Shown one piece after another: positions 1 through 64,000 of a stretch of 64,000 nt of DNA. The DNA is from Opitutus sp. GAS368 (GTDB lineage Bacteria; Verrucomicrobiota; Verrucomicrobiia; Opitutales; UBA953). The translations under genes and the position numbers were made by a program. The stretch spans positions 1 through 64,000 of the forward strand of contig CAMBGQ010000003.1 of the NCBI GenBank assembly GCA_945866215.1. The letters are read 5' to 3'. Each line of letters opens with the position of its first letter. Position 1 is the first letter of the stretch. Under the pieces are notes generated by a model. That model ran no database searches. It was not told the DNA's origin and saw only the letters and a list, made by a program, of their open reading frames with translations.

Positions 1-39
1 GTGACAGTGCGGCGCTCTAACCAACTGAGCTACCACCCC
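1..39 (-). tRNA. tRNA-Asp (GTC), 5' part, cut by window edge
   Basis: The reverse strand reads GGGGTGG as 5' acceptor arm, then a D-arm GCTC...GAGC and the start of the anticodon arm with loop CTGTCAC, giving anticodon GTC at positions 3-5. The variable loop, T-arm and 3' end lie outside the window. The 5' end at 39 was set from the seven-base acceptor arm. Confidence 0.9.
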
Positions 40-106
40 GGTAGCCAAAAGGAAGGGTAAGAAAGGTTTCCGGGAGGGGGTCTGTCAAACGGAAAACCGA
101 CCCAAA

Positions 107-1366
107 TTAGCCCCTAACTTGACCTTGGCCGACGATTTCGAACTTCCAAGTGGTCAATTCGCGAATCCCCATGGGCCCGCGGGCGTGCAGGCGGTCCGTG
201 GAGATGCCGACTTCGGCGCCAAAACCAAACTCGCCCCCGTCCGTGAAGCGGGTGCTGGCATTCCAGTAGACACACGCGCTGTCGATCTGGGCGAGGAAGG
301 AGCGGGCGGCGGACTCGTCGGCCGTGATGATGGCATCGGAGTGGTGCGAGCCGTGATCTTCGACATGGGCGACGGCCTCGGCGAGACCGGCGATGACCTT
401 CACGTTGAGGATGAGGCCGAGGTGCTCGGTGCGGAAATCTTGCTCCGTCGCGGCCTTGGCACCGGGCATCAGTCGCTGCGACTGCGCGCAGGCACGGACT
501 TCGGTCTGCTTCGCGGCGAGCGCGGCAGCCATCTTCGGGAGGAATTGCTCGGCGACGGCGGCGTCGACCAGCAAGGTCTCGAGGGCGTTGCACGCGCTGG
601 GGCGCTGGCACTTCGCGTTGAGTACGATTTGTTCGGCCATCGCGAGGTCGGCCTGCGCGTGGACGTAGACGTGGCAGATGCCGGCGTCGTGCTTGATGAC
701 GGGGACCTTGGCGGAGTTGACCACCGCCTCGATGAGGCCGGGGCCGCCGCGGGGGATAATAATGTCGACGATACCGCGGAGGGAGCCGAGGGCCGGGACG
801 GCTTCGCGGTCTGTGAAGGGCAGGAGCGTGACGGCTTCGGCGGGTAGGCCAGCGGTGCGCAGGCCCGTTGCGAACGACTTCGAGAGCGCGATGTTCGTGT
901 GAATCGCCTCGCTCCCGCCGCGGAGTACGCAGCCGTTGCCGGACTTCAGGCAGAGGGCGGCGGCGTCGATGGTGACGTTGGGGCGCGATTCGAAGATGAT
1001 GGCCACGAGGCCGATGGGGACGCGGCGGCGGATGATCCGCAGGCCGTTGGGGCGGGTCCAATCCTCGGTGACTTCGCCGACCGGGTCGGGGAGTTTCGCG
1101 ACCGCTTCACAGGCCACGGCGATATCTTCGAGGCGGGCGTGGTCGAGGCGCAGGCGATCGGTCATCGCGTCCGTGAGGCCCTTGGCTTGGGCGGCGGCGA
1201 GGTCCTGCGCGTTGGCGGCGAGGATGGCGGCTTCGTCGGCGCGGAGGGCCTGGGCGGCGGCGCGCAGGGCGGCGTCGCGGACGGCGGTCGAGGAGAGGGC
1301 GAGGGCACGCGAGGCCTTCTTGGCCGTGCGGGCGATGTCCGTCACGCGCTGGAGGAGGTCGCTCAT
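107..1366 (-). CDS. proA: Gamma-glutamyl phosphate reductase (glutamate-5-semialdehyde dehydrogenase)
   Basis: Second step of proline synthesis: NADPH-dependent reduction of glutamyl-5-phosphate to glutamate-5-semialdehyde in the cytoplasm. The 419-residue protein has the normal family length. The family motif CQRPSACNALE contains the expected catalytic cysteine (Cys259), and the nucleotide-binding stretch IFESRPNVTIDAA (about 124-136) is intact. The ATG overlaps the stop of proB as ATGA, so the two enzymes are translationally coupled; this fits the labile glutamyl phosphate being handed from ProB to ProA. It is the last gene of a minus-strand run murA-ruvB-proB-proA. Confidence 0.97.
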   Translation of the reverse strand: MSDLLQRVTDIARTAKKASRALALSSTAVRDAALRAAAQALRADEAAILAANAQDLAAAQAKGLTDAMTDRLRLDHARLEDIAVACEAVAKLPDPVGEVTEDWTRPNGLRIIRRRVPIGLVAIIFESRPNVTIDAAALCLKSGNGCVLRGGSEAIHTNIALSKSFATGLRTAGLPAEAVTLLPFTDREAVPALGSLRGIVDIIIPRGGPGLIEAVVNSAKVPVIKHDAGICHVYVHAQADLAMAEQIVLNAKCQRPSACNALETLLVDAAVAEQFLPKMAAALAAKQTEVRACAQSQRLMPGAKAATEQDFRTEHLGLILNVKVIAGLAEAVAHVEDHGSHHSDAIITADESAARSFLAQIDSACVYWNASTRFTDGGEFGFGAEVGISTDRLHARGPMGIRELTTWKFEIVGQGQVRG

Positions 1367-2133
1367 TTCTTCTTCAGCGAGAAGCGCGTACCGAGTTTCT
1401 TGCCGGCGGCGAGTTCGAGGAGGATCCCTTCGTGTCGACCGCTGGCGATGATTGTATCGACACCGCCTTCGGCCGCGATTTCGGCGGCGAGCAGTTTCGT
1501 GACCATCCCGCCGACGTTACGTTCGGAACCGGCGCCGCCGGCGAGGGCACGCACGGAGTCGTCGATCTTGCGGACGGAGGGGATGAGGTCGCCGGTGCCG
1601 TCGGACTTCGTCATCAGGCCTGGGATACCGGAAAGAATAATCAGCAGGTCAGCGCCGACGAGCGCGGCGACGTGGGCCGAGAGGCGGTCGTTGTCGCCGA
1701 CCTTAATCTCTTCATCAGCGATGGCGTCGTTCTCGTTGATGATCGGAATGAAGCGCTTGCGGGCGAGGAGTAGGTCGATGGTTGCGCGGGCGTTGCGGGT
1801 GCAGGCACGGCTGTCGAGGTCCCAGTAGGTGAGTAGCATCTGCGCGCCGAGCAGCTTATGGCGGCGGAGGTGCTTGCCGTATTCGGACATCAGTTCGGGC
1901 TGGCCGACGGTGGCGCAGGCTTGAAGCTCGCGGGCCTCCTTCGGGCGTTTCTCGAGGCTCATGGCGGTCATGCCCGCGGCGACGGCGCCGGAGGTCACCA
2001 GGACGACCTGGATGCCACGCTTATGCAGGCCGGCGACCTGATCGACGATGCGGCCGATCTGGACGCGGTCGACCTTGCCGTCCTTGCGGGTGAGGAGGCC
2101 GGAACCGAGCTTGATGACCCATCGTTTTGCCAT
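1363..2133 (-). CDS. proB: Glutamate 5-kinase, short form without PUA domain
   Basis: Phosphorylates glutamate to glutamyl-5-phosphate, the first and normally proline-inhibited step of proline synthesis. At 256 residues it holds only the amino-acid kinase fold: N-terminal IKLGSGLL phosphate loop, TSGAVAAGM, and the ENDAIADEE and NDRLSAHVAALV segments. The C-terminal PUA domain of the roughly 367-residue E. coli-type enzyme is missing; single-domain forms are known. Its stop overlaps the proA start. The ATG lies 62 bases after the ruvB stop, with no terminator between. Confidence 0.96.
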   Translation of the reverse strand: MAKRWVIKLGSGLLTRKDGKVDRVQIGRIVDQVAGLHKRGIQVVLVTSGAVAAGMTAMSLEKRPKEARELQACATVGQPELMSEYGKHLRRHKLLGAQMLLTYWDLDSRACTRNARATIDLLLARKRFIPIINENDAIADEEIKVGDNDRLSAHVAALVGADLLIILSGIPGLMTKSDGTGDLIPSVRKIDDSVRALAGGAGSERNVGGMVTKLLAAEIAAEGGVDTIIASGRHEGILLELAAGKKLGTRFSLKKK

Positions 2134-2195
2134 GGCTTTCAGGGGTCGACCTTAGCCGAGGGAAAACGCCGTTGTCCAGCGTCAGAACACCGACC

Positions 2196-3224
2196 TCAGA
2201 ACGAAGGCGGCTGCAGGCCCACGGCCAGCCAGCCTTTCGGGGCTAGGACGCGTCCCTGCGGGGTGCGCACGACGTAGCCTTCCTGCACAAGGAATGGCTC
2301 ATGGACTTCCTCGAGCGTGTGAGCGTCTTCGCCGATGGCGGCGCCGATACTGCTCAAGCCAACTGGTCCGCCGTTATGCTTTTCGGCCATCGCGCGAAGG
2401 AAGCGGTGGTCCATGTCGTCGAGGCCATGCTGATCGATTTCCAGAAGTTCAAGGGCGGCGGCGGTGACGGCGGCGTTGGCTTTACCGCCGGCGCGTTCGA
2501 GGGCGTAGTCGCGCGTGAAGCGCAGCAGGTTGTTGACAATGCGGGGCGTACCGCGGGCGCGGCGGGCAATCTCGTCGGCACCGCCTTGGTCGATGTCGAG
2601 GCTGAGAAGGTCGGCGTTACGGCGGACGATGCTGAGCAGCTGTTCGCGGGTGTAGTAGTCGAGGCGCGTCTGCAACGTGAAGCGGCTGCGCAACGGGGCG
2701 GTGAGCAGGCCCGTGCGGGTCGTTGCACCGACGAGTGTGAACTTCGGTAGGTCGAGGCGCACGCTGCGCGCGTTCGGACCTTGATCGATCATGATGTCGA
2801 TGCGGAAGTCCTCCATCGCCGAGTAGAGAAACTCCTCGACGGTTTTCGGGATGCGGTGGATTTCGTCGATGAAGAGTAGGTCGCCTTCCTGCAGGCTCGT
2901 GAGCAGCCCTGCGAGGTCGGAGGCTTTCTCGACAACCGGTCCGGAGGTCACGCGGATCGGGCGGCCCATCTCTTCGGCGAGGATCATCGCGAGGGTCGTC
3001 TTGCCGAGGCCGGGCGGGCCGTGGAGGAGAATGTGATCGAGCGTACGGCCTTCGCGACGCGCGGCACCAATCATCACGCGGAGGCGTTCAACCGTGCGCT
3101 GCTGGCCGACAAAGTCGTCGAGCTTCGGCGGGCGCAGGGCGGCGTCCAGCGAGCGGTTCGCACGCGACGCGGCTTCCTTGCCGGCGAGCGGCTGGGGGTC
3201 ATCGGGCGAATCCTTGCGGGCCAT
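2196..3224 (-). CDS. ruvB: Holliday junction branch migration ATPase RuvB
   Basis: Hexameric motor that drives branch migration of Holliday junctions together with RuvA. The sequence shows Walker A GPPGLGKTT, Walker B LLFIDEIHR, the sensor stretch TLVGATTRTG and the C-terminal winged-helix region ending in the family-typical TPQGRVLAPKGW. I chose the ATG at 3224 (MARKDS); an in-frame TTG three codons upstream is a less likely start. At 342 residues the length is normal. ruvA and ruvC are not adjacent: the gene sits between murA and proB, so regulation with other ruv genes is not evident here. Confidence 0.97.
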   Translation of the reverse strand: MARKDSPDDPQPLAGKEAASRANRSLDAALRPPKLDDFVGQQRTVERLRVMIGAARREGRTLDHILLHGPPGLGKTTLAMILAEEMGRPIRVTSGPVVEKASDLAGLLTSLQEGDLLFIDEIHRIPKTVEEFLYSAMEDFRIDIMIDQGPNARSVRLDLPKFTLVGATTRTGLLTAPLRSRFTLQTRLDYYTREQLLSIVRRNADLLSLDIDQGGADEIARRARGTPRIVNNLLRFTRDYALERAGGKANAAVTAAALELLEIDQHGLDDMDHRFLRAMAEKHNGGPVGLSSIGAAIGEDAHTLEEVHEPFLVQEGYVVRTPQGRVLAPKGWLAVGLQPPSF

Positions 3225-3262
3225 GGAGCGCAAGGTGCGGGCTCAGGGCGAATTGGCAACCC

Positions 3263-4555
3263 TCAGTCCTCGGCGAAGCCTTTCGGCAGGTCGGAGGCGG
3301 GGAGGCGTTCGACGTCGGCGCCCAGGGAGCGGAGGCGTTCCTCGAAGCGTTCGTAGCCGCGGTCGAGGTGGTAGAGGCGTTGGACCCACGTCTCGCCCTT
3401 GGCGATTAGCGCGGCGAGGATGAGGGCGGCGGAGGCGCGGAGATCGGAGGCCATCACTGGCGCACCGGAAAGTGGGCGGTCGCCGTAGATCGCAGCCGTG
3501 GCGCCGTCGATGGCGATCTCGGCGCCCATGCGCTGGAGTTCGGCGGCGTGCATGAAGCGGGCTGGATAAATCTTCTCGGTCACCGTGCTGCGTCCGTCGA
3601 CGAGGAGCTGGAGGGCCATGAACTGAGCCTGCAGGTCCGTCGGGAAGCCTGGATAAGGTTCGGTGATGATCTCGACGGCGTGCGTCGGCTTGCCATGGGC
3701 GCGGATGAAGTCGGGGCCAGTCTCGACCTGTACGCCCGCTTCGCGGAGCTTGTCGAGGAAGGCCGTGAGGTGCGACGGGTCGCAGTGCGTTACCGTGACG
3801 TCGCCGCCGGTGATGGCGCCCGCGACAAGATAGGTGCCGGTCTCGATGCGGTCGGCGATGACCGTGTGGTCGCAACCCCCGAGGGCGACGACGCCTTCGA
3901 CCTGGATGGTGCCCGTGCCGTGGCCGCTGATTTTCGCGCCCATCTTGACGAGCATCGCACAGAGGTCGACGACCTCCGGTTCGCGGGCGGCGCATTCGAT
4001 GTGGGTGACGCCGGGCGTGAGGGTGGCGGCCATCACGAGGTTGGCGGTGCCAAGGACCGTGCTCCCCATCGGGCCGCCCATGAAGACCGTGTCGCCGCGG
4101 GCGCGGGAGGCGTCGACTTGGACTAAGCCGGCTTCGACCGTGACGACGCAGCCGAGGGCTTCGAGGCCTTTCAGATGAAGGTCGATGGGACGGGGTCCGA
4201 TGACACAGCCGCCAGGGATGGCCATCTCCGCTTGGCGGAGACGACCGATGAGTGAGCCCAGTAGGCAGACCGATGCGCGCATCTTGCGAACGAGATCATA
4301 GGGCGTGCGGGGCGAGACCTGTTCGGCGCGGATTGTCCAGACGCCCGGTTCCGGGTTGGCGACAACGGCGCCTTGGTAACCGAGGATCTCGGCCATGTAG
4401 CGGACATCGCTGAGGTCGGGCACGTTACGCAGCGTCACCGTCTCGCCCGTGAGGAGGGAGGCGGCGAGCAGCGGCAGCGCGGCGTTCTTCGAACCTGCGG
4501 CGCGGATCGTACCTCTCAGCACGTGACCACCGCGGATGCGCGCGACCTGGAGCAT
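3263..4555 (-). CDS. murA: UDP-N-acetylglucosamine 1-carboxyvinyltransferase
   Basis: First committed step of peptidoglycan precursor synthesis: transfer of enolpyruvate from PEP to UDP-GlcNAc in the cytoplasm. The KNAALP substrate loop (Lys23-Asn24) is present. The flexible loop PGGCVIGPRPIDLH keeps the cysteine at 117, so the enzyme should be of the fosfomycin-sensitive type (inference from the Cys). The 430-residue length is standard. A hairpin terminator lies just upstream (4561-4593) and ends the previous gene, so murA probably starts the murA-ruvB-proBA transcript, although no clear promoter is visible in the few remaining bases. Confidence 0.97.
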   Translation of the reverse strand: MLQVARIRGGHVLRGTIRAAGSKNAALPLLAASLLTGETVTLRNVPDLSDVRYMAEILGYQGAVVANPEPGVWTIRAEQVSPRTPYDLVRKMRASVCLLGSLIGRLRQAEMAIPGGCVIGPRPIDLHLKGLEALGCVVTVEAGLVQVDASRARGDTVFMGGPMGSTVLGTANLVMAATLTPGVTHIECAAREPEVVDLCAMLVKMGAKISGHGTGTIQVEGVVALGGCDHTVIADRIETGTYLVAGAITGGDVTVTHCDPSHLTAFLDKLREAGVQVETGPDFIRAHGKPTHAVEIITEPYPGFPTDLQAQFMALQLLVDGRSTVTEKIYPARFMHAAELQRMGAEIAIDGATAAIYGDRPLSGAPVMASDLRASAALILAALIAKGETWVQRLYHLDRGYERFEERLRSLGADVERLPASDLPKGFAED

Positions 4556-4560
4556 GGCGG

Positions 4561-4593
4561 ATAAAAGAAGCGGGGGCGCCGATTGGCGCCCCC
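4561..4593 (-). terminator. Rho-independent terminator after the Arg/Gly-rich gene
   Basis: A perfect nine-base stem GGGGGCGCC/GGCGCCCCC (4572-4593) with loop GATT is followed on the minus strand by a T-rich run (CTTCTTTTAT, 4561-4570). It lies 8 bases past the stop of the upstream gene and just before murA, so it ends the former and isolates the latter. Confidence 0.85.
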
Positions 4594-4600
4594 GTTATGT

Positions 4601-5599
4601 TCAGCCTTCGCGAGGACCGTTGCGAGGACCGCGGTCGCCGCGGAATTCACCGCGACCTCCACGGGAGCCATCACGGGAGCCATCACGTCCGCCGCGGGAA
4701 CCGCCGCGGAATTCACCGCGACCACGGCCGCCGCGCTGACCGCGATCGGAACGTTCGCCGCGGCGTTCGCCGTGAGGTTGCTGGGTGCGACCGGAAGGGA
4801 CGAAGACGGCCTTGTTAGGCACGCCGAACAGGGAGGCGAGCTTGCGCTTCAGCGAAGCCCAGAAGCCGATGGGGGCCTGGACTGGAATGACGACGGGCTC
4901 GATCTGGATGCGCGGGCGGTCTTCGCGGCGGGGGCGGTCTTCACGACGAGGACGATCGCCTTCGGAGCGGGGACCGCGGTCGCCTTCGGGGCGCGGTTCG
5001 CGGAACGGACGGTCGCCCTGCGGGATGCCGGGTTGGCGGCCTTCTTCGGCGGCGCCTTCGGGGCGGCGTTCGCGCGGTTCGCGGCGAGGACCACGATCGC
5101 CTTCGGCGCGCGGTTCGCGGAACGGACGGTCGCCTTGCGGGATGCCGGGCTGGCGGCCTTCTTCGGCGAAGCCTTCCGGCCGAGGAGCGCGCGGTTCGCG
5201 GCGAGGACCACGTTCCCCTTCGGGGCGCGGCTCACGACGTTCGCGTTGCCCTTGGGCAGGCGGCTGGGCACGATCACCGGAGAGGTTCTCGGTCAGCTGG
5301 GACGGATCTTCGACGACTCCGATGGACGGGCGGGTTGCCTGACCATTGGCGGCGGAGGGAGCGGCGCCACGCGGCGTACCACGGCGACCGAACTGCTTCG
5401 GCGTCGTGATGGTACCAGGTTTGGCGGCGGGTTCGGACGAGGCCCCGATCACGGACAGCGGGGGGAGTTCCGCGTGGGCGGATTCCAACTTGGCTTCGTT
5501 AAGGCGGGGTGCGGGAGTGCGGACTTCATTGGCGCCTGCGTCCGCGGCGGGCTGGTGGGGGGAGACTGGCTCCTGCCCCGGGGTTTCTTCTTGGCTCAT
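4601..5599 (-). CDS. Arg/Gly/Pro-rich disordered protein with RGG tail and 39-residue tandem duplication
   Basis: No enzyme family recognised. The 332-residue protein has three parts. Residues 1-120 are Pro/Ala/Glu-rich. Residues 121-230 are Arg/Glu/Pro/Gly-rich and include two near-identical 39-residue units (131-169 and 170-208, each containing EEGRQPGIPQGDRPFREPR). Residues 231-262 are the only hydrophobic segment (VQAPIGFWASLKRKLASLFG), followed by a C-terminal RGG/RGE tail (280-332). RGG tails commonly bind RNA, so an RNA-binding role is plausible but is inference, helped only by RNase Y lying directly upstream. The minus frame is preferred to a longer plus-strand reading because a terminator fits its 3' end and the composition is protein-like. 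Confidence 0.75.
   Translation of the reverse strand: MSQEETPGQEPVSPHQPAADAGANEVRTPAPRLNEAKLESAHAELPPLSVIGASSEPAAKPGTITTPKQFGRRGTPRGAAPSAANGQATRPSIGVVEDPSQLTENLSGDRAQPPAQGQRERREPRPEGERGPRREPRAPRPEGFAEEGRQPGIPQGDRPFREPRAEGDRGPRREPRERRPEGAAEEGRQPGIPQGDRPFREPRPEGDRGPRSEGDRPRREDRPRREDRPRIQIEPVVIPVQAPIGFWASLKRKLASLFGVPNKAVFVPSGRTQQPHGERRGERSDRGQRGGRGRGEFRGGSRGGRDGSRDGSRGGRGEFRGDRGPRNGPREG
4976..5209 (-). repeat. Two tandem 117-base units inside the Arg/Gly-rich gene
   Basis: Units 5093-5209 and 4976-5092 encode residues 131-169 and 170-208. They differ mainly in the APRPEGF versus ERRPEGA segment and at a few silent sites. The unit is an exact multiple of three, so copy-number change would keep the frame. 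Confidence 0.85.
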
Positions 5600-5727
5600 G
5601 TTGCTTATGTTGGGGCGGCCTTCGTTGTGGCCGACCGGATGATGCGGCCGTTCCGTTGTGGAGCGGCGACGCGGTTTGTCGGACCCTTGGTGACGGAGGA
5701 CGAACCTCCTTGGGGTGCCGAAATGTC

Positions 5728-5744
5728 CCGGGAGAGACTCCCGG
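5728..5744 (-). other. Stem-loop between RNase Y gene and the Arg/Gly-rich gene
   Basis: Seven-base perfect stem CCGGGAG/CTCCCGG with a three-base loop, 49 bases past the rny stop. It lacks a following T-run, so it is not a standard terminator. A second small hairpin, GGAGG-ACGAA-CCTCC, lies close by at about 5696-5710. Both would sit in a shared transcript or in the leader of the downstream gene; function unknown. Confidence 0.4.
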
Positions 5745-5792
5745 AAGGAATGTGAATAATTAACCCCTCTCGCTTAACAACAAGAAAGTCCC

Positions 5793-7229
5793 TTAGCGGG
5801 CCTCTTCGGTGAACCTTTGTTCACGAATCAGCACAATTTTCACAGTTCCTTGGTAAGAAAGGGTTTCCTCCACCTTAAGGCGAAGGCGGCGGGCCAGCTC
5901 GTTGGCCGCGAAATCATCGAGTTTGACCGGATCAATGATTACCCGGAGTTCGCGGCCGGACTGGAAGGCGTAGGCTTCCCGGACCCCGTCGAAGGACATG
6001 GCCACCTCTTCGAGGCGCCGAACGCGCAAGGCGTAGGACTCTAGGGTGGAGGAGCGGGCGCCAGGGCGGGAGCCTGAGGCGGCGTCGGCGATCATCACCA
6101 GCGGAGCGTAAAGGCTCTCGGCTTCGACTTCGCGATGGTGGGCGGCGACGGCATTGACTACGCGCGGGTCTTCGCCGAGTCGGCGGAGCAGGGCGGCGCC
6201 GACGAGGGCGTGGCTACCGCCCGCTTCCGCTTCGACCGCCTTGCCGAGATCGTGGAGCAGGCCGGCGCGTTTCGCCGGGACCGGGTCGATACCGATCTCC
6301 GCTGCGAGCATGGCGCAGAGCTGCGCGACTTCGACGGAGTGGGTGAGGGTGTTCTGGTTGGCCGAAAGGCGGAAGTGCAGGCGACCGAGGAGTTCTTCCA
6401 CCGACGCGTCCATCGGCGGCAGACCGAGGTCGCGGACGGCATCGCGGCCGAGGCGGCGGGCGTGCTTCACCACTTCTTCGGCGGCGGCGCGGACGCTGTC
6501 TTCGATGAGTCCCGGCGAGATGCGGCCATCCTTCACGATGCGTTCGAGTGCGATGCGCGCGGTTTCGCGGCGAACCGGATCAAAGCAGGAAACCATCGCC
6601 AATCCGGGGGTTTCATCGATGAGCAAGGTCGCGCCTGTCGCCTGCTCGAAGGTGCGGATGTTGCGGCCCTCGCGACCAATCAGGCGACCTTTCATCTCCT
6701 CGTTGGGCAGCGAGACCGAGAGCAACGTCGCATCCTGCGTCGTCGAGGCGGTCAGGCGTTGCATCGCCGCGAGGAGGGTGCGGCGGGCTTCGTCATCGAT
6801 GTCTTGTTCGACTTGGTCGAGCAGGCCGCGGCGCAGGTGCTGGGCCTCTGCGCCGTATTCCTCGCGCAGTTGATCGAGTAGCAGATCGCGCGCCTGTTCC
6901 GGCGTGACCCCGGCGAGGCGTTGAAGCTCGCGGACCAGATGATCCCGCTGGCGGAGATTCTCGCGGGAGAGTTCGCCCGCGGCGAGGGTCTCGACGGCGG
7001 CCTCGGCTTTGGCTCGCGCCGCCGATTGGTGCTCGGCCTCCGCTTGGGCGTGGAGTTCGGCGGCCTCGACGGTGGCTTCCCGGCGGGCGAGTTCGACCTC
7101 GGAGCGGAGGCGAGCGTCCCGGATGGCGCCGAGGGTGTTCTCGCGCCATTTCGCCACCGCATAGGCCACGATGGCCCCGGAGGAGAACGCCACGGCGGCG
7201 AGGATGCTTTGGTCGTCTGCCAGAGGCAT
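5793..7229 (-). CDS. rny: Ribonuclease Y (membrane-anchored KH-HD endoribonuclease)
   Basis: Endoribonuclease that initiates mRNA decay at the inner membrane. The 478-residue protein has the family order: an N-terminal membrane segment (about 9-26), a long Ala/Glu/Arg coiled coil (about 35-140), a KH RNA-binding domain with GRLIGREGRNIRTFE (about 205-220) and an HD hydrolase domain with the metal-binding LLHDLGKAVEAE (about 325-336). It is shorter than the roughly 520-residue Firmicutes enzyme, mainly in the coiled coil. It is divergent from rodA, 114 bases apart. An RNase E/G gene lies 1.5 kb away, an uncommon pairing of two decay-initiating RNases. Confidence 0.95.
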   Translation of the reverse strand: MPLADDQSILAAVAFSSGAIVAYAVAKWRENTLGAIRDARLRSEVELARREATVEAAELHAQAEAEHQSAARAKAEAAVETLAAGELSRENLRQRDHLVRELQRLAGVTPEQARDLLLDQLREEYGAEAQHLRRGLLDQVEQDIDDEARRTLLAAMQRLTASTTQDATLLSVSLPNEEMKGRLIGREGRNIRTFEQATGATLLIDETPGLAMVSCFDPVRRETARIALERIVKDGRISPGLIEDSVRAAAEEVVKHARRLGRDAVRDLGLPPMDASVEELLGRLHFRLSANQNTLTHSVEVAQLCAMLAAEIGIDPVPAKRAGLLHDLGKAVEAEAGGSHALVGAALLRRLGEDPRVVNAVAAHHREVEAESLYAPLVMIADAASGSRPGARSSTLESYALRVRRLEEVAMSFDGVREAYAFQSGRELRVIIDPVKLDDFAANELARRLRLKVEETLSYQGTVKIVLIREQRFTEEAR

Positions 7230-7343
7230 GTTCGTCGCGAATTCCGGAGGCCCGGGGGGTTACGCTTGCGGTCGTAGCCCTTTCGGCAAGCCCTTTCGGG
7301 AGGTTCGCCTTGCCTCCGGGGTAATATCGGGGTTGCCTCGGGC

Positions 7344-8678
7344 ATGTCACAACACCTTGACGATGAGCGGTCTCCGGCCGCGGTCTGGTGGGACAAGTTC
7401 GCCCATTTCGCCTGGCGGACGGATTGGACACAGGTGGTCATCATTTTCTTCTTGAGCGGCCTCGGGGTCGTCGCGATCCAGTCGGCGGGCAGCGCCCGGG
7501 AATCCACGTTCTATCGTTCGCAGATAGCCTTCGTCGTCATCGGTTGGTTGGCCTATTGGGCGGTCTCCTCGCTCGACTATCGTCTGGTTCAGCGCCACGC
7601 CCGCCGGATCTACTGGGGTTGCCTGGCGCTCCTCCTGCCCGTCTCGCTCTGCGCTTTGGCCAAAATCGATTTAGGCACCTTCATCCGCAGCATCAACGGC
7701 GCGCGTCGTTGGATGGATTTCGGTCCGTTTTCGATCCAGCCCTCGGAGTTCGCCAAGATCGGCGTATTGGTCATGCTCGCGGCCATGCTGGCCCGATTAC
7801 CGATCGGTTCTTTCCGCGCGACGTGGCGGACCGTCGGCGGGTGTCTGAGCGCGGCCGCGGTCCCGTTTGTCTTGATTTTTGTACAGCCAGACCTAGGTTC
7901 TGCCCTCATCTACCTGCCGCTTTCATTCATCCTACTTTTCGTCGCTGGCCTGACCTATAGGTTCTTCTTGGTGGCTGCCGTGGCCACCTTCCTGCTGTTG
8001 GGGGTGGTTGCCTTGGATCTGTCCGAATACGCGGCAAAAATCGACCAATACGCCAAGGCTAATCCGCAGTCCAAGGACCCGGTGCGCGCCGTCCGCGGCG
8101 AGCATGAATCCGAGGCATGGTTCTTCCTCCTCAAGGACTACCAGCGAGAGCGTATCCTGTCCTTCGTGGCTCCCGAGGTGATCGATCCCAAGGGGCTCGG
8201 CGCCACGTGGAACGTTAACCAGGCCGTCATCGCCGTCGGCCGCGGGGGTTTCCGTGGCCAGGGTATCGGCAATGGCACGCAAGCCCGCTTCGGCTACCTG
8301 CCTGAAGCTGCGGCGCACAACGACTTCCTTTTTTCCGGGATGGCCGAGGAGATCGGCTTCACCGGCGGACTTTTGGTGATTGGCGCATTCGTCCTCCTGT
8401 TCTGGCGCGTCGTGCGAACGGCAGCCCGGGCAGCGGATCGGTTTGGTTCTCTGCTCGCGGTGGGTGCGGCGGTCGTGCTCGGCACGCACGTCGTGATCAA
8501 CGTCGGCATGAACATCAACCTGATGCCCGTCACCGGTGTCCCCCTTCCTTTCCTTAGCTACGGAGGGTCTTTCGTCCTCAGCTGTTTCCTGCTCCTTGGA
8601 TTAGTCCAGAGCGTTCACCGGCATTCGGCCGGTGGCGGCGAAGACGGAGGCTCTCCGGCAACCGGCCTAACCGCCTGA
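7344..8678 (+). CDS. rodA: Peptidoglycan glycosyltransferase RodA (SEDS family)
   Basis: Multi-pass inner-membrane SEDS protein that polymerises lipid II during cell elongation, usually with PBP2. Family signatures are NGARRWMDFGPFSIQPSEFAK (quoted in part; residues about 116-135), FVQPDLGSALIYLP (about 178-191) and the C-terminal MPVTGVPLPFLSYGGS (about 394-409). The large periplasmic loop (about 228-290) carries roughly 30 extra residues before the conserved DYQRERILSF stretch. The 444-residue length includes a short cytoplasmic N-terminus. rng starts 5 bases after its stop, so the two are cotranscribed. No PBP2 or mre gene is in the window. Confidence 0.93.
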   Translation: MSQHLDDERSPAAVWWDKFAHFAWRTDWTQVVIIFFLSGLGVVAIQSAGSARESTFYRSQIAFVVIGWLAYWAVSSLDYRLVQRHARRIYWGCLALLLPVSLCALAKIDLGTFIRSINGARRWMDFGPFSIQPSEFAKIGVLVMLAAMLARLPIGSFRATWRTVGGCLSAAAVPFVLIFVQPDLGSALIYLPLSFILLFVAGLTYRFFLVAAVATFLLLGVVALDLSEYAAKIDQYAKANPQSKDPVRAVRGEHESEAWFFLLKDYQRERILSFVAPEVIDPKGLGATWNVNQAVIAVGRGGFRGQGIGNGTQARFGYLPEAAAHNDFLFSGMAEEIGFTGGLLVIGAFVLLFWRVVRTAARAADRFGSLLAVGAAVVLGTHVVINVGMNINLMPVTGVPLPFLSYGGSFVLSCFLLLGLVQSVHRHSAGGGEDGGSPATGLTA

Positions 8679-8683
8679 CCGAG

Positions 8684-10405
8684 ATGCCCGACCATAACGA
8701 ACCCGAAGATATCAACGACGAGCCGCCTGTGAGCGGCGAACAGACCTCCCCGATCGACCAGCGTCAGCTGGCCGACGAGGCGGCCAAACGCCGCAAGGAG
8801 CTCCCGCTGCTCCAGCGCATCGTCAAGCACTTCTCCAAGGACCGCGCGGTCTACCGCGAGCTCGTCATCAACGCCGAGACGTTGGAGAAGCGCGTCGCGC
8901 TCCTCACCAACGGCGTCCTCGACAAGTTCGAGATCGAGCACAAGGGCGAGAACCGCATGGTCGGCGCCGTCTTCAAGGGCCGCGTCCAGAATCTCGAGGG
9001 TGGCCTTAAGGCCGCCTTCGTGGATATCGGCCAGCCGAAGAACGCGTTCCTGCATTACTGGGACATGCTCCCGGCCGCCAACGACTCGCAGGTCGAGTTT
9101 ATCCGCGACAACGAGTCCGCCGAGCAGAAGCAGCGTAACGCCCGCTATCAGGCCAAGGATATCCCCCAGCTCTTCCCCGCCGGTTCCGACATCGTCATCC
9201 AGGTGGTCAAGGACCAGATCGGCACGAAAGGCCCGCGCTCGACGACCAACATCGCCCTTCCGGGACGCTACATCGTCCTCATGCCGTTCAGCGGCGCGTG
9301 CGGCGTCTCCCGCAAGATCGAGGAAGCCTCCGAGCGCGAACGCCTCAAGGACATCCTCCGCTCCCTCACCATCCCCGAGGGCATGGGCGTCGTCATCCGC
9401 ACCGCCGGCGAAGGCAAGCAGGCCCGTTGGTTCGTCCGCGACCTGCACATGTTGCTCAAGCGCTGGCAGGCGATCGTCGAGAAAATCAACGCCCCGGACC
9501 GCAAGCCTGTCCTCCTCTATCAAGAGCCCGGCCTCATCGAGCGTACCGTCCGCGATTTCCTCACCGAGGAGGTCGACCGCATCCTTGTGGACAACCCCGA
9601 GGACTTCAAGCTGGTCCAGGACCTTGTCGGTGAAGTGTCGCCGCGTTCCCGCTCGCGCGTCGAGTTGTACGCCGACCCCATCCCGGTCTTCGAGCGTTAC
9701 AACATTGAGCGCCAGATTGAGCAGCTCTTCCAGCGCCGCGTCCCGCTGCCGAGTGGCGGCGAGATTGTCATCGACGAGACCGAGGCCCTGACGGCTATCG
9801 ACGTCAACACCGGCGGCCATCGCGGTAAGGACGGCGCCAAGGACGGCAATTTCATCACCCAGGCCAACCTCGAGGCTGTCACCGAAGCCGCCCGGCAGAT
9901 CAAGCTGCGCAACCTCGGCGGGCTCATCATGATCGACACCATCGACATGAAGAACGCGAAGGACCGCAAGAAGGTCTTCGACACCTTGAGCGACGCGATG
10001 GCCGACGACCGGGCCAAGCACCAGATCCTACCAATCTCGCAGCTCGGCGTGCTCCAGATGACGCGTCAGCGTCACACGGAGTCCAACACCACCTCGATGT
10101 ATACGGCCTGCCCGCATTGCCAAGGCCGGGGCATCGTGAAGAACCCCCGGACCGTCTCCGTCGAGATTCAGCGCAAGCTCCTCAGCGTTATCCGCCGGCT
10201 CCGCGAGGTCGTGGGCGCCGAGAAGGAACTCGAAATCAATATCCTGCTCCATCCCGTAAACCTCGAGCGTATCATCACCGAAGACCGCGAGTTCTTCCGC
10301 GACCTCATGAAGTCTTGCAAGGTCCGCTTGGGTACCAAGCCCGATCCGACCTACAGTATCGAGGCCTTCAAGCTCTTCGACGGCGCTGGCAAGGAGCTGC
10401 GCTGA
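8684..10405 (+). CDS. rng: Ribonuclease E/G family protein
   Basis: Single-strand endoribonuclease for mRNA decay and rRNA processing. The 573 residues comprise an acidic, probably disordered N-terminus (1-40), an S1 domain (about 70-160), the catalytic DNase I-like region with metal-binding aspartates in AIDVNTGG (Asp373) and MIDTIDM (Asp418), and the zinc-link CPHC (Cys476, Cys479). The length is closer to RNase G (489) than to RNase E (1061); there is no long C-terminal scaffold, so a classical degradosome platform is absent. It follows rodA by 5 bases and ends in a clear terminator. Confidence 0.94.
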   Translation: MPDHNEPEDINDEPPVSGEQTSPIDQRQLADEAAKRRKELPLLQRIVKHFSKDRAVYRELVINAETLEKRVALLTNGVLDKFEIEHKGENRMVGAVFKGRVQNLEGGLKAAFVDIGQPKNAFLHYWDMLPAANDSQVEFIRDNESAEQKQRNARYQAKDIPQLFPAGSDIVIQVVKDQIGTKGPRSTTNIALPGRYIVLMPFSGACGVSRKIEEASERERLKDILRSLTIPEGMGVVIRTAGEGKQARWFVRDLHMLLKRWQAIVEKINAPDRKPVLLYQEPGLIERTVRDFLTEEVDRILVDNPEDFKLVQDLVGEVSPRSRSRVELYADPIPVFERYNIERQIEQLFQRRVPLPSGGEIVIDETEALTAIDVNTGGHRGKDGAKDGNFITQANLEAVTEAARQIKLRNLGGLIMIDTIDMKNAKDRKKVFDTLSDAMADDRAKHQILPISQLGVLQMTRQRHTESNTTSMYTACPHCQGRGIVKNPRTVSVEIQRKLLSVIRRLREVVGAEKELEINILLHPVNLERIITEDREFFRDLMKSCKVRLGTKPDPTYSIEAFKLFDGAGKELR

Positions 10406-10428
10406 GCCGACCGGGCCTTTGCCATCGA

Positions 10429-10460
10429 GGCCTCCGGGTTCGCTCGGGGGCCTTTTTGTT
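10429..10460 (+). terminator. Rho-independent terminator after rng
   Basis: Stem GGCCTCCGGG/CTCGGGGGCC (10429-10452; wobble and one mismatch) with a TTCG tetraloop, then TTTTTGTTT. It lies directly at the convergent 3' end of the metal ATPase gene. Confidence 0.85.
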
Positions 10461-12379
10461 TACCGCCGGGTCGCCGGGCGGACCCGGTGGACGAGCAGGC
10501 GCAGTCCGTTGAGGCAGACTAAGATGGTGCTACCTTCGTGGACGACGACCGCCCAGGGGAGGGGAGCGCCGCGGAATACCACGAAGGCGGCCATGCCGAG
10601 GGCGGCGCCGACCGAGATGAGGACGTTGAAGCGGATCGCCCGACGGGCGCAGCGGCTGAGTTCGATTGCGTCGACCAAGCGGTCGAGGCGATCGTCGGTC
10701 AGGACCAAATCGCTGGACTCCAAGGCGGCGTCGCTCCCCCGACCGCCCATGCCGATGGCCACGTCGGCCGCCGCCAGACCAGGGGCGTCATTGACCCCGT
10801 CTCCGACCATCGCGACCACGTGGCCTTCAGCGGCGTAGCGGCGGATCGCGGCCATCTTGGCGTCGGGCGTCAGCGCCGCGGCGTAAGCCTGGATACCGAC
10901 CTGTCGGGCGGCGACGACGGCGGCTTCCTTGCGGTCGCCGGTGAGCATCACCGTCCGGATCTTGCGCTCATGCAAAGCGGCCAAGGTGGCGCGGCTTTCG
11001 TCCCGGATGCGATCCACGAGGGTGGCGCGCACGGTCACGGTGCCATCGGAAGCCCAGACTTCACTCACGATGGCTCCGGCGGTCACCGCTGCGGCCGGGA
11101 GGACGCCCCCGCCGACGAACTCGCGGGTGCCGACGCTCCAGCGGGCGCCAGCGACGGTGCCGGCGACGCCTTGCCCTGGGGAATTGGAGAGCCCTTGGAC
11201 TGGAAGCCGGCTGGCGCCCCGCTGGAGGCACGCTCGGACGACCCCGGCGGCGAAGGGATGGGTCGTGGCGGACTCCAGCGTCAGCAAGGCGCTGAGGGCG
11301 CGCCGGGAGTCGGCGGTCTCGGGGAAGACTTCCAGCGCGGCCACTTCCGGGATGCCGGCGGTCAGCGTGCCCGTCTTGTCGAAACACACGCAATCGACGT
11401 CGGCCAGCCGCTCCACGGCGGCACCTCCGCGGAAAAGGATGCCGTGGCGGGCCCCGGCGGCGATGGCGGCGAGCACGGCGGAGGGGACGGAGAGAACCAG
11501 GGCGCAGGGACTGAGCACGACCAGCAGGGTCATCGCGCGGTAGAGCGGCGAAGCTTGGCCGACCGCGTCCGCCGGGCTGGTGAGCGCGAGGATGACGAAG
11601 AACAGGCCGGAGGCGGCGAGCGCAAAGAGCGCGTAGGCGTCGCCCCATTTGTCGATCGCCCGTTGGGCTGGCGCCTTGCTCTCCTGCGCCTCACGGATCA
11701 GACGCACGATACGCTGCAGAGCGCTATCCTGCTCCGCGCGGGTGACCTCGACAATCAGGCGACCCCACGCGTTGAGCGTACCTCCGGCGACTTCCGCCCC
11801 GGGTTGTTTCGGGGCCAGTTTGGCCTCCCCGTTGAGGTTGGATTCGTCCACCGCACTCTCTCCGGCGAGCACTGTGCCATCCGCCGGTACCAGTTCGCCG
11901 GGCAGGATGACGATGCGTTCACCCGGGCGCAGGGCGGCGACCGGCACCTCGGTTTCGGCGTCATCTGGGCCGAGGCGGCGGGCATGTTTGGGTGACTTGT
12001 CGAGGAGGGCGTCGATGGCCCCGCGGGTCCGGTCCAGCGCGTAATGTTCGATCGCTCCGGCGGAAGAAAAGAGGAAAAGTAGCAGCGCGCCTTCGGCCTG
12101 GGCGCCCACGAACCAGGCGCCGACGGCCACGGCGATCATCAGCAGATGGACGTCGATGCGCCGTTGCTTTAGCGCCGCCCATCCGTCGATCGCGGCGTTC
12201 CATCCGCCGGTGATGCAGGCGACGGCGACAAGGGCGAGCGCCCACGGGGAGCCGACGCCGTCGAACTGCTCCGCGACCAATGAAAGCAGGCCTAAAGCGC
12301 CGCTCACGGCCGCGAGGAAGGCGAGTTTTCGCCATTCGCCCGGCGCTTCGTGTTCCAACTCGTGCGCACGTTCGCTCAT
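10460..12379 (-). CDS. P1B-4-like heavy-metal P-type ATPase
   Basis: ATP-driven metal exporter of the inner membrane. The phosphorylation motif CFDKTGTLTAG, the HP locus (TTHPFA), TGDRKEAA and the hinge GDGVNDAP are all intact. The membrane metal site reads SPCALVLSVP instead of the CPC of Cu/Zn pumps, and the last helices contain VVHEGSTILVCLNG. SPC with HEG(G/S)T defines subgroup P1B-4, associated with Co, Fe and sometimes Zn/Cd efflux. There is no N-terminal HMA domain, also usual for this subgroup. I prefer the ATG at 12379 (AGGA 8 bases upstream) over 12448. It is divergent from a two-RHH protein that could be its regulator (inference). Confidence 0.88.
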   Translation of the reverse strand: MSERAHELEHEAPGEWRKLAFLAAVSGALGLLSLVAEQFDGVGSPWALALVAVACITGGWNAAIDGWAALKQRRIDVHLLMIAVAVGAWFVGAQAEGALLLFLFSSAGAIEHYALDRTRGAIDALLDKSPKHARRLGPDDAETEVPVAALRPGERIVILPGELVPADGTVLAGESAVDESNLNGEAKLAPKQPGAEVAGGTLNAWGRLIVEVTRAEQDSALQRIVRLIREAQESKAPAQRAIDKWGDAYALFALAASGLFFVILALTSPADAVGQASPLYRAMTLLVVLSPCALVLSVPSAVLAAIAAGARHGILFRGGAAVERLADVDCVCFDKTGTLTAGIPEVAALEVFPETADSRRALSALLTLESATTHPFAAGVVRACLQRGASRLPVQGLSNSPGQGVAGTVAGARWSVGTREFVGGGVLPAAAVTAGAIVSEVWASDGTVTVRATLVDRIRDESRATLAALHERKIRTVMLTGDRKEAAVVAARQVGIQAYAAALTPDAKMAAIRRYAAEGHVVAMVGDGVNDAPGLAAADVAIGMGGRGSDAALESSDLVLTDDRLDRLVDAIELSRCARRAIRFNVLISVGAALGMAAFVVFRGAPLPWAVVVHEGSTILVCLNGLRLLVHRVRPATRR

Positions 12380-12519
12380 GACGTCATCCTGTCGGCGTGC
12401 ATCGCTTCGGTCAACTGCTCGCACGGTCTCCGACCGTATCGAATTCATCTTTACGAGATGGCGTGCGAACAGATTTTTTACGCGTCGGCGGCGGCGTGCC
12501 GGCGAGACGAAAGTTTCCT

Positions 12520-12529
12520 CTTGCGCAAG
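12520..12529. promoter_or_regulatory. Palindrome CTTGCGCAAG in the ATPase/RHH divergent region
   Basis: Perfect ten-base inverted repeat overlapping the proposed -35 box of the RHH gene and about 140 bases upstream of the ATPase start. Ribbon-helix-helix proteins bind short palindromes, so this is a candidate operator. Only one copy was seen. Confidence 0.3.
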
Positions 12530-12548
12530 CGCAGGTTATACCTATTAC
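12521..12548 (+). promoter_or_regulatory. Possible sigma70-type promoter of the RHH gene
   Basis: TTGCGC (12521-12526) and TATTAC (12543-12548) with a 16-base spacer, 25 bases before the GTG start. Four of six matches in the -35 and in the -10 box make it plausible but not strong. Confidence 0.3.
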
Positions 12549-12572
12549 TCGCTACCAAGAGTTAACCGCAAC

Positions 12573-12965
12573 GTGACGAACCGAACCGAAACCCCGAGCG
12601 AAAGCCTAATCACCGTGTCGCTTCCCCCGAAGCTACATTCCGAAGTAGTCGCCTTTCAGCATCGGTCCGGTCTGAGCACCTTGAGCGAAGTAATCCGTCA
12701 TGCGCTCGATCGTTACGACGACTCCCGTCCTTCCCTGGAGACCACCCGGTCTCGTCAGGTTTCTTTCCGAGTCCCCTCGGAGCTCCGTACTCGCATCACC
12801 CGTCAGGCGCGCAACGCCCGGGTGAGCGTGGGGCGAATCGTCAGGGTGGCGCTTCAGGCGCTGCCCTCAAACCCAACAACGATCCAAAAAAAGGACACAC
12901 CTATGGCTAAAAAGAAGGCTGCTAAGAAAAGCGCCAAGAAAGCCACCAAGTCGAAGAAGAAGTAA
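12573..12965 (+). CDS. Small DNA-binding-like protein: two ribbon-helix-helix units plus Lys-rich tail
   Basis: The 130-residue reading from GTG 12573 has two units of the ribbon-helix-helix pattern. The first is [17 protein letters not shown] followed by [14 protein letters not shown] (about 11-46). The second is [19 protein letters not shown] followed by [13 protein letters not shown] (about 61-98). An RHH fold normally needs two chains; two units in one chain could form a single-chain dimer. Residues 111-130 are a histone H1-like [16 protein letters not shown] tail. Upstream of 12573 the frame runs antisense to the ATPase, so it is not used. A role as regulator of the divergent ATPase or as a nucleoid protein is inference. 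The exact start is uncertain. Confidence 0.65.
12903..12965 (+). CDS. Possible separate 20-residue Lys/Ala-rich peptide (internal in-frame start)
   Basis: The ATG at 12903 lies in the frame of the two-RHH protein and is preceded by AAAGGA, 8 bases upstream, one of the few Shine-Dalgarno-like sites in this window. Translation from it would give a peptide with 12 lysines in 20 residues and nothing but Ala, Ser, Thr and Met besides. Either this is the tail of the longer protein, or the tail is also made on its own. A strong terminator follows. Confidence 0.4.
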
Positions 12966-13023
12966 TTCTTCTCTGACTATTCCGTCCCTCGGGGCGGATG
13001 GCGCCGGCACCCCCGGTTATCAC

Positions 13024-13055
13024 AAGGACCCTCGCAAGGGGGTCCTTTTCTTTTC
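13024..13055 (+). terminator. Rho-independent terminator after the RHH/Lys-tail gene
   Basis: Stem AAGGACCC/GGGTCCTT (13024-13031 and 13040-13047) with an eight-base loop, followed by TTCTTTTC. It separates the gene from icd. Confidence 0.85.
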
Positions 13056-13125
13056 CCCGCTTGGTGGGCCAGCGTATAGGCTTGAAAACGCCCCCCCGAA
13101 CAAGGTTTGTTATCCCCCACCTTAC

Positions 13126-14379
13126 ATGAGCCCCCCTGCATCCGGCCGGATCACCATCGCCCACGGTAAACTTACCGTTCCGGACCATCCGGTTATTCCT
13201 TTCATTGAAGGCGACGGCACTGGCCCAGACATCTGGCGTGCTTCCGTCCGGGTCCTCGACGCCGCGGTCGCCAAGGCCTACGCTGGCAAGCGCAAGATCG
13301 AGTGGCTGGAAGTCCTCGCGGGCGAGAAGGCCTTTAAGCAGACGGGCGATTGGCTACCGGAAGCGACCCTCACTGCTTTCCGCGATTACCTCGTCGGTAT
13401 CAAGGGCCCGCTCACCACGCCGACCGGCGGCGGCATCCGTTCCCTCAACGTCGCCCTGCGTCAGCAGCTGGACCTTTACGTCTGCCTCCGTCCCGTGCAG
13501 TGGTTCACCGGCGTGCCTTCTCCGGTGAAGAATCCCGGTAAGGTCAACATGGTGATCTTTCGCGAGAACACCGAGGACATCTACGCTGGCATCGACTTCG
13601 AGGCCGGCTCGGAGATCGCCCTCAAGACCTTGGAGTTTATCAAGACGAACTTCCCGAAGGAGTTTAAGAAGATTCGTTTCGGCGCCGAACAGCCCGCCAC
13701 CGTCGGTCTCGGCATCAAGCCGGTTTCCCGGCCGGGCTCCGAACGCCTCATCCGCTCGGCGATTGAGTATGCCATCACCAACCGGCGCAAGTCGCTGACC
13801 CTAGTCCACAAGGGCAACATCATGAAGTATACCGAGGGCGCCTTCATGAAATGGGGCTACGATCTTGCCAAGAGCGAGTTTGGCGCGGTCGAAATCGACG
13901 GCGGTCCTTGGTGCAAGATTCCCGAAGGTAAGCCCGGCGCTGGCTTGGTGATCAAGGACGCCATCGCCGACATCACCTTGCAGCAGATTCTCACCCGCCC
14001 AACCGATTTCGACGTGATCGCGACGCTCAACCTGAACGGCGACTACCTCTCCGACGCTTTGGCGGCCCAAGTCGGCGGCATCGGCATCGCCCCGGGCGGC
14101 AACATCAACTACCTCACCGGCCACGCGATCTTCGAGGCCACTCACGGTACCGCCCCGAAGTATGCCGGTAAGGACGTCGTCAACCCCGGCTCCGTCGTTC
14201 TCTCTGGCGAGATGATGCTTCGTTACCTGGGATGGACTGAAGCGGCCGACCTCGTCCTCAAAGGACTCAATGGGGCAATCGGCGCCGGCCGCGTGACCTA
14301 TGATTTTGCCCGCCAGATGCAGGGTGCGACCGAGATCAAATGCTCGGAGTTCGGTGACGCGATGATCGCCGCCATGTGA
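13126..14379 (+). CDS. icd: Isocitrate dehydrogenase (NADP-dependent type)
   Basis: TCA-cycle oxidative decarboxylation of isocitrate to 2-oxoglutarate. The 417-residue protein matches the E. coli-type homodimer in length. [22 protein letters not shown] (quoted here only as region about 92-113) contains the active-site serine that AceK phosphorylates in E. coli. [28 protein letters not shown] and the NADP-binding [16 protein letters not shown] segment follow in order. It stands alone between a terminator and the barrel-protein gene. No aceK is in the window. Confidence 0.95.
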
Positions 14380-14473
14380 AGGCGGGCAGGGGTTCATCGT
14401 GGGGGACGGCGACCTCTTGGGGCTTGCCAATGGTCGCCCTCAGGAAATGCTTTAAGTATACCAAATAACTTCC

Positions 14474-15238
14474 ATGAAACACACCCTTGCCGCCCTCGCT
14501 ATTTCCGTCTTCGCCGCCGGGGCCAATGCTCAAAGCGCCGCCCCCAGCCCCGTGCCGGCCTCCCCCACCGACCTCTCCTTGCGCGGTAGCATCTCTTGGA
14601 ACGGCAAGAACGTCTTCCGTGGTATCGAGCGCTCCGACACCGATGGTCTCCTCCAGACCGCCGTCACCTTGGACTACAGCATCCCCGGCCTTTCCGGAAC
14701 GTCGGTCTACGCTAACTTCTATAACGCCGAAGCCGTGGAGCGCGCTTACACTATCGGTAATCGCCGGACCTACGCCTCTGGCGAATCCGATCTGGGCTAC
14801 CAGCGCCTAACCTCCCCGACCGCCCGCAGCATCGGCGCCGACGGCTTCACCCAGCTCCGCGAAGATGACGAAATCTACGCCGGCTACTCTTTCGCCAACG
14901 TCAGTTACGATCCTTCGATTTACGTCTACTATAGTTTCGAGCTGAAACAGTTCACGGTCGAGGCCTCTGGTTCCAAGACCTTTGCCGGTTCCAGTATCGG
15001 TCTGCCTGGCTTCGACCTCGTGGCCAAGGTCCACGGCGGCGTCAGCGATGCCTCGGTCTCCGTCTATGCCGCCCGAAATTCCTATGTCTATATGGGGGCC
15101 TCCCTCGACCTCACCCGTCAGATCGGGCGGGGTGCCGAGTTCGGCGTAGGCGCCAATTGGGTCTGTAACAACGACAGCCAGGCCAATGCTGGCAGCTCCG
15201 CTGTCTGGGCCCGCGTGTTCGCCAATTTCCGCTTCTAA
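14474..15238 (+). CDS. TorF-like outer-membrane beta-barrel protein
   Basis: The 254-residue protein begins with a signal peptide (MKHTLAALAISVFAAGANAQ, cleavage after about residue 19-20). The rest alternates polar and aromatic residues and ends in ...ANFRF with a C-terminal phenylalanine, the usual outer-membrane sorting signal. The first strand, SWNGKNVFRGIERSD, resembles the RGI-S-D motif at the start of TorF-type putative porins; the transported substrate is unknown. It is flanked by icd and, after a terminator, by the ribosomal genes, so it appears monocistronic. Confidence 0.75.
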   Translation: MKHTLAALAISVFAAGANAQSAAPSPVPASPTDLSLRGSISWNGKNVFRGIERSDTDGLLQTAVTLDYSIPGLSGTSVYANFYNAEAVERAYTIGNRRTYASGESDLGYQRLTSPTARSIGADGFTQLREDDEIYAGYSFANVSYDPSIYVYYSFELKQFTVEASGSKTFAGSSIGLPGFDLVAKVHGGVSDASVSVYAARNSYVYMGASLDLTRQIGRGAEFGVGANWVCNNDSQANAGSSAVWARVFANFRF

Positions 15239-15262
15239 GAGCCCCGTCGGCAGAGTCGGTCT

Positions 15263-15297
15263 GGGAAGCATGGTTTTGGCCATGCTCCCCTTGTTTT
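15263..15297 (+). terminator. Probable terminator after the TorF-like gene
   Basis: Hairpin GGGAAGCATGG / CCATGCTCCC with a short loop (15263-15289), then CTTGTTTT. There is one mismatch in the stem. Confidence 0.7.
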
Positions 15298-15383
15298 CGG
15301 GTTATTTGAGCCACCCCCCGGCGGCGGTGCATTCGAGGATTGACGGAGGGGGGTCCTTTCTCATGTTCCCGCTTTCCCTCTTT

Positions 15384-15827
15384 ATGAAGACCACGCTAGC
15401 CAAGAACGTGCAGCTCAAGGACAAGACCTGGTACGTCGTCGACGCCAAGGATCAGGTCCTCGGCCGTCTCGCCGTCAAAATCGCCAATATTCTCCGCGGA
15501 CGCCACAAGCCCACCTACACCCCGCACGTCGACACCGGCGATTACGTCATCGTGATCAACGCCGACAAAGTCCGGCTCACGGGCTCTAAGGAAGAGGACA
15601 AGACCTACATGTTCTTCACGGGCTGGGTCGGCACCGCCTACCGTCGCACCGCCGCCGCCATGCGCGAGCGTCGCCCCGAATTCATGGTCACCCATGCCGT
15701 CAAGGGCATGCTGCCCAAGAACCGCCTGGCCAACGCCATGCTCCTGAAGCTGCGCGTCTACGCCGGTGACAAGCATGACCAGGCCGCCAACAATCCTCAG
15801 CCTTTTCCCGAGGCCAAGAAGGTCTGA
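15384..15827 (+). CDS. rplM: 50S ribosomal protein L13
   Basis: Large-subunit ribosomal protein. The 147 residues follow the family throughout: KTWYVVDAKDQVLGRLAVKIA, YTPHVDTGDYVIVINADKV (region about 45-63) and VKGMLPKNRLANAMLLKLRVYAG (region about 109-131). The start at 15384 (MKTTLAKN) matches family N-termini but has no Shine-Dalgarno sequence. An in-frame ATG at 15363 (MFPLSLF) lies 9 bases after a GGAGGGGGG run and is the alternative start. rpsI follows 19 bases downstream, the usual L13-S9 operon. Confidence 0.96.
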   Translation: MKTTLAKNVQLKDKTWYVVDAKDQVLGRLAVKIANILRGRHKPTYTPHVDTGDYVIVINADKVRLTGSKEEDKTYMFFTGWVGTAYRRTAAAMRERRPEFMVTHAVKGMLPKNRLANAMLLKLRVYAGDKHDQAANNPQPFPEAKKV

Positions 15828-15846
15828 TCGTACCGCATCTTCCTAA

Positions 15847-16245
15847 ATGACCGCCAAAACCTCCGCCTTCCTCGCCGTGGGCCGTCGCAAGACCGCCTCG
15901 GCCCGCATCCGCCTGACCCGTGGCACCGGCACCATCGTCGTCAACGGTAAGCCCGTTGAGGAATACCTCTACACCGAAGCGTTGGTGAAGTCCGCCACCC
16001 TCCCGATCACGACGGCCGGCCTCGACGGCCAGCTCGACGTCATCGTTCGCGTCATCGGCGGCGGCCCCAACGGCCAAGCTGGTGCCATCTCTCACGGTCT
16101 CGCCCGCGCAATCCAGAAGATGGACGCTACCCTCCGCGCCCCTCTGAAGAAAGAAGGCCTCCTTACCCGCGATGGTCGCATGCGCGAACGTAAGAAGCCT
16201 GGCCGTCCCGGCGCCCGCAAGCGTTTCCAGTTCTCCAAGCGTTAA
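15847..16245 (+). CDS. rpsI: 30S ribosomal protein S9
   Basis: Small-subunit ribosomal protein of 132 residues. Family features are VGRRKTASARIRL near the N-terminus, GGGPNGQAGAISHGLARAI in the middle and the conserved basic tail GARKRFQFSKR whose last residues reach the P-site tRNA. It is cotranscribed with rplM and ends in a strong terminator. Confidence 0.97.
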   Translation: MTAKTSAFLAVGRRKTASARIRLTRGTGTIVVNGKPVEEYLYTEALVKSATLPITTAGLDGQLDVIVRVIGGGPNGQAGAISHGLARAIQKMDATLRAPLKKEGLLTRDGRMRERKKPGRPGARKRFQFSKR

Positions 16246-16271
16246 ACCGCTGGCAGACAGGAATCTTCGAA

Positions 16272-16296
16272 GGCCCCGGCACCCCGGGGCCTTTTT
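16272..16296 (+). terminator. Rho-independent terminator after rpsI
   Basis: Perfect stem GGCCCCGG/CCGGGGCC (16272-16279, 16284-16291) with a four-base loop, then TTTTTG. Confidence 0.92.
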
Positions 16297-16358
16297 GTTG
16301 CCCAGTTTGCAGTATCCAGCCATCCCTTCGTCATCTAATCCACTAACACACTCAAGCC

Positions 16359-17408
16359 ATGTCCCAAAACCTGACCAAGGTCGGTATTGTCGGCGCCTCC
16401 GGTTACACCGGGGAGGAGCTCGTCCGCGTCTTGGCCCGCCACCCGCGGGTCAAGCTCGCCGCGGTCTGTTCCCGGACCTTGGCCGGCAAGTCTGTGGCCG
16501 ACGAGATCCCGCGCCTCCGTGGTATCGTCGACCCCGCCTTGGTCTTCTCCGCGTCCTCCCCCGAGGAGTGCGCAAAGTCCGACGTGGACGTCTGGTTCCT
16601 GGCCCTCCCGCACGGCGTCGCCGCCGAATACGCCCAGCCGCTCGTCGCGGCCGGTAAGCGGGTGCTCGACCTTTCCGCCGACTTCCGGCTGCGCGACCTC
16701 GGCCTGTATAAAAAGTATTACGGCCATGACCATCCCGCGCCGGCGCTCGCGGCGCAGGCCCGTTACGTCATCCCGGAGCTGCAGATCGACGACTCCTGGA
16801 AGTCCGCGCAGCTCATCGCTTGTCCGGGTTGCTACCCGACCAGCATCCAGGTACCGCTCGTGCCGCTCCTCCGCGCGGGCTTGCTTAAGCCCGAGCCGGG
16901 TCGGCTGATTATCAACTCGACCAGCGGCGTCTCCGGCGCTGGCAAGAAGGCCGACGTGGCCCTCTTGTTCTCGGAGCGGGATAGCTCACTCAAGGCCTAC
17001 GGCATCCCTGGTCATCGGCATATCGCCGAGATCGAGGAACAGTGCGGCGTGGCCGCCGGCCAGCCGGTCGTCGTCCAATTTAATCCGCACCTCGCCCCGA
17101 TGCATCGGGGTATCGCTACAACCATCGTCGTGCCCGCCCCTGGCGTCACCGTCGCCCAGGTTGAGGCCGTGTGGCAGCAGGCCTATGCCGGCCGGCCGTT
17201 TGTGACCTTGCTCAAGTCCGGCGAGTTTCCTGACACCGCGCACGTTGCAAATACCAACCGGGTCGCCTGCTCCGTCGTCGCCGACGCGCGCACGGGTAAC
17301 CTGATCATCACCTCGGCGATCGACAATCTCCTGAAGGGCGCCGGCGGTCAGGCGGTCCAGAACCTCAACCTGATGATGGGTTGGGACGAGTCCGAAGGCC
17401 TCCGCTGA
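16359..17408 (+). CDS. argC: N-acetyl-gamma-glutamyl-phosphate reductase
   Basis: Third step of arginine synthesis, NADPH reduction of N-acetylglutamyl phosphate. The NADP loop GASGYTGEEL (12-21) and the active-site ACPGCYPTS, with the catalytic Cys158, are intact, as is PGHRHIAEIE with the general-base histidine. The 349-residue length is normal. It is the first gene of argC-J-B-D-F-G, and argJ starts 6 bases after its stop. No ARG-box-like operator is obvious upstream. Confidence 0.97.
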   Translation: MSQNLTKVGIVGASGYTGEELVRVLARHPRVKLAAVCSRTLAGKSVADEIPRLRGIVDPALVFSASSPEECAKSDVDVWFLALPHGVAAEYAQPLVAAGKRVLDLSADFRLRDLGLYKKYYGHDHPAPALAAQARYVIPELQIDDSWKSAQLIACPGCYPTSIQVPLVPLLRAGLLKPEPGRLIINSTSGVSGAGKKADVALLFSERDSSLKAYGIPGHRHIAEIEEQCGVAAGQPVVVQFNPHLAPMHRGIATTIVVPAPGVTVAQVEAVWQQAYAGRPFVTLLKSGEFPDTAHVANTNRVACSVVADARTGNLIITSAIDNLLKGAGGQAVQNLNLMMGWDESEGLR

Positions 17409-17414
17409 TCTCCC

Positions 17415-18644
17415 ATGTCCCTTGAATTCAACCAAGATTCGCCGGGCCTCTCCGACGTGCCCGGTTTTCGGGTCGGCGCCGCTGGCTGCGACATCCGTAA
17501 CAAGGCCACGGACCGCCTTGACCTGACGCTCATCGTCGCCGATCGCCCGTGCGCGGCCGCCGGCGTCTTCACGACCAACGATATCAAGGCCGCGCCGGTG
17601 CGCTTCTGCCAGCAGGTACTCGCCGTCTCTGCTGGCCAGATCCGCGGACTCGTCGGCAACAGCGGCAACGCCAATGCCTGCACGGCCGCCCAAGGCGACG
17701 CTGACGCCAGCGCGATGGCCAAGCTGGCCGCTATTGCGGTGGGCGCGCCCGCCGACGCTTTCCTTGTCTGCTCGACCGGGCGGATCGGCGAGCTGCTTCC
17801 GATGGCCAAGGTCGCCGAAGGCATCAAGGCCTCGGCCGCCCGTCTCTCGCGCGAAGCCGCCGAAGGCGTCCGCTCCGCCCACGCTATCCTCACTTCCGAT
17901 ACTCGCCCAAAGTCCGTCACCGCCCGTTTCGTCTGGGAGGGGAAGACCATCACCATCGCCGGCATTGCCAAGGGCGCCGGCATGATCGAGCCGAACATGG
18001 CTACGATGCTCGCGTTCGTCTGCACCGACGCGGCCGCTTCGCCCGCGGAGCTCAAGACGGCCCTGAAGGCCGCTTCGGACCAGTCGTTCAACTGCGTCAG
18101 CGTCGACGGCGACATGTCCACCAACGATACCGTCCTGCTCCTCGCCTCCGGCGTTTCGGGCGTGTCCGTAGGAGCCTCCGCCCCCGCCGCCCTCCAGGCC
18201 CTTTTCCAGGATGCCCTCGATAAGGTCTGCTTCGCGCTGGCCGAGAAAATCGTCGGCGACGGCGAGAAGATCACCAAGGTCGTGGCCGTCGAGATCGAGG
18301 GCGCCCGCACCCGCGCCGACGCCGAGAAGGTCGCCCGCGCGATCGGCAATTCTCTTTTGGTGAAGTCCTCTTGGTTTGGCGAAGACCCAAACTGGGGACG
18401 TCTCGCCGACGCCGCGGGCTATGCCCGTACCGGCCTCGACGAAGCCAAGCTGGACATCTACTACGACGACGTCCCGGCCGTCCTCGGCGGCAAGCCGCTG
18501 CCCGAGAACAAGCCCCAATGGAAGCAGGTCGTGAAGGCCGCCCGTTTCGCCGTCCGGCTCAAGCTCAACCTCGGCGAGGCGAAGTTCCGGCTCCTGGCCG
18601 CCGACCTCACCGACGGCTACGTAAACTACAACAAGAGCGAGTAA
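17415..18644 (+). CDS. argJ: Bifunctional ornithine acetyltransferase / N-acetylglutamate synthase
   Basis: Recycles the acetyl group from N-acetylornithine onto glutamate; in bifunctional members it also makes N-acetylglutamate from acetyl-CoA. The autoprocessing site [14 protein letters not shown] is intact, with the nucleophile Thr197 that becomes the N-terminus of the beta chain. The C-terminal region with GEDPNWGRL is present. The 409-residue length is typical. Since no argA-like gene is in the cluster, the bifunctional role is likely but is inference. It is cotranscribed with argC. Confidence 0.96.
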
Positions 18645-18694
18645 GGTTTTCCGTTTACTCACCCGTCCGCAATCTCGACACTCCTTCCTGTAAG

Positions 18695-19576
18695 ATGAGC
18701 ATTCCTGCCACGCAAAAAGCCGAGGTCCTTCTCGAGGCACTTCCCTATATCCACAAGTTCCGTGGCTCCACCTTCGTGGTCAAATACGGCGGTAGCTTCA
18801 TGGACGATCCAAGTCCAGACGGCCGCGACCGCGTCGCCACGGACATCGCCTTCCTGGCCGCCGTCGGCATTCAGGTCGTCGTCGTCCACGGTGGCGGAAA
18901 GGCCATCACCCGGGCCATGGACAAGGCTGGCATCAAATCCGAGTTCCGGGGCGGGATGCGCGTGACCGACGCCGCGACGGTCAAGATCGTCGAAGAAACC
19001 CTCAACAACGAGATCAACGGACAGATCTGCGAGTCCCTCAAGGCCCGCGGAGCCAACCCGCTCGGCATGCCGGGAAACCACGTCAATCTTTGCGAGAAGT
19101 TTCTCGGTTCCGATGACCAGGGCCAGCCGGTCGACATCGGTTTCGTCGGCGATATCAAGTTCGTGAAGACGAAGCTCATTAAGAAGGCACTCGCTGACGG
19201 CTACTTGCCAGTTGTGTCGCCTATTGCGCTCGACGCCGATGACCAGGCCTACAATACGAACGCCGACGTCGCCGCCGCCGCGGTGGCCAATTCTCTCCGC
19301 GCCCGCCGCCTTATCTTCATGAGCGACGTCCCCGGCCTACTCGCTGACGAGAAGGATCCGTCCTCTCTCATCACCACGCTGAAGGTCAGCGAAGTCGACG
19401 AGCTCAAGCGCAAGGGTGTAATCGCCGGCGGGATGATCCCGAAGGTCGACAGCGCCGTGAAGGCCCTGAAGGAGGGCGTGCGCCGCGTGCACTTCATCGA
19501 CGGACGCGTCCCGCACGCGCTCCTGCTCGAGGTCTTCACCGATAAGGGCATCGGTACCGAGATCATTCACGGCTGA
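18695..19576 (+). CDS. argB: Acetylglutamate kinase
   Basis: Phosphorylates N-acetylglutamate, the step that is arginine-controlled in organisms with the ArgJ cycle. VVKYGGSFM near the N-terminus, [18 protein letters not shown] and [16 protein letters not shown] are family motifs. I set the start at the ATG 18695 (MSIPATQ), because the frame upstream runs through argJ and carries no homology; the protein is then 293 residues, normal for the arginine-sensitive hexameric type with an N-terminal helix. Its stop overlaps the argD start by one base (TGATG). Confidence 0.95.
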
Positions 19577-20796
19577 TGAGCAACGCATCTCCCGATCACG
19601 CCGCTGCGCACTACGCGGCCAATCTGGCCTTCAACTACGGCGCCCCGCCCATCACGCTCGTGAGGGGGCAGGGGACGCTCGCGTGGGATGCCGCGGGCAA
19701 ACGTTACCTCGACTTCGCGACGGGCATCGCCGTTAACGCGGTCGGCCATGCGCATCCGCATTGGGTGAAGCGCGTCGCCGAGCAGGCCGGCAAGCTCATC
19801 CACGTCAGCAACCTCTATCGGAATGAGCCGCAGGGCGAGCTCGCCCACGCCCTCGCGCAGCGTTGCGGCCCCGGGCGCGTTATCTTCTGCAACAGCGGTG
19901 CCGAAGCAAACGACGGCCTGCTGAAACTCGCCCGTCTCCACGGCCAGCGTAAATCCGGCGCCGAGGGTGCGTGCTATGGCGTGATCGTCGCCGAGAAGGC
20001 CTTCCACGGCCGGACTTTCGGCGGCATGTCCGCCACGCCGCAGGAGAAGGTGCAGAAGGGGTTCCGCCCGCTGCTAACCGGCTTCACCGCTGCCCCGCTC
20101 AACGACCTTGCCGCTTGGGAGAAAGTCATCGACGCCAAGACCACCGCTGCCGTCCTCATCGAGTCGATCCAGGGCGAGGGCGGCATCAACCCTGCGACGC
20201 CAGAGTTCTTGCGCGGCGTTGAGCAGCTTTGCCGCGCGCGGAATGTCCTGTTCATGATCGACGAGATCCAGTGCGGCATCGGCCGGACCGGCAAGTTTTT
20301 CGCTTACGAGCATGCGGGGGTGAAGCCCGATGCCATCGCCATGGCCAAGGGCCTCGGCGGCGGCTTCCCCGTCGGCGCAATTTGGATGGCCCCTCCGCAC
20401 GACGACCTTTTCCAGGCTGGCTCCCACGGCACCACCTTCGGCGGCGGCCCGCTGGCAGCCACCGCCGCGCTCGCCGTGCTGGAGATTCTCGAGGCCGAAC
20501 AGCTCGTCGCCAAGGTGGCCGAACGTTCCGTTGCCTGGCACGCGGAGTTGCGCAAGCTCGTCGAACTGCGCCCGGACCTCGTGAAAGAAGTCCGGGGAGC
20601 CGGCTACATGGTTGGGGTCATCCTGAACTACGACCTGCTCCTCATTGTGGCGGCCTTGCGGGAAGCCGGCCTTCTGGCCGCTCCGGCGGGCGGCGTGGCC
20701 GTACGCTTGCTGCCGCCGCTGAACGCTGCGCCCGAGGAGCTGGCCGAGTCCGTGGCAATCCTGCGTCAGGTCCTTGGCGGCTGGAAGGCCGCTTAA
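19576..20796 (+). CDS. argD: Acetylornithine aminotransferase
   Basis: PLP-dependent class III aminotransferase converting N-acetylglutamate semialdehyde to N-acetylornithine. MIDEIQCGIGRTGKFFAYE and the PLP-lysine segment AMAKGLGGGFPVGA are intact, as are CNSGAEANDGLLKLAR for cofactor phosphate binding. At 406 residues the length is standard. It is translationally coupled to argB through a one-base stop/start overlap. Confidence 0.95.
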   Translation: MSNASPDHAAAHYAANLAFNYGAPPITLVRGQGTLAWDAAGKRYLDFATGIAVNAVGHAHPHWVKRVAEQAGKLIHVSNLYRNEPQGELAHALAQRCGPGRVIFCNSGAEANDGLLKLARLHGQRKSGAEGACYGVIVAEKAFHGRTFGGMSATPQEKVQKGFRPLLTGFTAAPLNDLAAWEKVIDAKTTAAVLIESIQGEGGINPATPEFLRGVEQLCRARNVLFMIDEIQCGIGRTGKFFAYEHAGVKPDAIAMAKGLGGGFPVGAIWMAPPHDDLFQAGSHGTTFGGGPLAATAALAVLEILEAEQLVAKVAERSVAWHAELRKLVELRPDLVKEVRGAGYMVGVILNYDLLLIVAALREAGLLAAPAGGVAVRLLPPLNAAPEELAESVAILRQVLGGWKAA

Positions 20797-20864
20797 GCGG
20801 TTTCTTGCCCCTATTTTCCGCTGTCCAAACGGGTCCGCTGGCTTATGTTCAAATGCTTTCCGAG

Positions 20865-21812
20865 ATGCGTCATTTCCTGAAGGAGACCGACCTGAGTCCG
20901 GCCGAGATGGCCCAGGTCTTCGCCGCCGCCGCGGCGCTCAAGGCCGGCCGCGGCCGGTCCGCGGGGTCCGCCCTGGCGCATCAATCCTGGGGCCTGATGT
21001 TCTTCAAGAAGAGCACCCGCACGCGCGTCTCCTTCCAAGTCGGCGTCCATGAGCTCGGCGGGCAGCCAGTGATGCTCAACGCCGACGACCTGCAGATCTC
21101 CCGCGGCGAGACCATCGCGGACACCGCGCGCGTCCTTTCCCGCTACCTTCACGGCATGGTCATCCGCTGCCATGAGCACGGCCTGCTCGAGGAATTCGCC
21201 CAGTGCGGCACGATGCCCATCGTCAACGCGCTGTCCGACTTCCTCCACCCGTGTCAGTTCCTAACGGACATGTTCACGCTCGCCGAGCGCTTCGCGCCTG
21301 GTCGCCCGGAACAATACGCCGCTTCGCTCAAGGGTAAGAAGGTCGCCTTCCTCGGTGACACCGCCTGCAATATGGCTAACTCCTTCGTGCTCGGTGGCGC
21401 CGCCCTCGGCGTCGAGATCGCGCTCGCCGGTCCGGCTGGCTTCGAGCCCAGCGCCGCAATCCGCGCCCAACTCCAGGCCGACGGACTCAAGGAAACGTTC
21501 ACCTTCTCGACCGACCCCGCCGCCGCCGTCAAGGGCGCCGATATGGTCTACACCGACGTCTGGGTGAGCATGGGTATGGAAGCCGAGAAGGCCGAGCGCC
21601 TGAAACTCATGCAGCCTTATCAGGTCAACACGCAGCTGCTGTCCTTGGCCAAGCCCACCGCTTACTTCATGCACTGCCTCCCGGCCCACCCGGGCGAGGA
21701 AGTGTCCGCCGAGGTGCTGGCGAGCAAGCAGAGCATCATCTTCGACCAGGCCGAGAACCGTCTGCACGTGCAGAAGGCCATCCTCGCCCATCTCGCCGCC
21801 CACCGTGGCTAA
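20865..21812 (+). CDS. argF: Ornithine carbamoyltransferase
   Basis: Makes citrulline from ornithine and carbamoyl phosphate. The carbamoyl-phosphate loop FKKSTRTRVSF, the HPCQ motif in SDFLHPCQFLTD and the ornithine loop HCLPAHPGEEV are present, which separates it from aspartate carbamoyltransferase. I use ATG 20865 (MRHFLKETDLS), which matches family N-termini; ATG 20853, four codons upstream, is also possible. Neither start has a Shine-Dalgarno sequence. argG follows 18 bases downstream. Confidence 0.95.
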   Translation: MRHFLKETDLSPAEMAQVFAAAAALKAGRGRSAGSALAHQSWGLMFFKKSTRTRVSFQVGVHELGGQPVMLNADDLQISRGETIADTARVLSRYLHGMVIRCHEHGLLEEFAQCGTMPIVNALSDFLHPCQFLTDMFTLAERFAPGRPEQYAASLKGKKVAFLGDTACNMANSFVLGGAALGVEIALAGPAGFEPSAAIRAQLQADGLKETFTFSTDPAAAVKGADMVYTDVWVSMGMEAEKAERLKLMQPYQVNTQLLSLAKPTAYFMHCLPAHPGEEVSAEVLASKQSIIFDQAENRLHVQKAILAHLAAHRG

Positions 21813-21830
21813 TTTTTCCATCCTACTAAC

Positions 21831-23087
21831 ATGAGCAAGCAGAAGAAAATCGTCCTGGCCTATTCCGGCGGCCTCGACACCTCCGTCCTCCTCTCCTGGA
21901 TCAAGGACAAGCACAACGCCGAGATGATCGCCTTCTGCGCCGACATCGGCCAAGAAGACGAACTCAAGGGCCTCAAGCAGAAGGCCATGAAGACCGGTGC
22001 GTCCAAGCTTTACGTCGACGACCTGCAGGCCGAATTCGCCCGCGACTTCATTTTCCCGATGATGCAGGCCGGGGCCATCTACGAAGGCCAGTATTACCTC
22101 GGTACCTCCATCGCACGCCCGCTCATCGCCAAGCGCATGGTCGAAATCGCCCGCAAGGAGGGCGCCACCGCCATCGCCCACGGCGCCACCGGCAAGGGTA
22201 ACGACCAGGTCCGCTTCGAGCTCACCTGCGCCGCCCTCGCTCCTGACCTCGAGATCATCGCGCCTTGGCGGAACGAGGCCTTCCGCAAGGATTTCCCGGG
22301 CCGCGCCGAGATGATCGCCTATTGCGCCGAGCATAAGATCCCCGTCGAAGCCAGCGCCAAGAAGCCTTACTCCTCCGACCGTAACCTCCTCCATATCTCG
22401 TTCGAGGCAGGCATTCTGGAAGACCCGTGGATGGACGCTTTCCATCCTTCGAACAAGGCCATGTTCAAGCTCTCCGTCTCCCCGGAGGACGCTCCGAACA
22501 AGCCCGAATACGCTGAACTCGAGTTCCGTCAGGGCGACTGCGTCGCCGTCAACGGCAAGAAGCTCGACCCCCTCGGCGTCATGCGCACGCTCAACAAGAT
22601 CGGCGGCCGCCACGGCGTCGGACGCGTCGACATGGTCGAGAACCGCTTCGTCGGCATGAAGAGCCGCGGTGTCTACGAGACCCCGGGCGGTACCATTCTG
22701 CACTTCGCCCACCGTCAGATTGAGTCCCTGACCATGGACCGCGAGGTGATGAATCTGCGTGACTCGCTCGTCCCGCGCTACGCCACGCTCGTCTACAATG
22801 GCTTCTGGTATGCGCCGGAGCGCCTCGCCCTCCAGGCCCTCATCACTGAGTCGCAGCGCAACGTCACCGGCACGGTCCGGGTGAAGCTCTACAAAGGCAA
22901 CACGTACGTCGCCGGCCGCAAGAGCCCGCGCTCGCTCTACAATCCGCACATCGCCACGATGGAAGCGGATCCGACCAAGGCCTACAACCAGGACGACGCG
23001 ACCGGCTTCATCCGCCTCAACGGCCTACGCCTGCGCGTGAACTCAAAGGTCAACGGCGTCGCCAACCTCAGTAAGACGGCCCGCTGA
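21831..23087 (+). CDS. argG: Argininosuccinate synthase
   Basis: ATP-dependent condensation of citrulline and aspartate. The PP-loop [14 protein letters not shown] is at the N-terminus, and [13 protein letters not shown] and [12 protein letters not shown] are family motifs. The 418-residue length fits the shorter of the two argininosuccinate synthase types. Last gene of the arginine run; argH, needed for the final step, is not in the window. A strong terminator follows. Confidence 0.97.
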
Positions 23088-23107
23088 GAACGGTTCCTGC
23101 CGACAAG

Positions 23108-23143
23108 AAAGAGGGCGTCCTGGTCGGGACGCCCTCTTTGTTT
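23108..23143 (+). terminator. Strong terminator between argG and tRNA-Cys
   Basis: Perfect 13-base stem AAAGAGGGCGTCC/GGACGCCCTCTTT (23108-23120, 23127-23139) followed by GTTT. The opposite strand also shows a T-rich 3' flank, so it may serve tRNA-Cys as well. Confidence 0.92.
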
Positions 23144-23147
23144 AAAC

Positions 23148-23222
23148 TGGAGGCGCGGGTCGGAATTGAACCGACGCATGGGGCTTTTGCAGAGCCCGGC
23201 CTTACCACTTGGCTACCGCGCC
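23148..23222 (-). tRNA. tRNA-Cys (GCA)
   Basis: The minus strand folds as a cloverleaf: acceptor GGCGCGG/CCGCGCC, anticodon stem GGGCT/AGCCC with loop CTGCAAA (anticodon GCA), T-arm GTCGG-TTCAATT-CCGAC, discriminator T and an encoded CCA. It lies between argG and ispF. Confidence 0.95.
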
Positions 23223-23322
23223 TTGAGACTGACAGGTCCGTAAACTGTCTCCTCGGGGTGGGCGTTTCAAGGGTTTTATGCATGGGCTTCCCTTTGGCCC
23301 TTTTCTCGGCTAATAACAGGCC

Positions 23323-23823
23323 ATGCAACATGCCCCGCCAGCCTTCCGCGTCGGTCTCGGGTATGACATCCATCCACTCGTCGCCGGTCGTCCGTGTATC
23401 CTCGGCGGGATAAATATCCCGTCGCCGGTCGGCCCCGACGGCCATTCCGATGCCGACGTGGTGCTGCATGCCGTGGCGGACGCGATATTCGGCTCCGCTG
23501 GCCTGCGCGACATCGGGCATTATTTTCCGAACACCGACGCCTCCCTCCAGGGATTGGATTCCGCCGTCATTGTGAAAAAGGCCGTCGCCGAAGCGAAGGG
23601 GCAGGGCGGTTGGGTGGTCGGTAATGTCGACATCGTGATCATCGGCGAGCGGCCCAAGGTCATGGCGCACGTCGACGCCATGAAGGCCAAGGTCGCTGAA
23701 ATCATCGGAATCTTACCGTCTCAGGTCGGCATCAAGGCCACGACCAATGAAGGGATGGACTCGATCGGGCAGGGGAAAGCCCTCGCGGCGCAGGCGATTT
23801 GCCTCGTTTTCAAGGGTATTTAA
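23323..23823 (+). CDS. ispF: 2-C-methyl-D-erythritol 2,4-cyclodiphosphate synthase
   Basis: MEP-pathway enzyme that makes the cyclic diphosphate precursor of isoprenoids. The zinc ligands are visible in GLGYDIHPL and GHSDADVVLHAVADAI, and the C-terminal KATTNEGMDSIGQGKALAAQA is the family signature. The 166-residue length is normal. The start ATG 23323 lies 100 bases past tRNA-Cys. No ispD is adjacent, so this is a stand-alone gene. Confidence 0.96.
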   Translation: MQHAPPAFRVGLGYDIHPLVAGRPCILGGINIPSPVGPDGHSDADVVLHAVADAIFGSAGLRDIGHYFPNTDASLQGLDSAVIVKKAVAEAKGQGGWVVGNVDIVIIGERPKVMAHVDAMKAKVAEIIGILPSQVGIKATTNEGMDSIGQGKALAAQAICLVFKGI

Positions 23824-23854
23824 GGGGGGGTTAATAGTAACTTAAGGTTCGGAC

Positions 23855-23883
23855 TTGTGTTTTAGGCCCTAAAATCCAATACT
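23855..23883 (+). promoter_or_regulatory. Possible ndk promoter containing a 15-base palindrome
   Basis: TTGTGT (23855-23860) and AATACT (23878-23883) are 17 bases apart, 30 bases before the ndk ATG. Between them lies a perfect inverted repeat, TTTTAGG-C-CCTAAAA (23860-23874). The position over the spacer is where a repressor or activator would bind; no protein is implicated. Confidence 0.35.
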
Positions 23884-23913
23884 GAACGACCTTTCACTCT
23901 GCGAGAGACCCCT

Positions 23914-24348
23914 ATGGAAAAGACCCTTATCATCCTTAAGCCCGACTGCATGGAGCGTCGTCTGTGCGGCATCGTCTTGGCCCGTTTCGAGGCCGCCGGC
24001 TTCGAAATTCAAGCCAGCAAGATGACCCGCCTGACCTCGGGCCAGCTCCGTGAGCATTACGCTCACGTCGCCGATAAGCCTTTCTACCCGGAGATCGAGG
24101 CCTTCATGTCCTCCCGTCCGGTCATCGTCGCCGTCCTCGTGGGCGATAACGTCATCTCCCGCGTCCGCGAACTCCTCGGTCCGACCAATTCCAAAGTGGC
24201 CCCCAAGGGCACCATCCGGGGCGACTATGGCACCGAGATGATGCGTAATGTCTGCCACGCTTCCGACAGCCCCGCCGCGGCGGAGGCCGAGGTCCGCCGT
24301 TTTTTCCGTTTGGACGAGGTCTTCGCCCCGGAAGCGAGCCGAGTCTAA
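23914..24348 (+). CDS. ndk: Nucleoside diphosphate kinase
   Basis: Balances nucleoside triphosphate pools by phosphate transfer through an active-site histidine. The 144 residues start with EKTLIILKPD and carry the catalytic NVCHASDS (family form NxxHGSDS, here Gly to Ala). RGDYG before it binds the nucleotide. The length is normal. The gene has its own leader containing a palindrome, and serS follows 56 bases later. Confidence 0.95.
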   Translation: MEKTLIILKPDCMERRLCGIVLARFEAAGFEIQASKMTRLTSGQLREHYAHVADKPFYPEIEAFMSSRPVIVAVLVGDNVISRVRELLGPTNSKVAPKGTIRGDYGTEMMRNVCHASDSPAAAEAEVRRFFRLDEVFAPEASRV

Positions 24349-24404
24349 GCGCGGGCGATAATTCCCCGTTGCCCTCGGGCGGGGGCATTGGGCAAAGTCG
24401 GTGC

Positions 24405-25673
24405 ATGCTGGATCCTAAGTTCCTCCGCGAGCATATCGACCTCGTCCGCAAGGGCGTCGCCCGGAAGAAGTTCCAAGTCGACCTCGATGCCGTGCTGGCC
24501 GCCGACGAAGCCCGTCGCCACGCGGTGGCCGAGTTCGAGGTCGCCCGTTCCGCCCAGAACGCCGCGAACAAGGAGATGGCCGCGATGCCGAAAGGCTCGC
24601 CAGAATTCCAGGCCAAGCTCGCTGAGATGAGGGCCGCTTCCGCCAAGGTGAAGGAACTCGAGAAGAAGGTCACCGAGGCCGAGGAGCAGATGAAGGGCGT
24701 AGCGCTATCCGTCCCGAACATCCCGCACGACTCCGTGCCCGAAGGTCGCACCGAGGCCGATAACAAGGTCATCCTCGAGTGGGGTGATCACGAGAAGCTC
24801 ATCTCCCCCGCGGCCAAGCCCCATTGGGATATTTCCTGGTTTAATAAGGCGATCGATTTCGAACGTGGCGTGAAGGTCGCCGGCGCGGGCTTCCCGTTCT
24901 ACATCGGCGACATGGCCCGCCTCGTCCGCGCGCTCATCCAATACTTCCTCGAGGAGGCCGGCGCCAACGGCTACACCGAGGTCCACGCGCCTCTGCTCGT
25001 CAACGCCGCTTCGGCCACCGCCACGGGCCAGCTGCCCGACAAGGAAGGGCAGATGTATCACGCGCAGACGGATGATTTCTACCTGATCCCGACGGCCGAG
25101 GTGCCGGTCACGAACTTCTTCCGCGACGAGATTCTCGACGAGGCCGCGCTGCCGGTGAAGCGTGTCGGCTACACGCCGTGTTTCCGCCGCGAAGCCGGTA
25201 GCTGGGGCGCGCACGTGCGCGGCCTGAACCGACTGCACCAGTTCGATAAGGTCGAGCTCGTGAAGTGGACCCACCCCGACAAGTCCTTCGAAGAACTTGA
25301 GCTGCTCCGCGGCGACGCCGAGCGACTGCTTCAGAAACTCGAGCTACCATACCGCGTGCTGATGATCTGCGCCGGCGACATCGGTTTTGCGCACAGCAAG
25401 CAGTATGACCTCGAAGTCTGGGCCGGCGGCCAGAAGCGTTGGCTCGAGGTTTCGAGCTGCTCCAATTTCACGGATTTTCAGGCCCGGCGCGCGGGTATAC
25501 GTTTCCGCCCGAAGGACGGGAAGCCCGAGTTCGTCCACACCCTCAACGGCTCTGGTCTCGGCCTACCGCGCGTCCTCGCCGCCATCTTGGAGAATAATCT
25601 CCAGGCCGACGGTATCGTGCGCGTGCCCGAAGCGCTCCGTCGCTGGTACGGCAAGGACACGCTGTCGTTCTGA
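24405..25673 (+). CDS. serS: Seryl-tRNA synthetase
   Basis: Charges tRNA-Ser (and tRNA-Sec where present). The N-terminal LDPKFLREHIDLVRKG begins the coiled-coil tRNA-binding arm (about 30-105). The class II core follows with PTAEVPVTNFFRDEI (motif region), CFRREAGSWGAHVRGLNRLHQF (motif 2 region, about 258-279) and the motif 3 segment TLNGSGLGLPRVLAAILE. The start is ATG 24405, consistent with family N-termini; an in-frame TTG at 24369 is rejected. The protein is 422 residues, normal length. Confidence 0.96.
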   Translation: MLDPKFLREHIDLVRKGVARKKFQVDLDAVLAADEARRHAVAEFEVARSAQNAANKEMAAMPKGSPEFQAKLAEMRAASAKVKELEKKVTEAEEQMKGVALSVPNIPHDSVPEGRTEADNKVILEWGDHEKLISPAAKPHWDISWFNKAIDFERGVKVAGAGFPFYIGDMARLVRALIQYFLEEAGANGYTEVHAPLLVNAASATATGQLPDKEGQMYHAQTDDFYLIPTAEVPVTNFFRDEILDEAALPVKRVGYTPCFRREAGSWGAHVRGLNRLHQFDKVELVKWTHPDKSFEELELLRGDAERLLQKLELPYRVLMICAGDIGFAHSKQYDLEVWAGGQKRWLEVSSCSNFTDFQARRAGIRFRPKDGKPEFVHTLNGSGLGLPRVLAAILENNLQADGIVRVPEALRRWYGKDTLSF

Positions 25674-25726
25674 GGTCCGCTTTGGATTGGCAGGACCTCG
25701 GCACGATGTAGTCTGAACGTGTGTCC

Positions 25727-27115
25727 ATGAACCTCCCCAGTCCCGCCGCCTTGTGCGCGGCTGCCTTGCGTTTGCCGCGGCTGCCGAGCGCGCCGGACGT
25801 TATCGGGCCGATTGCCGTGGCGGTCTCGGGCGGTGCGGACTCGGTCTATCTGCTCTGTGCGCTCTGGGGCGACGAGGCCGTGCGTCCGCGTCTTCGTGTC
25901 CTCCACTTCGATCACCGGGTGCGGGGCGAAGCCTCGGCGGAGGACGCGCGTTTCGTCGCAGCTTTGTGCGCCGCGCTCGGCGTACCCTGTGCGTTGGGTG
26001 CCCGCGAAGGGGAGGGTGCCGCCGCCGAGGGAGAATTACGCGCGGAGCGCGACGCTTTCTTCGCCGAGCGACGCGCCGACCTCGGCTGCACTCTATTATG
26101 CACCGCCCATCACCTCGATGACATCGTCGAGAACGCGTTGATGCGACTCGCCCGCGGGGCCGGTCTGGCCGGCTTGGCCGCGCCCCGTGTCCTGCAGGAG
26201 TTTCGCGACGGCCATCGTCGCTGGCGTCCGCTGATCGAAGCTGGCCTCACGAAAGCCAGCGTACTCGTCGCGTTACGTTCCACCGGCATTCCTTGGCGGG
26301 AAGACGCGACCAACCTCCTGCCCATCGCGACCCGCAACCGTATCCGTCGCTGGTTGGCCGATGGCGGGGATGCGGCGCTCGGTCTCGGCTACACCGAGGG
26401 CTTCGCCCGCTCCGCCCGCATCCTCGGCGAGGCGCAGGCTGCCTTAGCGCAGTGGGCGGGAGAACTGGGCTGCGTGCTCGGACCGGATGGACGGATGCCG
26501 GTGGCCGCCCTCAAGGGCCGCCCGCCGGCCCTGGTCCAGGAATGCCTTCGTGAATTCCTTCATCACCATGGCATCACGGACCCCGGCGCGAAATCTCTCG
26601 AGCCTCTGGCGTGGGCGATCGGCGCCGGTGCAGACGGCCACTCACCGGTGCGTGGCCGCGTCGTGCGCGTGCAGGGTGGCAGCCTCGCCATCCTGACCGG
26701 GTTGCCAGAACTCGGCCCCGGCGAACGACCGTTGACTATCGGCCAACCTGATGACGAGGTCGGCTTGCTCGCTGAGTTCGTGGACGTCGACGACGCGCTT
26801 TGGGCCCGTTTGTCGCGCGGCGAGATTTCACCCGCCCGAGAAACCTATGTCCTCGCGCCGAAAGTGCCGCTGGTTTGGCGCGGCCGGGTAGAGGGTGACC
26901 GTTATCAACCCATGGGATCGCCAGGCACGTCCAAGTTATCCGACCTGCTCATCAACCGTAAAATCCCATTGGAGAAGCGGGAGGCCCTGCCCGTCGTGCT
27001 GGCCGGCTCGGAAATCCTCTGGGTACCGGGCCTTCCGCCCGCCGAGACGGCCCGCCTTCCGGGCCCTTTTAAGGGGGCTCTCCGGTTGACTTGGAGGGGT
27101 CCGTGTTTAGATTAG
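25727..27115 (+). CDS. tilS: tRNA(Ile)-lysidine synthetase
   Basis: Converts C34 of the CAU-anticodon tRNA-Ile to lysidine so that AUA is read as isoleucine; essential. The PP-loop AVSGGADSVYLLCAL is at about 31-45 and is followed by LHFDHRVRGEASAEDARF and TAHHLDDIVENALMRL. The C-terminal domain ends with SKLSDLLINRKIPLEKRE...ILWVPGLP, as in full-length TilS. ATG 25727 is preferred; an in-frame GTG at 25721 is the alternative. Its 3' end is 11 bases before the ftsH start. Confidence 0.94.
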   Translation: MNLPSPAALCAAALRLPRLPSAPDVIGPIAVAVSGGADSVYLLCALWGDEAVRPRLRVLHFDHRVRGEASAEDARFVAALCAALGVPCALGAREGEGAAAEGELRAERDAFFAERRADLGCTLLCTAHHLDDIVENALMRLARGAGLAGLAAPRVLQEFRDGHRRWRPLIEAGLTKASVLVALRSTGIPWREDATNLLPIATRNRIRRWLADGGDAALGLGYTEGFARSARILGEAQAALAQWAGELGCVLGPDGRMPVAALKGRPPALVQECLREFLHHHGITDPGAKSLEPLAWAIGAGADGHSPVRGRVVRVQGGSLAILTGLPELGPGERPLTIGQPDDEVGLLAEFVDVDDALWARLSRGEISPARETYVLAPKVPLVWRGRVEGDRYQPMGSPGTSKLSDLLINRKIPLEKREALPVVLAGSEILWVPGLPPAETARLPGPFKGALRLTWRGPCLD

Positions 27116-27126
27116 TCCTTCTGCCT

Positions 27127-29127
27127 ATGAGTCAAAACGACCAGCCGGATGATAATAAGAACGGACCGCGTCTGAACGCCAAGCCGGTGCTCGTCTGGAT
27201 GCTTTTGATGGCGGCAATCATCGCCCTGTTTAATTTTCCGGGAGCCGCTTCCGGCAACGCCGTCCAGAAGCTGGAGGTCACCCAAGTCCTCGCCCTCGCG
27301 CAGGAGAAGAAGATCAAGAATCTCACGCTCCAGCCCAACCCCACCGCAGGCTCCGACCGTTGGGTCCGGGTCACCGGCGAACTTGAGGTCGCCGGGGCGG
27401 TGGCCGAAGAGAAGTCACGCTTCTTCGCTGACGGATACCTGACCGACAAGGACCGCGAAGTGCTCCGGGCGTCCGTTCCCGGCGATGCCTTCAAGGAAGT
27501 CCCGGCCCAGACCGGCTGGACGATGTTCCTCTACAACGTGCTACCTACGCTCCTCATCTCGGGCGTGGTATTGTTCTTCATGTTCCGGTTCCTGAAGAAC
27601 GCCAACCGTGGTGCGATGCAGTTCGCCAAGTCCCGCGCGCGGCTTAATTCGACGGACAAGGAGTCCACGACTTTCAAGGACGTCGCCGGTTGCGACGAGG
27701 CCAAGGAAGAGGTCAAGGAGATCGTCGACTTCCTCAAGGACCCAAAGCGTTTCACCAAGATCGGCGCCAGCATCCCGAAGGGGGTGCTGATGGTCGGCCC
27801 GCCCGGCACCGGCAAGACCCTTCTCGCCCGCGCCGTCGCCGGCGAAGCCGGCGTGCCCTTCCTCAGCATTAGCGGCTCCGATTTCGTCGAGATGTTCGTC
27901 GGTGTCGGCGCGGCCCGCGTGCGCGATACCTTCGAGCAGGCCCGTAAGCTCGCTCCGTGCATCATCTTCATCGACGAAATCGACGCAGTCGGTCGTCAAC
28001 GCGGCGCCGGGGTCGGTGGCGGCAACGATGAGCGTGAACAGACCCTCAATTCACTTCTGGTCGAGATGGATGGCTTCGACGGCCAAGCCGGCGTGATCGT
28101 CATCGGCGCGACCAACCGTTCCGACGTCCTCGACTCCGCCTTGCTCCGTCCGGGCCGCTTCGATCGCCAAGTGTTCGTCGACTTACCCGACTTGCGTGGT
28201 CGCGAGGCCGTTCTGGCCGTGCACGCGAAGCGTTTTCAGCTGGCTCCGTCCGTCGACCTTCAACGCGTTGCGCGCATCACGACCGGCATGTCCGGCGCCG
28301 ACTTGGCCAATCTCCTCAACGAAGGCGCCCTCCATGCGGGCCGTCGTAATCGCGAGAAGGTCGAGATGTCCGACATCGAAGAGGCGCGCGACAAGATCGC
28401 CTACGGCCGGGAACGCAAAAAGGTCATGGACGAGGCCGACCTCAAGAACACCGCTTACCACGAGGCCGGCCATGCCGTGGTCCAGGCCCTCATCGACGAC
28501 GGGGCGCTGCCGCTCCACAAGGTCACCATCATCCCGCGAGGCCGCGCCCTCGGCATGGCGATGCTGATGCCGACCAAGGAAATCCTCGGCTACTCCCGCA
28601 AGCGCCTGCTTGATTATATCTGCATGGCGATGGCTGGTCGGGTTGGCGAGAAGGTCATCTCCGGAGAGATCTCGAACGGTGCCTCGAGCGACATCAAGCA
28701 GGCCACGCGCTTCGCCCGTCAGATGGTCTGCGACTGGGGCATGAGCGACCTCGGACCCATCGCCTTCGGCGAGAATTCCGATACCGTCTTCCTCGGTCGC
28801 GAAATCTCCCGCACGCAGAACCACAGCGACGCCACCGCGCGCCGTATCGACGAGGCCATCTCGCTCATCGTCCAGGAACAGTATGCCCGCGCCGAGAAGC
28901 TCATCGCTGACAACGCCGAAGCCCATCGCAAGATCGCCGAGGCGCTCCTGCTGCACGAGACCCTCGACGGCGTCCATGTGATGGAAATCCTTAAGACCGG
29001 CTCCATCCAGACACCTATGGCTGGACTGGTCGTGGCGCCGCTGCCGGTGCCAGACGTCGTTCCTTCGGCTGATAAACCAGCCGCGGATACCGGTAATGGT
29101 CTCCAGTCTTCCCCCAGCCCCGCTTGA
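27127..29127 (+). CDS. ftsH: ATP-dependent zinc metalloprotease FtsH
   Basis: Membrane AAA+ protease for quality control of membrane and some soluble proteins. Two N-terminal membrane segments (about 21-38 and 140-158) flank a periplasmic domain. AAA motifs are Walker A GPPGTGKT (about 224), Walker [15 protein letters not shown] and the [22 protein letters not shown]. The zinc site is HEAGH (His445-His449). The start is ATG 27127; the frame runs open 12 codons further into tilS. At 666 residues the length is normal, with a Pro/Ala-rich tail. Confidence 0.97.
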
Positions 29128-29164
29128 GGTTTGCCCTCGGCGGGCCGGGAGGGTAGGGTAGGGC

Positions 29165-29740
29165 ATGGTCATCGGACTCACGGGCGGTATCGGTTGCGGC
29201 AAGTCCGCCGCGGCGGCTTGCTTCGCGGAGTTCGGCTTTAATGTCGTCGAGGCCGATCTCCTTGCCCGCCAAGTGTTGGCCTCGCCGGGCTGTGTCCGCC
29301 AGCTGCGGGAACGTTGGGGCGATGCTTGCGTCGGCCGAGACGGTCTGCCTGATCGCCGTTGGATCGCGGCCAAGGTCTTCGCGCTCCCAGCAGAAATGGC
29401 TTTCCTCGAAGGACTCACGCACCCGGAAGTAGCCCGCCTCCGCCAACAAGCCGTCACTGATTCCCGGCGTCATCACATCGTCGAAATCCCTTTGCTTTAC
29501 GAAAAGAACCTGGCACCTGAGTTCGCTTTGATTGCGTGCGTGGCTTGCTCCGAAGAAACCCGTCGCAGTCGTTTGCTCAAAAAGGGGCTGACAGGGGATG
29601 AAATCACCCGGAGAGTAGATGCACAAATGCCTCTATTGGAGAAGGTTAAGCGTGCAGACGTCGTTTTTTGGAACGATGGCGAACCCTCGTTTCTTCGCGA
29701 GCAGATTGCGGCTTTCGTCGGGCGGCTTCCGGCGCCTTGA
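29165..29740 (+). CDS. coaE: Dephospho-CoA kinase
   Basis: Last step of coenzyme A synthesis, phosphorylation of the ribose 3'-hydroxyl. The 191-residue P-loop kinase starts with MVIGLTGGIGCGKSAAAACF (P-loop GGIGCGKS) and has the family segments VVEADLLARQVL and IVEIPLLYEKNL. It follows ftsH by 37 bases on the same strand. The last third, from about 29560, is less GC-rich than its surroundings. Confidence 0.94.
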   Translation: MVIGLTGGIGCGKSAAAACFAEFGFNVVEADLLARQVLASPGCVRQLRERWGDACVGRDGLPDRRWIAAKVFALPAEMAFLEGLTHPEVARLRQQAVTDSRRHHIVEIPLLYEKNLAPEFALIACVACSEETRRSRLLKKGLTGDEITRRVDAQMPLLEKVKRADVVFWNDGEPSFLREQIAAFVGRLPAP

Positions 29741-29865
29741 ACCCGGTTAGGTGAGGTATATTTGCGGTTGCGGGCGGGGTGCTCCGATTTAGGTTAAAAA
29801 TTCCCGTTGTTTCCTGACCGAAGGAACAATCCTCCACCCCCCATCCCCGCTCCCGTTTTCCTGCT

Positions 29866-31590
29866 GTGACGACCGCCGACGATTACGTCATTCAATTCAT
29901 CCAAGACAAGGGACTGGTGTCTCCTGCCGAGGTGAGCGTGGCGCGTGCCGCCATCGAGAACGTCCCGGAGGGTCAGAGCGCGGACACCCTCGCCATCGCC
30001 AAGCTGGTCGAGACCGGCAAGGTGGCATGGCCCAAGATCACGGCCGCCCTCAGCCAGGAGTTCGACATGGAAATCGTGGACGTCGGTCAAGTCGTGCCCG
30101 ACGACGCCATCCTGAAACTCATCAGCCGCGAGCAGGCCGAGAAGCATAACATCTTGCCGCTGCAGATGGACGGAACGGAACTGCTCGTCGCCATCTCGGA
30201 TCCGCTCGACACCGAGACCATTGATTCCATCTCGCGCCTGCTCAAGCTCGCCATCAGCGCAAAGCTGGCGCCGCCCGACGAGCTCAAGGAAGCCATCGGG
30301 CGCTGTTATGGCGGGTCCCAGGTTGGCGGCGGCGCCGCCTACGCCGACATCCTCGGCAAGGGTGCCGACGACGGTATCTCCGTCGAACTGCCGCAGGGGG
30401 GCGACGTGAAGGAGGATGACGCGCCCATCATCCGCTACGTCAACTCGCTGATTGTCGACGCGATCCGTCGCAAGGCATCGGACATCCATCTCGAACCCCT
30501 CGAGAAGCGGTTCCGCGTCCGTTTCCGCGTCGACGGCGTGCTGCAGGAGATGAAAGGTCCGCCCAAGCGCCTGCAGCCCTCGATCATCTCCCGCCTCAAG
30601 CTCATGGCGGAAGTCTCGCTCGCCGAGAAGCGTATCCCGCAGGACGGGCGCATCCAAGCCCGTACCGGCGGCCGCGATATCGACTTACGTGTCTCGGTCC
30701 TCCCGACCGTCTACGGCGAGTCGATCGTCATGCGAATCCTCGACAAGGAAGGCCTCAAGCTGGGCCTCCCCGAACTGGGTTTCTTCGCCGATGACCAGGC
30801 CAAGTTCCAGGGCCTCATCTCCGGTTCGGACGGTGTCTTCCTTGTCACCGGTCCGACCGGCTCCGGCAAGTCGACGACGCTTTATTCCGCGCTCAATTAC
30901 ATCAACAAGCCAGACCGTAAGATCATCACCGTCGAGGACCCGGTCGAATACCAGATGGCGGGCATCAACCAGGTGCAGGTCAAGCGCGACGTCGGCATGA
31001 CGTTCGCCGCCGCGCTCCGCGCGATGCTCCGGCAGGCGCCGAATATCGTCATGATCGGCGAAATCCGCGACCTTGAGACCGCGGAGATCGCGATCAACGC
31101 CGCCCTCACTGGCCACATGGTGTTCTCGACCCTCCACACCAACGATTCGGTCAGTTCCGTCACCCGCCTCGTCGACATCGGCGTTAAGCCGTTCCTCGTG
31201 TCCGCGGCCCTCCGCGGGGCCCTCGCCCAGCGTCTCGTGCGCCGCAACTGCCAAGGCTGCGCCGCGCCGTATCGCCCGACCGCCAAGGAACTCTACTCCA
31301 TCGGCATGACCGAGCAGGATCTCGCCAACGCCACCCCGATGAAGGGGCCGGGTTGCCCGAAGTGTGGCGACCGTGGTTACAAGGGTCGTCGCGGCGTCTT
31401 CGAGCTCTTCGTCATCACGGAGGAAATTCAGGAGATGATTTACGGTGGCGCCAACCTCGTCGACCTCCGGCGCAAGGCGCGCGAGGCCGGGATGCGCACG
31501 ATGCGCGAGGACGGTCAGCGCAAGGTCGCCTCCGGCATGACCACGATCGAGGAAGTGCTCGGCTCCACCGTCGCGGACGACGTCATCTGA
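29866..31590 (+). CDS. pilB: Type IV pilus / type II secretion assembly ATPase (PilB/GspE), first copy
   Basis: Hexameric cytoplasmic motor that drives pilus extension. The 574 residues have an N-terminal MshEN-like domain (about 1-150), the N2 domain with [21 protein letters not shown] (about 203-223), Walker [15 protein letters not shown], the Asp box, Walker [18 protein letters not shown], and a tetracysteine zinc site (RRNCQGC ... [13 protein letters not shown]). The start is GTG; no better in-frame start exists nearby. pilT follows 4 bases downstream. Confidence 0.93.
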
Positions 31591-31594
31591 GCGT

Positions 31595-32671
31595 ATGGCC
31601 TACGTGATGAATCAGCTGCTGGAGGCCATGGTGGAGAACGGGGCCTCGGACCTGCACATCAACGCGGGCCGGCCCCCGAGCCTGCGTGTCCGCGGCGACA
31701 TCGTCTCCGTCGAAGGCGCCGCCCTCACCGCGGCCGAGACCGAAGCGATGGTCACGGCCTTGCTTCCCGCGGCGCACTTGGCACGCTTCGCGTCCGAAGG
31801 TAGCTGCGATTTCGCCCTCTCCTTCCGGCAAGGCGTCCGCCTGCGCGTCAACGCCTACCGCGGCCAGTCTGGCCATGGCATGGTGCTGCGCTTGCTCCCC
31901 TCCCAGATGTTCACGCTGGAGCAACTCCGATTGCCCCCGGCCATCAAGGACCTTTTGCGCCGCGCGCGCGGGCTGATCCTCGTGACGGGTCCGACTGGGT
32001 CAGGCAAGACGACGACCCTCGCTTCGATGATCAATTGGATCAACGAGAACGAGCAGGGGCACATCATCACGATCGAAGACCCGATTGAGTATGAGCATCC
32101 CCACAAGAATTGCCTGGTGACGCAGCGCGAGGTCGGCACCGACCTCTCGTCCTTCGCTGAGGGCCTGCGTTCCGCCCTCCGCCAGGACCCGGACGTCATC
32201 CTCATCGGGGAGCTCCGCGACCTGGAGACGATTGAAGCCGCCATCACCGCGGCCGAGACCGGCCACCTTGTGCTCGGCACGCTGCATACCTCCGGCGCCG
32301 CGCGCACCATCGACCGTCTCGTGGACGCCTTCCCGGACCAGAGTCGTCCGATGATCCGCGACCAGCTTTCGACTTCCCTCACCGCCGTGATTTCCCAGTC
32401 GCTCCTGCAGACCACCGATTCCAAGCGCATCGCCGCCTACGAGATCATGGTCGTCAATGACGCCGTCTCCGCGAAGATCCGCGACGGGAAGACCTTCCAG
32501 CTGCTGACCGATATCGAGACTGGCGCCGCCCTGGGCATGCGTTCCCTCGATGGCGACCTGCTCTCGCTCTTTTTCCAAGGCGTCGTCTCCGAGGCCGAGG
32601 TCTTCAACTACTGCCAAAGTCCGGCCGCCATGCGCGTGCGCATGCGCGGCGAGGGCGCGGCGAAACGCTGA
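31595..32671 (+). CDS. pilT: Twitching motility / pilus retraction ATPase PilT
   Basis: Motor for pilus disassembly. The 358 residues lack the N-terminal domain and the zinc site of PilB. Features are [19 protein letters not shown] (N-terminal PAS-like domain), Walker [27 protein letters not shown], Walker [17 protein letters not shown] and [17 protein letters not shown]. The C-terminal segment [10 protein letters not shown] is where most PilT proteins have AIRNLIRE..K. It sits between the two pilB-type genes. Confidence 0.92.
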
Positions 32672-32700
32672 ACGCTCCCACTCTTACCCCCGCCTTTCCC

Positions 32701-34383
32701 ATGTACGACGACCACAGTGACGTAATCCGCGACATCGCCCTCGAAGCGGGCCTCGTGACGCCGGCCCAAGCCGAGGAGGTCTGGGAATCCCAAGCCACTA
32801 CCGGGAAATCTTTCAGCGATAGTCTCATCGACACCGGTCTCGCCGACCGGCCGACCCTCCTGCAGGCCATCGCTGACCACATGCAGGTGCAGTTCTACTC
32901 CGCCGTACCGGCTGACCCGGGTGAGGCCCTGACCAAGCTCCTCAAAGGACCGCAGGCCCACAAATATGTCGTGCTGCCGGTCGCCGATGAGGCGGGCAAG
33001 CTCACCCTGCTCGCAAAGGACCCCTTCAATTCCTCGGTCATCAGCGAACTGAGCTTCATCTTGCAGAAGGATATCGAACTGGCCGTGGCCGACCCCGCCC
33101 AAGTCGAAGCCGCGGTGACGCGCATCTACGGTGAGGCCACTTCCTCCTCGATGGAAGAGCTGCTGGGCGAGTTCGGCGAGGTCGATACCGCCGCCGTCAC
33201 TGATGAGGATGTCACCAAGCAGGCCAGCCAGGCGCCGATCATCCGCTTCGTTGACCTCGTCCTTCAGGAAGGCGTCAAGGCCAAGGCCTCAGACATCCAC
33301 TTCGAGCCGTTTGAGCATGAGTTCCGCATCCGTCTCCGCATTGACGGCTCGCTGTACGAAATGGCGCCTCCGCCCAAGAACCTCGCCTCGGCGGTGATCG
33401 CCCGCGTCAAGGTCCTCTCCTCGCTCAACATCGCCGAACGACGCGTGCCGCAGGACGGACGCATCAAGACGACCATCAGCGGACGCCAGATCGACCTCCG
33501 CGTGTCCACCTTGCCGACGCAGTTCGGCGAGTCCGTCGTGCTTCGAATCCTCGATAAGACCGTCGTTAACCTCAGCCTCGAGGCCCTCTCGATGCAGGAC
33601 GACATCAAGGAAGGTATCCGCACGATGGTCGGCCGTCCAAACGGCATCTTCATTGTGACCGGTCCGACCGGCTCGGGCAAGACGACCACACTTTATTCCG
33701 CGCTCCGTGAGGTCAATACCGAGGACGTCAAGATACTGACCGCCGAAGACCCCGTTGAATACGAGGTCGAGGGCATCATGCAGGTGCCGATCAACCACCA
33801 GGTCGGCCTCACTTTCGCCGCCGCCCTCCGCTCCTTTCTGCGACAGGACCCGGACACGATCATGGTCGGTGAAATCCGCGACTTGGAGACCGCCCAGATC
33901 GCCGTGCAGGCTTCCCTGACCGGCCACGTGGTGCTTTCCACCCTCCACACCAATGACGCGCCCGGCGCCGTCACCCGACTCATCGACATGGGCCTGGAGC
34001 CCTTCCTCATCTCGGCTTCCCTCGAAGGCGTCCTCGCCCAGCGCCTGCTGCGTCGCGTCTGCAAGACCTGCCGAATCGCCTATGAGCCGGACAAGGATAT
34101 CGTGGACATGCTGGGCGTCGATGCGCTTGAGATTGCCAATAAGAAGTTCTTCTACGGCAAGGGGTGCCCCGACTGCAACCGCTCCGGCTACAAGGGACGG
34201 CAAGGGCTTTTCGAGCTGATGACGATCAACGATTCGCTCCGCACGCTCATCACCCAGAAATCTCCGACCTTGGTCATCAAGCAGAAAGCCATCGAGTCGG
34301 GCATGCGCCCGCTTCGCGAAGACGGGCTGCGCTGCATCTTCGACGGACACACCTCCATCGAGGAAGTCCTTAAGTACACTTAA
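32701..34383 (+). CDS. Type IV pilus / type II secretion assembly ATPase (PilB/GspE), second copy
   Basis: Paralogue of the PilB at 29866, 560 residues. The N-terminal domain (about 1-150) differs clearly from the first copy: it begins [19 protein letters not shown] and carries the MshEN-like [17 protein letters not shown]. The core has [21 protein letters not shown] (about 199-219), Walker [15 protein letters not shown], Walker [17 protein letters not shown] and a zinc site (CKTC ... [13 protein letters not shown]). A second extension motor could be used for another pilus or a type II secretion system, or the two could work together; the sequence does not decide. Confidence 0.92.
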
Positions 34384-34410
34384 CTATCCATCTCACCCCA
34401 CCCCCATCCC

Positions 34411-35652
34411 ATGCCCGACTACAAGTACACCGCCATCGACCGCAACGGGGTCCAAGCCACCGGCAAGATTGAGGCTGCCAGCGAAGAGCAAGCCCGCACG
34501 AAACTCATGGCCAAAGGCCTCATGGTCACCAGCCTGGCCTCCGACAGCGGTGCGGCCAAGGCCGCCGCGGCGCCCGTCGCCGCGAAGGCCGGCTTCAGTT
34601 TCGGCGCCAAGGTCACCTCCGGCGACGTCACTATCATGACGCGGCAGCTGGCCACCCTCATCGTCGCCGGCCTGCCGCTCCTCCGCGCCCTCGAGCTGAT
34701 CACCAAGCAGGAGCGCAACCCGGCCTTCAAGGCGATTCTGGGTAACGTGGCCGACAGCGTCTCCCAAGGTAACAACCTCTCGGAAGCCTTGCAGGCCCAT
34801 CCGAAGGTCTTCGACAAGCTCTTCGTCAACATGGTGCGCGCGGGTGAGGCGGGGGGCGTGCTCGACAAGGTTCTTGATCGTCTCGCAAAGTTCCGCGAGA
34901 AGGCCGAGCGTATCCAGAAGAAGGTCAAATCGGCGATGGTCTACCCGGGCGTCGTCATGTCCGTGGCCATCATCATTGTTTACATCCTGATGGTGAAGGT
35001 CGTGCCTTCCTTCCAGAAGCTGCTCGATGGTCAGAAGACCAACATGCCGCCGCTGACGCAGTTCGTCGTTGGTATCTCGAAGCTGCTGACGGAATACTGG
35101 TGGGCTACCCCGATTCTCATCTTCGGGATTTACTTCGGCCTGAAGACGTGGCTGGCCACGGATAAAGGCAAGGAGATCTTCGACCGAATCCTCTTCCGCC
35201 TGCCCAAGATCGGCGGTTTTGTGCAGATCGTCTCGGTGTCCCGGTTCGCTCGTACGTTCGGTACGTTGATGGCCTCCGGCGTCCCGATTCTGCAATCCAT
35301 CACCATCACGCGCGACACGCTCTCCAATGTGGTCATCGCGAAGTCCCTCGAGCGCGTGCATGATCGCGTCCGCGACGGCGAACCGCTTTCGGTGCCGCTC
35401 GAGCAATCTGGGGTCTTCCCGCAAATGGTCACGTCGATGATTCAGGTCGGCGAAGAGACCGGCCAGCTGCCCGAGATGCTCAACCGCGTCGCCGACATCT
35501 ACGACGAGGAAGTCGACAATGCCGTGACCGCGCTGACCTCGATCATCGAGCCGGTGCTCATCGTCTTCCTCGCTGTCGTCGTCGGCACGATCGTGCTGGC
35601 GATGTTCCTGCCGCTCATCGCCCTCATCACCAAGATGACCGGCGGCGGCTGA
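34411..35652 (+). CDS. pilC: Type IV pilus inner-membrane platform protein PilC/GspF
   Basis: Polytopic inner-membrane platform on which the PilB/PilT motors act. The 413 residues have the N-terminal YKYTAIDRNGVQATGKIEA motif, two GspF repeats with FGTLMASGVPILQSI and RQLATLIVAGLPLLRALEL, and three membrane segments (about 172-192, 225-245, 380-403). Last gene of pilB-pilT-pilB-pilC; a terminator follows. No pilin, prepilin peptidase or PilMNOPQ genes are in the window. Confidence 0.94.
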   Translation: MPDYKYTAIDRNGVQATGKIEAASEEQARTKLMAKGLMVTSLASDSGAAKAAAAPVAAKAGFSFGAKVTSGDVTIMTRQLATLIVAGLPLLRALELITKQERNPAFKAILGNVADSVSQGNNLSEALQAHPKVFDKLFVNMVRAGEAGGVLDKVLDRLAKFREKAERIQKKVKSAMVYPGVVMSVAIIIVYILMVKVVPSFQKLLDGQKTNMPPLTQFVVGISKLLTEYWWATPILIFGIYFGLKTWLATDKGKEIFDRILFRLPKIGGFVQIVSVSRFARTFGTLMASGVPILQSITITRDTLSNVVIAKSLERVHDRVRDGEPLSVPLEQSGVFPQMVTSMIQVGEETGQLPEMLNRVADIYDEEVDNAVTALTSIIEPVLIVFLAVVVGTIVLAMFLPLIALITKMTGGG

Positions 35653-35674
35653 GCCTATCGCTGTACCGATGACG

Positions 35675-35706
35675 AAGCCCGGCCGTAAGGAACCGGGCTT
35701 TTTCTT
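35675..35706 (+). terminator. Terminator after pilC
   Basis: Stem AAGCCCGG/CCGGGCTT (35675-35682, 35693-35700) with a ten-base loop, then TTTCTTTT. Confidence 0.88.
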
Positions 35707-35739
35707 TTCCCAGGGCGGGGAAGTGTCCCCCCAAAAAGG

Positions 35740-35778
35740 AGGCGGCTTGCATACCCCTATGCAAGCCGCCTGTTTTTT
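35740..35778. terminator. Very strong, probably bidirectional terminator
   Basis: Perfect 14-base stem AGGCGGCTTGCATA / TATGCAAGCCGCCT (35740-35771) with a CCCC loop. On the plus strand GTTTTTT follows; on the minus strand the opposite flank reads CCTTTTTGG. It separates the pilus genes from the AT-rich patch and the tRNA. Confidence 0.9.
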
Positions 35779-35919
35779 ACTACTTTATCTTACTTACCCC
35801 ATTGTCCCGTAGGACAAATTTAATATCTGATACCGTGCATTTAATTCGGTCGGGTTCAAGCCGTTTTCGCACCTTTTCGGTCAACCACACTAAGTGATTG
35901 ATATTAAAGGGTTTAAAAT
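35779..35919. other. AT-rich patch between terminator and tRNA-Met
   Basis: About 140 bases, far more AT-rich than the rest of the window. It has a small inverted repeat TTGTCC-CGTA-GGACAA (35802-35817). The minus-strand frame is open for about 45 codons after the tRNA (ending ...FVLRDNGVSKIK) but has no proper start outside the tRNA. Together with 35653-35778 and 35998-36110 this makes up the only stretch over 300 bases without a convincing protein gene. Confidence 0.5.
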
Positions 35920-35997
35920 TGGGTGCAGGGGTAGGATTTGAACCTACGACCTTCAGGTTATGAGCCTGACGAGCTAACCGGGCTGCTCCACCCTGCA
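35920..35997 (-). tRNA. tRNA-Met (CAT), initiator-like
   Basis: The minus strand folds with acceptor TGCAGGG/CCCTGCA, anticodon loop CTCATAA and T-arm GTAGG-TTCAAAT-CCTAC, with CCA encoded. It looks like an initiator: TGGAGCAGCCCGG in the D region and an A11-U24 pair. Two features are unusual. Position 1-72 is a weak U-A pair rather than the C-A mismatch, and the anticodon stem has AGG/CCT instead of three consecutive G-C pairs. Confidence 0.9.
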
Positions 35998-36110
35998 ATA
36001 AGTGGGAGCGTGAGGAGATAGCGGCCGGGACGGAGCCGCAAGCCATTTCGTGAAGGAAATCTGCACCAAAGTGCGGGGCAAAAAGGGTTGAAGCAAATCA
36101 AGGAGGCGGG

Positions 36111-38114
36111 ATGATTAATTACCCCCTTCTAGCGATGACTGAAGAAACTCCCCCGCCCCCCTCTGGCGACGTCCCTCCGGCTGACTTAAAGAACATCGAG
36201 ACCGATGCCCTTGGGTCTAAGCGTATGAAGCGCAGCTTTTGGCAGCGTATCGGCGCCAGTGGGCTTTCGGTGTCGATCGCATTCCACGTTCTACTCGTGT
36301 TCATCGCGGCCGCTTTCGTCGTCTCCACGGTCACCGACAACGCGAAGAAGGATCCCAACGCCTTCGCCACGGGCGCTGGCGGCGGCTCCGGCGGAGAACG
36401 TGTGAAGAATACAGACCGCAAGGTGCAGCCGAAGAACGTCAAGTCGCTGGCCAAGACGACCACCCGCATCACCTCCAAGAGCGCCTCCGCTTCCATTGCC
36501 CTGCCCGAAATGCCGAGCTCCGCCTCGGCCTCTTCGATGGTCTCCGGCGCGATGGCCGGCGGCTCCTCCAAGGGTTTCGGCGGCGGCTCCGGTGGTGGCA
36601 TCGGCTCCGGCAAGGGCATGGGCTCGGGCGGCGGCAAGAACTTCGTCTCCAAGCCCGTCATGGGCGCCAACATCTTTTCCCAGCGCCTGGCGGTCTATTT
36701 CGACGCTTCGGCCTCCATGCTTCCCTACCTCGAGCGCGTCGAAGCGGAAATCCGCGACAAGTTCCCCGATGCCGACGTGTTCCTCAGCAACGGGGTCTTC
36801 GTCGACGTGCACGACAACGAAATCGTCGGCGGGGATAAGTTTAAGGGTACGGCTTACCTTAACCGCAGTGCCAGCGGCGGGAGCAAGAAGAACGCTAAAG
36901 GGGAAATCGTCCCGACCGATACCAATCCGGCCAAGCTCACGACTATGGGCCGGGCTATCTTCAAGAAATATGGCGAGAACTTCAAGAAAGGCTCCGTCGG
37001 CGGTTGGCTCGATATCTTGAAGGACGATCGGACATATGACGCGCTGATCATCTTCTCCGACTTTGAGGACGGTGTTCGCCAGATCCGCACCAAGGCCATC
37101 GGTAATGTCTCCGCCTACAAGCCCGATAAGGGCATGCGCGCCGACCCGCCCGTGGTCTTCTCCGACCGCACCAACCAAGGCGGCGGGTTTGCCCGCTCCG
37201 TCACCCTGATTGCCAACGGCGGCGGCACGGGTCAGCCGGTCGTGCAATGCAAAGACACCACTGGTCTGATTGTCGGCATGGTGGCCCTTGGCTCCGGCAT
37301 CCCGCAGGGTACCACCGTCACCGCGATCAGCGATAACGTCAGCTTCACGCTCAGCAAGCCTCTCACTGCCGCCGCTTCGGGACGCGTCGTCTGCAATAAC
37401 GGGGGAGACCGGCGCTTCCCTGAAGAAAAGAAGTGGGAGGACGAGTGGGAGAAGGCCTTCCTGGGCGCCCGCGAAAATAAGGGACCGCGCCTCTACGTGA
37501 TCAGCACATCTCGGTCCTATGGGAGCAAGCCGGGGACGATTATCCAGCGTTGCGTCGCCGCTTCCGAAGGCGGTTCCATCATGGTCAAGTTCGGCGATGC
37601 GAAGAAGGGCGCTACCGCCCTCACCAACTTGCACAACTATAACGACCTTTACGTTGGCATGCCGGTCGGTGGACGTGGCATCCCCGAAGGTGCGATCCTG
37701 ACGGCGATGCCGACCTTCAAGAATATCCCCGACCCCGAGGACCCTGAAAAGAAGCGCATGAAGCGCGTGGTCGACAAGCCGCTGACAATCTCCGCTCCGG
37801 TCCTCGAAGAGGTCACGAATGTGGTCTTTTCCTTCACGCCCCTCATCCAGGCCGTCGGTACCCTCGCGAAGGATTCCAAGGTCCTTGACGAAGTCTCCGG
37901 CTCGGTGGACCTCAAGGCCGGTATGATCATCCAGGACGCTCGCTTCCCTGTCGCCACGAAGGTCGTCACCGTGACGCCCACCAAGACTTCCCCGGGGTTC
38001 TTCACTGTCGAGATGTCCGCCCCGGCTACCGCATCCTCAGCTAATGCTTTATTGCGTTTTCGTCCGGCTGGCTCGAGCACCGGTAATGCCCGCGGCGGCG
38101 CACCCGCCCGCTAA
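36111..38114 (+). CDS. Membrane-anchored VWA-like protein with Gly-rich linker and repeat inserts (VWA paralogue 1)
   Basis: No named family recognised. The 667 residues contain a cytoplasmic Pro-rich start, one membrane helix (about 51-74), the motif TSKSASASIALPEMP (121-135), a Gly/Ser-rich linker (145-177), KPVMGANI (181-188) and a VWA-like half with DASASM (MIDAS-type DxSxS at 198-202) through ALIIFSDFEDGVR (311-323). A first repeat, with GSGIPQGTTVTAISDN (394-409), is inserted before the second VWA half (KWEDEW...RLYVIST, 441-467). Two related repeats follow (about 510-575 and 600-650). AAGGAGG sits four bases before the ATG; ATG 36135 is an alternative. First of three paralogues; envelope role inferred. 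Confidence 0.7.
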   Translation: MINYPLLAMTEETPPPPSGDVPPADLKNIETDALGSKRMKRSFWQRIGASGLSVSIAFHVLLVFIAAAFVVSTVTDNAKKDPNAFATGAGGGSGGERVKNTDRKVQPKNVKSLAKTTTRITSKSASASIALPEMPSSASASSMVSGAMAGGSSKGFGGGSGGGIGSGKGMGSGGGKNFVSKPVMGANIFSQRLAVYFDASASMLPYLERVEAEIRDKFPDADVFLSNGVFVDVHDNEIVGGDKFKGTAYLNRSASGGSKKNAKGEIVPTDTNPAKLTTMGRAIFKKYGENFKKGSVGGWLDILKDDRTYDALIIFSDFEDGVRQIRTKAIGNVSAYKPDKGMRADPPVVFSDRTNQGGGFARSVTLIANGGGTGQPVVQCKDTTGLIVGMVALGSGIPQGTTVTAISDNVSFTLSKPLTAAASGRVVCNNGGDRRFPEEKKWEDEWEKAFLGARENKGPRLYVISTSRSYGSKPGTIIQRCVAASEGGSIMVKFGDAKKGATALTNLHNYNDLYVGMPVGGRGIPEGAILTAMPTFKNIPDPEDPEKKRMKRVVDKPLTISAPVLEEVTNVVFSFTPLIQAVGTLAKDSKVLDEVSGSVDLKAGMIIQDARFPVATKVVTVTPTKTSPGFFTVEMSAPATASSANALLRFRPAGSSTGNARGGAPAR

Positions 38115-38134
38115 AAAGCTGTTCCATCGGTCTG

Positions 38135-38165
38135 AAAGGCGAAGTCACCCGGCTTCGCCTTTTTG
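38135..38165 (+). terminator. Terminator between VWA paralogues 1 and 2
   Basis: Perfect ten-base stem AAAGGCGAAG/CTTCGCCTTT (38135-38144, 38153-38162) with an eight-base loop and a T-run. The three VWA genes are therefore probably not one simple transcript. Confidence 0.88.
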
Positions 38166-38251
38166 GTGCCTAAGGCAAAGCCCCCACGCGACAAAAATGA
38201 ATAAGATTCCAAGTTCACGCTCCTGCTCGCACCATTGAATCAACCCCACCG

Positions 38252-39010
38252 ATGAACCCCTCCAAGATTTTCGCGATTATCGGCCTAGCTCTGCTCCCTG
38301 CCTTCGCCCACGCGGCCAAGGTCGTCAGCGTGACGGGCGACGGCGGCGAGCCGGCTCCGCGCATCGCGGTCTACCTCGATTGCTCCGGCTCGATGGCGCC
38401 CTACCTCGAAGCCGTCGAGGCCGAGGTTCGGAAGCAGTTCCCCGACGCCGATGTCTTCAAGGTGCCCGCCATCAAGGTCTGGGTCGATGGCACCGTGGTC
38501 CGTGGCGGCGCGTCGTCCGTGCTGCCGCATAAGCCCGCTCCGGCTGGACCAAGAGTCAGCCTCGACACAAGCCGCCTTAGCCCGACGGGCAAGGAGATCC
38601 TGGCCCGCTATGCAGGTAATTTTGAAGTAGGTTCCGTCGGCGCCTGGGTCGACATCCTGCGCACCGAGAAGCGCTACGACGCGTTGGTAATCTTCTCCGA
38701 CTTCAACGATCAGGTCTTGCAGGCGCGCGCCGGTAATCCGTCGGCGCAGACTTATGTCGACGACGCCGGGCAGCGCCACCTACCCGAAGCGGAAATCACG
38801 GACGACCGTACCGTCCTGGAGAAGAAGTGGGAAGACCTCTGGGTCGGTTCCTTCGACCTCGCCAACGCTGGCAAGGCACCGGCGCTCTATCTTTTCTCCA
38901 CGCGTAATCCGGCCAGTCGGATCTTGCAGAAGTCAGCCGAGGTCTCGGGCGGAAAATTCACGCTCATCGATTGGCTGCGTCCCGACGGCCCGCCAAAGCC
39001 TGCGAACTGA
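38252..39010 (+). CDS. Secreted VWA-like protein (VWA paralogue 2)
   Basis: The 252 residues start with a signal peptide (MNPSKIFAIIGLALLPAFAHA, given as region 1-21, cleavage AHA-AK). The mature part is almost only the VWA-like domain: RIAVYLDCSGSMAPYLEAVE with MIDAS-type DCSGS (43-47), FPDADVFKV, VGSVGAWVDIL, ALVIFSDFNDQV and KKWEDLWVGSF ... ALYLFST. Every one of these blocks is matched in the two neighbours, but the membrane helix and Gly linker are missing. It could be a periplasmic partner of the anchored forms. There is no lipobox. Confidence 0.7.
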   Translation: MNPSKIFAIIGLALLPAFAHAAKVVSVTGDGGEPAPRIAVYLDCSGSMAPYLEAVEAEVRKQFPDADVFKVPAIKVWVDGTVVRGGASSVLPHKPAPAGPRVSLDTSRLSPTGKEILARYAGNFEVGSVGAWVDILRTEKRYDALVIFSDFNDQVLQARAGNPSAQTYVDDAGQRHLPEAEITDDRTVLEKKWEDLWVGSFDLANAGKAPALYLFSTRNPASRILQKSAEVSGGKFTLIDWLRPDGPPKPAN

Positions 39011-39104
39011 GGTCCGTCCCTGAGGACTTCGCTGGGTCGACGCCTCGGGGATGAACGAAAGGCCCCGGCCTTGAGTCCGACGTTAGCCCGCTAACCTGCG
39101 GGCC

Positions 39105-40187
39105 ATGTCTTTGGCCGACCCTCTCGTGGCAACCCGCCCCCGTCCGCCCTCCTGGCGGAGTTTGGGTGGGTCGTTATTCTTCCATGGCTTGCTCGTCGTG
39201 TTGGCCTGTTGGGTCGTCCTGCGTACGCCGAATCTCCCGCCGGCCGCGAAGGAGTTTGTGGCCCATGCCGTCGCGGGAGGGAGGTCCGGTGCGCCGGCCT
39301 CCGTCCATCCGGTGCAACGTAAGCCCAAGGTCACGGTGCCGGCGAAGCGGCTCGTCTCCAAGTCGGCGAGCGCGACGCTCGTCTTGCCGCCGATGAAGGT
39401 GATGATGCCGGAGGCGGGGCTGGCAGGATTGTCCGCCGGACAAGGGAAGGGTGGCTTCGGCCGCGGGCAGGGCGCCTTCGGTGGGAACGGCCTGGGCGCT
39501 GGTCTGGGTAATCGGGCCGGGTTCGTCGGCCGTCCGGTGATGGGCGCCTTCATCCGCGCCCATCGCGTCGCGGTCTATCTCGATTGCTCGGGGTCGATGC
39601 GCTCCTATTTACCGCGTGTCGAGGCTGAGATTCGGAGGCAGTTTCCCGATGCGGACGTCTTCCGCTTTGACGGGGCCCGGGTGGTTGGACTGGGTGATAA
39701 GGTCGTCCACGGGCGCAGCTTCCGCGGTCCTGCGCCTCGCCTTCGCGAGGGCCCGACCCAGACCGCGGTCGAAACATTGACGCCGGCTGGCCGGCTGGTG
39801 CAGGCGAAGGTCCGCGCAGCTTGCGAGAAGGGATCGTTGGGCGCATGGCTGGACCGGCTGTTGGCGGAGCCTTATGACGCCTTGGTGGTCTTCTCGGATT
39901 TTCAGGACGGCGTCCGGCTCTACGAGACCAAGCAAGGGGAGCCGAAGATGGTCTACTCGGATAGTTCCTACCATAAGGTCGGCAATCGCCAGCCCCGTCT
40001 CACCCGCTGGCAACGCGAATGGCTGGACGCCTTCGCCCGGGCCGCGCAGGCCCGCGGGCCGCGGCTTTACCTCTTCACCGTCCAGCAGGAGCCGCAGGCT
40101 TTCCTGCAGGCTTGCGTGGCGGCTTCCGGCGGCGCCTCGACCTCGGTGTCCTGGCTGAAGAAAGGTGGCCGCAAGGCGTCGCCTTGA
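39105..40187 (+). CDS. Membrane-anchored VWA-like protein with Gly-rich linker (VWA paralogue 3)
   Basis: The 360 residues have a single N-terminal membrane helix (about 22-39), then VSKSASATLVLPPM (84-97), a Gly-rich linker (107-138), RPVMGAFI (143-150), and the VWA-like domain with VAVYLDCSGSMRSYL (MIDAS-type Asp160, Ser162, Ser164), RQFPDADVFRFDG, GSLGAWLDRLL, ALVVFSDFQDGVRLYE and RGPRLYLFTV. The layout equals paralogue 1 without the repeat inserts. The shared SKSASA..LP.M and PVMGA.I motifs lie outside the VWA domain, so the two anchored forms descend from one anchored ancestor. Confidence 0.7.
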   Translation: MSLADPLVATRPRPPSWRSLGGSLFFHGLLVVLACWVVLRTPNLPPAAKEFVAHAVAGGRSGAPASVHPVQRKPKVTVPAKRLVSKSASATLVLPPMKVMMPEAGLAGLSAGQGKGGFGRGQGAFGGNGLGAGLGNRAGFVGRPVMGAFIRAHRVAVYLDCSGSMRSYLPRVEAEIRRQFPDADVFRFDGARVVGLGDKVVHGRSFRGPAPRLREGPTQTAVETLTPAGRLVQAKVRAACEKGSLGAWLDRLLAEPYDALVVFSDFQDGVRLYETKQGEPKMVYSDSSYHKVGNRQPRLTRWQREWLDAFARAAQARGPRLYLFTVQQEPQAFLQACVAASGGASTSVSWLKKGGRKASP

Positions 40188-40224
40188 CGGTTGCACCCTT
40201 TGGCCGGACGGCTTGGATAGGCGC

Positions 40225-40644
40225 ATGGTTCCCTTCACGGCAGAACACCGCGCTAATTTCTCCGACACCGATGCCGCGGGCATCGTGCACTTCTCGACGG
40301 TTTTCTTCTGGGTCGAGGCGACCGAAGAGGCCTTGTTCCGCCAGCTCAAGCTGCCGTTCCTCCGTACCGAAGGCGCGAAGCTAATGGGCTTCCCGCGCGT
40401 ACGTGTCGAGTGCGACTTCCTTTCGCCGATTTACCGCGAAGACGTCGTGACCGTCTCGCTGACGCCGGTCGAGATCGGCGACAAGAAGCTCGCCTGGGGC
40501 TTCACCGCCGCGGTCGGTGAGCGGGCCGTCGCCAAGGGCGCACTGACGACCGTCTACGCCTGGCGCGAAGGGCAAGGGCCGATGTCGGCTGCGCTCGTGC
40601 CACTCGAGATCAAGACGGCGCTGCAAAAGCATTTTACCGCGTGA
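40225..40644 (+). CDS. Acyl-CoA thioesterase, 4-hydroxybenzoyl-CoA thioesterase (YbgC-like) family
   Basis: Hot-dog fold hydrolase of about 139 residues. NFSDTDAAGIVHFSTVFFWVEATEE (region about 10-34) is the family signature: the Asp in DTDAAG is the usual catalytic residue. The substrate is not clear; tetramers of this type act on short-chain or aromatic acyl-CoAs. I use ATG 40225, since the 20 codons upstream show no similarity. Its stop overlaps the start of the next gene by one base (TGATG), so the two are coupled. Confidence 0.85.
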   Translation: MVPFTAEHRANFSDTDAAGIVHFSTVFFWVEATEEALFRQLKLPFLRTEGAKLMGFPRVRVECDFLSPIYREDVVTVSLTPVEIGDKKLAWGFTAAVGERAVAKGALTTVYAWREGQGPMSAALVPLEIKTALQKHFTA

Positions 40645-42038
40645 TGGCGGAGGAGGCGAACCAGTCGGGTGCGACCTCCCGGTTTGGCTTGGCCATCGTG
40701 GTCTTGGTCGCCTTGGGCTGGTCGATGGTGGGGAATCTTCCCCCGGGGCCTTTGCATGCGGACGAGGCGGTCCAATGGTCCCTTGCCAAGCAACTCTCCG
40801 AGGGCACGCCCTATAGTTCGCATCAGGACAAGTTCCACGGGCCGACGCTGGCCACCGTCCTGCTCATCACCGCCAAGGTATCGACTACCGCGCCGACAGA
40901 CATGACGGAGCATTACCTCCGCAGCGTCGTCTCAATCTTCCTCGGGCTGACGGCGGCCGCGGCTTTGATTCTTCCGCGCGTCGGCAAGGGCTCCCGTTAC
41001 GTCACCGCGGCCTTCGTCGTGCTGACGGCCGGGTGCACGCCTTTCGCCTATTATTACGTCCAAGAAATGTTGCTTGTGGCGGGCTTTGTCTGGGGGGTCG
41101 CCTTATGGATGCGCGCCGAAGGGTCACCGCCGGATTCCCGTTGGTGGATGCTCTCTGGCGCGGCTTTTGGTTTCGCCCTCGCCTGCAAGGTCACCGCGGC
41201 GGCTTACCTGGTCCTGTTTCTCGTCGCCCTGCTGTTGCTGCGCCGTTTCGGTCCTGATCGACGTTGGCTCGGCTTCGGACTCGGCCTGGCGGGCTCTTGG
41301 GCGCTCTTCCAGTCGGTTGGGTTCACGGATTTAGACGGTCTGAAGAGCTGGTGGCTGCAGCTGGCCAGAGCGCTGGGCGTCGCGAGCGGACAATCCGAAG
41401 ACACCTTGTACGCCACCAACCTGGCGCCCTGGGTTTGGGCGGCGGCTTGGTTGGCTGTCTTTGCGCTGACCCGTTCCGGACTTTCGGTCGCCGGCTGGCG
41501 AAGTCGGCATGAAGCCGACCTGCCGTGCCTGGTCGCGGGCCTCGTTTTCTTGTTCCACCTCGCGCTGCCCTATAAGACGCCGTGGCTCCTGCTGCTGGTC
41601 TTCTCGCTGCCCCTGACGCTCGCTTTACCTTATCTCCTGGTCGGACGAACCCTCCGGGCGGCGTTGCTCGTGCCCAGCCTGGGCGCGATTGCGCTTTGGG
41701 CTCAGCCGTCGTTATCCTCCCACTCGACGACGGTCTCGGAAGTCACGCGTTTTGAGGGCCGGGTCGCGAGTTTGGCCAAAGCTTACGGCGACAAGTTCTA
41801 CGTCGCCGTGGAGGGCGGGCATTACTGGCCACTCCCTTATTACCTCCGGGCGCACCAGGTCGGCTACGGCGATTTCCCGCAGGCGGCGAAGGCGCCCCTT
41901 CGCCTGATCCCAGCGATCGATGCCAGCGAGCCGGTCGTGCCTGGTTATGTGGTCTCCAGCCTGACTCTCCGCGCGGGCGGCGACCGTTATTGGGTGCTGG
42001 TTGCCAAAGGCTATGAAAGCGTTTTCATCAGCAAATAA
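40644..42038 (+). CDS. Multi-pass membrane protein, GT-C glycosyltransferase-like (Agl23/TIGR03663-like)
   Basis: About 464 residues with roughly ten membrane helices. The first loop holds PLHADEAVQW, the Asp-Glu pair typical of GT-C and PMT-type transferases that use lipid-linked sugars. LALPYKTPWLLLLVFSLPL and GGHYWPLPYYLR resemble motifs I associate with the Agl23-like family TIGR03663, which is found in archaea and scattered bacteria. The acceptor and sugar are unknown. Translation is coupled to the thioesterase gene upstream; the ApbE-like gene starts 3 bases after its stop. Confidence 0.65.
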   Translation: MAEEANQSGATSRFGLAIVVLVALGWSMVGNLPPGPLHADEAVQWSLAKQLSEGTPYSSHQDKFHGPTLATVLLITAKVSTTAPTDMTEHYLRSVVSIFLGLTAAAALILPRVGKGSRYVTAAFVVLTAGCTPFAYYYVQEMLLVAGFVWGVALWMRAEGSPPDSRWWMLSGAAFGFALACKVTAAAYLVLFLVALLLLRRFGPDRRWLGFGLGLAGSWALFQSVGFTDLDGLKSWWLQLARALGVASGQSEDTLYATNLAPWVWAAAWLAVFALTRSGLSVAGWRSRHEADLPCLVAGLVFLFHLALPYKTPWLLLLVFSLPLTLALPYLLVGRTLRAALLVPSLGAIALWAQPSLSSHSTTVSEVTRFEGRVASLAKAYGDKFYVAVEGGHYWPLPYYLRAHQVGYGDFPQAAKAPLRLIPAIDASEPVVPGYVVSSLTLRAGGDRYWVLVAKGYESVFISK

Positions 42039-42041
42039 GCC

Positions 42042-42953
42042 ATGGAAGACTCCCCCCTCATCCACAACTTCTCCCATGAAGCCTTCGGGTCCCGCTTCTG
42101 GGTGCGCATCGCTGCGGAAGACAGCGTCTACGCCCGCAATGCCGCCGAGGGCCTCTTCCAGCTCCTCGACGATCTGGATTTCCAGACCGACCGCCGGCAC
42201 GACAGTGGACCGGTCGCATCGGTCAACCAGATGCCCGAGGGGGCGATGGTTGCCACCTCCGAGCACGTGCAGGCTCTCTGGAATTTCGCGAAGGACGTCA
42301 GCGCCGACACCGGCAAGGCGTTCGACGTCACCGCGGGCGCTTTGTTCGGCTACTGGAAGAATCGCGGTGCCCTGCCGTTCAACCCCGACGACGCTGCCTG
42401 GAATCAGGTGATGTCGGCCTATCGTGAAGGCGAATTCCGCCTCGATGGTTGCGAACTCCACTGCGTCAAGTTCGGCGCAGCCGTCGACTTCGGGGCGGTC
42501 GTCCGCGGCTACGCCCTCGACCGCATGGCCGATATGCTCGAAAGTAGCTGGGGTATCCACCGCGCGCTCCTGATGGCTTCCGGTAGCGTCACGCTCGCAC
42601 TCGATCCGCCCGGCGAATCCGCCGGCTGGCGCATCGGTGTCGGGGCCAATTCGGAGATCAAACTCTGCCGCTTCGCGATGGCCAGCAAGACGGCGGATAC
42701 GACGCACGGTAATCTCGTCGACCCGCGCACGGGCCAGGTGGTCTCGCTGACCGGTCCGGTGCGTGCCATTGCGACGTCCGCCCTCGAGGCCGAGGGGCTC
42801 GCCATGGCTGGCGCCGTCATGTCGCCGGCCGAAGCCGAAGAATTCGTCAACCGTGGCTGCAGCCGAGGTTTGTGGCTGCCCGACGATACCAAGCTGGGCT
42901 CCGTGACCTACTTCGAAGTCACCGAACGCCCTGAGCCGACGCCGGCCCCGTGA
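42042..42953 (+). CDS. ApbE-like protein (FAD:protein FMN transferase family), divergent
   Basis: 303 residues. Family traces are GKAFDVTAGALFGYW, AAVDFGAVVRGYALDRMADML (compare VDLGGIAKGYAVD) and the C-terminal GNLVDPRTGQ (compare HIIDPRTG). Other conserved parts are changed: the GGD segment reads ASGSVTLAL and the His before IDPRTG is Asn. There is no signal peptide or lipobox, whereas many ApbE proteins act in the periplasm. Flavin transfer is therefore uncertain, and the protein may have another role. Its 3' end overlaps the convergent TPR gene by 35 bases. Confidence 0.7.
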   Translation: MEDSPLIHNFSHEAFGSRFWVRIAAEDSVYARNAAEGLFQLLDDLDFQTDRRHDSGPVASVNQMPEGAMVATSEHVQALWNFAKDVSADTGKAFDVTAGALFGYWKNRGALPFNPDDAAWNQVMSAYREGEFRLDGCELHCVKFGAAVDFGAVVRGYALDRMADMLESSWGIHRALLMASGSVTLALDPPGESAGWRIGVGANSEIKLCRFAMASKTADTTHGNLVDPRTGQVVSLTGPVRAIATSALEAEGLAMAGAVMSPAEAEEFVNRGCSRGLWLPDDTKLGSVTYFEVTERPEPTPAP

Positions 42954-44691
42954 GCTTGTCCTCGACCTCGCTCAGCAGCACCTCGCGGTCGTCGGAGAAA
43001 AGGTAGATGTCGGAGCCGAGGCGGCGTTGCGCGGTTCGCAAAACCTCCGGCGAGGGCCGGCGGTTTTGCATCAGCCGGCGCAGGTAGGTTTCCAGGTCGG
43101 CGGCGATACGCGGATGGTCGAGCTTGAGCCCGACAATCTGCTGGAGCACGGCTTGGTTGGTCTCGTGCTGCAGGTGGGCTTGGATGAGGACGTCGTTGGC
43201 TTCGTCGAAACGTCGGGCGGCGATGAGCTTACGGCTCGCCGAAATCAGCACCTGCGGGGGCACCTTGCGATTCTGCAGCAGCTTCTGCAGGTTGATGGAG
43301 CCGATCTCCGTCTGGCCGTCGGCGAAGTAGGCGATCATCCGCAAGGCTTCGAAGGCCATGCGGGTCTCCGGGACCCATTGGTCGCGTTCGGCCTGCTTGT
43401 AGAGTTCATCCACGAGCAGGATTGTATCCCGGGCGCGGCCCGCATTGAGCAGGCACTCGACGTGCACGAGTTCGAACCGAATGCGGTTCGTGAAGCGACG
43501 ATCCTTGGCGAGCTGGGCGAGCCGGGCGGTCAGGGTCACGTCGGCGACGTCGTTACCGAATCGGGCGAGGTCGAGCAGCGGCCTCTCTTGGTTGCCGAAT
43601 AGCGTGATGACTTTCTCGACGATCATCGCCCGGGCGCCACGGTTTGCTTCGCCCGGCAGGACATAGAGCGATTGGATGAGGGGTTCGGGTCGACCCGGCA
43701 GGCTGATATCCATCAGGTCGAGGCAATCCTTGGCGCGCGCCAGCTCCCCTTGCTCCTTGAGCCAGACCGCCTTCATCGTCAGCAGGCGAACCCCGGCTGG
43801 ATAGGCCGCGAGGGCCGCGTCGAGTTCGGCGAGGGCGCCGGCGCGGTCGCCGCTCTCCCAAAGAATCTGGCAATTGAGCAGGTAGCCCTCCGCGGTCTCG
43901 CCGAGCCGGTAATCCTTGATGAACCGCGCAGCCTCGGTGAAACTTCCGCGGAGGAAATGGGCTTGGGCGGCCGCGAGCTGTAAGTCGGCCTGGATCTCTG
44001 GCGAGACTTCTTTGTCGCTCAGGTAGCGGACCGCGGTCTCGATCAGCCGAGCATCTTGGTCGAGCAGCAGGCACCGGTCGATGTAGAGCCGGAAATATGA
44101 CCTGTCCTGCTTGGCGAATTTCAGCGATTCCTCGAGCAACTGGTAGGCGTCGAGGGGCCTCTGGAATTGGAAGAAAAGTTCGGCGCAGAGCCGTTGCGCC
44201 TCGAGGTTGGCCGGGCTGAGCTGCGCCCCGGTGCCGATATAGCGCGCGAACTCGGCGTAATCCTGGCGGGCGAGCGCGGCCTTGGCGACGGTCACGTAGT
44301 ATTCGCCTTTGCGATAGAGGTGCGCGGAGCGACCGTACGAATCCTTGACCGTGAGGAGCTTCTCGCGCTCCCGGAGGCGCACCTGTTCCTTTCCGAGGAA
44401 GAGGTTGATGGCCGAGTTGGCCAAGGTGTCTGGCACGTAGAGATACATGTCGGCCCGGCGGGTCGTCGGGATGCCGTTCATGAAACGCTCCTTGAAATAG
44501 TTCGCTTCAGACAAGGCAACCCAGAGCAGCAGCAGGAATACCGGAGAGAGCAGGCCGATCCGCCGCCAGTTCGGACGGTATTTACGTTCCTTGTAGCCGA
44601 CGGTCTCAACGATGACCATCCCCAGCAGGATAGGGTAGCTCGAGCGTGAGCTCTGCCCTTGGCCATAGACGTAGTGGGGGTCGGCTGACAT
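42919..44691 (-). CDS. Membrane-anchored tetratricopeptide-repeat protein
   Basis: About 590 residues with one membrane helix near the N-terminus (GLLSPVFLLLLWVALS), followed by helical TPR-like repeats, for example AALARQDYAEFARYIGTGAQLSPANLEAQ (region about 137-165) and LAELDAALAAYPAGVRLLTM. The C-terminal third (ASRKLIAARRFDEANDVL) continues the pattern. No enzymatic domain was seen; protein-protein contact in the envelope is likely. I use ATG 44691, with ATG 44619 (MVIVETVG) as a good alternative. It lies 53 bases downstream of the DUF255 gene on the same strand. Confidence 0.75.
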   Translation of the reverse strand: MSADPHYVYGQGQSSRSSYPILLGMVIVETVGYKERKYRPNWRRIGLLSPVFLLLLWVALSEANYFKERFMNGIPTTRRADMYLYVPDTLANSAINLFLGKEQVRLREREKLLTVKDSYGRSAHLYRKGEYYVTVAKAALARQDYAEFARYIGTGAQLSPANLEAQRLCAELFFQFQRPLDAYQLLEESLKFAKQDRSYFRLYIDRCLLLDQDARLIETAVRYLSDKEVSPEIQADLQLAAAQAHFLRGSFTEAARFIKDYRLGETAEGYLLNCQILWESGDRAGALAELDAALAAYPAGVRLLTMKAVWLKEQGELARAKDCLDLMDISLPGRPEPLIQSLYVLPGEANRGARAMIVEKVITLFGNQERPLLDLARFGNDVADVTLTARLAQLAKDRRFTNRIRFELVHVECLLNAGRARDTILLVDELYKQAERDQWVPETRMAFEALRMIAYFADGQTEIGSINLQKLLQNRKVPPQVLISASRKLIAARRFDEANDVLIQAHLQHETNQAVLQQIVGLKLDHPRIAADLETYLRRLMQNRRPSPEVLRTAQRRLGSDIYLFSDDREVLLSEVEDKLTGPASAQGVR

Positions 44692-44744
44692 GCCTGCTAT
44701 GATGTTCCGACTGCCCAAGGGGGCGGGCAAGAGCGGATTGTCCG

Positions 44745-46748
44745 TCAGAGGCTCGCGGCGGCCTCTTCAGCGGTCAGGACGGGGGCAAGGCAGGTCTGTC
44801 CTATGCAGACGGCGAAGCCAGTCCCCGACGCCTCGGGAATTAGGAAGACGGGCCGGTAGGGGCACGTGTGCGGGGCGGTCCGGTGGTCGCCGTTGAGCGC
44901 GCACTGTAGTTCGTCCCAACGCCCCGCGGATTTCACCGTCGCCAGGCCAATCGCGTAGCGGGCGATGCCGTCCAAAGCATGGGCGGCGCCGTGGGGCACG
45001 TTCTTGCAAAGCCCGCCGTAGGCCGTGGCGAGGTCGGCGAACTCCTGCGCCCACCGGGTATCGGCGGAAAGCATCTGGAGCTGGCCGAAGCCATGGAGGA
45101 GCGAGGAGTTCCCCGCGGGGACGGCGTTATCGAACCAATCCTTCTGGCGGACGGAGAGGTCGGCGCGCTCGGCCGAGACGAAGAAGAAGCCGACCGCATG
45201 CGCATCGCCAAAACTTTCTCGCGCGGCAAGCAGCAGGCGCTCGGCCCGCTCCGCGTAAGGATGCGACTGGCCGGGCCGGGCCCAGTGGGCGGAGGCGGCC
45301 AAGGCGAGTTCGGCTTCGGCGAGCCAGGCGTAGTCGCTCAGGTTACCATCGAGCGTGACTTTGTCGCCATGCGCGACGGAGTGAAGCCGCCGTCCATCTG
45401 GTCCGGCGAAGCGTCCCCAGAGGTTGGCTTCAATCTCGATCGCCAGTTCAAGCCAGTCTTTGCGACCCAGGATCCAGCCAGCCTTAGCGAGGTTGCCGAC
45501 GAGCAGGGCGTTCCAGCTGAGGAGGTTCTTATCATCGCGGGCGGGCTGAGGACGATGGTCCCGCAGGGCGAGCAGTTTGGCGCGTGCCGCGGCAAAGCGC
45601 TGCCGTGCCGCGTGGTCGCCTTTCAGCTTCGGGATATTCTTTCCTTCAAAGTTACCTTTATCGGATAGCCCGTACGCCTGCGCGAACGCAAACGCCTCTT
45701 CGCCCAGCGCGGCGGCCACTTCGGGCGCGGTCCACACATAGGTGGTGCCTTCGTGATGATCGGTGTCGGCGTCAAGCGAGGCCGCGAATAGACCATTGGC
45801 GGTGCGCATCTCGCGGAGCAGCCAGCCGACCGTCTCGGTGCAGATATCGGCGTAGAGGGGGTCGCGATAACGCGCCCAGGCTTCGGCGTAGGTGCCAAGC
45901 AGCTGAGCGTTATCGTAGAGCATCTTCTCGAAGTGCGGCACGGTCCAGTCGCGGTCGACGCAGTAGCGGTGGAAGCCGCCGCCAATCTGGTCGAAGAGGC
46001 CGCCGCGGGCCATGGCGCCGAGGGTGATGGTGAGGACGGCGTCGATCCGCGTCGCGAGGGCGCGGTCGGCTTCGACGGGGGCGGCGCCGCGCAGGCCGAG
46101 TAGGAAGTTCAGCGTGGTCGGCACCGGGAATTTCGGCGCAGCTCCGAAGCCGCCGAAGGTATCGTCGTGCGGTTCGCAGATCCGGCGGGCGGCGGCGACG
46201 AGGTCGTCCGGCGAAGGCGCGCCGCCGTCGGCGTCTGGCGCCCGCGTGAGGTGCGTCAGGTTCTGCGCGATGGCGTCGGCGTTGGCCGCGAGCTCGGATT
46301 TGTTGCGATGGTAGAAATCCGCGACGCGCATCAGCAATTGCGGCCACGGGACCTGGCCTTGGCCGCGGTCCTCGGGTGGGAAATAGGTGCCGCCGAAGAA
46401 GGGCCTTCCGTCTGGCAGGCAGAAGCAGTTGAGGGGCCAGCCACCGTGGCCTTGGATCATCTGCACGGCGTCCATCATCAGCTTGTCGACCTCGGGGCGT
46501 TCTTCGCGATCGACCTTGATGCAGATGAAATGCTGGTTCATCAGGTCGGCGATCCAGGGCTGCTCGAACGACTCGCGGGCCATGACGTGGCACCAGTGGC
46601 AGGAGGAGTAGCCGACCGACACCAACACGGGCTTGTCCTTGGCCTTGGCCTCCGCGAAGGCTTCGGCGCACCACGGCCACCAGGCCACGGGGTTGGCCTC
46701 ATGTTGGCGAAGGTAGAGCGAGCTTTCGTGGGCCAGGCGATTCGTCAC
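44745..46748 (-). CDS. DUF255 / thioredoxin-domain protein (YyaL, spermatogenesis-associated protein 20 family)
   Basis: The protein starts with the family-typical [19 protein letters not shown], then a thioredoxin-like domain with [15 protein letters not shown] (CxxC redox pair), [35 protein letters not shown] (region about 75-99) and a large alpha/alpha-barrel region with [15 protein letters not shown] and [17 protein letters not shown]. The function of the family is not established. I chose GTG 46748, since it matches family N-termini; ATG 46850 is possible, but the extra 34 residues look unlike protein and approach the mutL start. Divergent from mutL. Confidence 0.88.
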
Positions 46749-46914
46749 GTCTGGAAGGTTGGCATCCTTCGGCAGGGTGCAACAAAGACCGTTTCCGAGC
46801 CGTTCGACTTGCAGGGGAGGGGGTGAAGGGCAAAGGTTTGCGGGTGCCATCCGTCCGCCCCAGCCGCGTCTTCGGCCGTTCCTTTGGGCGGTCCGCGGCC
46901 AAGCCTGTCTGACC

Positions 46915-48645
46915 ATGTCGACCATTCGCATCCTTGAGGCGACGGTGGCCAACCAGATCGCCGCCGGTGAAGTGGTGGAACGTCCGGCCGCGGTCATCAA
47001 GGAACTGCTGGAGAACTCCCTCGACGCCGAGGCCCGCCGCGTGACGGTCGATTTCTCCCGTGGCGGTAAGGCCCAGATGATCGTCGAGGACGACGGCAAG
47101 GGTATGACAGGCGACGAGGCCCTGCTGAGCCTTGAACGTCATGCGACCAGCAAGATCCAGCTGGCCTCCGACCTCGACCGCATCACGACCTTCGGCTTCC
47201 GCGGCGAAGCGCTGCCCTCCATTGCCAGCGTGGCCCGTTTCACGATGCAGACCCGTCCGGCCTCCGCGCCTTCGGGAACCGAGATCTCAATTAATGGCGG
47301 CAAGCTCGTCCATCGGCGCGACCATGGGATGGCGCCAGGCACGCGCATCGAGGTCTCCAATCTTTTCCATCCGGTCCCGGCCCGCCTGAAGTTCCTGAAG
47401 TCCGACGAGACGGAGGCGGCGCACATTGTCCGCTTGGTCCGCCTCTACGCCATCGCCCATCCGGAAGTCGGCTTCCTGTTGCGCGAAGACGGGCGCGAGA
47501 TTTTTCGTTCGCCGGGCAATGCGCCGTTACTGGATCGAGTCCGCGAGATTTGGGGCCGTCAGGTGGCCGGAGAGGTCACGCTCATGCCGGCCTTCGAGCG
47601 TCCGGGCATGCGCCTGAGCGGCCTGTTGGGCAAGCCGGGCGTGAGCCGTGGTACCCGCCAAGATCTCGTGACCGTCGTCAATGGTCGACCGGTCGACAGC
47701 CGCACGATGGCTTTCGCGCTGACGGAAAGCTACCACACGCTGATCCCCAAGGGTCGTTACCCCTTGGCCTTCGTCTTTCTCGAGATGGACCCGGCGTGGG
47801 TTGATGTGAACGTCCATCCCGCTAAGCGCGAGGTGCGTTTCCGCGACGAGGCCAAGGTCCGCAACTTCCTCATCGAATCCGTCCTCGCGGTCCTGCGGGC
47901 CCGGAGCGACGATGGTCTGCCGACCGAAACGGTTCCCCCGTTGCCGCCGGTACCGCTGTCAGCCGCCTCCGCCCCGCCGACGGTCAGCATCCCGGTTTCT
48001 GCGGGCGGGCTGCCGGCGAGCTCGGTGCCTCCACTTTCCCCGCCGGTCTCCGCGTCCCATGCGCCCGCGGTCCGCCTCGGCTGGCGCCTCCTTTCCCGCC
48101 TGCGCGAAGAGCGTGCTGTCTTCGAGACACCCACCGGGCTGGCCCTCCTCGATATCGGCGCGGCGCACCAGCGGGTGCTCTACGAATCCATCCTCGCCCA
48201 ATTCACCGCGCAGAAGCCGGTCAGCCAGCCGTTGCTCGTGCCGCTGAGCATCGAGCTGGATCCGTTGCCCGCCGCCGTCCTGAAGGAACGTCTGCCGCTG
48301 TTGGCCTCCGCGGGTTTCGACTTCGAGGAATACGGCCGCAATTTCTGGCGCATCCAGGCCTTGCCCGTCTGGCTTGAGCCGGTGGCCGCCCTGGGCTTCG
48401 TCCGCGATCTCCTCGCCGAGATGGCCCGACGCGAGGGCGACTTCGGCCGCCCCTCGCTGGCCTACGATGCCCTGGCCAAGATCGCCGCGAGTAAGGCCCG
48501 CCGCAAGGGCGACGGACTTTCCGACGCCGAGCTCATGGAGCTCGTGCAGGCGTTGTTCCGCACCGTGCAGCCGGGGACTTGCCCGCGGGGTCGCCGGACG
48601 TATGTCGAGTGGACGGATGCCGATCTGACGCGCCGTTTCGGCTGA
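46915..48645 (+). CDS. mutL: DNA mismatch repair protein MutL, with degenerate endonuclease motif
   Basis: Links MutS mismatch recognition to excision. The N-terminal GHKL ATPase is intact: [26 protein letters not shown] (region about 12-37), [27 protein letters not shown] Pro/Ala/Ser linker (about 335-385) leads to the C-terminal dimerisation domain. The nicking-type motif DQHAxxER reads DIGAAHQR (from Asp413), and the later CPHGRPT-type motif reads CPRGRRT. Both are recognisable but altered, so endonuclease activity is doubtful. The start is ATG 46915; the 576-residue length is normal. It meets uvrB stop-to-stop. Confidence 0.94.
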
Positions 48646-50631
<1,986 letters not shown>

Positions 50632-50632
50632 C

Positions 50633-51298
50633 TCAGTCCAGGCGGCCGCGGGCGAGCCACTGCGGGTCGACCTCGGAAAGATCCCGCACGATACGGTGCG
50701 CGCCGGCGGGCGCCAGCTGGTCGCAGGTGTGGGTCGTCGCGAGCGCGATGGTGATGAAGCCCCCGGCCAGGCCGGCCTGCAGGCCCGAGAAGGAATCTTC
50801 GAAGACGAAGGAAGTGGCCGGATCGCCGCCGCCGAGGGCGCAGGCCTTGAGGAAGACCTCCGGGTCGGGTTTGCCCTTCGTGACATCCTCGCTGGCGACC
50901 GCGCCTGCGAAGTAGTGGCCGATACCGAAAAGTTCGAAGGAGAGCGCGAGGTTCTCCTTGTGCGTGGACGTGCCGATAACGCAAGGGATGCCGAGGTCTT
51001 TGAGTGCGCCGCAGAGTTCGCGGACGCCGGGGAGGAGGCGGACATGCCCGGTGCGAGCGATGTCGCGGTAGAGGGCTTCTTTACGATTGGACAGGCGCTT
51101 CACTTCGGCGGGGTCGCGCGTCCAGTTTAGGATGTCCGGGATGATGAACTCGTTGCGCTTACCGAAGCCGCGCTTGAAATGGTCGGAGGGGAGGGGGCGT
51201 GCTTCCTCTTGGGCGAGCGCTTCCCAGGAGCGTTCATGGGCGACGGAGGAGTCGATGACGACTCCGTCCCAGTCGAACACGGCGACGGTACGGGGCAT
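50633..51298 (-). CDS. HAD-superfamily hydrolase, phosphoglycolate phosphatase / beta-phosphoglucomutase-like
   Basis: 221-residue HAD enzyme with a C1 helical cap. Motif 1 is VFDWDGVVIDSS (Asp nucleophile; the second Asp is kept), motif 2 VIGTSTHKEN (Thr/Ser), and motifs 3-4 KGKPDPEVFLKA and FVFEDSFSGLQAG. The substrate is not clear. Adjacent to a glycolate-oxidase-like gene, removal of phosphate from phosphoglycolate is an attractive idea but is inference; the EDS-GLQAG pattern also fits sugar-phosphate enzymes. Three bases separate it from the upstream gene. Confidence 0.88.
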   Translation of the reverse strand: MPRTVAVFDWDGVVIDSSVAHERSWEALAQEEARPLPSDHFKRGFGKRNEFIIPDILNWTRDPAEVKRLSNRKEALYRDIARTGHVRLLPGVRELCGALKDLGIPCVIGTSTHKENLALSFELFGIGHYFAGAVASEDVTKGKPDPEVFLKACALGGGDPATSFVFEDSFSGLQAGLAGGFITIALATTHTCDQLAPAGAHRIVRDLSEVDPQWLARGRLD

Positions 51299-51301
51299 GG
51301 T

Positions 51302-52777
51302 TCAGTGCTTGTCCCAGGGCAGCGTGACCTTAATCGGGCGGTGCTCCCAGACGTTGAAAGGTTCGAAAATCTGCCCGGGGGCGAGGATGCCATTCGGGTC
51401 GAGGGCCTTTTTAATGGCGAGCATCGCGCCGATTTCGGCCGGGGTGTGCTGGAGCGAGAGGAAAGGGGATTTGGCCAGCCCGATTCCGTGCTCGCCCGTA
51501 ATCGCGCCCCCGAGCTCGACGACCTTCTCCATCACTTCGCGGATGGCCTGCTCGGCCTTCCGACAGTGTTCCGGGTTAAATCGGTCGTACATGATATGCA
51601 CGTGGAAATTCCCGTCGGCCGCGTGGCCGAAGGTCGGGGTCGCCAGACCGAAGCGGTCGCGGATCTCGCGGGTGAAGCGGAGCAGGGCGACGTAGCTGCG
51701 GATCGGCACTACCACGTCCTCGTTGAGTTTCGCGTCACCGAGGGCATACATCGCCTGCGAACAGGTGCGGCGGAGTTCCCAGAGTGCCTCGGCCTCCGGG
51801 TCGGCTTCCGGCGCGCGGAAGGCGACCGCGTGGCGGCGGGCCCACCCGATGACCTTGGCCGCGTCGTCGGCCACCGCTGCGGGGTGACCATCGATCTCCA
51901 CGAGCAGGGCCGCGTGCGTCTCGGCGGAGCCGGCCAGTTCGGCATCGGTAAAAACGCGCCGGCCGCGATGTTTCTCGGTCGCGGCGACTGTCTGGATATC
52001 GAGGAACTCGAGGACCGCAGGGTTCACGCGGAGCGAGAGCAGTTCGATGGCCGCCTCGAGCGCGGCCTCGTCGGTCCGGAACGCCAGCAGGAAGGTCCGG
52101 CGGGCAGCGGGCAGGACGGAGAGCTTGAGCGTGGCCTGCGTGATCACGCCGAGCGTACCCTCGGAACCGATCCACAGGTCGCGGAGGTTGAGGCCGCTGA
52201 CGAACTTGCGCAGCGGCGCGGCCCAACGGACTTTCTCACCGGTCGGCAGGAAGCCCTCGAGGGCGTAGACGTGGTCGCGGACCACGCCATATTTGGCCGC
52301 GCGCAGGCCGCCGGCATTGGTGGCGATATTGCCGCCGATGCTGCAATACTTGACCGAGGAAGGGTCGGGCGGGAAGAAGAGACCGTGGGGCGCGGCGAGG
52401 TCGTTGATGTGCGCCGTGATCGCCCCTGGCTGGACGGTCGCCATCGCTGAGACGGGATCGATCGTAATCTTATCCCAGTGGTCGAGGTGAATCACCCAGC
52501 CGCCCATGACCGGCGCGGCGGCGCCAGCGGCGCCGGTGCCCCGACCGCGCACCGTGACCGGCACGCGATGTGCGTTGGCGAGCTGCAGCGTCACGCCGAT
52601 ATCATCTTCCGTCGCCGGGCGGACGACTGCCTCGGGCATGAAGGACAGGCGCAGATTATCGAACGAGGCGGCGAAGCAGGTGGCTTCGTCGGTCAGGACG
52701 ACGCGCGGACCCAGCCTGGCCAGGAGGGCCTGGGTGGCGGCGGGATGCGTCTGCACGGGTGGGCTCACGCCTCCCAT
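51302..52777 (-). CDS. FAD-binding oxidase, GlcD / D-lactate dehydrogenase-like
   Basis: About 491 residues of the FAD-linked oxidase (PCMH) family. The FAD-binding half has VPVTVRGRGTGAAGAAAPVMGG (region about 72-93), PPDPSSVKYCSIGGNIATNAGG (region about 136-157) and GSEGTLGVITQATLKL. The C-terminal half has FGHAADGNFHVHI and GEHGIGLAKSPFL, typical of GlcD-like glycolate or D-2-hydroxyacid oxidases. No GlcE or GlcF partner is adjacent; it may act alone or with a partner elsewhere. The start is ATG 52777, with a TTG one codon upstream. Confidence 0.88.
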   Translation of the reverse strand: MGGVSPPVQTHPAATQALLARLGPRVVLTDEATCFAASFDNLRLSFMPEAVVRPATEDDIGVTLQLANAHRVPVTVRGRGTGAAGAAAPVMGGWVIHLDHWDKITIDPVSAMATVQPGAITAHINDLAAPHGLFFPPDPSSVKYCSIGGNIATNAGGLRAAKYGVVRDHVYALEGFLPTGEKVRWAAPLRKFVSGLNLRDLWIGSEGTLGVITQATLKLSVLPAARRTFLLAFRTDEAALEAAIELLSLRVNPAVLEFLDIQTVAATEKHRGRRVFTDAELAGSAETHAALLVEIDGHPAAVADDAAKVIGWARRHAVAFRAPEADPEAEALWELRRTCSQAMYALGDAKLNEDVVVPIRSYVALLRFTREIRDRFGLATPTFGHAADGNFHVHIMYDRFNPEHCRKAEQAIREVMEKVVELGGAITGEHGIGLAKSPFLSLQHTPAEIGAMLAIKKALDPNGILAPGQIFEPFNVWEHRPIKVTLPWDKH

Positions 52778-52786
52778 CAAGCAGGC

Positions 52787-54751
52787 TTAGCCCAATTCGG
52801 CAAGCCACGCCGTCGCCTCGGCGTCGGAAGGCATGCGCCAATCGCCGCGGGGGGACAGGGCCAGCGAGCCGACCTTTGGGCCGTCCGGCATGACGGAGCG
52901 CTTGAACTGCTGGCTGAAGAACCGGCTCAGGAATGAGCGGAGCCAGTGGCGGATCTCCGTCTGGTCATATTTACCGGCGAAGGCGTGTTCGGCGATCCAG
53001 AGGACCTTGGAAGGGCGGAAGCCGTTGCGGATGACGTGGAAGAGGAAGAAATCGTGGAGTTCGTAAGGGCCGACGAGCATCTCCGTCTGCTGGGCGATTT
53101 CGCCGTCGTCGCCGGGTGGGAGTAATTCGGGGCTAACCGGGGTCGCCACGATGTCTTCGAGGATGGCGCGTTCGGTGCCGACATGACGGGCGTGCGCGGC
53201 CCAGCCGACGAGGTGCTTCACCAAGGTCTTCGGCACGCCGATGTTCACATGATACATCGACATATGGTCGGCATTGAAGGTACACCAGCCGAGTGCGGCT
53301 TCGGAAAGATCGCCGGTGCCAACGACGAAGCCGTGGCTCTGGTTGGCGACGTCCATCAGGATCTGCGTACGCTCGCGGGCTTGGGCGTTCTCGAAGGTGA
53401 TGTCGTGCTTACCCGGCGGGTGCTGGATGTCGCGCAGGTGGTGTTCGACGGCTTCGTTGATCGGGATCTCCCGGGCGGTGATACCGAGGGCCTCCATCAG
53501 GCGCATCGCGTTGACGCGGGTGCGGGCCGAGGTGCCGGGGCCGGGCATCGTGAGGCCGATGATGCCCTTGCGATCAAGGCCGAGACGATTGAAGGCCTCG
53601 AGGGCGACGAGCAAGGCGAGGGTGGAGTCGAGGCCGCCCGAGACGCCGATGACGACATGCTTGAGGCCAGTGTGGCGGAGACGACGAGCCAAGCCGGTCG
53701 ACTGGATCGCGAAGATTTCCTGGCTGTTCTCGTCGCGCCGGTGCGGATCCGACGGCACGAACGGATGCTGGCTGAAGCGGCGGCGGAGCTTGGGTGTTTG
53801 CCCAGTCGGCACCCCGAGGGTGAAGCTGATGACGCGCGGACGGACGGCGACGGGCGCCCCGAAGAACGTGCTGTTGCGGCGGCGTTCGGCCGCGAGGCGG
53901 TCCAAGTCAATCTGTGAGACGATGAGAGCGAGGTCGAAGCGGAAGCGCTCTGATTCGCCAAGGACGACGCCGTTCTCGGCGATGAGGCCGTGGCCGCTGT
54001 AGACGAGGTCGGTGCTCGATTCGCCGGCACCAGCGGCGGCGTAGACATAGGCGGCGAGGCAACGGGCCGACTGCGACTTCACTAAGTCGCGCCGGTAGGC
54101 GGCCTTGGTGAGGAGCTCATCGCTGGCCGAGAGGTTGCAGAGTAGGGTGGCGCCAGCGAGGGCTTGGGCGCCGCTCGGGGGCTCGACCGCCCAGAGGTCC
54201 TCGCAGATCTCGATACCGAGCACGCAGTCGGGCATGTCGGTGGCCTGGAAAAGAAGGTCGGTGCCGAACGGCACTTTCTGGCCAAGGAGCTCGACCTCGG
54301 CGACCGGGGCGACCCGGGCGGAGGCGAACCACCGCTGTTCGTAGAATTCCCCGGTGTTGGGGAGGTGGGTCTTCGGGACGACCCCGAGGACCTTGCCCCG
54401 GGAGAGCGCCACGGCCACGTTGAAGAGACGTCCATTCACCTCCAGAGGGGCTCCGACGAGGGCGGTGAGGCCAAGCTTACCAGTGGCCTCGCAGACCTGT
54501 CCCAGGGCCTTGAGGGCGCCATTCAGGAGAGTCCGCTGGCCGAAGAGGTCGCCGCAGCTGTAGCCGGTCAGGCAAAGTTCGGGCAAGACGACGATTTCAA
54601 CCCCCTCTTGGGCGGCTTTTTCCAGTGCCTGGATGATTAGGGAGGCATTGGCCGCAGGATCACCCAGACGAAGGGCCGGCGAAACGGCCGCCACGGTCAC
54701 AAACCCGTTCTGGTGGATGCGGTTGGACATCAAAGGACTGTTATCCGTCAT
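52787..54751 (-). CDS. nadE: Glutamine-dependent NAD+ synthetase
   Basis: Last step of NAD synthesis, with its own glutaminase. The N-terminal nitrilase domain (about 15-285) shows the catalytic Glu in VLPELCLTGYSCGDLF, Lys in PKTHLPNTGEFYEQRWF and Cys in LGIEICEDLW. The C-terminal synthetase has the PP-loop VIGVSGGLDSTLALLV and GTGDLSEAALGWCTF. About 654 residues from ATG 54751; ATG 54730 (MSNRIHQNG) is also possible. First gene of the nadE-glcD-HAD-uvrB operon and divergent from thrB, 63 bases apart. Confidence 0.95.
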   Translation of the reverse strand: MTDNSPLMSNRIHQNGFVTVAAVSPALRLGDPAANASLIIQALEKAAQEGVEIVVLPELCLTGYSCGDLFGQRTLLNGALKALGQVCEATGKLGLTALVGAPLEVNGRLFNVAVALSRGKVLGVVPKTHLPNTGEFYEQRWFASARVAPVAEVELLGQKVPFGTDLLFQATDMPDCVLGIEICEDLWAVEPPSGAQALAGATLLCNLSASDELLTKAAYRRDLVKSQSARCLAAYVYAAAGAGESSTDLVYSGHGLIAENGVVLGESERFRFDLALIVSQIDLDRLAAERRRNSTFFGAPVAVRPRVISFTLGVPTGQTPKLRRRFSQHPFVPSDPHRRDENSQEIFAIQSTGLARRLRHTGLKHVVIGVSGGLDSTLALLVALEAFNRLGLDRKGIIGLTMPGPGTSARTRVNAMRLMEALGITAREIPINEAVEHHLRDIQHPPGKHDITFENAQARERTQILMDVANQSHGFVVGTGDLSEAALGWCTFNADHMSMYHVNIGVPKTLVKHLVGWAAHARHVGTERAILEDIVATPVSPELLPPGDDGEIAQQTEMLVGPYELHDFFLFHVIRNGFRPSKVLWIAEHAFAGKYDQTEIRHWLRSFLSRFFSQQFKRSVMPDGPKVGSLALSPRGDWRMPSDAEATAWLAELG

Positions 54752-54814
54752 GTTCACCGTTGACCGAAGGGGAGGCAACCCGAAAGGTCTGCCCACCCCT
54801 GTTTAGGGGGATAT

Positions 54815-55768
54815 ATGTCCGTTCAGCCGCTCAAAGAAGTCCGCATCTTTTCGCCTGCCACCGTAGCCAACGTGGCCTGCGGTTTCGACGTGCTGGGCTT
54901 CTGCATCGATGCCCCCGGCGATGAGATCGTGGCGCGCTTCTCGGCCACCCCGGGTCTGCGGATCGCCAAGATCACCGGCGACGACGGCCGTCTACCGCTT
55001 GATTCGAAGAAAAATACCGCCGGGGTCGCCGCCCACGCCTTGCTCCGGCGCCTCGGCAAGAGCGACCTGGGCATCGAACTGGAGATCCATAAAAAGATGC
55101 CTTTCGGCAGTGGCCTGGGGTCCAGTGCCGCGAGTGCGGTCGGTGGCGCCTTCGTCGTCAACCGGCTCCTGGGCGACCCCCTTTCGCGCCGGCAGCTCCT
55201 GCCCTTCGTGGTCGCCGGCGAGGCCGCGGCCGATGGCGCTTGGCCTGCGGATAACGTCGCCCCGTGTCTCTTCGGCGGTATCACCCTCATCCGTTCCAAC
55301 GCCGAGCTCGATGTGATGGACGTGCCGATTCCGGAGCGGCTCTGGGCCGCGGTCGTGCACCCGGACATCGTCGTGCTGACCAAGGTCGCCCGTGAAATCA
55401 TGCCGCGGCAGATTCAGCTCGAGACTTCCACGCAACAGAGCGGTAACCTCGGTGGGCTTCTCTGCGGATTTTTCAAGAGCGACTATGCCCTCATCGGCCG
55501 TTCCCTCCATGACCTCATCGCCGAGCCGCACCGCCAACGGCTGATCCCCGATTTCTATCGCGCCAAGGCCGCCGCCATGGCCGCCGGCGCGTTGGGCTTC
55601 TCGATCTCCGGGGCTGGCCCCAGCGTCTTCGCGCTCTGCGACGGCGAAGAGACCGCGCGCCGGGTCGCTGCCGCCATCGCCGCCGTGTTCTCGTCGGTGC
55701 CGATCAAGGCCACGCCTTACGTCTCGCGCATCAACCCCAAGGGTGTCCATGTCCTCGCCGAGTCGTAA
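54815..55768 (+). CDS. thrB: Homoserine kinase
   Basis: GHMP kinase that phosphorylates homoserine on the way to threonine. FSPATVANVACGFDVLGF near the N-terminus and the ATP loop MPFGSGLGSSAASAVGGAF are typical, as is the C-terminal SISGAGPSVFALC. 317 residues, normal length. An AGGGGG run lies 5 bases before the ATG. It overlaps the thrC start by 20 bases, so the threonine enzymes are coupled. Confidence 0.95.
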   Translation: MSVQPLKEVRIFSPATVANVACGFDVLGFCIDAPGDEIVARFSATPGLRIAKITGDDGRLPLDSKKNTAGVAAHALLRRLGKSDLGIELEIHKKMPFGSGLGSSAASAVGGAFVVNRLLGDPLSRRQLLPFVVAGEAAADGAWPADNVAPCLFGGITLIRSNAELDVMDVPIPERLWAAVVHPDIVVLTKVAREIMPRQIQLETSTQQSGNLGGLLCGFFKSDYALIGRSLHDLIAEPHRQRLIPDFYRAKAAAMAAGALGFSISGAGPSVFALCDGEETARRVAAAIAAVFSSVPIKATPYVSRINPKGVHVLAES

Positions 55769-57083
55769 GCTGGAATTCGTCTCCACTGCGGACGCGACAT
55801 GCCGCGGTTCCCTGCGGGATGTACTGCTTTCGGCGATACCTGCCAAGGGCGGGCTCTGGGTGCCGACGCACATCCCGCAGGTCGCGCCCGACTTCGTGGA
55901 GCGCCACCGCGACGCTTCCTATGCCGACCTCGCCGAGGCGATCTTGGCGCCCTATTTCGCGGAGGACCTCGGCCCGGCGGTGTTTCGGCAGCTCTGCCGG
56001 GAATCCTTCGATTTCCCGGTCCCGCTCGTGCGGCCGGAAAAACTCCAAGGCACGCCGGCTGGTCGGCTCGCCGTCCTGGAGTTATTCCAGGGTCCGTCCG
56101 CGGCGTTCAAGGATTTCGCCGTCCGCGCGCTCGTGCGCGTCACCGCGCGCGTCCTCGGCGATGATTTCCCGCAGCTGACGGTCCTGGCTGCGACTTCGGG
56201 TGATACCGGCGCCGCCGTGACGGAGGCCTGTGCCGGCGTCCCCGGCGTCCGCGCGGTGGTGCTCTATCCGCGCATCGGCGTCAGCGCCGTACAGGAATCG
56301 CAGATCGCGCGCGCCCGTCCTGGGGTGGTCGCACTCGCCGTCGACGGCACCTTCGATGATTGCCAGGTGATGGTGAAGCGGGCGCTCGCCGACGAGTCCC
56401 TACGCCGCCGCCGTCCGTTGCTCACCGCCAATTCCATCAACCCCGTCCGCCTCATCGCCCAGGTACCTTTCGCCTTCCACGCCAAGCGTCTCCTGGCGCC
56501 CGGTCGACGGATGGGGGTCGTCGTCCCTTCGGGCAACCTTGGCAACGTCGGCGCCGTGCAGCTCGCCCGTCGCATGGGTTTGGACGTCGCCGTACTGGTC
56601 GCCGCGACCAACCTCAATTCGCCGCTGCCCGATCTTTTCGCCACCGGCGAGTATCGTCCGCGCCGCGCCACGCCCACGGCTTCCAACGCGATGGACATCG
56701 GCGACCCAAACAACCTCAGCCGCCTGCTCGCCTGGCGTGAGGGCGGTCCCGCCGTTGAGGCCGTCACCGTGGACGACGAGGCCACCCTCGATGCCATGCG
56801 GCGGGTTCGTGCGGCCAGCGGCTACGTCCTTTGTCCCCATACCGCGGTCGGCTGGAAGGCCGCCGAGGGTTTGCTGGCGCGCGCCGGCGACCGGCTCGAC
56901 GACGTCGTCGTCTTCGGCACCGCGCACCCCGCTAAGTTCCCGGACGTATTGCTGGCCGCCTTTGGCGACGCCCACGTCTCCCGTTTCCCGGGCGAGCTGC
57001 CGGCGCCAGCGCCGCTGCGAATCGGGAATGATTTCGAGGCGGTCCGTCAGGTTCTCGAATCCGAAGCTGGTTTTAGCCGCTAA
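55749..57083 (+). CDS. thrC: Threonine synthase
   Basis: PLP-dependent conversion of O-phosphohomoserine to threonine. The PLP-lysine lies in GPSAAFKDFAVRALV, the phosphate-binding loop in PSGNLGNVGAVQLARRMG, and ATSGDTGAAVTEA is the catalytic-loop signature. About 444 residues, matching the E. coli-type form with the N-terminal domain (RGSLRDVLLSAIPAKGGLWVP at about 21-41). The start is ATG 55749 inside thrB; GTG 55743 is an alternative. Its stop lies 3 bases from the stop of the convergent lipoprotein gene. Confidence 0.95.
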   Translation: MSSPSRKLEFVSTADATCRGSLRDVLLSAIPAKGGLWVPTHIPQVAPDFVERHRDASYADLAEAILAPYFAEDLGPAVFRQLCRESFDFPVPLVRPEKLQGTPAGRLAVLELFQGPSAAFKDFAVRALVRVTARVLGDDFPQLTVLAATSGDTGAAVTEACAGVPGVRAVVLYPRIGVSAVQESQIARARPGVVALAVDGTFDDCQVMVKRALADESLRRRRPLLTANSINPVRLIAQVPFAFHAKRLLAPGRRMGVVVPSGNLGNVGAVQLARRMGLDVAVLVAATNLNSPLPDLFATGEYRPRRATPTASNAMDIGDPNNLSRLLAWREGGPAVEAVTVDDEATLDAMRRVRAASGYVLCPHTAVGWKAAEGLLARAGDRLDDVVVFGTAHPAKFPDVLLAAFGDAHVSRFPGELPAPAPLRIGNDFEAVRQVLESEAGFSR

Positions 57084-57086
57084 GGC

Positions 57087-57233
57087 TTATTTCTCCGCGC
57101 TGGTCGCGGCGGGCTTAGTCGCGGCTTTCTTGGCCGGGGTGGCCTTCTCGGCCGGAGCCTGTTCGATCACGACGATACAACCCGTGAGGGTGGGCAGGGC
57201 GAGGGCGAGTACGGCAAGGAGGGCGGTCTTCAT
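57087..57233 (-). CDS. Small Lys/Ala-rich lipoprotein (48 residues)
   Basis: A complete short gene. The minus strand from ATG 57233 reads MKTALLAVLALALPTLTGC, a signal peptide with lipobox LTGC (Cys19), followed by IVVIEQAPAEK and a Lys/Ala/Pro/Thr tail (31-48) ending in TAA. The mature peptide would be about 30 residues, lipid-anchored and basic. ATG 57245 (MLRT) is an alternative start. It lies 39 bases past the terminator of the exbBD operon, so it likely has its own promoter. The low-complexity tail resembles linkers that bind polyanions or peptidoglycan; function unknown. Confidence 0.7.
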   Translation of the reverse strand: MKTALLAVLALALPTLTGCIVVIEQAPAEKATPAKKAATKPAATSAEK

Positions 57234-57275
57234 GGTGCGGAGCATGGGGTGACTGGCGCGCTTGGCAAATCCGCA

Positions 57276-57302
57276 AAATAAAAAAGCCGCCAGGTGGCGG
57301 CT
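57276..57302 (-). terminator. Terminator of the TPR-exbB-exbD-exbD operon
   Basis: On the minus strand a perfect stem AGCCGCC/GGCGGCT with a four-base loop is followed by TTTTTTATTTT. It lies 21 bases after the last exbD stop. Confidence 0.92.
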
Positions 57303-57323
57303 GAGGGGCGGCGCTGGGGAGGC

Positions 57324-57767
57324 TTATTCCGTGTCGGACACGGCGAACGTGACGTTCGTGATGTTCGCCTTGGCCAGGCAATCGAGGACGTTGATCACGC
57401 GCTCATAGCGGGCGGTTTCCTCGGCTTGGACCGTGATGAGCAGCTTGGTCTTGGACTGTTCGGCGGCTTGGCCCATCTGCTTCATCTGATTGTAAAGGTT
57501 CTCGAGGAGCTTGTCGTTGGCCGCGCCCACCGGATCTTCGTTGAGCGTGATCTCGCCGGTCTCGCTGACGCCGATCGTCACTTCGTCGGGCAGTTCGGTC
57601 TCCTTGGCGGTCTCGGCGTTACCGGGCAGGGTGGTCTTGAGCTCGTGCTCGACCTTCACCGCCCCGGCCATGACCATGAAGAAGAGCATGATCACGAAGA
57701 CCACGTCGATCATCGGGGCGATTTGGAAGCCAGGGTTGGCGTCGGCCTGTTGTTCGATTCTTTTCAT
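57324..57767 (-). CDS. ExbD/TolR-family biopolymer transport protein (second copy)
   Basis: 147 residues with the ExbD pattern: a short cytoplasmic N-terminus, one membrane helix starting GFQIAPMIDVVFVIMLFFMVMAG (region about 13-35) with the proton-path Asp in PMIDV, and a periplasmic domain ending in NITNVTFAVSDTE. It pairs with the ExbD just upstream, so ExbB would work with two different ExbD proteins. It has one of the few full Shine-Dalgarno sequences here (57774-57782), located in the end of the preceding gene. Confidence 0.92.
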   Translation of the reverse strand: MKRIEQQADANPGFQIAPMIDVVFVIMLFFMVMAGAVKVEHELKTTLPGNAETAKETELPDEVTIGVSETGEITLNEDPVGAANDKLLENLYNQMKQMGQAAEQSKTKLLITVQAEETARYERVINVLDCLAKANITNVTFAVSDTE

Positions 57768-57770
57768 GGC

Positions 57771-58211
57771 TCACTCCTCCTTGTTGAGGCCCGAGAAGGC
57801 GATGTTGTCGATGCCGGCTTCGGCTCCCCATTCGAGGGCCTTCGAGATATATTTGGCGTGGCACTCCCGGTCGGCGCGGATGAGCAGACGATACTTTTCG
57901 TTCGTGCCCTTGCGGTCGGCGAGTTCCTTCGCGATGCCATCCTTGTCGTTCGCGTCCAGCTCGCGGTCATCGAGCTTGTAGCGGGCTTGTCCCGTGGTCT
58001 TGTCCCACGAGATATTGACGAGACCGGCGGCCGCCTTGTCGTCGCGCTTGATGCCGTTGGTGGCGACGGGCAGGGAGATATTCTTGTCGACCTTGAGCAC
58101 CTGGGCCGAGGTGATGGACATGAAGAAGATGAGCAGCACCAGAAGCACGTCGATCATCGGCGCGACCTGGAATTCTGGTTCACCTTCTCCGCCTCCGCCT
58201 CCGCCTGCCAT
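57771..58211 (-). CDS. ExbD/TolR-family biopolymer transport protein (first copy)
   Basis: 146 residues. It starts with a run of six glycines (MAGGGGGGEGEPEF), then the ExbD helix QVAPMIDVLLVLLIFFMSI with the conserved Asp. The periplasmic domain (about 45-146) contains a Lys/Asp-rich insert (NGIKRDDKAAAG, WDKTTGQARYKLDDRELDANDKDG) and little similarity to the second copy outside the helix. The three-base gap to the next exbD and 36 bases to exbB place it in one operon. Confidence 0.92.
   Translation of the reverse strand: MAGGGGGGEGEPEFQVAPMIDVLLVLLIFFMSITSAQVLKVDKNISLPVATNGIKRDDKAAAGLVNISWDKTTGQARYKLDDRELDANDKDGIAKELADRKGTNEKYRLLIRADRECHAKYISKALEWGAEAGIDNIAFSGLNKEE
57774..57782 (-). promoter_or_regulatory. 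Full Shine-Dalgarno sequence before the second exbD
   Basis: AAGGAGGAG on the minus strand, 7 bases from the ATG at 57767. It is formed by the last codons (Lys-Glu-Glu) of the preceding exbD. Most starts in the window have no such motif, so this start may be translated independently. Confidence 0.6.
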
Positions 58212-58247
58212 GTCCGTGTAGTTGGGTTAAGGGTGGGGTGCTCAGCC

Positions 58248-59036
58248 TTAGGCCTTGGAGGAAGTGCTCCAGTTGGGCTTCGAGGCGTAGATCTCTTCGT
58301 CACCGACCTGGCGGTCCTTGATTTCCTCGTAGGGGAAGGCACGGAAGAGGCCGGTCACGATTTCGGTGATGTCGTGGATGCCCTTGTTGATGCGGTTCGC
58401 CAGAAGGTAGTAGGACATAAACGCGGGAATCGCGATGAACAGGCCGGAGGCGGTAGCCACGAGCACTTCGCCGATGGCGCCGGAGAGCTTGGAAGGGTCG
58501 CCCACGCCGGAGGTGCCGAGGGTCTCGAACGCGCTCATCATGCCGGTTACCGTGCCGACTAGGCCGATCATCGGGGTGCAGACGCCGATCACGGACAGGT
58601 AGGAGGAGCGGCCCTTGAGTTCGGCTTGGATGCGGGTGATTTCAGAGATGATCGCTTCTTCCGTCATGGTCTTACCATCCGGGGTGAAGGCCACACCGGC
58701 CCGGACGACGTCGGCGACAGGCGAGCCAGCGGTCTTGGCGAAGGCGTAGGCTCCCACATAGTCACCCTTCTTGAAGAGCTCCCGGAGTTGGGTGACATGT
58801 TCGGCAGGGTAGAGCTTGCCGGCGCCCGTCCGGATGTAGCCGTCCACGATGAACCAGATCATCGCGACGGAGCAGAGGGTGATGGGGTACATGACCCAGC
58901 CGCCCTCGATGAAGAGGTCCGCGAGGGTCTTCTTGTGGACGCCCGCCGCCGCGGCGGCTTCCTGGGCCGAGGCAGCAAGGGTCATCAGGCCGAGGAGGAG
59001 GGCACTGAAGGAGGTGGATTTGAGATGCATCTTCAT
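58248..59036 (-). CDS. ExbB/TolQ/MotA-family proton channel protein with signal peptide
   Basis: 262 residues from ATG 59036. The first 24 are a signal peptide (ALLLGLMTLAASAQ), a known variation in ExbB of some phyla. Three membrane helices follow: VMYPITLCSVAMIWFIVDGY, SVIGVCTPMIGLVGTVTGMMSAFE with the conserved TPMIGLLGTVxGM pattern, and IGEVLVATASGLFIAIPAF. With the two ExbD proteins it should form a proton-driven stator in the inner membrane. It lies 52 bases after a TPR gene. No TonB or TonB-dependent receptor is in the window. Confidence 0.92.
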   Translation of the reverse strand: MKMHLKSTSFSALLLGLMTLAASAQEAAAAAGVHKKTLADLFIEGGWVMYPITLCSVAMIWFIVDGYIRTGAGKLYPAEHVTQLRELFKKGDYVGAYAFAKTAGSPVADVVRAGVAFTPDGKTMTEEAIISEITRIQAELKGRSSYLSVIGVCTPMIGLVGTVTGMMSAFETLGTSGVGDPSKLSGAIGEVLVATASGLFIAIPAFMSYYLLANRINKGIHDITEIVTGLFRAFPYEEIKDRQVGDEEIYASKPNWSTSSKA

Positions 59037-59088
59037 GACGATAGGGGGGTGGTGGTTTGTAGGTGAGGATTTGGAAAGGGGCAAGGAC

Positions 59089-60105
59089 TCACTTGTTGCC
59101 TTCGACCTTCTCTTCGTCGGCGAGCTTGGGCTTGGCCATGATGACGCCTTCGGGCAGGGGGCCGCCCCCAGCAATCTTCTTCTGGTCGGCCTCGGCCTTG
59201 GCGCGTTCTTCCATGGGCAACATCTTTTTGGCCTCTTCGGCCTCCTTGGAGACCGGGAAAGAGACGATGATGTCGTAGAGGTAACGATTGGATACCGTCT
59301 CGAGTTTCTGGTCGCGGAGGGCTGGGCTGTCCATGCCACGGAAGGACCGGGCGGCGCCGAGTAAAGCCTTGGGGATGAGCTCGGTCTCGGAGCCGAAGAA
59401 GACCGGTACACGGAGGTAGGCGGTCATGGCGGCCTCGTATTTCTTAGTGGCAAGGAGCGAGTTGCCTTTGACGATATGGAGGCGGGCTTGGAGTTCGGCG
59501 GTATCGACCTTGGCGAGGAGGCTGTTGGCCTCCTTCACGACTTCGTCATGGTCGCCTTTGCGGGCGCGCAGCATCAGGCGGGTGAGCTGGATTTGCGTGG
59601 CGACCTCAGGGAGCTTGGCGGCTTCCTCCTTCTCGAAGGCATTGAGGTAGTTCACGGTCGCGGCGTCGTTCTCGAGGCGATCGAGAGCGTCCAGCTTGAC
59701 GAGCGAAGCCTTGATCCACCAAGAGCCGGGGACGTTCTTGAGGGGCTCGAAGAATTTCAGCACGGCCTCAACGTTGTCGAGGGCCTTGGCGGGTTCGCCT
59801 CGGCTGACGTTGGCTTGGGCCTCCGCAAGGCGCGAGGGTACGGGCCAGACCACTTCGGTGACCTCGGAGAGCTTGCGGGTGAGGGTCACTTCGATCCCTC
59901 CGGAATTACTCACGCGGTCGACGGTTCCCTTGATCGCGTTGATGACACCCTTCTTGGAGTCGATGACGGGCTTCGGCGGTACGGAGCTATCCAACTTGAA
60001 CGGGTCGTTGACTTCCCAGCGTTCGCCTTTGAAGACGAAGGTCTGGGCCGAAGCCGCGGCAGCGGCGAGGAGCGCGAAGGCGGGGAGGAGTCGGAGGGAG
60101 CGCAT
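59089..60105 (-). CDS. Secreted TPR-like protein of the ExbBD operon
   Basis: 338 residues with a signal peptide (MRSLRLLPAFALLAAAAASAQ, region 1-21). Residues 22-90 form a small beta-rich part (VFKGERWEVNDPFKLD), and 90-270 are helical TPR-like pairs (EPAKALDNVEAVLKFFEPL, KYEAAMTAYLRVPVFFGSE). The C-terminus is Lys/Glu/Pro-rich (EERAKAEADQKK, KLADEEKVEGNK). It probably sits in the periplasm. Its start is 5 bases after the stop of the 1112-residue TPR protein. No catalytic motif was seen. Confidence 0.8.
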   Translation of the reverse strand: MRSLRLLPAFALLAAAAASAQTFVFKGERWEVNDPFKLDSSVPPKPVIDSKKGVINAIKGTVDRVSNSGGIEVTLTRKLSEVTEVVWPVPSRLAEAQANVSRGEPAKALDNVEAVLKFFEPLKNVPGSWWIKASLVKLDALDRLENDAATVNYLNAFEKEEAAKLPEVATQIQLTRLMLRARKGDHDEVVKEANSLLAKVDTAELQARLHIVKGNSLLATKKYEAAMTAYLRVPVFFGSETELIPKALLGAARSFRGMDSPALRDQKLETVSNRYLYDIIVSFPVSKEAEEAKKMLPMEERAKAEADQKKIAGGGPLPEGVIMAKPKLADEEKVEGNK

Positions 60106-60110
60106 GAGGT

Positions 60111-63100
60111 TCAGAGTCCGAGGAGGTAGGCCTTGGCTTCGACCCCTTCGCGGGTGTCTTTGATGCGGTCTTTCTCGAGCATCTCTTGGAGGATGAGCTT
60201 GGCGGCGTCCTTCTGGTTGAGTTTGGTCGAGAACAGCTTGGCGGCCCCGAAATAGGATTTGGCGGCCCAGACCTCATACTTCTTCCAAGTCAGGTAGCAG
60301 CGGCGGTAGTAGGCGATGGCTTCGCTGTAGCCTTTCTCATCGGTCGCCTGGCGTTCGGCGACTTGGCCGAGCCAGTAGAGGGAGGCGGCGGTCTTCTCGC
60401 CGCGCCATTCCTTGGTCCCGGCGATCATCGTGAACGCATCATGGGCTTCCTTATATTGGGAGCGCTCGGCCAAGGCACAGGCTTGGATGAAGCGAATGTC
60501 GAGCTCCTTGGCCATCAGGATATTATTGTCGACGGCCTCGTTGCAGAGCGAGAGGGCTTCGGCGTACTTCTTGTCGGCGAAGGCGATTTCGGCCAGGCCG
60601 GCGAAGCCGTAGTCGGCGTATTCTGACGAGCGGGAGTGCTCGAGAATATAGCGGAAATAGTCGGCGGCTTTCTGTCGGTCGCCCTTGGCGAGAAGGCTGT
60701 CGCCGACGATGGCAAGGATGGTGGGATTGAGCTCCTCGGCTTTGTAGTTGGCAGCGATTTTGGCGAAGTTGGCGGTCGTCTTCTCGGGTTCGCGGGTGAA
60801 CACGGCGAGCTGGCCGAGGGCGAAGAAGCCGCGGGCTTGGGCCACGAGCGAATTGCGGTTCGCCTCAAGGCGGAGCAGTTTGACGAGCTCCTTCTCCGCG
60901 TCGGCGCTGGTGTAGGCGCCCGGTTCAGGCGCGACACCAGGCTTCACGCGCTTGACCTTGCGGGCGAGCTTCTCGGCGAGGAAGACGATGAGCTTCTCGG
61001 TACCCTCCTGCTTGCGATCGTTGATGGATTCCGCGACGGCGTCGGAAAGAATCTTGAGCGCGCGGGTCTTCTGGTCGGCGATGGAGGTCTGCCGCTTGGC
61101 TTCGACCTTGGCGAGTTCGGCCTCGAGTTCGGCGGAGAGCTTCCGGACGGACGCCTTGGCGACGTCGATCTCGGCTTGAGTGATGCCTGGCTTGCGCTCG
61201 AGTTGGTCGACGGCCTTGCGGCCGGCGGCGAGCTGGTCGCTGAATTTCTTGCGCACCGTCTCGGCCTCGCCGACGAATTCGGGCATATCGCCCATCCGCT
61301 CGGTGGAGCGGATGACTTCGTAGAGGTAGGTCATCGCCTTGGGGTCGTTATGGTCCCAGTCGAAGATTTCCTTGAACAGGTCGCGCATGCGCTTGTGTTC
61401 GCCGCGGCCGGGCAGGAGCTTGCGCAGCTCGCCGAGGACGAATTCCAGGGCCTGGGGATTGGTGCGGGCGCTCTTGGCGGCGGCCTCATAGGCGTCGATT
61501 GCCTTGCTGGTGACGGCCTCCTTCTCCTGCTCGATCTTCGTCTTGATTTCGACGAACTTGGCCTTGTCTCCCGTCCGGGCGTTGAGGCGGACGTCGATAT
61601 CGGCGGCCTTGACCTTCTTATCGAGCTCGTCGGCAACGGCGATGTAGGCGTCGCCGATGAGGGTGTGGACCTCGGGCACCTGCGCGATGACCTCATCGAG
61701 GTTGTTTTTCGCGTTATCCTTCAGCCAGTCTTCACAAAGTTTGAGGGTGCCGGGGATGTCGCGCGGAGTGGTGCCGAATTTGACGATGGCCTGACGGTAA
61801 CGGACGTCGGCGATGAACTGCCCCTTCGGAAACTCCTGCTCATACTTGTCGAAGTCGGTCTTGGTCTCCTTGTACTTGCCTTGGAAGAACGAGCACAGCG
61901 CGCTCATGTAGAGCACCTGCTGGCGGACGGGGGTGCGTTCGTATTTGGCGAGGAAGGCCTCGAAGGCCTTCTGGGCGGGCGCCCAGTCGACCTGGGAGAA
62001 GAGGCAGGCGGCGATGCGGAACTCGATCTCCTCGGCAATTTCGGGAGCGAGGTTCTTCACGTTGGCTTGGACCCACTTGTAATGGGCGATGGCCTCGGGG
62101 TATTCCTCGCGCTCCTGGGAGATATCGCCGAGGATTAGGGCGATGGAGGAAACCTGATCGTCCTGGGGAAACTTGGCGATGAACTCCTTGCACTTCGCCT
62201 GGGCGTCGTTGTTCCGGCCGATGCGACGTAGGGCGAGGATGTGATAGTAGTAAGCCCCCGAGATGCGGCTGAAGCCTGGGCTATTTTCAAAGATGTCGAG
62301 GAAGGCGACGTGGGCTTCCCAGTTGCGCTTCAGTTCGAGCAGGCAGAGCCCGATGCGATAGGAGATGAATGCGTCATAGTCCTTGTTCGCGTTGAACTCA
62401 TCCTGGATTTTCTTGAATTGAGTAATCTCCTGCGTGACCTTCTCGATGTTGGCCGCCTGTTCGGGGTTCGGCTTGGGGAAGTTCTTCGTGAGGGTGGCGA
62501 ACTCGGCCTGTTTCGCCTCGATGGCCCGCCCGAAGGAGCTGCTGAGGTTGGCGCGCCGTAGGGTGCCTTGGTAGTTGGCGAGGGCCTGGCGGTAGAAGTC
62601 GCCGCGGAAAGCCTCGTCGGCGGCCGATTCGGCGGCGGAGAAGCGGGCGTCCCCGATTTCGAGGCGCTGGAAGTTGGAACGGACGACTTCAACGGGCGAG
62701 CCGCTGCTCCGCGCGTCGACCTCGTTCTTCAGCTGGGTCGCCTCTTTGGTCAGGCCGAGCTTGGTATACATCTCGACAAGCTTGTAGGCGGCGTCGCGTT
62801 TTTCCGGGGTATTAATGCCGTCGGCGGTGGCTTGCTTGAGGAGGGTGATGGCTTGCGCGTAAGCGGCCCGTTTGACGTCGTCGGTGCCGCTCTTGGCTCG
62901 GTCGACGATGACTTGGGCGGAAAGGGCGAAAGCGTTGACGCGTTCTTCCGGGCGGGCGAGCGCGCTGGAGCGGATTTTTTCGAGGCGCGCCAAGGCCAGC
63001 TCCCAGCGGCTTTGCTTGGAAAGGGCTTCGATCAGCAGCAAGTCGGCGACTCCCCGGCGATTATCGGTATCGGAGAGGAAATCTTCCGTGCCTTTGGGGT

Positions 63101-63449
63101 ATTTCTCCAAGAAGGCGGTCAGCTCGCTCTCCGCCCGGGGCCAATCCTTAATGAAGAAGTGGCAGAGGGATTTCTGGTAGGAGAGGACGGCCTTCAGCTT
63201 CAGCTCGACGTCGACGGCCTTGGCATCGAGTTCCTCAAACTGTTCGAGGGCTTCCCGGTATTTCTTCTCTTCGAAGCTCTTGACCGCGGCTTTGTACAAG
63301 ATGGACATGGGGTCTTCCGCCTGCTTCTTGGCTCCAGGGAGCGGCGGTGTTTGCGCCAGCAATACGCCGGTGAGCGGGGTCACGGCGATGAGGACGGCGA
63401 GCAGGGCGGCCTTGGCTGCTTGATAGGTTCGGGACTCTGGGGTAAGCAT
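60111..63449 (-). CDS. Very large secreted TPR protein of the ExbBD operon
   Basis: 1112 residues with a long signal-anchor-like N-terminus (AAKAALLAVLIAVTPLTGVLLAQ). The rest is alpha-helical repeat through to the end, with typical TPR pairs such as KSFEEKKYREALEQFEELD, KYKETKTDFDKYEQEFPKGQF and KGDRQKAADYFRYILEHS. A more charged coiled-coil-like stretch, EIKTKIEQEKEAVTSKA and ELEAELAKVEAKRQTS, lies at about 625-790. The repeats resemble the outer-membrane lipoprotein YbgF/BamD style of TPRs. First gene of the operon; likely a periplasmic scaffold. Function unknown. Confidence 0.85.
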   Translation of the reverse strand: MLTPESRTYQAAKAALLAVLIAVTPLTGVLLAQTPPLPGAKKQAEDPMSILYKAAVKSFEEKKYREALEQFEELDAKAVDVELKLKAVLSYQKSLCHFFIKDWPRAESELTAFLEKYPKGTEDFLSDTDNRRGVADLLLIEALSKQSRWELALARLEKIRSSALARPEERVNAFALSAQVIVDRAKSGTDDVKRAAYAQAITLLKQATADGINTPEKRDAAYKLVEMYTKLGLTKEATQLKNEVDARSSGSPVEVVRSNFQRLEIGDARFSAAESAADEAFRGDFYRQALANYQGTLRRANLSSSFGRAIEAKQAEFATLTKNFPKPNPEQAANIEKVTQEITQFKKIQDEFNANKDYDAFISYRIGLCLLELKRNWEAHVAFLDIFENSPGFSRISGAYYYHILALRRIGRNNDAQAKCKEFIAKFPQDDQVSSIALILGDISQEREEYPEAIAHYKWVQANVKNLAPEIAEEIEFRIAACLFSQVDWAPAQKAFEAFLAKYERTPVRQQVLYMSALCSFFQGKYKETKTDFDKYEQEFPKGQFIADVRYRQAIVKFGTTPRDIPGTLKLCEDWLKDNAKNNLDEVIAQVPEVHTLIGDAYIAVADELDKKVKAADIDVRLNARTGDKAKFVEIKTKIEQEKEAVTSKAIDAYEAAAKSARTNPQALEFVLGELRKLLPGRGEHKRMRDLFKEIFDWDHNDPKAMTYLYEVIRSTERMGDMPEFVGEAETVRKKFSDQLAAGRKAVDQLERKPGITQAEIDVAKASVRKLSAELEAELAKVEAKRQTSIADQKTRALKILSDAVAESINDRKQEGTEKLIVFLAEKLARKVKRVKPGVAPEPGAYTSADAEKELVKLLRLEANRNSLVAQARGFFALGQLAVFTREPEKTTANFAKIAANYKAEELNPTILAIVGDSLLAKGDRQKAADYFRYILEHSRSSEYADYGFAGLAEIAFADKKYAEALSLCNEAVDNNILMAKELDIRFIQACALAERSQYKEAHDAFTMIAGTKEWRGEKTAASLYWLGQVAERQATDEKGYSEAIAYYRRCYLTWKKYEVWAAKSYFGAAKLFSTKLNQKDAAKLILQEMLEKDRIKDTREGVEAKAYLLGL

Positions 63450-63583
63450 CGGTTGGGAGGAGTGTTAAGCTCCTTATCGGGGTAGGTCTAAATAGCCCAT
63501 TCGACCGATGGTTGCCAAGCAATAAGCCCCATGAAAACCCCCAAGTGCGGGGAGGAACTTCCGGGCCCGCCGCTGTGAATAAC

Positions 63584-64000
63584 TCAAGCGCCAGGCTTGA
63601 TGCCGGTCGCTAAAATGGTTTCGAAGCAGGGCTCTTTGGGTTCTTTGGCGACCACCCGGACTTCCGACTGGGCAAAACCCGCCTCCTCGATCCAGTCATG
63701 CAGGTCGTTTTCTTTGAAGCCAAGCCAGCGGTCAGCATAAAGCTCCCGGGCTTTTTCGAAGCGATGGGCCCGTAGGTCTAAGATGAGCAGGCGCCCGCCT
63801 GGTTTGAGGATGCGGAAGGCTTCCGCCAAGGCCACGCGGGGATTTTCAGCATGGTGCAAGGCTTGGCTGAGCAGGGCGAGGTCGATGCTGCGGTCGGGCA
63901 GGGGTACTTTCTCAATGTCGCCCAAGACGTAGGTCAGGTTACGGATGTGCTCCTTTTTGGCCAAGGCCCGGCCGACTTGGACCATCTGGGATGAACTGTC
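63584..64000 (-). CDS. SAM-dependent methyltransferase, C-terminal part (gene cut by window edge)
   Basis: The reading frame is open to the window end, with DSSSQMVQVGRALAKKE as its first residues, so the N-terminal part, including the SAM-binding Gly loop, lies outside. Visible are motif II/III-like GDIEKVPLPDRSIDLALLSQALHHAENP (region) and RILKPGGRLLILDLRAH. LYADRWLGFKENDLHDWIEEAGF is typical of methyltransferases fused to an ArsR-type DNA-binding domain; whether such a domain is present cannot be seen. The 134 bases upstream of the large TPR gene hold nothing else. Confidence 0.8.
   Translation of the reverse strand, partial: DSSSQMVQVGRALAKKEHIRNLTYVLGDIEKVPLPDRSIDLALLSQALHHAENPRVALAEAFRILKPGGRLLILDLRAHRFEKARELYADRWLGFKENDLHDWIEEAGFAQSEVRVVAKEPKEPCFETILATGIKPGA

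Follow-up and report, generated by a model that had tools for sequence, protein, structure and literature searches.

We propose that the gene at positions 12573-12965 of the window, i.e. the whole 64,000-nucleotide stretch of Opitutus sp. GAS368 DNA analysed here, is probably a chromosomal gene with two products, a ribbon-helix-helix (RHH) pseudo-dimer formed by a single chain and carrying a histone H1-like tail, and the same H1-like tail in free form made from a nested start, with a role in organising the chromosome. From the comparative analysis we infer that translation also initiates internally in vivo and that the protein binds DNA and acts in the nucleoid. One-chain RHH pseudo-dimers are known, the differences here being the tail of H1 type and the location on the chromosome; new is the in-frame ATG (12903) with which the tail opens, a conserved codon and putative nested start that is accessible to experimental testing. 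Among open-licence PMC papers we found no literature on this tandem-RHH-tail family. The gene, the features mapped inside it and the terminator-like hairpin 3' of it lie on the forward strand; no strand is assigned to the intergenic region shared with the divergent ATPase gene.

Translation of 12573-12965 yields a product of 130 residues reading from a GTG start to a TAA stop, along which Pfam RHH_1 scores above cut-off twice, the best stretch being residues 63-96. AlphaFold2, run on an input of 18 sequences of the genus, predicts a strand (10-17) followed by two helices (19-32 and 37-46) in unit 1 (residues 10-46; 12600-12710) and again a strand (61-68) followed by two helices (69-82 and 86-95) in unit 2 (residues 61-95; 12753-12857). 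Mean pLDDT is about 80-89 over both units, and the tail is predicted to be disordered, with pLDDT below 50 in much of it. By its EHH-EHH architecture and its RHH_1 matches the window protein belongs to the RHH superfamily. Among the genus copies unit 1 has a dN/dS of 0.11, and unit 2 and the tail have 0.08 each, indicating that purifying selection acts on both RHH units and on the tail. Across 14 members of the order T14, S38, R42 and A44 are invariant in unit 1 and Q62, S64, R66, S85, G87, R91 and A93 in unit 2; those located in the strands (T14, Q62, S64, R66) suggest a common DNA target. Translation, RHH_1 matches, predicted structure and dN/dS confirm the presence of two RHH units and a lysine-rich tail in one chain, as read in the initial annotation, with the correction that the 20-residue tail contains 11 lysines and not 12.

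The GTG start is unchanged in 40/40 distinct coding sequences of the genus. In several copies of the genus the frame is closed by a stop codon a few codons 5' of it, and the window offers no further in-frame start before one within strand 1, leaving GTG as the only plausible start. The concern that the first unit might not be translated is met by its conservation as protein behind this invariant start. Homologues with only one RHH unit, which would likewise have spoken against the tandem layout, do not characterise the family found; two units are present in 4/4 distant members of the order. An exception is L202, which matches the second half of the search profile only. As a second exception, in one genus copy (L077, 5001 onwards) unit 1 joins the end of the tail directly, unit 2 and the junction being missing, which may reflect a deletion or an assembly error.

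The search profile for the tandem RHH (A2), built from 13 tandem sequences, matched 209/372 genomes of the order in 60/100 genera, mostly as a single copy. In the genus, 35 of 37 genomes contain a match. A phylum-wide draw gave matches in 37 of 288 genomes, all 37 belonging to the same order. Judged by this distribution, the tandem RHH gene counts among the core genes of the order. Homologues combining two units with a tail, which the initial annotation had suggested looking for, were found, and the one-chain tandem RHH with an H1-like tail is the usual layout in the order. The Opitutales gene was also observed at 95-96% identity in L043 and L040, titled Akkermansia muciniphila and Polynucleobacter meluiroseus, bins which seem to be mislabelled.

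The flanks of the gene in the window are a heavy-metal P-type ATPase gene, oriented divergently, and icd. The divergent layout with a common region of 124 bp and the confirmed heavy-metal type of the ATPase would fit a metal-responsive repressor of this ATPase, one of the two roles considered in the initial annotation. However, over 44 loci (stretches of mostly 6.3 kb) the divergent ATPase adjoins the gene in only 6/44, all of them in the window's family f1, and the neighbours are a LolA-like gene (26/44), the aspartate aminotransferase gene aspC (27/44), icd (12/44) and parB (9/44). Since the ATPase neighbour is confined to f1 while the gene is found order-wide, we consider a metal regulator highly improbable and rejected this candidate; Pfam and NCBIfam scans also returned no NikR-type C-terminal metal-binding domain, residues 111-130 being the lysine tail. 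The neighbours speak for a core chromosomal gene, and of the two roles a nucleoid-type protein appears to be the better idea. In the nine parB loci parB precedes the tandem RHH gene by about 2-3 kb (e.g. L083:894-1901 and L140:327-1280), and some of the ParB proteins encoded near it have a lysine-rich N-terminal stretch; we read the link to parB as genomic context.

Structural comparison of the predicted fold by Foldseek and VIA-align returned chains of the F-plasmid relaxosome as top matches, followed by single-chain Arc and, lower, by VirC2. The best-matching chain, 9f0x_G (Z 10.0, rmsd 3.2 over 96 residues), we take to be TraY, judging from the structure titles and PMC12117103. F TraY is described in sections of PMC12117103 as a monomer holding the entire RHH dimer fold in one chain. 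The one-chain RHH pseudo-dimer is thus already known, so that the initial view of the window protein as unusual because RHH proteins dimerise is only partly right: F TraY is a natural precedent for the tandem itself, and what sets the window protein apart is its tail of H1 type and its place on the chromosome. Sharing the tandem RHH in one chain, the window protein differs from F TraY in sequence (12-18% identity across alignments) and in being encoded by a chromosomal core gene without a match in the plasmid records searched. A search of solved structures by sequence gave a best E of 0.024. The engineered single-chain Arc (1u9p) is a structural match with Z 6.7, and Agrobacterium VirC2, a single-chain RHH pseudo-dimer, a weak one with Z 3.6. 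To our knowledge TraY carries no H1-like tail, and we know of neither an H1-like tail nor a nested start in VirC2 or single-chain Arc.

The match to the TraY fold, together with weak sub-cutoff matches to antitoxin RHH models, could be taken to indicate a plasmid-type accessory protein, i.e. a TraY-like relaxosome factor, or the antitoxin of a toxin-antitoxin pair. Against this, 72,556 plasmid records and 50,697 phage records contained no match at all, the gene is mostly single-copy across the order, and the neighbours are core genes instead of a relaxase or toxin gene: no toxin gene adjoins it as expected for a type II antitoxin, neither in the window, between the ATPase gene and icd, nor order-wide, where LolA-like and aspC genes are the neighbours. 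An antitoxin or conjugation factor was rejected on the grounds of the missing plasmid and phage matches and the core-gene neighbours, and we regard this as the least probable of the explanations weighed here.

A lysine-rich tail is present in 71 of the 88 order proteins examined; counted from the end of unit 2, the tails are about 18 to about 250 residues long. As 17/88, mostly from family f14, have no lysine-rich tail by the criterion used, the tail would be dispensable in these members. The tails resemble chlamydial HC2 and bacterial H1-like proteins (PF07382) in their Lys/Ala repeats and variable length, and some of the fused tails of the order pass the HC2 cut-off, as does a stand-alone ORF of a sister genus (G181); HC2 matches were present in G120 and G069. 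Unlike HC2, the H1-like part here extends an RHH protein in frame, the window tail being just 20 residues long, and neither the window protein nor any other protein of its genome reaches the HC2 cut-off. A stand-alone H1-like gene was not found elsewhere in the window's genome, one of the searches for it having had no positive control. HupB and HupS, the HU-H1 fusions, consist of a folded N-terminal domain and a disordered H1-like tail. Passages of PMC9239181 describe the same layout for AlgP and PhaF and the view that AlgP-type tails neutralise the charge of DNA. The N-terminal domains of AlgP, PhaF and the HU-H1 fusions differ from the window protein in not being RHH domains. The window gene has a further peculiarity, a putative internal start at the junction with the tail. 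We know of no internal start releasing the tail in AlgP, PhaF or the HU-H1 fusions.

The initial annotation described the layout of the tail correctly and overlooked the internal start, the frozen leader and the hairpin. A nested in-frame ORF (12903-12965; ATG at 12903-12905) would encode the 20-residue H1-like peptide, whose reading is under the tail dN/dS of 0.08 given above and whose initial Met (Met111) is invariant in 40/40 distinct sequences of the genus. It is preceded by an A/C-rich leader (12868-12902) containing the Shine-Dalgarno-like AAGGA at 12891-12895 with a spacer of 7 nt, present in 6/6 distinct genus leaders tested. A junction Met, taken as any Met among the 17 residues that follow unit 2, occurs in 54 of the 71 tailed proteins of the order, comprising 19/29 genera and 9 families, and the linker residues beside it differ between clades; beyond the junction, Met accounts for 1 in 6327 tail residues. 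The junction Met is absent in 17/71, including 5/5 proteins of family f8 and L169 of family f11, where it was lost. A Shine-Dalgarno core was found in 16/46 distinct leaders, among them the six of the window's genus and 7/8 of genus g25. In genus g22 the Met is present in 4/6, with no hairpin and a Shine-Dalgarno signal not above shuffles. In f11 and f20 a Shine-Dalgarno sequence is missing from most leaders at the junction Met, which is not evidence against initiation because the aspC and RHH starts in this order mostly have none either. The window gene hence shows the conserved internal start codon and the start-region signals of an in-frame nested gene. Parts of PMC11005335 report N-terminal proteoform pairs from internal in-frame starts in Salmonella and cite cases in E. 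coli. The likeness to such genes within genes lies in the predicted shorter product, which would comprise the C-terminal part and be initiated in frame within the gene; the Salmonella and E. coli pairs rest on ribosome profiling and blots, whereas the support here is comparative and extends over many genera.

Codons 87-109 (12831-12899), ending just 5' of the internal ATG, form a synonymously frozen block with a mean synonymous diversity of 0.060 versus 0.257 in the rest of the gene, a value reached in 0/5000 column shuffles; the lowest synonymous windows in neighbouring genes are 0.276 (icd), 0.356 (ATPase), 0.308 (argC) and 0.166 (rplM). Within leader codons 99-110 dN exceeds dS (0.115 versus 0.065), opposite to the rest of the gene. 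In f11 and f20 (n=4 sequences for f20) the eight codons before the Met have a lower dS than the rest.

The frozen block contains an RNA hairpin (12843-12867), predicted from randomisation and covariation, with an 11-bp stem (12843-12853 paired with 12857-12867) and the loop TCA, located 35 nt upstream of the internal ATG. Compared to synonymous randomisation its stability has mean z values of -2.7 in g1, -3.1 in g23 and -3.0 in g25, and group means near zero in g22, g24, f11.g55 and f20. Outside g1, g23 and g25 it is generally absent, a few single sequences being low (e.g. f14.g71, -3.6). The genus was represented by ten copies, L153 and L154 being left out of this set though included in the junction-Met count, and in two of the ten the hairpin is weak (z -0.4 and -0.9). 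In 17 sequences of g1, g23 and g25, with g24 and g22 left out, the covariation score was 0.324 versus 0.219 in shuffled alignments and was reached in 0/500 shuffles, values not to be read as probabilities because the sequences are related; pairs with changes in both partners (4 versus 2.9 shuffled; 106/500 shuffles) are not exceptional in number. The fold of the whole region 12820-12925 is unremarkable (z -0.74), the local hairpin alone standing out. A search of the genome for the hairpin-leader DNA elsewhere gave only a weak 22-base match.

On the 5' side, the 124-bp intergenic region (12449-12572) contains TTCCTCTTGCGC, conserved in most genus copies. TTGCGC (12521-12526) and TATTAC (12543-12548), 16 nt apart, are a possible promoter; a scan of the locus for a sigma-70-type consensus found no site. 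A search for an upstream operator motif in 41 genera found no common palindrome, only A-rich words and, in some families, a TTGAC-like word. On the 3' side a scan identified an intrinsic-terminator-like hairpin followed by a T run (13024-13047), with AAGGACCC...GGGTCCTTTT conserved in most genus copies. The 3' region 12966-13047 (TAATTCTTC..., hairpins, terminator) is strongly conserved in the genus and might be more than a terminator.

A natural split is seen in sister genus g24, which belongs to the same family and has kept the ATPase neighbour. Its RHH protein has a tail without Met and no hairpin signal, and a separate ORF of 122 residues (L117:3578-3946) is located 59 bp downstream, matching Pfam HC2 with 4e-15. 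This split arrangement, resting on the one genome G181, shows the H1-like part as a separate gene at the same location. With the H1-like gene directly downstream, it fits an origin by fusion and hence an explanation according to which the gene yields nothing but the full-length fusion and the protein is an ordinary DNA-binding protein with a tail, the junction Met being a relic of an ancient fusion of an RHH gene with a stand-alone H1-like gene or a chance linker residue; the 17/71 tailed proteins without junction Met point in the same direction. A relic should decay, however, but the Met is kept in 9 families amid a changing linker, and the synonymous freeze stops at the ATG, with dS below dN in the leader, so that we consider this explanation unlikely, though it deserves more weight than any other alternative. 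The frozen block and hairpin could also be an RNA or DNA control element rather than part of a translation start, e.g. an mRNA stabiliser, a processing site, the start of a 3'-derived sRNA or an internal RHH operator. The constraint does reach about 70 nt upstream, beyond the needs of a ribosome-binding site, the hairpin is conserved, and a terminator-like hairpin lies 3' of the gene. Yet a control element leaves unexplained the order-wide Met, the Shine-Dalgarno placement in g1 and g25 and the fact that immediately 3' of the ATG the tail evolves like a protein, and Rfam returned no family at gathering score, the two sub-threshold matches both being located in the 3' region; it appears quite unlikely to us.

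The preferred reading of a two-product gene suggests the following model. The product from GTG 12573 would be a single-chain RHH pseudo-dimer binding DNA via its paired strands and carrying a flexible H1-like lysine tail, and the product from ATG 12903 would be the tail in free form, a small polypeptide of HC2/H1 type that condenses DNA and has 20 residues here, but as many as about 240 in other families. The hairpin, the unstructured leader and the Shine-Dalgarno-like sequence would, in the window's family, together constitute the start region of the second product inside the coding sequence of the first. Because the GTG has no clear Shine-Dalgarno sequence whereas the ATG is preceded by AAGGA, we infer that in the genus the free tail would be made in larger amounts than the full-length product. 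Both would probably serve in compaction or organisation of the chromosome, the RHH part selecting sites and the tethered or free tail neutralising DNA charge. More tentatively, and with the chances slightly against it, this may extend to the whole order, the core gene giving two chromatin proteins, so that a single mRNA would govern both specific nucleation and bulk condensation of DNA, with the intragenic hairpin and ribosome-binding site as tuning elements in the window's family.

If true, this would define an order-wide family of chromosome proteins which Pfam and NCBIfam scans name just as generic RHH, and it would represent a compact route by which one gene supplies both a protein that selects sites and one that condenses DNA in bulk. 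It would also bear on the origin of bacterial H1-like proteins, as fused, nested and stand-alone forms would exist side by side in one family.

Follow-up and report, generated by a model that had tools for sequence, protein, structure and literature searches.

Three consecutive genes on the forward strand of the window (the whole 64,000-nt stretch of DNA that was analysed, part of an Opitutales metagenome-assembled genome) encode VWA-like paralogues, and their open reading frames lie exactly at 36111..38114 (VWA1, 667 aa), 38252..39010 (VWA2, 252 aa) and 39105..40187 (VWA3, 360 aa). VWA1 is composed of an SxxxH transmembrane anchor, an SKSASA region, a Gly-rich linker, an interrupted VWA-like domain (36684..37574, forward strand, with the MIDAS residues D198-A-S200-A-S202, the block FSDFED and a beta-repeat insert at about residues 355-432) and C-terminal beta repeats; its start is possibly codon 9 (MTEET, 36135), as in its relatives. 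VWA3 comprises an SxxxH anchor (S23-x3-H27), a Gly-rich linker and a VWA-like domain (39561-40184), and VWA2 is a secreted protein built of a plain N-terminal signal peptide (AHA-A) and a VWA-like domain, without an anchor. The preliminary description of this DNA, made from its letters, had read the locus as an expanded envelope system of anchored and periplasmic VWA proteins, and this stands, with two SxxxH-anchored copies and one that carries a signal peptide only.

Alignment placed the blocks AVYxD(A/C)SxSM..YL..VEAE, FPDADVF and YDALxxFSDFxD in the same order in all three copies, of which copies 2 and 3 are each 42% identical to copy 1. The motifs SKSASAxxxLPxM and PVMGAxI, together with the Gly-rich linker, are common to copies 1 and 3 only. 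Judged from the aligned sequences, the shared blocks go far beyond chance, since all 43 aligned homologues have D-x-S-x-S and FSDFxD unchanged. A fourth anchored copy, VWA4, is present in the genome (C34:17193), and in a phylogenetic tree the copies found across the genus form the orthologous clades VWA1, VWA2, VWA3 and VWA4. VWA1 proteins of one subclade carry three degenerate beta repeats of the type 'L.vGM.v.G.giP.Gt.vt.i' (recognized by eye; window 37170-37410 and 37580-38090), one of which interrupts the VWA domain after the FSDF strand, ahead of the next helix; such repeats are missing from VWA1 orthologues of smaller size (about 430-450 aa).

Separate control of the copies by terminators between them had also been proposed, and this holds for one spacer but not for the other. 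An intrinsic-terminator-like hairpin with a 10-bp stem and a T-run (38135..38164, forward strand) was read by eye between VWA1 and VWA2; the terminator scanner had not reported it, as the stem extends into the T-run. In the VWA2-VWA3 spacer inspection found no terminator-like hairpin with a T-tract. The scan itself returned 7 sites against 5.8 expected, which is chance level.

The surroundings of the three genes are conserved in genus g1, with FtsH-CoaE-PilB-PilT-PilB-PilC upstream and 4HBT-GT-C-ApbE-TPR-YyaL-MutL-UvrB downstream. The thioesterase/GT-C/ApbE neighbours, whose conservation the preliminary description had asked about, are thus retained throughout this genus; since the whole 20-kb stretch, including housekeeping genes, is conserved, this reflects general synteny and says little about function. 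The thioesterase gene (YbgC/FadM-like, 4HBT; 40165-40644) shares 23 bp with the end of VWA3 when read from a GTG start, and is kept after VWA3 in the genus. In the type IV pilus cluster (29866-35652) two PilB-like ATPases flank PilT and are followed by PilC, and this cluster is unusually constant beside VWA1 in g1. In genus g23 (L104:2529-3809 and L106:2537-5312) pilC and VWA1 are separated by minus-strand genes, the first of which resembles a DUF1501-type exported protein (TRREFL... signal, read by eye).

Fold and distribution of the VWA-like domain

None of the three domains matched a characterised family in Pfam, NCBIfam or PDB sequence searches: no Pfam or NCBIfam model matched any copy as VWA, the same scan of 18 diverse homologues gave no VWA match, and no sequence family was matched in the PDB. 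The AlphaFold model of the VWA3 domain (pLDDT 92.9, pTM 0.90) has the strand-helix order of a VWA domain, and its top five Foldseek matches are all VWA-domain entries (Rpn10-complex, CLCA1; probability 0.94-0.99, E 0.001-0.007), although none of the E-values falls below 0.001, which tells against the assignment. The VWA2 model reached a pLDDT of 82 and gave weak Foldseek matches, perhaps owing to flexible ends. The MIDAS residues D/S/S/D are invariant, and T/S74 (VWA3 domain numbering), located before helix 2 in 43 of the 43 aligned homologues, would complete a MIDAS-type site. The copies are therefore predicted to share a MIDAS-bearing VWA fold that the Pfam and NCBIfam models fail to detect.

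Profile searches located this VWA domain in 74 of 373 genomes of the order, all of them within the window's GTDB family, and found it absent from the other sampled Opitutales families; in the phylum sample, just five weak partial matches lie beyond the window's family. It is thus a new VWA subfamily, invisible to present libraries and, within the sample, essentially limited to one GTDB family. Other genomes with two or more copies do exist, and the tandem is not limited to a single genome: the VWA1-VWA3 pair recurs in nearly all sampled genomes of the genus in which the contig reaches far enough, and also in genus g23. Of 37 genomes of the genus, 10 have a full-length VWA2.

On another contig of the genome (G000:C35:7188-10098), three ordinary PF13519 VWA genes (L001, L002 and L004) are clustered, and the profile of the VWA1-3 family does not pick them up. 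A search of phage records revealed no relative of VWA1, and phage origin was rejected on this ground.

The Ser-x3-His anchor and its module

The anchor helices of VWA1 (36261..36332, forward strand; S55-x3-H59, SIAFH) and VWA3 (39162..39218, forward strand; SLFFH) resemble those of TonB and TolA. The motif of the latter two proteins is Ser-x3-His-x6-Leu-x3-Ser, and its Ser-His pair contacts ExbB/TolQ in cryo-EM structures of the Ton and Tol systems (PMC12215075). VWA1 and VWA3 retain the Ser-His core of this SHLS motif, with A and V replacing the trailing L and S. With the helices registered on the pattern [ST]xxxH, Ser is kept in 79 and His in all of 80 distinct anchored homologues, which is the top conservation in the anchor; L+7, A+11 and V+15 are near-invariant and complete one conserved helix face. 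In two additional proteins of the VWA3 type (L110 and L111), T replaces the S. Among other proteins with an N-terminal helix encoded in the DNA that was examined, 6 of 172 contain SxxxH; four of these six are apparently similar transducers, two being encoded directly behind ExbB-ExbD-ExbD, and the background among other N-terminal helices is about 1%. On its sequence, the anchor of VWA1 and VWA3 is a TonB/TolA-type SxxxH helix.

This anchor is not restricted to VWA proteins. When the anchor and the SKSASA region were combined into one profile (A3), it detected six proteins in the genome, i.e. VWA1, VWA3, VWA4 and three others (L025:2351-3706, L184:9334-10824 and L185:1220-2590), the C-terminal parts of which look PA14-like by eye. 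A Pfam scan of the L184 and L025 proteins gave no match; among homologues, the one at L186 exceeded the cut-off of Pfam PA14 (2.2e-8) and the one at L193 matched weakly. In relatives, PA14-like module proteins form tandem arrays of two or three (L192, L193, L194 and L195). The module is present in 35 of 35 sampled members of the window's family, and its matches in other families are mostly weak (1e-4 to 1e-6). Genome G181 has it on PA14-like proteins only, with no VWA match. One anchor bearing exchangeable VWA and PA14 domains is a new feature. A literature search on TonB-like PA14 proteins found none, and no paper was found on the Akkermansia mucin-uptake locus as a possible relative.

The ExbB-ExbD-ExbD motor operon

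Candidate motor genes are located 17 kb from the VWA genes, in a TPR-TPR-ExbB-ExbD-ExbD operon on the reverse strand (57327-63449). It consists of genes for a large TPR/YfiO-like protein (60111..63449, 1112 aa), a second TPR protein (59089..60105, 338 aa), an ExbB/TolQ-like motor subunit (58251..59036; Pfam MotA_ExbB 1.3e-25, PDB TolQ/ExbB 1.9e-12) and two ExbD/TolR-like stators, ExbD1 (57774..58211) and ExbD2 (57327..57767; Pfam ExbD 1.5e-23, ExbD/TolR in the PDB). Both stators keep the aspartate of PMIDV, in ExbD2 named as the transpore Asp, and ExbD1 has a homologue at the same position in the operons of other families. An ExbD match was found in 79 of 79 sampled genomes of the window's family, and the orthologous ExbD2 and motor are kept in 23 of 23.

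The closest relatives of this motor (ExbD2 at least 41% identical) occur in G086 (two loci), G137, G251, G199 and G059. In each case a gene 11-31 bp downstream of the operon specifies a VWA or PA14-like domain on an S/TxxxH anchor, and two more distant motors (G055 and G047) are followed by an S/TxxxH-anchored protein after 31 and 61 bp, respectively. Three of the linked proteins match the A3 module profile (G086, 2e-13; G059, 2e-11; G199, 1.5e-5), and in the operon-linked VWA proteins of G086, G137, G251 and G199 the Ser is replaced by T. Where ExbD is more remote still (other families, about 30% identity), most operons lack an anchored gene of this kind. It is the anchor module alone that is common to both sides: a profile comparison between the VWA1-3 domain and the VWA type linked to the operon in other families was not significant and gave no support for homology between them.

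Within the window's family, the motor operon adjoins a module protein in 0 of 23 genomes examined, so that pairing of VWA1 and VWA3 with the window's motor rests on homology. As the genome also encodes ExbB at C25 and at C7 and one clear TonB, with TonB_C, at C17, this pairing is no more than likely. Most parsimoniously, the genes for the transducers would have multiplied and scattered through the genome, with the motor remaining in one copy.

The three ExbB loci leave room for an arrangement in which VWA1 and VWA3 serve a different motor (the ExbB/ExbD of C25 or C7) or are true Tol-Pal components. A Tol-like role would agree with the YbgC-like 4HBT gene overlapping VWA3, to which the tol-pal YbgC model gives a weak match. 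That match, however, reaches 28.8 bits where the cut-off is 141.35, a TolA-type domain is absent, and where module proteins elsewhere share an operon with a motor, this motor is related to the one in the window. We regard this explanation as unlikely.

Probable force transduction and comparison with known systems

The best explanation, which we consider likely to be correct, is that VWA1 and VWA3 are proton-motive-force-driven, TonB/TolA-like transducers in which a divergent VWA domain replaces TonB_C and which dock on an ExbB-ExbD-ExbD motor. In the mechanism that we infer, coupling would be achieved by the SxxxH helix docking at the side of an ExbB/TolQ pentamer that encloses an ExbD1/ExbD2 pair, the motor most likely being the TPR-TPR-ExbB-ExbD-ExbD set of the window. 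The anchor would be moved by proton flow, the force would cross the periplasm through the flexible Gly-rich linker, and the VWA domain may grip a partner in the outer membrane or cell wall through its MIDAS metal site, so that the 'hand' with which this freshwater bacterium pulls on its outer envelope is probably a VWA domain and not the usual TonB one. VWA2, having lost the anchor, would be a free periplasmic paralogue that shares or competes for the same ligand. Several interchangeable 'hands' may be served by the motor, because the same anchor module carries PA14-like domains elsewhere in the genome. A bolder version, plausible enough to be stated but to which we give somewhat less than an even chance, is a multi-tool motor: one ExbB-ExbD-ExbD set would drive six or more paralogous anchors of TonB-like type, on which VWA and PA14-like domains are exchangeable, and the secreted VWA paralogue would act as a soluble regulator or ligand carrier.

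Two readings without energy coupling through this motor were weighed against force transduction. VWA1 and VWA3 could be passive VWA scaffolds or adhesins anchored in the inner membrane, with SxxxH as ancestral baggage; the anchorless VWA2 indicates that the VWA domain can apparently work unanchored, but it is exactly S and H that are conserved across VWA1, VWA3, VWA4 and the PA14-type paralogues while most neighbouring anchor positions vary, and this makes the passive role improbable. Least probable of all, and very doubtful, is that VWA1 and VWA3 are accessory proteins of the upstream type IV pilus (PilB-PilT-PilB-PilC), e.g. PilY1-like adhesins or assembly factors: PilY1 also has a VWA domain and the order PilC-VWA1-VWA3 is kept in g1 wherever a contig spans it (more loosely in g23), yet this adjacency is weak evidence within a wholly conserved 20-kb stretch, pilus-VWA linkage is found in only two of five genera (g1 and g23), PilC occurs throughout the family while the VWA genes of g22 and g25 lie on other contigs or far off and the sole sampled g24 genome has PilC and no VWA, paralogues in the genome are far from pilus genes, and a cytoplasm-to-periplasm SxxxH anchor is a feature of neither pilins nor PilY1. 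The loss of pilC linkage in g22, g24 and g25 weakened the pilus-accessory reading.

It was not until 2025 that proton-motive-force-driven transducers other than TonB and TolA were proposed, without an assigned function. With near-invariant Ser-His anchors, natural swapping of VWA and PA14-like domains and VWA2 as a natural anchorless control, the family described here makes two questions directly testable: the load on which such motors act, and whether a single motor drives many transducers.

Among known systems, PilY1-type proteins share with VWA1 and VWA3 the VWA fold and, in genera g1 and g23, the adjacent pil genes; they differ in their C-terminal domain, which Pfam did not detect here, in the SxxxH anchor and in the loss of pil linkage in other genera. 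TolA-TolQ-TolR (Tol-Pal) is similar in the anchor motif and in the window's motor subunit, nearest to TolQ in the PDB, and differs in that the locus has no TolA C-terminal domain, helical domain II or tolB/pal, and a thioesterase that is only weakly YbgC-like. The likeness to TonB-ExbB-ExbD extends to the Ser-x3-His anchor helix, the flexible periplasmic linker and an ExbB/ExbD-type motor in the genome; here, VWA takes the place of TonB_C (no Pfam TonB_C match), and two different ExbDs and TPR proteins are present.

The preliminary description had recognized no described system of this composition, a statement that no longer holds, given the TonB/TolA-type SxxxH helix that forms the anchor and the proposal of vWA force transducers by Williams-Jones et al. 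2025 (PMC12204202), with TPR-TolQ-TolR-TolR-vWA loci in PVC bacteria and no phenotype reported. Like these, VWA1 and VWA3 have a Ser/His transmembrane helix, a disordered linker and a C-terminal domain of vWA fold, and relatives of their anchor in sister families are encoded behind genes for TPR, TolQ-like and two TolR-like proteins, an adjacency given as 'often' and not as a requirement (PMC12204202). Unlike these, the L and S of SHLS are replaced by A and V, the VWA sequence of the window's family is not alignable with the motor-linked VWA proteins of sister families, the transducers have multiplied (VWA1, VWA3, VWA4 and PA14-like versions), and both their unlinking from the motor and the secreted anchorless paralogue are new. 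The arrangement is most readily understood as a variant form of the vWA force transducers proposed in that study.
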